A stretch of DNA of 15,369 nt from a bacterium. GTDB taxonomy: Bacteria; SAR324; XYD2-FULL-50-16. The position numbers and the translations under genes were made by a program. The notes under the pieces were generated by a model. It had not been told where the DNA came from and ran no database searches. It worked only from the letters and a program-made list of their open reading frames with translations. The DNA is taken from assembly GCA_024275165.1 (NCBI GenBank), contig JAJRZQ010000010.1:1-15369 (forward strand), read 5' to 3'. Of this stretch, positions 1-15,369 are shown piece by piece (the first letter of the stretch is position 1; each line of letters starts with the position of its first letter).

Positions 1-781
1 CAGCGCTCACCCGGGGCAAGTCGGGGTCAACTTCAATCTGGGTTTCCACGCGATTTGCGGTGAGGGAAGGCTGCAAGCTGAGTAAGACATCCTTAAAGGC
101 ATCCTTGAGCGATAAGGAGCGATGATCAATCCGCTCATGCCCCATCTCAATGGTGCTGAGTTCAAGGAGGTCGGTAATCATTTTTTCAAGTTTTTGCCCA
201 TTGTGAAATATTTTTTCAAAGAGTTCTTCTTTAGAGTTTTTATTGAACGCGGCCCCTTTTATGGGGGTGAGGGCAATTTGGCAAAAACCTAAAATCGCGC
301 TTAAGGGGAGGCGAAAGTCATGACTCATGCGACTGAGAAAGTCGGTTCTCGCTTTGTCGGTTTCGCGCATAATGATCTGTTCTGTCATATGTCGTTCCAA
401 AGCTTGTTGCATGACTTTTTTTTCTAAGGCTCTGTGAATGGCGAGGTCCAAGTGATCAAAATCAATTGGCTTTAAAACGAAATCGCTTCCTCCTTCTTTG
501 ATAAACTCAACTCCGAGTCGGAGATTGTCGAAGACGGTAACCATAATCACCACGGGCATTTCTTCTTCTCGTGCCTTGATTCTGGTATAAATATCCCAAC
601 CGTTTAAAGTGGGCATCATATAATCTAACAAGATGACATCATAACTTTCTTGTTCGAGTCGCTTGAGTAAGTCGGTGCCTTGGTTAAAACTTTGCACCTC
701 ATAGCCCTTTTTTACTAATTGAGTTTCCAACAGAACTAAGTTCATCTGATTGTCGTCGCATGAAGCGATTTTTGTTTTCAT
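1..781 (-). CDS. Hybrid response regulator / sensor histidine kinase (REC-HisKA, truncated by the window edge)
   Basis: Cytoplasmic signalling protein with a receiver domain followed by a histidine-kinase core; the first 260 residues are in the window and the ATPase part lies beyond the left edge. The receiver (about residues 3-120) has the acidic pair D9-D10, the phospho-acceptor D53 in LLDYMMP and K104 in VLKP. The dimerisation/phospho-acceptor helix follows at about 145-215, with H154 in MSHDFRLP, where the acidic residue after the histidine is Asp rather than the usual Glu. There are no membrane segments, so it probably receives its signal through the receiver from another kinase. The ATG is preceded by AAAGGA about 9 nt upstream, a good ribosome site. 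The domain order matches the kinase at 12277-13356. Family assignment is secure; the partner and output are unknown. Confidence 0.9.
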   Translation of the reverse strand, partial: MKTKIASCDDNQMNLVLLETQLVKKGYEVQSFNQGTDLLKRLEQESYDVILLDYMMPTLNGWDIYTRIKAREEEMPVVIMVTVFDNLRLGVEFIKEGGSDFVLKPIDFDHLDLAIHRALEKKVMQQALERHMTEQIIMRETDKARTDFLSRMSHDFRLPLSAILGFCQIALTPIKGAAFNKNSKEELFEKIFHNGQKLEKMITDLLELSTIEMGHERIDHRSLSLKDAFKDVLLSLQPSLTANRVETQIEVDPDLPRVSA

Positions 782-884
782 GAAAAAGCGTCCTTTCAAG
801 CTGATTTCGTCTACATTCTCTCATAAAACTTTGGCTCTGCCAGGGTTTTTGGCGTGCAATTTCAGGAAAAATAGGGAGTATTTT

Positions 885-951
885 TGATTAACATATTGTT
901 TTATTGGTAATTTTTTAAATTATCCTTGAAGAGAAAAAGAATTGTTAATCA
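885..951. repeat. Widely spaced inverted repeat TGATTAACA / TGTTAATCA
   Basis: TGATTAACA at 885-893 is the exact reverse complement of TGTTAATCA at 943-951, with 49 bp between. The pair lies upstream of the REC-HisKA gene that starts at 781. The core GTTAATCA recurs at 3406-3414, just upstream of the other signalling gene at 3383. This could be a pair of operator half-sites, but a 9-bp match in AT-rich DNA can arise by chance. Confidence 0.3.
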
Positions 952-1085
952 GTTGATTTTTCTGACTTTGAATGTCATTTCATCTGGTTTTCCTTTTTGC
1001 GGGAAAAATCCGGCAAAGTGTGGACAGTTTGATCAACAAGCTGCTCATTTTATGGATTTATAACGCGGTCAAGCAAACTAAAATA

Positions 1086-1120
1086 AAAATCGGTTAAACT
1101 TGGTGGGCTGATTTTTTTTT
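1086..1120 (-). terminator. Weak candidate transcription terminator
   Basis: AAAATCGG (1086-1093) can pair with CTGATTTT (1108-1115) with one G-T wobble, and T-rich sequence flanks the stem on both strands. On the minus strand it lies about 245 bp past the stop of the 672-residue gene, so it could end that transcript. The stem is AT-rich and the loop is 14 nt, so it is weak. Confidence 0.25.
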
Positions 1121-1322
1121 GCTATTCACAAAACGGATTCATCCCCGCAAAAGGAGAAAATATCCAAAAAATGAGGAAAAGGCAGGGAGGCGGGTTCTCT
1201 GTTATGAGAGAAACAAAAACCACAAAAATGGGTTTGGGGACTTGGAACTACGCGGAGGTTTGGCAATAAGTTTGGGCTGCCCCGCGCTCAATCGAGGCGG
1301 CGCATTGATTTTGTTTTAGGGC

Positions 1323-1344
1323 GGGGGAACTTGCCGCTTCCCCT
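1323..1344 (-). other. GC-rich stem-loop just past a gene end
   Basis: GGGGAA (1324-1329) pairs perfectly with TTCCCC (1338-1343) across an 8-nt loop, with an extra G-T pair outside. It lies about 20 bp downstream of the stop codon of the minus-strand gene at 1365. No T-run follows on either strand, so if it acts at the transcript end it would more likely protect the RNA or use Rho than act as an intrinsic terminator. Confidence 0.3.
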
Positions 1345-1364
1345 GGAAAAACCAAGCCGATCTG

Positions 1365-3383
1365 TTACTTGTTGAGCCCTTCTTCCACTTGACGCAAGGC
1401 AATACGCAGGCGTTGCAGGGTTTCAGGCGAGCGTGGCGGGCAACGACGCAAAACAAAATAAGCGGTTTGCAACACCGAGGTCCAGCGGGGGTTGCTGGGG
1501 AGGAGATTTACTTTCAGGTAGCGGTCGAGGGTGCGAGTGCGGGCAGTGCCCTTCGCATCGAAATAGACGCTCCAAAGCCCACTTTCTTGAGCCAGGTCCA
1601 CCTTTCCTTTTCCTGTGGTATAAGACCAGTACTTCAGCAAGGTTTGCATCAACAAAACCACCGCTTCATTGAGAGGTAAATCCTGTTGGATTTTGGGCAA
1701 GGAGGGTGGCTTTTTTTCTATAAGTTTTAAAGGCAGATGGTTCAATAATTTGTCAAACAGATCAATTTGAAAGCTGTAGGGCATGACGAATTCACAATCT
1801 ACCAGACTGAGATTTTTGATTTTACCAGAGCGGTTAAAAAGCTGAGTGATAAAGATGCCGCCTCCTTGGGGATGCGGCAAATAAAGGCCGAGCTTATACA
1901 TGGCCTGTTCGTTGGCCGTAGCCAGGGTGAGCAAAAAGATGTGTTTTGCCTCTAGTCCTTGTTTTTGTAATTCCTTGCTCAAGAGGGGAGAACCAACCAA
2001 CTCGGTGAGGTTTTGACCCAACACAAACTGTTCCGAAGTTCCCCAAAAGGACTTTGCCTGCTCATTGACCCAAGAGATCTTCAACTGGAGATTGACCCCA
2101 AAAACAGAGACCCGATCAGCCAGTTCGATATCCTCGCTTAAGCTGGGAATACGGCGTAAGAAGCGAATTGTTTCAATGAGTTGATCTGCCCTAATTTTAT
2201 CTTGCGAGGAGGATTGACGCAAGCTCTGCGCGCTTTTGGCTCTTTGGATATGACCGCGAATCCGCAAAATCAACTCCGTGGGATCGCAGTTCTTTTTTAA
2301 AAAGTCATTGGCTCCATGCCGATAGGACTTGAGTACCAATTCAGGCTGGCTGCCCGAGGAATAAATAATGACTGGCATTTGATCGGGGCTGTATTTTTGT
2401 CGAATATAGCTCAAAACATCAAAGCCCGAGCCCCCACCAACTAAGGTAAGGTCTAAGAGGACGAGGTCAAAGGGTTGGTTTTCCAGCCAACTGATGGCGG
2501 AAAAGGCGCCGGCGCAGGTGGTTAATTGGTAGGGTTCCTCGAGCAAGGAGCCGATGAGTTTTTGCGTGGTTAGATCGTCGTCAACAAAAAGAATGCGGTA
2601 TTTGGGCTGTACGAGCGGCCTTTTGCTTTGCTTTACAAGGGGCGCTGTTGTTGTGGGGGCGGCTCGCTCTGGAGCGGGTTCACGGGTGGGCAAAATCAAG
2701 GTGACACGGGTGCCGATTCCAATGGAAGAATGGATTTGCAATTTGCCTTTGATGTCTTCTAAAACCCGCTGTACCAGAGGCAAGCCGACACCTAGCTCTG
2801 GTTTGCCTTGGGAGTTGAGAATTCGCTTCAATTCGTCTGGGGCAATCCCCATGCCGATGTCTTCCACTTCCAAAACGATGTTGCTGCCCTCGGTATAGGC
2901 CGTAACCTGAATGGGGCCATCGTGATTGTAGCATACGGCATTGTCGAATACGGCAAAGAAGACCTGCCCCAGCAGATTGGCGGAAAGATTAACGGGAGGC
3001 AGGCCATCGGGGAGGTTTAAGCTTAAGTTTAAGCCTTTGTTGCTTAAGAGTTCGCTATAGAGTGAAGTTACTGTTTTACAGACCGCGAATAGGTCTGCCC
3101 CTGCTCCATTGACATCCAGGTCCGGTTGAAAGGAGTTGGTAAAAAAATCGATTACATTTTTTAAATAGTAATCAATTCGCTCGCCCGCGTTGGCGATTTG
3201 CCCACTCACTTGCGACCAGGCTTGAGGCGCTGTTGCCTTTTCTTGTCTTTGCGATAGGCCCTCAACTTGTTGCTGAAGTTGACTTAAATTATAACGCACC
3301 TTTTGCATCGCCAGCAAAAGATAGTCTTCTGCTTGATTCTGGTACAAAATTCCTCCCTCTCTCAACGATCCTTTTGCATTCAC
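1365..3383 (-). CDS. Kinase-like ATPase-receiver protein lacking the phospho-acceptor histidine, with an unidentified C-terminal module
   Basis: The 672-residue protein has four parts. Residues about 15-85 form two helices in the position of a dimerisation domain but contain no histidine; the first histidine is H154. Residues about 100-232 are a HATPase domain with N-box (DNAVCYN), G1 (EDIGMGI) and G2 (GVGLPL) motifs. After a Pro/Thr-rich linker, 262-380 is a receiver with D268-D270, phospho-acceptor D311 and K363. Residues about 420-530 have a PAS-like look, and 570-672 form a compact basic/aromatic module with RTRTLDRYL. No membrane segments are seen. The GTG start has no ribosome site; AGGGAGGA just before the TTG at 3347 makes a 660-residue product possible. 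ATP-binding residues are intact, so it may be a pseudokinase, an anti-sigma-like kinase or a receiver-controlled ATPase. The module's function is unknown. Confidence 0.85.
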   Translation of the reverse strand: MNAKGSLREGGILYQNQAEDYLLLAMQKVRYNLSQLQQQVEGLSQRQEKATAPQAWSQVSGQIANAGERIDYYLKNVIDFFTNSFQPDLDVNGAGADLFAVCKTVTSLYSELLSNKGLNLSLNLPDGLPPVNLSANLLGQVFFAVFDNAVCYNHDGPIQVTAYTEGSNIVLEVEDIGMGIAPDELKRILNSQGKPELGVGLPLVQRVLEDIKGKLQIHSSIGIGTRVTLILPTREPAPERAAPTTTAPLVKQSKRPLVQPKYRILFVDDDLTTQKLIGSLLEEPYQLTTCAGAFSAISWLENQPFDLVLLDLTLVGGGSGFDVLSYIRQKYSPDQMPVIIYSSGSQPELVLKSYRHGANDFLKKNCDPTELILRIRGHIQRAKSAQSLRQSSSQDKIRADQLIETIRFLRRIPSLSEDIELADRVSVFGVNLQLKISWVNEQAKSFWGTSEQFVLGQNLTELVGSPLLSKELQKQGLEAKHIFLLTLATANEQAMYKLGLYLPHPQGGGIFITQLFNRSGKIKNLSLVDCEFVMPYSFQIDLFDKLLNHLPLKLIEKKPPSLPKIQQDLPLNEAVVLLMQTLLKYWSYTTGKGKVDLAQESGLWSVYFDAKGTARTRTLDRYLKVNLLPSNPRWTSVLQTAYFVLRRCPPRSPETLQRLRIALRQVEEGLNK

Positions 3384-3992
3384 TTAGAGTTTCCGATAAA
3401 GACAGGTTAATCAATATGGCTTTTTACTTGCTCTAAATCGTAAAATAAATTACAAATAATTAATTTTTTTTAATCTATGCGCTTTCAAGTGCAAATTAGA
3501 TGTACGCATATAGATTATTTTTTCTAAGTATAGCTAAAAATTTTCTGGTTACGCAATTATAAAAAATTGTCAAATATTGTTTCTGGGGGTTTTCCCCTAA
3601 CGAGTTTGTTCTCTTCAAGGGGGTTGGGTTTCAAGCTTGAACTGCTCATTGAGTTTAAAACAAGTTTGACTTGCTTGCTTTTCGCTCCTTGTTCCAATTT
3701 ATTGCACCGGTTTTGACCTTTTGCATGACTTGAGCCCTGTTGAAAAAGTTAAATTCATAAACTGAGCAGATCTAGCTATTTCGCGCTTTTGTAGGGATTC
3801 TTACTTTTTTGAAAACAAAATTCAAGAGCTGTAGAGAAAAAAATGAACCCAGGTAAACTTCAAAGGGATTTCAGTTTGAGGTGCCGTTGCCACCAAGGCG
3901 GGGAGTGATTTCTGCATGAGGCATAGGGCGGCCGAGGGCTTTTTTGCGTCATGCATTTTGGGAAACTCTAAAAACTTAAGGGATAGAGTTGA
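3384..3992. other. AT-rich non-coding gap
   Basis: About 610 bp with no supportable gene. Contents: GTTAATCAA at 3406-3414, matching the inverted-repeat core seen near 885-951; a copy of GGAAACTCTAA on the minus strand at 3384-3394, directly before the neighbouring start codon; a 7-bp inverted repeat TGCATGA (3913-3919) / TCATGCA (3949-3955), with a further TGCATGA at 3722-3728; a run of six T at 3940-3945; and the hairpin at 3964-3990. The stretch is long for this otherwise dense region and could hide a small RNA, but I see no clear promoter plus terminator pair. Confidence 0.5.
3964..3990 (-). terminator. Candidate terminator hairpin 3' of hldD, overlapping the dispersed motif
   Basis: AACTCTA (3964-3970) and TAGAGTT (3984-3990) are perfect inverted repeats of 7 bp, ending 3 bp before the hldD stop codon. 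The left arm lies in GGAAACTCTAAAAAC (3961-3975), the intergenic motif also found near 9589 and 14835. There is no long T-tract after the stem on the minus strand, so its terminator role is an inference from position. Confidence 0.35.
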
Positions 3993-4949
3993 TCAGCGCT
4001 TTTGTAAGTAAGTCTGCACATAGTCTTTGACCCCTTCTTCTAAAGGCGTGGGCGGCTGTGAGTAGCCGGCTCGGCGGAGTTTATCCATGGTCGCCTCGGT
4101 GAAGTACTGGTATTTGTCGCGCAGGTGCTCGGGCATGTCGATGTATACTATGTTCGGCTCTTTGCCTAAAGCGAGAAAGGTTTGGGTTGCCAAGTCCTTA
4201 AAGGTGCGGGCTTGGCCGCTACCAACATTAAAGATTCCCCCGATTGATGTTTTCTCCAATAAAAAGAGTATGACCGCGCAGGCATCTTTCACATACACAA
4301 AATCCCGCTTTTGCTCCCCATCGGCAAAGCCGGCCCGGTGTGATTTAAAAAGCTTGACCACGCCGGTTGCCTGTATTTGCTCATAGGCTTTGTTCACCAC
4401 AGAGCGCATATCCTCTTTATGGTCTTCTCGAGGGCCATAGACATTAAAGAATTTCAACCCAGCCATTTGTTGGAGCAAACCTTGCCGCTCCATCCATAGA
4501 TCAAAGGCGTGCTTAGAATAACCATAGGGGTTTAAGGGGGTAAAGCCGATCAACTCGGCTTCATCGCAGTAGCCCTGTTCACCGGCTCCATAGGTCGCCG
4601 CGGAACTGGCATAGATATAGCGCACCGCGTATTTGTCGCACCATAGGGCCAAGGCCTGGGAATAGCGATAATTATTCTGCATCAAGTAATCGGCATCGAA
4701 CTCCGTTGTGGAGCTACAGGCCCCCAAATGGATCACAGCCTCGACTTTTTCGCCGCTCATTCCCTCAGAAATCTGCTCTAAAAATTCATCTTTATCCACA
4801 TAGTCTAGATATTTCAACCCAATCAGGTTGCGATAGGTTTGCCCGGTCCCGAGTCGATCCACAATTAAGATTTCTTCTTTGCCTAAGTCATTTAAGGCCT
4901 TGACCATGCAAGAGCCGATAAACCCCGCTCCACCAGTGACGATAATCAT
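3993..4949 (-). CDS. hldD: ADP-L-glycero-D-manno-heptose-6-epimerase
   Basis: Cytoplasmic NADP-dependent epimerase that converts ADP-D-glycero- to ADP-L-glycero-beta-D-manno-heptose, the donor for the LPS inner core. The extended SDR fold starts with TGGAGFIGS at residues 5-13. The catalytic Tyr-Lys pair is Y142/K146 in NPYGYSKHAFD, and the family signatures CSSTTEFDADY (about 78-88) and NVYGPREDHK (about 169-178) are present. The 318-residue length fits the family (about 310). I chose the ATG at 4949 because AGGA lies 5 nt upstream and the Rossmann motif follows at once; a longer frame to 5006 would overlap the upstream gene. It starts 7 bp after the upstream 165-residue gene and is probably the last gene of an operon led by a sigma-54 activator. 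Its presence argues for a Gram-negative cell with heptose-containing LPS. Confidence 0.95.
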   Translation of the reverse strand: MIIVTGGAGFIGSCMVKALNDLGKEEILIVDRLGTGQTYRNLIGLKYLDYVDKDEFLEQISEGMSGEKVEAVIHLGACSSTTEFDADYLMQNNYRYSQALALWCDKYAVRYIYASSAATYGAGEQGYCDEAELIGFTPLNPYGYSKHAFDLWMERQGLLQQMAGLKFFNVYGPREDHKEDMRSVVNKAYEQIQATGVVKLFKSHRAGFADGEQKRDFVYVKDACAVILFLLEKTSIGGIFNVGSGQARTFKDLATQTFLALGKEPNIVYIDMPEHLRDKYQYFTEATMDKLRRAGYSQPPTPLEEGVKDYVQTYLQKR

Positions 4950-4956
4950 AACATTC

Positions 4957-5454
4957 CTATTGTTGTATATGGGCCTGAACCCGTTGTGCAAAAGTTTCCG
5001 CAACATCGACCCCTAAAGCCAGTTCCCTATATTCTTGTTGTAGTTCCTCGCTGGCTTCTGCATGGGCCGCAATGAGACAGTAACGGTAATAACGCAGTTC
5101 ATGATGAGAGAGCAGCCCTAAATCACATTCTTGGGAGGGGAGTTGTTTTTCTTTGAGTAAAAAAACCTCATCCGCCCGGCGATAGTCGGGCAAAAGCTTA
5201 CATTGGCAGCCTGGCCCATGGGGTAGCCTTGGGGGTTCTTTATTTTGAAAGGCGGGGCCAAAGCTTTTCCCGTCCTCTAAAAGGCAGGCTAAAGGCATGG
5301 TGGGGGTGAGCCAAGCTTGTATTTTTTCCCCCTTTAAAGCGATCTGCTTGCCGCGGCTTACTGGAGGGGGGAGCGGTTTTTTGCGCATGCGAAACCAAAT
5401 AACCAAAGCCGCGAGGGCAATAAAAAACCACAATTGGGCGCTTGTTAATACCAT
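4957..5454 (-). CDS. Small membrane-anchored protein of unknown function with an HGPGCQC motif
   Basis: I do not recognise this 165-residue protein. Residues about 7-21 form one hydrophobic segment followed by the basic stretch FRMRKK, which suggests an N-terminal anchor with the remainder in the cytoplasm. The body contains LACLLEDGKSF (about 55-65) and PHGPGCQCKLLP (about 78-89), giving three cysteines (C57, C83, C85) close to a histidine that could bind metal or form a disulfide. The C-terminal half looks helical. It sits 17 bp after the sigma-54 activator gene and 7 bp before hldD, so it is almost certainly co-transcribed with both, which hints at an envelope role. AGGG lies upstream of the ATG. 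It is real by position and coding character; function is open. Confidence 0.75.
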   Translation of the reverse strand: MVLTSAQLWFFIALAALVIWFRMRKKPLPPPVSRGKQIALKGEKIQAWLTPTMPLACLLEDGKSFGPAFQNKEPPRLPHGPGCQCKLLPDYRRADEVFLLKEKQLPSQECDLGLLSHHELRYYRYCLIAAHAEASEELQQEYRELALGVDVAETFAQRVQAHIQQ

Positions 5455-5471
5455 TTTAACCCTGTTTTATC

Positions 5472-6977
5472 CTAGAGGCGAATTTTGCGCACGGCGATTC
5501 CGTATTTTTGAATCCGATAGCGCAATTGCCTTAAACTAATATTTAACGCCTCAGCAGCCCGAACCTGAACGCCTTTGGCTCGAACGAGCGCCAATTCAAT
5601 GGCCTGAACCTCTTCATTGACCAATTCATCGACCTTCAAACTCGCCTCTCTCGGACTTGTTCCCGTAGATTTAGGGCCCAAGCGATGGAGTCGTGTTGCC
5701 CGCTCTGGTTGGGGGGCAAAGTGCAGCCAGCCCCCCTGCTCCATTAAAAACCCGGAGTGAATCGCGTTTTCCAATTCTCTGATATTGCCGGGCCAGGGCA
5801 TCCCCTGTAAGCGAGTCAGCGCTTCATCGCTGATTTTAATGTTTCGCCCCTCTTGCTGGTTGAGTCGGTTTAAAAAAAAGCGCACCAAATGTACGATATC
5901 CTCTCGCCGGTCCCGTAGGGGAGGGACAAACAACCGCACTACATTTAAGCGATAAAAGAGGTCTTCGCGAAAACTCCCTTCTGCGATGGCTTCTTCTAAA
6001 TCGACATTGGTCGCGGCTAAAATCCGTACGTCCACATGGATGGTTTCATTTCCTCCAAGCCGCTCAAAGCAGCCCTCTTGCAGTACCCTGAGAATTTTGG
6101 TTTGAAAACTTAAAGGGGTATCGCCGATTTCATCTAAAAAAAGGGTGCCTCCATCGGCCTGCTCAAAGCGGCCCTTGCGCGCTGTGTTGGCCCCGGTAAA
6201 GGCCCCCTTCTCATGACCGAAAAGCTCTGATTCCAACAGGTTTTCAGAAAGAGCGGCGCAATTGACCCCAATAAAGGGGGCCTTGCGGTGCAAGCTATGA
6301 CTGTGCAAGGCTTTGGCGATGAGTTCCTTGCCCGTGCCGCTTTCCCCTTGGATCAAAACGGTGGCCTTGGAACTGGCCACTTTTTTGATGATTTGGGCAA
6401 GATTTTTTAAGGCCTCGCTATCGCCTACAATCTGTTCCAACACCATGGGAACATCTTGATGGATTGCCTCGCTATCTAATAACTCCGCCATCGGGAATCC
6501 CTTGGCGACCATGGATAGAGCCAGCATATCGGCTAAAAAGGTCAAAAAGCGTTGCACTTCGCTGATCCGTTCAAAATCGGTAACTTCGGCTGAAAGCAGC
6601 GCTAGGGGGAGGTTGTTTTGTTTGAAGTTGACCGGTTGCAAAACCAAAGGCAGGCTCATGCGCTCGATGGACTCGGGCCGCGGTAGTTGGAGTAAGTCTT
6701 TATCCCCTGGATAAAGCAGCATTTGATGGTGCAGGCTTAAACTGGCTTGCCCTGTTTGTAGGGCGATTTTCTGATTCCAGAGATTTTTTTTCTCTTCCCT
6801 GATCTCTGGGGCGAGTTCGATAAAAAACTTGCCGATCACCTGATCGCGGATCAAAAGAATCGGATTGCGCAGGGGAAGGTAGTCCGAAAGGGTGAGCAAA
6901 GCCGTGTTCATGCTCCGAATCAGGTCTGAGCCTGAATTGAGCAATTTACCGATTTGATTGATCAGGTGTAAGGACAT
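5472..6977 (-). CDS. Sigma-54-dependent transcriptional activator (GAF-AAA+-Fis)
   Basis: This 501-residue enhancer-binding protein has a domain plan like NifA/FhlA. Residues about 10-160 look like a GAF-type sensory domain, with no receiver. The AAA+ domain (about 180-420) has Walker A GESGTGKE (211-218), the sigma-54 contact loop GAFTGA (259-264), Walker B TLFLDEI (278-284), Arg residues in [10 protein letters not shown] (336-345) and [10 protein letters not shown] (395-404). A Fis-type helix-turn-helix lies at about 455-495 ([18 protein letters not shown]). It should hydrolyse ATP to open sigma-54 promoters in response to a ligand or partner bound by the N-terminal domain. A good promoter lies at 7004-7032, though the start has a weak ribosome site. 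It leads the small membrane protein gene and hldD. Targets and signal are unknown; I saw no -24/-12 promoter in this window. Confidence 0.95.
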
Positions 6978-7003
6978 AGAGGCTGCAACCGAAGTTTTAC
7001 TCT

Positions 7004-7032
7004 ATTATGGGGGGAGGGAGGGGAGTTGTCTA
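7004..7032 (-). promoter_or_regulatory. Sigma-70-like promoter for the sigma-54 activator operon
   Basis: On the minus strand TAGACA (7027-7032, 5 of 6 to TTGACA) is followed, after exactly 17 nt, by CATAAT (7004-7009, 5 of 6 to TATAAT). Transcription would begin near 6997, about 20 nt before the ATG at 6977. The spacer is an unbroken pyrimidine-rich tract (G-rich on the plus strand, 7009-7025). Two direct copies of ATTGTCA (7041-7047 and 7050-7056) lie just upstream and could bind a regulator. Confidence 0.5.
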
Positions 7033-7056
7033 GGAGTAATTGACAATTATGACAAT

Positions 7057-9513
7057 TTACGCTTTTCTCGCGCGCAGCCACTTGTCTAGAGTATGCCGCA
7101 GTACCGCGATTTCCAGGGGTTTGGCGATAAAGTCATCCATCCCCGAAGCCAGGCAGCGGTCTCGATCTTCTGTAAAGGCCTTGGCGGTGAGCGCGATAAT
7201 GGGAATGTGCTGATCCGACTCTTCGGCACGAATTTTTTGCGTCGCCTCAAAGCCGTCCATCTGGGGCATGAGGCAATCCATTAAAATCAAGTCAAAGGCA
7301 TTATGGTGCAGTTTGTTGAGCGCTACGGCACCATTTTCCGCGACTTGAACTTGGTACCCGAGCAGGGTCAACATGCGTTTCACCACCTCTTGATTGACCT
7401 GGTCGTCTTCCACCACTAAAATGGTTTGACTTAAACCAGAAGCGCTTTTCGGTAATTTTTTGGGATTCGACTCGGTCACATCCTGGGCTTTTTGCAACAG
7501 CAGATCAAAATAAAACCGGCTCCCCTCGCCCGGCTGACTCTCCACCTGAATCGAGCCGCCCATGAGTTGCAAAAGTTTGCGCACAATGCTTAAACCCAAC
7601 CCCGAGCCTCCATAACGACGGGTTGAAGTGCTGTCGCCCTGGGCAAAACTTTCAAAGATCGAATCATGCAATTCTTGGGGAATGCCGATTCCTGTATCTT
7701 CAACGCTAAAGCGCAAGTGATGCATTTCCCCCTTTGTATCCATTAATTTAACAGCGCATTTGATCCAGCCTTGATCGGTAAACTTGATCGCGTTGGCGAT
7801 GAGGTTATTTAAAATCTGCCGGAGCAGGTTGCCATCCATCAAATAATATTGAGCCCCCTGAGAATGAAGGTCATAGCTGAGTTGAAGCCCTTTGGACTTC
7901 GCCGACCCGGCAAAAAGCCGAATGGTGCCGTGAATGAGTTCCGCTAGATTGATGGGGGTGGCAATCACCTTGACTTTGTTTTCCTCAATTTTGGCGACAT
8001 CTAAAATATCGCTTAAAATATTGACTAAAGCCTCTCCCGAATGGGTAATGGTTTTGACGAAGCTTATTTGTTCTTCATTTAAGGGCGTATGCAGTAAAAT
8101 CTGCGCCATGCCCAGCACGCCGTTCATCGGAGTCCGGAGTTCATGGCTCATGGTCGCCAAAAAGTTGCTTTTTGCCTCGTTGGCCTGTTGGGCCGCGTCC
8201 TTGGCCAAGAGGATTTCTTTTTCTACATTTTTGCGCGCCGTAATATCTCGGGTTACCTGAATGACCTTTCCCTCACCGCAAGCGACAAGTCGCGCCTCAA
8301 AAAAATGAGGCTCCCCGGAGAGTTCGTATTCATATTCAACCAAAATCGTCATATTTGTTTCAAGAGCGTCGGCAATGGCTTGTTGGAACAATAAACTTAC
8401 CGCGGGGGGGAGTATCTCGCTCAATGATTTGCCGAGCAGTTCTTTTTTTGGCAATAAAAGGTGTTCTGTCGAGCCTGTTACCTCCAGCAGTTGCCCCTGG
8501 GCATTGAGTAAAAAGATCATATCGGGAAAGGCTTGCATCATGGCCTTGAGCCGGAGTTGGCTCTCTGCTTGCGCTTGTTCTGCCTTTTCCCGTACCGCGA
8601 TTTCGTTTTGCAGGTTGGCCGCGATTTGTTCGAGTTCGTGGGTGCGCTCCCGCACTCGAAGCTCGAGCACCTCGTTGGCTTCGGACAAGGCGGCCTCTTG
8701 CGTTTGCAGTTCGCGAAAGATGAGCGTCAAGGGTTTGGTTAAAGCTTGTTGGATCAAGGCCTTATATATCAAAAAGAAGCTAGCGACCTTGAAAAAATGC
8801 CCCGCTACATTCGAGAGTGAATCAGGGCGAGTGTAGAAGGTAAACCACATTTCACTAGCGACAGTGAGAAGAATGGAGATGGTGACCAAGGTAAAAATTC
8901 GGGGGTCGAAATCGTTTTCGATTTTTTTTAAAACCACAATCGAACTCAACAAAATGACGGCAATGAAATATTCCGAGCCCACCTTAAAAGGGGTGAGTCC
9001 CTCCCCTTCAATAAAACACTGGGGGAATAAATCGGTTTTTAAAATGATCCAGCTCCCCAATATTGTCACCAAGGCGTAGAAGCTGAAAACTCTGGAAAAA
9101 TAAAGTTTGCGATGAATAAACAGCGGTGCCGCCAATAAAGAAAAAGCTTCGAGGTAACGAGCGAAGATCCAAAATTGGATGGTTGGGTCCGTTGTCGCGG
9201 ACTGCGCAAAGATCCCAATCCCCGGGAAAATCAAAGCGTGCAGGGCGTCCAGCATTCCAATCGACAGGTAGGCGATTCCTAAAAAGCTGAGGTAGTGGTT
9301 GCGTACCAAGTGGGTTGTGTTGATCGCGATGATGAACATTCCCATGGCTACCATGATGCTAAAGAACTCGGCAAAGATATGGAAGATTTTATAATCTTGC
9401 TGGTGCAAAAAAATCAGCACCCCAAATAGAATCAGGCTCGAAACTACTTCTTTCCAGGTTAGGAAAAAGCGGAACGCTTTGGTTTCGGTTGGTTGTTTGC
9501 TCAGTTCGTCCAT
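7057..9513 (-). CDS. Membrane-bound hybrid sensor kinase (MASE3-PAS-HisKA-HATPase-REC)
   Basis: This 818-residue inner-membrane hybrid kinase starts with about seven hydrophobic segments (about 22-260) whose pattern (GIAYLSIGMLDALHALIFPG, then FWIFARYLEAFSLLAAPLF) matches the MASE3 sensor family. A coiled coil (about 265-320) leads to a PAS domain (about 320-428). The kinase core has H457 in ATMSHELRTP, N-box residues N570-N574, G1 DTGIGI (606-611) and G2 SGLGLS (637-642). A C-terminal receiver has E702-D704, phospho-acceptor D746 and K798. All catalytic residues are present, so an internal His457 to Asp746 relay is expected, then probably a separate HPt protein, which is not seen here. A promoter candidate lies at 9541-9570. 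The next gene on the same strand, 79 bp on, is the sigma-54 activator; having no receiver, it is not an obvious phosphorylation partner. Confidence 0.95.
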   Translation of the reverse strand: MDELSKQPTETKAFRFFLTWKEVVSSLILFGVLIFLHQQDYKIFHIFAEFFSIMVAMGMFIIAINTTHLVRNHYLSFLGIAYLSIGMLDALHALIFPGIGIFAQSATTDPTIQFWIFARYLEAFSLLAAPLFIHRKLYFSRVFSFYALVTILGSWIILKTDLFPQCFIEGEGLTPFKVGSEYFIAVILLSSIVVLKKIENDFDPRIFTLVTISILLTVASEMWFTFYTRPDSLSNVAGHFFKVASFFLIYKALIQQALTKPLTLIFRELQTQEAALSEANEVLELRVRERTHELEQIAANLQNEIAVREKAEQAQAESQLRLKAMMQAFPDMIFLLNAQGQLLEVTGSTEHLLLPKKELLGKSLSEILPPAVSLLFQQAIADALETNMTILVEYEYELSGEPHFFEARLVACGEGKVIQVTRDITARKNVEKEILLAKDAAQQANEAKSNFLATMSHELRTPMNGVLGMAQILLHTPLNEEQISFVKTITHSGEALVNILSDILDVAKIEENKVKVIATPINLAELIHGTIRLFAGSAKSKGLQLSYDLHSQGAQYYLMDGNLLRQILNNLIANAIKFTDQGWIKCAVKLMDTKGEMHHLRFSVEDTGIGIPQELHDSIFESFAQGDSTSTRRYGGSGLGLSIVRKLLQLMGGSIQVESQPGEGSRFYFDLLLQKAQDVTESNPKKLPKSASGLSQTILVVEDDQVNQEVVKRMLTLLGYQVQVAENGAVALNKLHHNAFDLILMDCLMPQMDGFEATQKIRAEESDQHIPIIALTAKAFTEDRDRCLASGMDDFIAKPLEIAVLRHTLDKWLRARKA

Positions 9514-9540
9514 AGTAGAGATAAAATTTTGTTGTCCCTT

Positions 9541-9570
9541 TATATATCATGGGCGCCTGGAATTTGCCAA
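9541..9570 (-). promoter_or_regulatory. Candidate sigma-70-like promoter for the MASE3 hybrid kinase
   Basis: On the minus strand TTGGCA (9565-9570, 5 of 6 to the -35 consensus) is followed after 18 nt by TATATA (9541-9546). The predicted start of transcription is about 20 nt before the ATG at 9513. The -10 match is only moderate and the gene has no clear ribosome site. Confidence 0.4.
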
Positions 9571-9588
9571 ACCAAAAGGTCCGGCTAA

Positions 9589-9615
9589 GGAAACTCTGAA
9601 AAACGCGGAGGTTCC
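9589..9615. repeat. Dispersed intergenic hairpin motif, copy in the kinase / pentapeptide gap
   Basis: GGAAACTCTGAAAAAC at 9589-9604 is followed by GCGGAGGTTCC. GGAAACTCTG can pair with CGGAGGTTCC (9606-9615) across a short A-rich loop, with one A-G mismatch and one wobble. The same core with the same loop occurs at 14835-14860, and a core without the right arm at 3961-3975. It lies in the 243-bp gap between two divergent genes. Confidence 0.45.
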
Positions 9616-9644
9616 CTAAATAAGGCCTTGTACCACAGGTTTTG

Positions 9645-9675
9645 AGAGGTTGGTCGCCCCCTCAGGCGAACCTCT
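9645..9675 (+). other. Stem-loop in the presumed leader of the pentapeptide gene
   Basis: AGAGGT (9645-9650) pairs with ACCTCT (9670-9675), and inside it TCGCC pairs with GGCGA around CCCTCA. The result is a bulged hairpin ending about 80 nt before the ATG at 9757. It could affect expression or be a terminator remnant; no T-run follows. Confidence 0.3.
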
Positions 9676-9756
9676 TCCAAATCCTTGCCTAAGGGCCAGG
9701 ACTTTGAACTTCCGTTTTCTTTATGTCTCAGTTAGATTGATGAAAACGAGGAAGCA

Positions 9757-10344
9757 ATGTCGATTCAGCACAATCAATTACAGTATATGGCCCAGGAGCA
9801 TCAAAAATGGCTTCGTGACCGCAGTAGTGGCAAACGGGCCAATTTTACCCGAAAAAACCTAGTGGGTACTGATTTTAGAGGGCTCAACTTCGCCTTTGCC
9901 CTTTTTCAAGGGGCTAATTTAAGCCGTGCTAATTTTTCTAAGGCGATTGTTTCGGGCTGTGACTTTTCCGGTGCCGCCTTAAAGGGAACCCTCTTTTCTC
10001 AAGCGAAAATGATCAGTACCCGCTTGCGGGAAGTCAAAGCTCCGGGGGCAAGCTTTCGCCAAGCGGTGTTGCAAAAGGCGATTCTTTCGGGGGGGATGTT
10101 TGAAAACGCCAATTTTATGGGGGCAGACCTAAGGGCCAGCAACTTAAATAACGGGAATTTTACGGGGGCCAACCTTTCTAAGGCTCGGTTGCAAATGGCT
10201 CATGTAGACAATGTAATTTTAAAAAAGGTGCGCTTCTTAGGCGTTTTTATGGAAGGGGGCAGTCTAGCGGGGCAAAACCTAGCCGGGGCCAACCTAAAAG
10301 GAGCAAGCTTGAAAAAAATGCGTCTGAACCAAATCAATTTATAA
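9757..10344 (+). CDS. Pentapeptide-repeat protein, N-terminal part up to an in-frame TAA
   Basis: 195 residues with good starts: GAGG lies 5 nt before the ATG. After an N-terminal helix containing HQKWL, common at the head of pentapeptide proteins, the sequence is a run of A(D/N)LXX-type repeats (GANLSRANF, GADLRASNL, GANLSKARL, GANLKGASL), which fold into a right-handed square beta-helix. The TAA at 10342-10344 falls in a variable position of a repeat (INL-stop-GADITQANF), and the same frame continues with perfect repeat pattern to 11199. This is therefore most simply the front part of a 480-codon gene cut by one nonsense codon. A 195-residue truncated protein could still fold. Pentapeptide proteins have varied roles, including gyrase protection, and none can be assigned here. 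Confidence 0.8.
   Translation: MSIQHNQLQYMAQEHQKWLRDRSSGKRANFTRKNLVGTDFRGLNFAFALFQGANLSRANFSKAIVSGCDFSGAALKGTLFSQAKMISTRLREVKAPGASFRQAVLQKAILSGGMFENANFMGADLRASNLNNGNFTGANLSKARLQMAHVDNVILKKVRFLGVFMEGGSLAGQNLAGANLKGASLKKMRLNQINL
10342..10344 (+). other. In-frame TAA that splits the pentapeptide gene
   Basis: The stop is flanked by uninterrupted repeats in one frame: 9757-10341 before and 10345-11196 after. It occupies the slot held by Lys in the nearby repeat NLKGA; AAA to TAA would be a single change. TAA ends normal genes here (for example at 1365), so reassignment of the codon is unlikely. The next base is G, not a known strong readthrough context. Confidence 0.85.
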
Positions 10345-10407
10345 GGGGCAGACATCACTCAGGCTAATTTTGATGGGAGCGACCTCGGCAGCGCAAACCT
10401 CAAAAAG

Positions 10408-11199
10408 GTGCAGGCAAAGGGGTCTAGCTTTAAAGGGTCAAGTCTCAAGGCGGCACAGCTTGATTATGCCATTTTTGATCAAGCGGAGATGAATCAAGCC
10501 AACCTTACTTCGGCGAGCTGTATTGAAACGAGCTTTAAAGGGGTCAACCTGGAGTTTGCCCGCATGCCCGGCGCCAATTTTAAAAAAGCTGATTTTTCCG
10601 ACGCCTCCCTAAAGGGGGCCTTTTTAGAACAAGCGATCTTTAAAAAAACCAAGTTTTCTGGCTGCGAGTTGAGCGCGACTCGGGTGCCCCTTGAACGACT
10701 TAAAAAAGATGCCCTGATTGGGGTTGTCATGCAAAAGGCCGACCTCAAGGGGAAAAACCTCAAGGGGTTTAACCTAAAAGGCTGTAATTTGAAAGGGAGC
10801 GATCTAACGGGGGCTAATCTGGCTAAAACCAACCTCACCGAAGCAGACCTTTCCCAATGCAAGCTGCAAAAAGCCAACCTAGACCGGGTCAAGGGGGTCG
10901 GGGTGAACTTAAGCTATTCTTTGCTGGTTCAGGCAAGCTTGATCAAAGCCAACCTGAAAGACGCCAAATTAGAACGCTCTCGCTTAGACAAAGCCAATCT
11001 GTATAAAGCCAGATTGACGGGGGCCAACCTGGTTGGGGCCAATTTGGAACGGGCCCAGTGCATGAAAGCGGACTTGAGCGGAGCAGACCTTTCCCGCTCT
11101 TTTTTAAAGCAGACTAATTTCATTGGCGCGGATTTAAGCGGCGCGGTTTTGGATGAAGAGGCCTTGGTGCAAGCCCTCGTTGAAAAAAAGAAAAGCTGA
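10408..11199 (+). CDS. Pentapeptide-repeat protein, C-terminal part
   Basis: 263 residues if read from the GTG at 10408, but the repeats run in the same frame from directly after the TAA (10345), and this GTG has no correctly spaced ribosome site, so independent translation is doubtful. The body is almost wholly pentapeptide repeats (GSDLTGANL, KTNLTEADL, KANLYKARL, GADLSGADL), broken at about residues 90-110 by a short non-repeat stretch (RVPLERLKKDALIGV). It ends in a charged helix-like tail (DEEALVQALVEKKKS) that may cap the beta-helix. It lies 65 bp before the diguanylate cyclase gene and probably belonged to that operon. It is either the dead 3' part of a broken gene or is made at low level by readthrough. 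Antisense open frames across it are by-products of the repeat. Confidence 0.7.
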   Translation: MQAKGSSFKGSSLKAAQLDYAIFDQAEMNQANLTSASCIETSFKGVNLEFARMPGANFKKADFSDASLKGAFLEQAIFKKTKFSGCELSATRVPLERLKKDALIGVVMQKADLKGKNLKGFNLKGCNLKGSDLTGANLAKTNLTEADLSQCKLQKANLDRVKGVGVNLSYSLLVQASLIKANLKDAKLERSRLDKANLYKARLTGANLVGANLERAQCMKADLSGADLSRSFLKQTNFIGADLSGAVLDEEALVQALVEKKKS

Positions 11200-11264
11200 G
11201 CTAGCCGATATTGAACCTTTTTCTTTCCAATCAATTCTGCTAAATTGTGAGGAGAGGGAAGGCG

Positions 11265-12299
11265 GTGAAGCAAAAAAAATCTCAGATTTTGGTCATTGAC
11301 GATAATGCCGTGAATCGGCTGGCCTTAAAGCATTTTTTGTTGCAAGAGGGGTATGAGCCGATCCTGACTGCCAGCGGAGCAGAGGGGATTGAAGTTGCCT
11401 TTAAAGGGCAAATCGATCTCATCTTGCTGGATGTGATGATGCCGGACATGAACGGCTTTGAGGTGTTACGCCGCTTGCAGGCGGATTCTCAGGCCAAGCA
11501 TATCCCCGTTATTTTCGTTAGTGCCTTGGCAGAGGACAAAGATATTCTAAAAGGCTTGCGCCTGGGGGCACGCGATTATGTTTCCAAACCGATTAACCCG
11601 GAGCTTTTTAAACTGCGGATTCGCAATGTTTTAGAGTTGGTTCAGGCCAACCAGAGCCTTCAGCGGACCATCAACGACCTCACCAAAGAAATCAATCTAA
11701 GAACCGAGGTCGAAATCAACCTACGGGCAAGCCGTCAGCAATTACAACAATTCGCCTTGCTCGACGCTCTAACTCAGATCCCCAATCGCCGTCAACTCGA
11801 TGAAAGCCTAAAACGAAACCTTGCCGACATGCATCGCAAGCAAGAACCTTTGAGTTTTCTCATGTGCGATATTGATTATTTCAAAAACTACAACGATACC
11901 TATGGGCATAAAGCGGGGGATGAATGTTTGACTCAAGTGGCCCGTGCCTTGGTCCAGGCGACCAATCGCCCTTCTGATTTAGTTGCCCGTTTTGGGGGGG
12001 AGGAGTTTACCTTGCTTTTGCCCTCGACCACCTTGGAGGGGGCCTTGCATGTAGCGCGGAATATTCAAAAAAATTTACACCGGATCGGGATTGCCCACTT
12101 GGGCACCTTGGTTCAAGGGCAACAGACCCTAACCATCAGTATTGGGATTTATAATTTAATTCCTCAAGACAACAGTAATATATCGGAAATAATTGAGCGA
12201 GCCGATCTCGCCTTATACCATGCGAAAAACAAGGGCCGCAATTGTGTAGCCCTCTGTGACCCCCAAGGCTATTGCCATGTCGAAAATTTTAATTATTGA
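11265..12299 (+). CDS. Response regulator diguanylate cyclase (REC-GGDEF)
   Basis: Soluble 344-residue enzyme expected to make c-di-GMP from two GTP when its receiver is phosphorylated. The receiver (about 6-125) has DD at 12-13, phospho-acceptor D56 in LLDVMMP and K108 in SKP. A coiled-coil linker (about 125-165) leads to the GGDEF domain (about 168-330), with DALTQIPNRR, an intact active site GGEEF (244-248) and an inhibitory I-site RPSD (235-238) exactly five residues before it, so product inhibition is likely. I chose the GTG at 11265 because GAGAGGG lies 6 nt upstream; a GTG at 11247 has no ribosome site. It lies 65 bp after the broken pentapeptide gene and overlaps the next gene by 23 bp, pointing to translational coupling. 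A PleD-like role is inferred from the domains. Confidence 0.93.
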   Translation: MKQKKSQILVIDDNAVNRLALKHFLLQEGYEPILTASGAEGIEVAFKGQIDLILLDVMMPDMNGFEVLRRLQADSQAKHIPVIFVSALAEDKDILKGLRLGARDYVSKPINPELFKLRIRNVLELVQANQSLQRTINDLTKEINLRTEVEINLRASRQQLQQFALLDALTQIPNRRQLDESLKRNLADMHRKQEPLSFLMCDIDYFKNYNDTYGHKAGDECLTQVARALVQATNRPSDLVARFGGEEFTLLLPSTTLEGALHVARNIQKNLHRIGIAHLGTLVQGQQTLTISIGIYNLIPQDNSNISEIIERADLALYHAKNKGRNCVALCDPQGYCHVENFNY

Positions 12300-13356
12300 T
12301 GATCAACCGGCCAATATTGAAGTGGCCAAGGCGTTTTTATCCCGGGAAGGATATGAAATCCTGACGGGCAATAATGGAAAATCCGCCTTGGAGATCCTTA
12401 AAACCCAAGAGGTCGATTTATTGTTGCTCGATATCATGATGCCGATGATGGATGGCTTTGAGGTGGCAGAGCAGATCTTAGCCGATGAAACAATTCGGGA
12501 TATCCCCATTATCTTTCTCACCGCGAAAGTGGAAGCCGACAGCATCGCCAAAGGCTTTCAACTCGGCGCGCGCGATTATTTAAGCAAACCCTTTCACTCG
12601 GCGGAACTCAAAGCAAGGGTGCGGAATCAATTGGAATTGCGGGAACAAAAAAAAGAACTGGAGTTGGCCAATGCCACCAAAAACCGCTTTTTCGATATCA
12701 TGGCCCATGACTTAAAAAATCCCTTTGGCGCCCTTTTAGGCCTCGCGAACCTGCTTTTAAGGGATTTAAAGGCAGGAGAGTTCCGCAACGAAGATTTTTG
12801 CTCCACCCTTACCGCAATGGCGCATGGAGCCAAAACGGGGCTCAACCTAACCGAGCAACTCTTAGATTGGGCCAGAGCCCAAACCGGCAGGCTCCAGGTA
12901 AAAATTGCCCCCACAGAGGTGCGAAAAATAGCCCAGGAGGCCTGTGAGTTGGTCATTGATGGGGCCAAAAGCAAAGGGATTGAGCTGCGTTATCTGCAAA
13001 AGAGCGCGATGGTCTTAGCCGACTTCAACATGGCCAGCGCCATTATAAGAAACCTTTTGAGCAACGCGATTAAGTTCAGCGTCCCCGGGCAATTTGTAGA
13101 GATCAACTTGCGGGAAAAAAATGCCCAAGTGGGGGTGCAGGTGCGAGATCACGGGGTAGGGATGAGCCCGGAAGCCCAAGCAAAACTCTTTCGTTTAGAT
13201 CAACCCTTTACGACCTTTGGCACCCAAGATGAACAGGGTACCGGCTTAGGGCTGATTTTATGCAAGGAATTTGCGGAGCAGATGCAGGGGACTTTGGCAA
13301 TCCAAAGCGCTCTAGGCGTAGGAACGAGCATCACGCTTTGGTTGCCCCAGGGCTGA
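12277..13356 (+). CDS. Hybrid receiver-histidine kinase (REC-HisKA-HATPase)
   Basis: Soluble 359-residue protein starting at the ATG at 12277, directly before ILIIDDQ; an AAGG lies 8 nt upstream, and a GTG at 12256 would only add seven residues. The receiver (about 2-120) has DD at 8-9, phospho-acceptor D52 in LLLDIMMP and K104 in SKPF. The kinase core has H144 in MAHDLKNP, an N-box RNLLSNAIKFS, G1 DHGVGM and G2 GTGLGL, so it should be active. The receiver-first order with no membrane part suggests control by an upstream kinase. The gene overlaps the diguanylate cyclase gene by 23 bp and is followed after 2 bp by a MipA/OmpV gene, so the cyclase is an obvious candidate target. The true donor and target are inferences. 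Confidence 0.93.
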   Translation: MSKILIIDDQPANIEVAKAFLSREGYEILTGNNGKSALEILKTQEVDLLLLDIMMPMMDGFEVAEQILADETIRDIPIIFLTAKVEADSIAKGFQLGARDYLSKPFHSAELKARVRNQLELREQKKELELANATKNRFFDIMAHDLKNPFGALLGLANLLLRDLKAGEFRNEDFCSTLTAMAHGAKTGLNLTEQLLDWARAQTGRLQVKIAPTEVRKIAQEACELVIDGAKSKGIELRYLQKSAMVLADFNMASAIIRNLLSNAIKFSVPGQFVEINLREKNAQVGVQVRDHGVGMSPEAQAKLFRLDQPFTTFGTQDEQGTGLGLILCKEFAEQMQGTLAIQSALGVGTSITLWLPQG

Positions 13357-13358
13357 GG

Positions 13359-14222
13359 ATGAAAAAAGCCCACTGGATCGGCTTAGGGCTATTGTTGATC
13401 TCCACTCGCCTCTTCGCGGCAGAGTTGTCCAGCTTAGAATTAGGGGTCGGCGCGCTGGGGGGGGAATCCCCCCATTATATTGGTTCGAATGAATATTATA
13501 GGGGTTGGAGCCCCTTCCCCTACCTGATCGCCAGAAGAGAAGACCTCGAGGTGGGCGAGGTCAATCGAGCTTTTTTGTACAACGACCATCGTTTGCAACT
13601 TGAATTGGGCTTGGGCTTGGAATGGCCGGTATGGAGCGAAAGGGTCGATAGCCCTGCCCCAGCGGGCAACTCAGACCCGAACGCCCACCTGATTCACGGT
13701 AAAAGCTGGCTGAGGCGAGGCATGCCCAAGCACCCCTTAAACCTGTTGGTGGGGTTAACGGCCAGCTATCACCTGGGCGAGCATCTTTACTTTACGCTGC
13801 CGATTCGCCAAGGGGTTGGTTTTATTCGCAGCCTACCGAATATGGGGCAGACCATCGCTTTGGGCGCGAGCTTTGATTTTTTCCCCCGCCACTCCCCCCA
13901 TGCCTTGGTTGTTGAGAGCTTTACCACCTATGGGAACACCCAATTCAACCAGCTCTACTACGGGGTCGAGCCCGCTTATGCCCTTGCCGGGCGCCCCGCT
14001 TACGACGCCTCTGCGGGGTTGCTCTACCAATCCATCAGCGTCTGGGGGAGTTTTTATTTGGGCAAGGCCTTTTACCTCGGGGTCTTTGTGACGCGCTATG
14101 ATATGCGGCAAAGCCGACTCGCCCAGAGCCCTCTAGTGCGCTCGCCGCTCAGTGAATCCATTGGCTTTGCGGTGATTTATAAGTTTTTTGTCAGTCACAA
14201 GAAAGTAAAAATCGACAAGTGA
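13359..14222 (+). CDS. MipA/OmpV family outer-membrane protein
   Basis: 287-residue exported protein. Residues 1-20 are a signal peptide (MKKA, hydrophobic core, then LFAA). The mature part shows the family pattern near its start (LGVGALGGESPHYIGSNEYYRGWSPFPY in outline: G-x-P-x-Y-x-GS, then PFPY) and repeated strands with alternating hydrophobic and aromatic residues, ending in a strand (SIGFAVIYKFFV) as expected of an outer-membrane beta-barrel. A short polar extension (SHKKVKIDK) follows that strand. The ATG lies 2 bp after the upstream kinase stop, with AGGG 6 nt before it; a longer in-frame reading into the kinase gene is an artefact. MipA was described as a scaffold for murein synthesis enzymes, but most family members have unknown roles. 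Its placement at the end of a signalling operon suggests envelope adaptation. Confidence 0.88.
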   Translation: MKKAHWIGLGLLLISTRLFAAELSSLELGVGALGGESPHYIGSNEYYRGWSPFPYLIARREDLEVGEVNRAFLYNDHRLQLELGLGLEWPVWSERVDSPAPAGNSDPNAHLIHGKSWLRRGMPKHPLNLLVGLTASYHLGEHLYFTLPIRQGVGFIRSLPNMGQTIALGASFDFFPRHSPHALVVESFTTYGNTQFNQLYYGVEPAYALAGRPAYDASAGLLYQSISVWGSFYLGKAFYLGVFVTRYDMRQSRLAQSPLVRSPLSESIGFAVIYKFFVSHKKVKIDK

Positions 14223-14229
14223 GCGGCAA

Positions 14230-14247
14230 GCTCGCCTAAAAGCGAGT
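14230..14247. terminator. Candidate bidirectional stem-loop between convergent genes
   Basis: GCTCGC (14230-14235) pairs with GCGAGT (14242-14247) around CTAAAA. It lies 8 bp past the MipA/OmpV stop and 39 bp before the end of the convergent moaC gene, where a shared terminator is expected. It lacks a T-run on the plus strand, so support is mainly positional. Confidence 0.3.
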
Positions 14248-14285
14248 GCGTTTGGAGTTCGCAACTGCTCTGTTTGCCTATTGAG

Positions 14286-14801
14286 CTAGAGAGGGCGTGG
14301 TTTACGCCGCAAAAGAGGATTTTCAAAAAATCCGGATTTCCCCCCCTCTTTTTGGTACAGCCCAACGCGCTCGATCAAGACGGTTTTATCCATGCCTTTT
14401 ACCATGTCGTAAAAGGTGAGGGCCGCTACGCTGGCGGCGGTCATGGCTTCCATCTCCACCCCTGTTTTCGCGGTTGTGGATGCCTCTGCCTCAATCCAAA
14501 CCCGGTTTTCATTTAAGTCGAGTTCCAATTGAATCCCCACATGATCGAGCCCTAAGGGGTGGCAGAGGGGTATCAATTCCCCGGTGCGTTTGGCGGCTAA
14601 GATTCCGGCTGTCTTGGCGACGCTAAAGGCGTCGCCCTTGGCATTGTCTCCCTGGGCCAACCTTTGGGCCAATTCGGCGCTGATTTTTAAACTCCCCCGC
14701 GCCAGAGCGCGGCGGCGGGTTAGGGGCTTACTTCCTACATCCACCATGGTCGCGTTTCCCTGAGAGTCAAAGTGATTTAATTCATTTTTTGGGGCACTCA
14801 T
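14286..14801 (-). CDS. moaC: Cyclic pyranopterin monophosphate synthase
   Basis: Cytoplasmic enzyme of molybdenum cofactor synthesis; with MoaA it turns GTP into cyclic pyranopterin monophosphate, MoaC acting on the 3',8-cyclo intermediate. The family signatures are all present: NATMVDVGSK near the N-terminus, KRTGELIPLCHPL in the middle, KTGVEMEAMTAASVAALTFYDM, and then the catalytic-loop Asp/Lys in YDMVKGMDK. The C-terminal KEGGKSGFF is also typical. The 171-residue length fits (E. coli about 161). I start at the ATG at 14801; an in-frame TTG at 14810 would add three residues, and the ribosome site is weak for both. It diverges from mobB across a structured gap and is convergent with the MipA/OmpV gene. 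Confidence 0.95.
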   Translation of the reverse strand: MSAPKNELNHFDSQGNATMVDVGSKPLTRRRALARGSLKISAELAQRLAQGDNAKGDAFSVAKTAGILAAKRTGELIPLCHPLGLDHVGIQLELDLNENRVWIEAEASTTAKTGVEMEAMTAASVAALTFYDMVKGMDKTVLIERVGLYQKEGGKSGFFENPLLRRKPRPL

Positions 14802-14834
14802 TCTTTGCAAATCCCGTTAAATTCGTTATCTTAA

Positions 14835-14937
14835 GGAAGTTCTGAAAAACTCAGAGCTCCTCGCGCGGGGAATCACTTCCCGACCTAAAAAGATGGAACA
14901 AGTCCATCTCTGGGCTTGTTTAGAGGTTTGCAAAACC
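14835..14937 (+). other. Cluster of stem-loops in the moaC-mobB gap, including a dispersed motif copy
   Basis: Four hairpins follow one another. GGAAGTTCTGA (14835-14845) pairs with TCAGAGCTCC (14851-14860) with one bulge around AAAAC, the same core and loop as at 9589. GGGAA/TTCCC is at 14868-14881. AGATGGA/TCCATCT is a perfect 7-bp stem at 14891-14909. GGTTT/AAACC is at 14925-14937. On the plus strand they would form the leader of mobB, ending 16 nt before its ATG. Confidence 0.45.
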
Positions 14938-14953
14938 AACCCTTCTAGGTCCC

Positions 14954-15369
14954 ATGAACTCATCTATTTTAGCCTTAACCGGTCACAGCGGCAGCGGAAA
15001 GACCACCTTGGCAGAAAAGCTCATCCCTCTTTTTCTCCAACAGGGGTACTACCCCGGCTACATCAAGCACTCAAGTCACCAGCACTTTTTTGACCAACAG
15101 GGTAAGGACACGGCCAGGCAATTTCAAGCCGGGGCCGCCTTTACTCTCATCGGCTCGGAGCAGAGCCAGATGCTGCACGCTAAAAGCCCCTTAAGCTTAG
15201 ATCAACTCCCCTTGTGGCCTGCCTGGGATCTTCTTTTATTGGAGGGCTGGGCCAGTTTAGATCACCCCCGTATCCACTGCCTACAACAAGATGAGGCCCC
15301 CCCGCAACCCAAACCGGGGTTGCTGGCGATTCAGTGCCCCAGCGAGGCGCAAGCCCAAGCGATCAACAA
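14954..15369 (+). CDS. mobB: Molybdopterin-guanine dinucleotide biosynthesis protein B (cut by window edge)
   Basis: The first 138 residues of a MobB-type P-loop protein, which binds GTP and assists MobA in attaching GMP to molybdopterin. The N-terminus carries the Walker A motif GHSGSGKTTL (9-18), then a KHSSHQHFFDQQGKDTARQFQAGA stretch in which the family's H-x-F-x-x-D...GKD-(S/T)-x-R pattern is clear, then a Walker B-like strand LLLLEGW at about 95-101. The start ATG is supported by the motif position, with only a weak AGG upstream. The reading frame is open to the right edge. It is divergent from moaC, and both serve the same cofactor pathway. A fusion to another Mo-cofactor protein beyond the edge cannot be excluded. 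Confidence 0.9.
   Translation, partial: MNSSILALTGHSGSGKTTLAEKLIPLFLQQGYYPGYIKHSSHQHFFDQQGKDTARQFQAGAAFTLIGSEQSQMLHAKSPLSLDQLPLWPAWDLLLLEGWASLDHPRIHCLQQDEAPPQPKPGLLAIQCPSEAQAQAIN

Follow-up and report, generated by a model that had tools for sequence, protein, structure and literature searches.

Why does a frame that encodes pentapeptide repeats along its length carry a stop codon in the middle of the array? In the window (the whole stretch of DNA analysed, 15,369 nucleotides), translation of the forward-strand frame at 9757–11199 gives an ATG at 9757, 195 codons, a TAA at 10342–10344, 284 further sense codons and a closing TGA at 11197–11199, confirming the single in-frame TAA reported in the first-pass annotation. 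The upstream part (9757–10344) has its own strong, well-placed Shine-Dalgarno site and starts with a helical N-terminal cap sequence followed by pentapeptide repeats; it ends mid-array. The downstream part (10345–11199, same strand) begins mid-array and has no N-terminal cap. Inspection of the sequence at 10342–10344 revealed neither a cap nor a domain boundary; the TAA sits at the variable position after the Asn-Leu of a repeat.

Each half was recognized separately by the Pfam profile PF00805 (upstream, E-value 4e-32, 109.8 bits; downstream, 1e-58, 194.8 bits; curated cut-off 20.2 bits), and both belong among pentapeptide-repeat proteins, a family defined by at least eight contiguous A(D/N)LXX-type repeats. 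One further match (10288–10404, 35.7 bits) runs directly over the stop and includes one TAA. When 50 residues on either side were compared, with the stop counted as one residue, the phase of the hydrophobic repeat centre was unchanged across the TAA, being kept in 10 of 10 repeats before it and 9 of 10 after it. The repeat pattern, earlier called perfect up to and after the TAA, is therefore perfect on the upstream side and nearly so on the downstream side. A downstream frame open for 284 codons has a chance of about 3e-7 by composition, and the remaining two forward frames over the same part contain 20 and 21 stops. For the right-handed quadrilateral beta-helix expected of this family, single-sequence AlphaFold2 models of the read-through and truncated proteins gave no usable indication, their mean pLDDT being very low (34.8 and 36.2).

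The nearest paralogue in the same genome (L071:2573-4381:-, contig C28) is uninterrupted, with 603 codons from its ATG. It carries the same N-cap, ‘EHQ.WL.D’, and aligns colinearly with residues 3–461 of the interrupted gene (167 of 514 columns identical), with no gap at the site of the stop. In both genes the hexamer LNQINL stands directly before this site, where the paralogue continues with a sense codon. The hexamer is not repeat consensus and its positions in the two arrays are nearly equal (190 and 183), which argues that the arrays are aligned in true register. Thus, the two genes are alike in their cap, colinear array, LNQINL at the stop site and neighbouring signalling genes, but differ in length and continuity; since they are only 32% identical, we regard the L071 gene as a paralogue rather than an ortholog.

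Given the common register, the PF00805 match across the stop and the colinear, uninterrupted paralogue, the ancestral unit is, as read from sequence, one gene of about 480 codons. The earlier view of a split gene is supported by the register, by paralogue colinearity and by the lack of any start site above chance after the stop. By register, profile and paralogue the two parts are same-frame fragments of one continuous gene, as in a nonsense pseudogene, and would correspond to what Pseudofinder terms a fragmented gene, namely adjacent fragments of one ancestral gene (PMC9336565). Like pseudogenes created by a nonsense substitution, this is one gene with frame and pattern intact on both sides of one in-frame stop; it would differ from them in being very young, judging by the lack of further lesions, and in that its intact ancestor is deduced from a paralogue. 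Its A(N/D)LXX array and N-terminal helical cap also resemble those of HetL (NF047416; structure 3du1), a cyanobacterial protein of ten coils (PMC8145042). The read-through protein scored 288.9 bits against NF047416, a sum over five overlapping stretches, and the halves alone 74.3 and 135.7 bits; as the cut-off of 260 bits is a whole-protein score for one HetL-like domain, these values indicate resemblance to HetL and not membership.

The explanation that we consider likely is a fresh nonsense mutation in one gene, shortening a pentapeptide-repeat protein from about 480 residues to a truncated product of 195. Under this scenario the gene would have gained one nonsense codon recently: ribosomes would start at 9757 and make the N-cap and part of the repeat solenoid without its C-terminal end, terminate normally at 10342–10344, and leave the last 284 codons no longer translated to any useful extent. 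Drawing on internal evidence and this one paralogue, we infer that the TAA is a real base of the genome, that it arose recently and that function was lost with it, so that 9757–11199 is probably a young pseudogene. Of the four alternatives offered by the first-pass annotation, a recent nonsense mutation fits best and a sequencing error is less probable; readthrough and a purposely kept truncation lack positive evidence, as there is no suppressor tRNA, the release factors are normal, the sequence beyond the stop forms no RNA structure and none of the other repeat genes examined is interrupted.

The age of such a mutation can be bounded from the downstream part, which contains no further stops or frameshifts and no sign of decay; synonymous codon use is equal in the two halves (chi2 35.6, 35 df, P-value 0.44). 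If the downstream part has evolved neutrally from the origin of the stop onwards, the lack of additional stops alone caps divergence at about 0.11 substitutions per site; an indel rate one tenth that of substitutions would lower this cap to about 0.03. The lack of decay leaves three readings: a recent stop, a stop that is not real, or a downstream part that is still in use. A recent stop is the simplest of the three, and sequence error or continued downstream use would account for the undecayed part equally well; nothing in the analysis speaks positively for continued use.

The second of these readings, in which the TAA stems from an error in consensus, assembly or base calling, or is the base of a minority strain in a mixed sample, and the organism's own gene is intact, seems to us a distinctly weaker candidate than a real mutation, though one to be kept in mind. 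The undecayed remainder of the frame would be expected from it, the genome is a draft in 47 contigs, and all other repeat genes of the genome are intact. Yet the TAA does not lie in a homopolymer, the difference is not a frameshift, which is the usual type of error, the surrounding sequence bears no sign of poor quality and every other gene of the window has an open frame. We think it improbable that the truncation is kept, with the 195-residue product working alone and the downstream half either dead or restarted as a second protein. Short pentapeptide-repeat proteins of 150–220 residues are indeed common (PMC8145042), and ATG 10564 (10564–10566), the lone candidate restart with a Shine-Dalgarno-like site in the first 100 downstream codons, has a GGAG 8 nt upstream (–5.9 kcal/mol). 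However, measured against random positions in the window its score ranks between the 10% and 25% levels and so within chance, the stop interrupts the array without being preceded by a C-terminal cap or followed by an N-terminal one, the paralogue runs on unbroken, and none of the other repeat genes examined is split in this way. The earlier statement that the downstream half has no credible ribosome site holds close to the stop, where GTG 10408 and ATG 10489 have no Shine-Dalgarno site, and has to be qualified for ATG 10564, whose GGAG scores at chance level.

Readthrough of the stop into a minority long form appears less probable still. Frame and register continue exactly across the TAA, as this would demand; the machinery that would permit it, however, is ordinary. 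A covariance-model search found 42 tRNA genes, all with ordinary anticodons, and no stop-reading or suppressor tRNA among them. Both release factors terminate at TAA (PMC5009743), and their genes, prfA and prfB, were each found as an open frame scoring above the curated cut-off; two more genes in the window have TAA as their stop codon. Shuffled sequences fold as well as the 100 nt that follow the interruption (z = 0.37), revealing no downstream RNA structure, and Rfam gave no match above the gathering score. Slippage at the A7 run at 10312–10318 was considered as a rescue and rejected: a shift into either of the other frames meets a stop within about 20 codons of the run, so slippage cannot restore the protein. 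Hence none of the hallmarks of readthrough or reassignment (suppressor tRNA, altered release factors, stimulating RNA structure) was found, and nothing supports readthrough, reassignment or slippage. We rank a young nonsense pseudogene above an artefact of sequence or strain, and both above a kept short form or readthrough, which are unlikely.

We also looked at other repeat genes and for orthologs. The loci fetched from this genome and its relatives contain 54 distinct open segments of pentapeptide repeats; apart from the two halves of the gene studied here, all 52 run without interruption. In repeat genes of relatives, six candidate in-frame stops were inspected, and each proved to be a normal gene end, with no interruption inside an array. 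The interruption is private to 9757–11199 among the loci examined. Searches with both halves found no ortholog in 52 genomes of the class and 58 of relatives (none of the same genus), which yielded distant repeat proteins or nothing; a collection of genome contigs scanned with the N-terminal half and MoaC gave no ortholog locus, and a plasmid collection gave no match. In the literature we found no pentapeptide-repeat gene whose interruption was described as serving a purpose. About 17 pentapeptide-repeat genes are present in the 2.7-Mb genome (loci L071–L088), several of them longer than 400 codons. Many encode a signal peptide, together with a module, ‘W.(D/N)G..C....IG.C’, that recurs either between repeat blocks or behind them.

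Taken at its best reading, the locus looks as if a recent and unremarkable mutation had abolished the gene's function (unless the sequence is in error), and nothing indicates special decoding. It would then be of little import, one more young pseudogene among the repeat-protein genes of an uncommon bacterial lineage, with the caution that annotation pipelines would call two genes for one ancestral gene. Were the stop maintained, the locus would show regulated decoding of TAA, which would be unusual in a bacterium, but none of the evidence suggests this. We give the least credence of all to a maintained switch, in which a 195-residue main form and a rare long solenoid, read through or restarted, would serve the adjacent c-di-GMP and histidine-kinase genes.

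The genes that follow bear on the suggestion that the stop has a polar effect on the cyclase. A response regulator-GGDEF (diguanylate cyclase) gene, identified by ORF and profile search, lies 65 bp downstream on the same strand (11265–12299); by start-site scoring it has a good Shine-Dalgarno site of its own, and the 65-bp gap before it holds no terminator-like site. Within the part left untranslated, a hairpin with a T-run at 10603–10619 resembles a terminator and could matter for polarity, although such sites within the repeat gene are not above chance (5 found against 3.9 ± 2.0 expected from shuffles). A putative polar effect on the cyclase is possible. No repeat gene adjoins the best homologues examined for the GGDEF gene, which lie in this genome (contig C16) and in two members of the family, so a conserved functional pairing of pentapeptide-repeat and GGDEF proteins is not supported.

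Beyond the GGDEF gene come a response regulator-kinase gene and then a MipA-like gene. If started at ATG 12277, the kinase gene shares its first 23 bp (12277–12299) with the end of the GGDEF gene, an overlap that suggests translational coupling. In the L071 region (L071:1329-4558), the long N-capped paralogue directly precedes a methyl-accepting-chemotaxis-like gene and lies near a CheY-like gene; both N-capped repeat genes of the genome therefore adjoin signalling genes.
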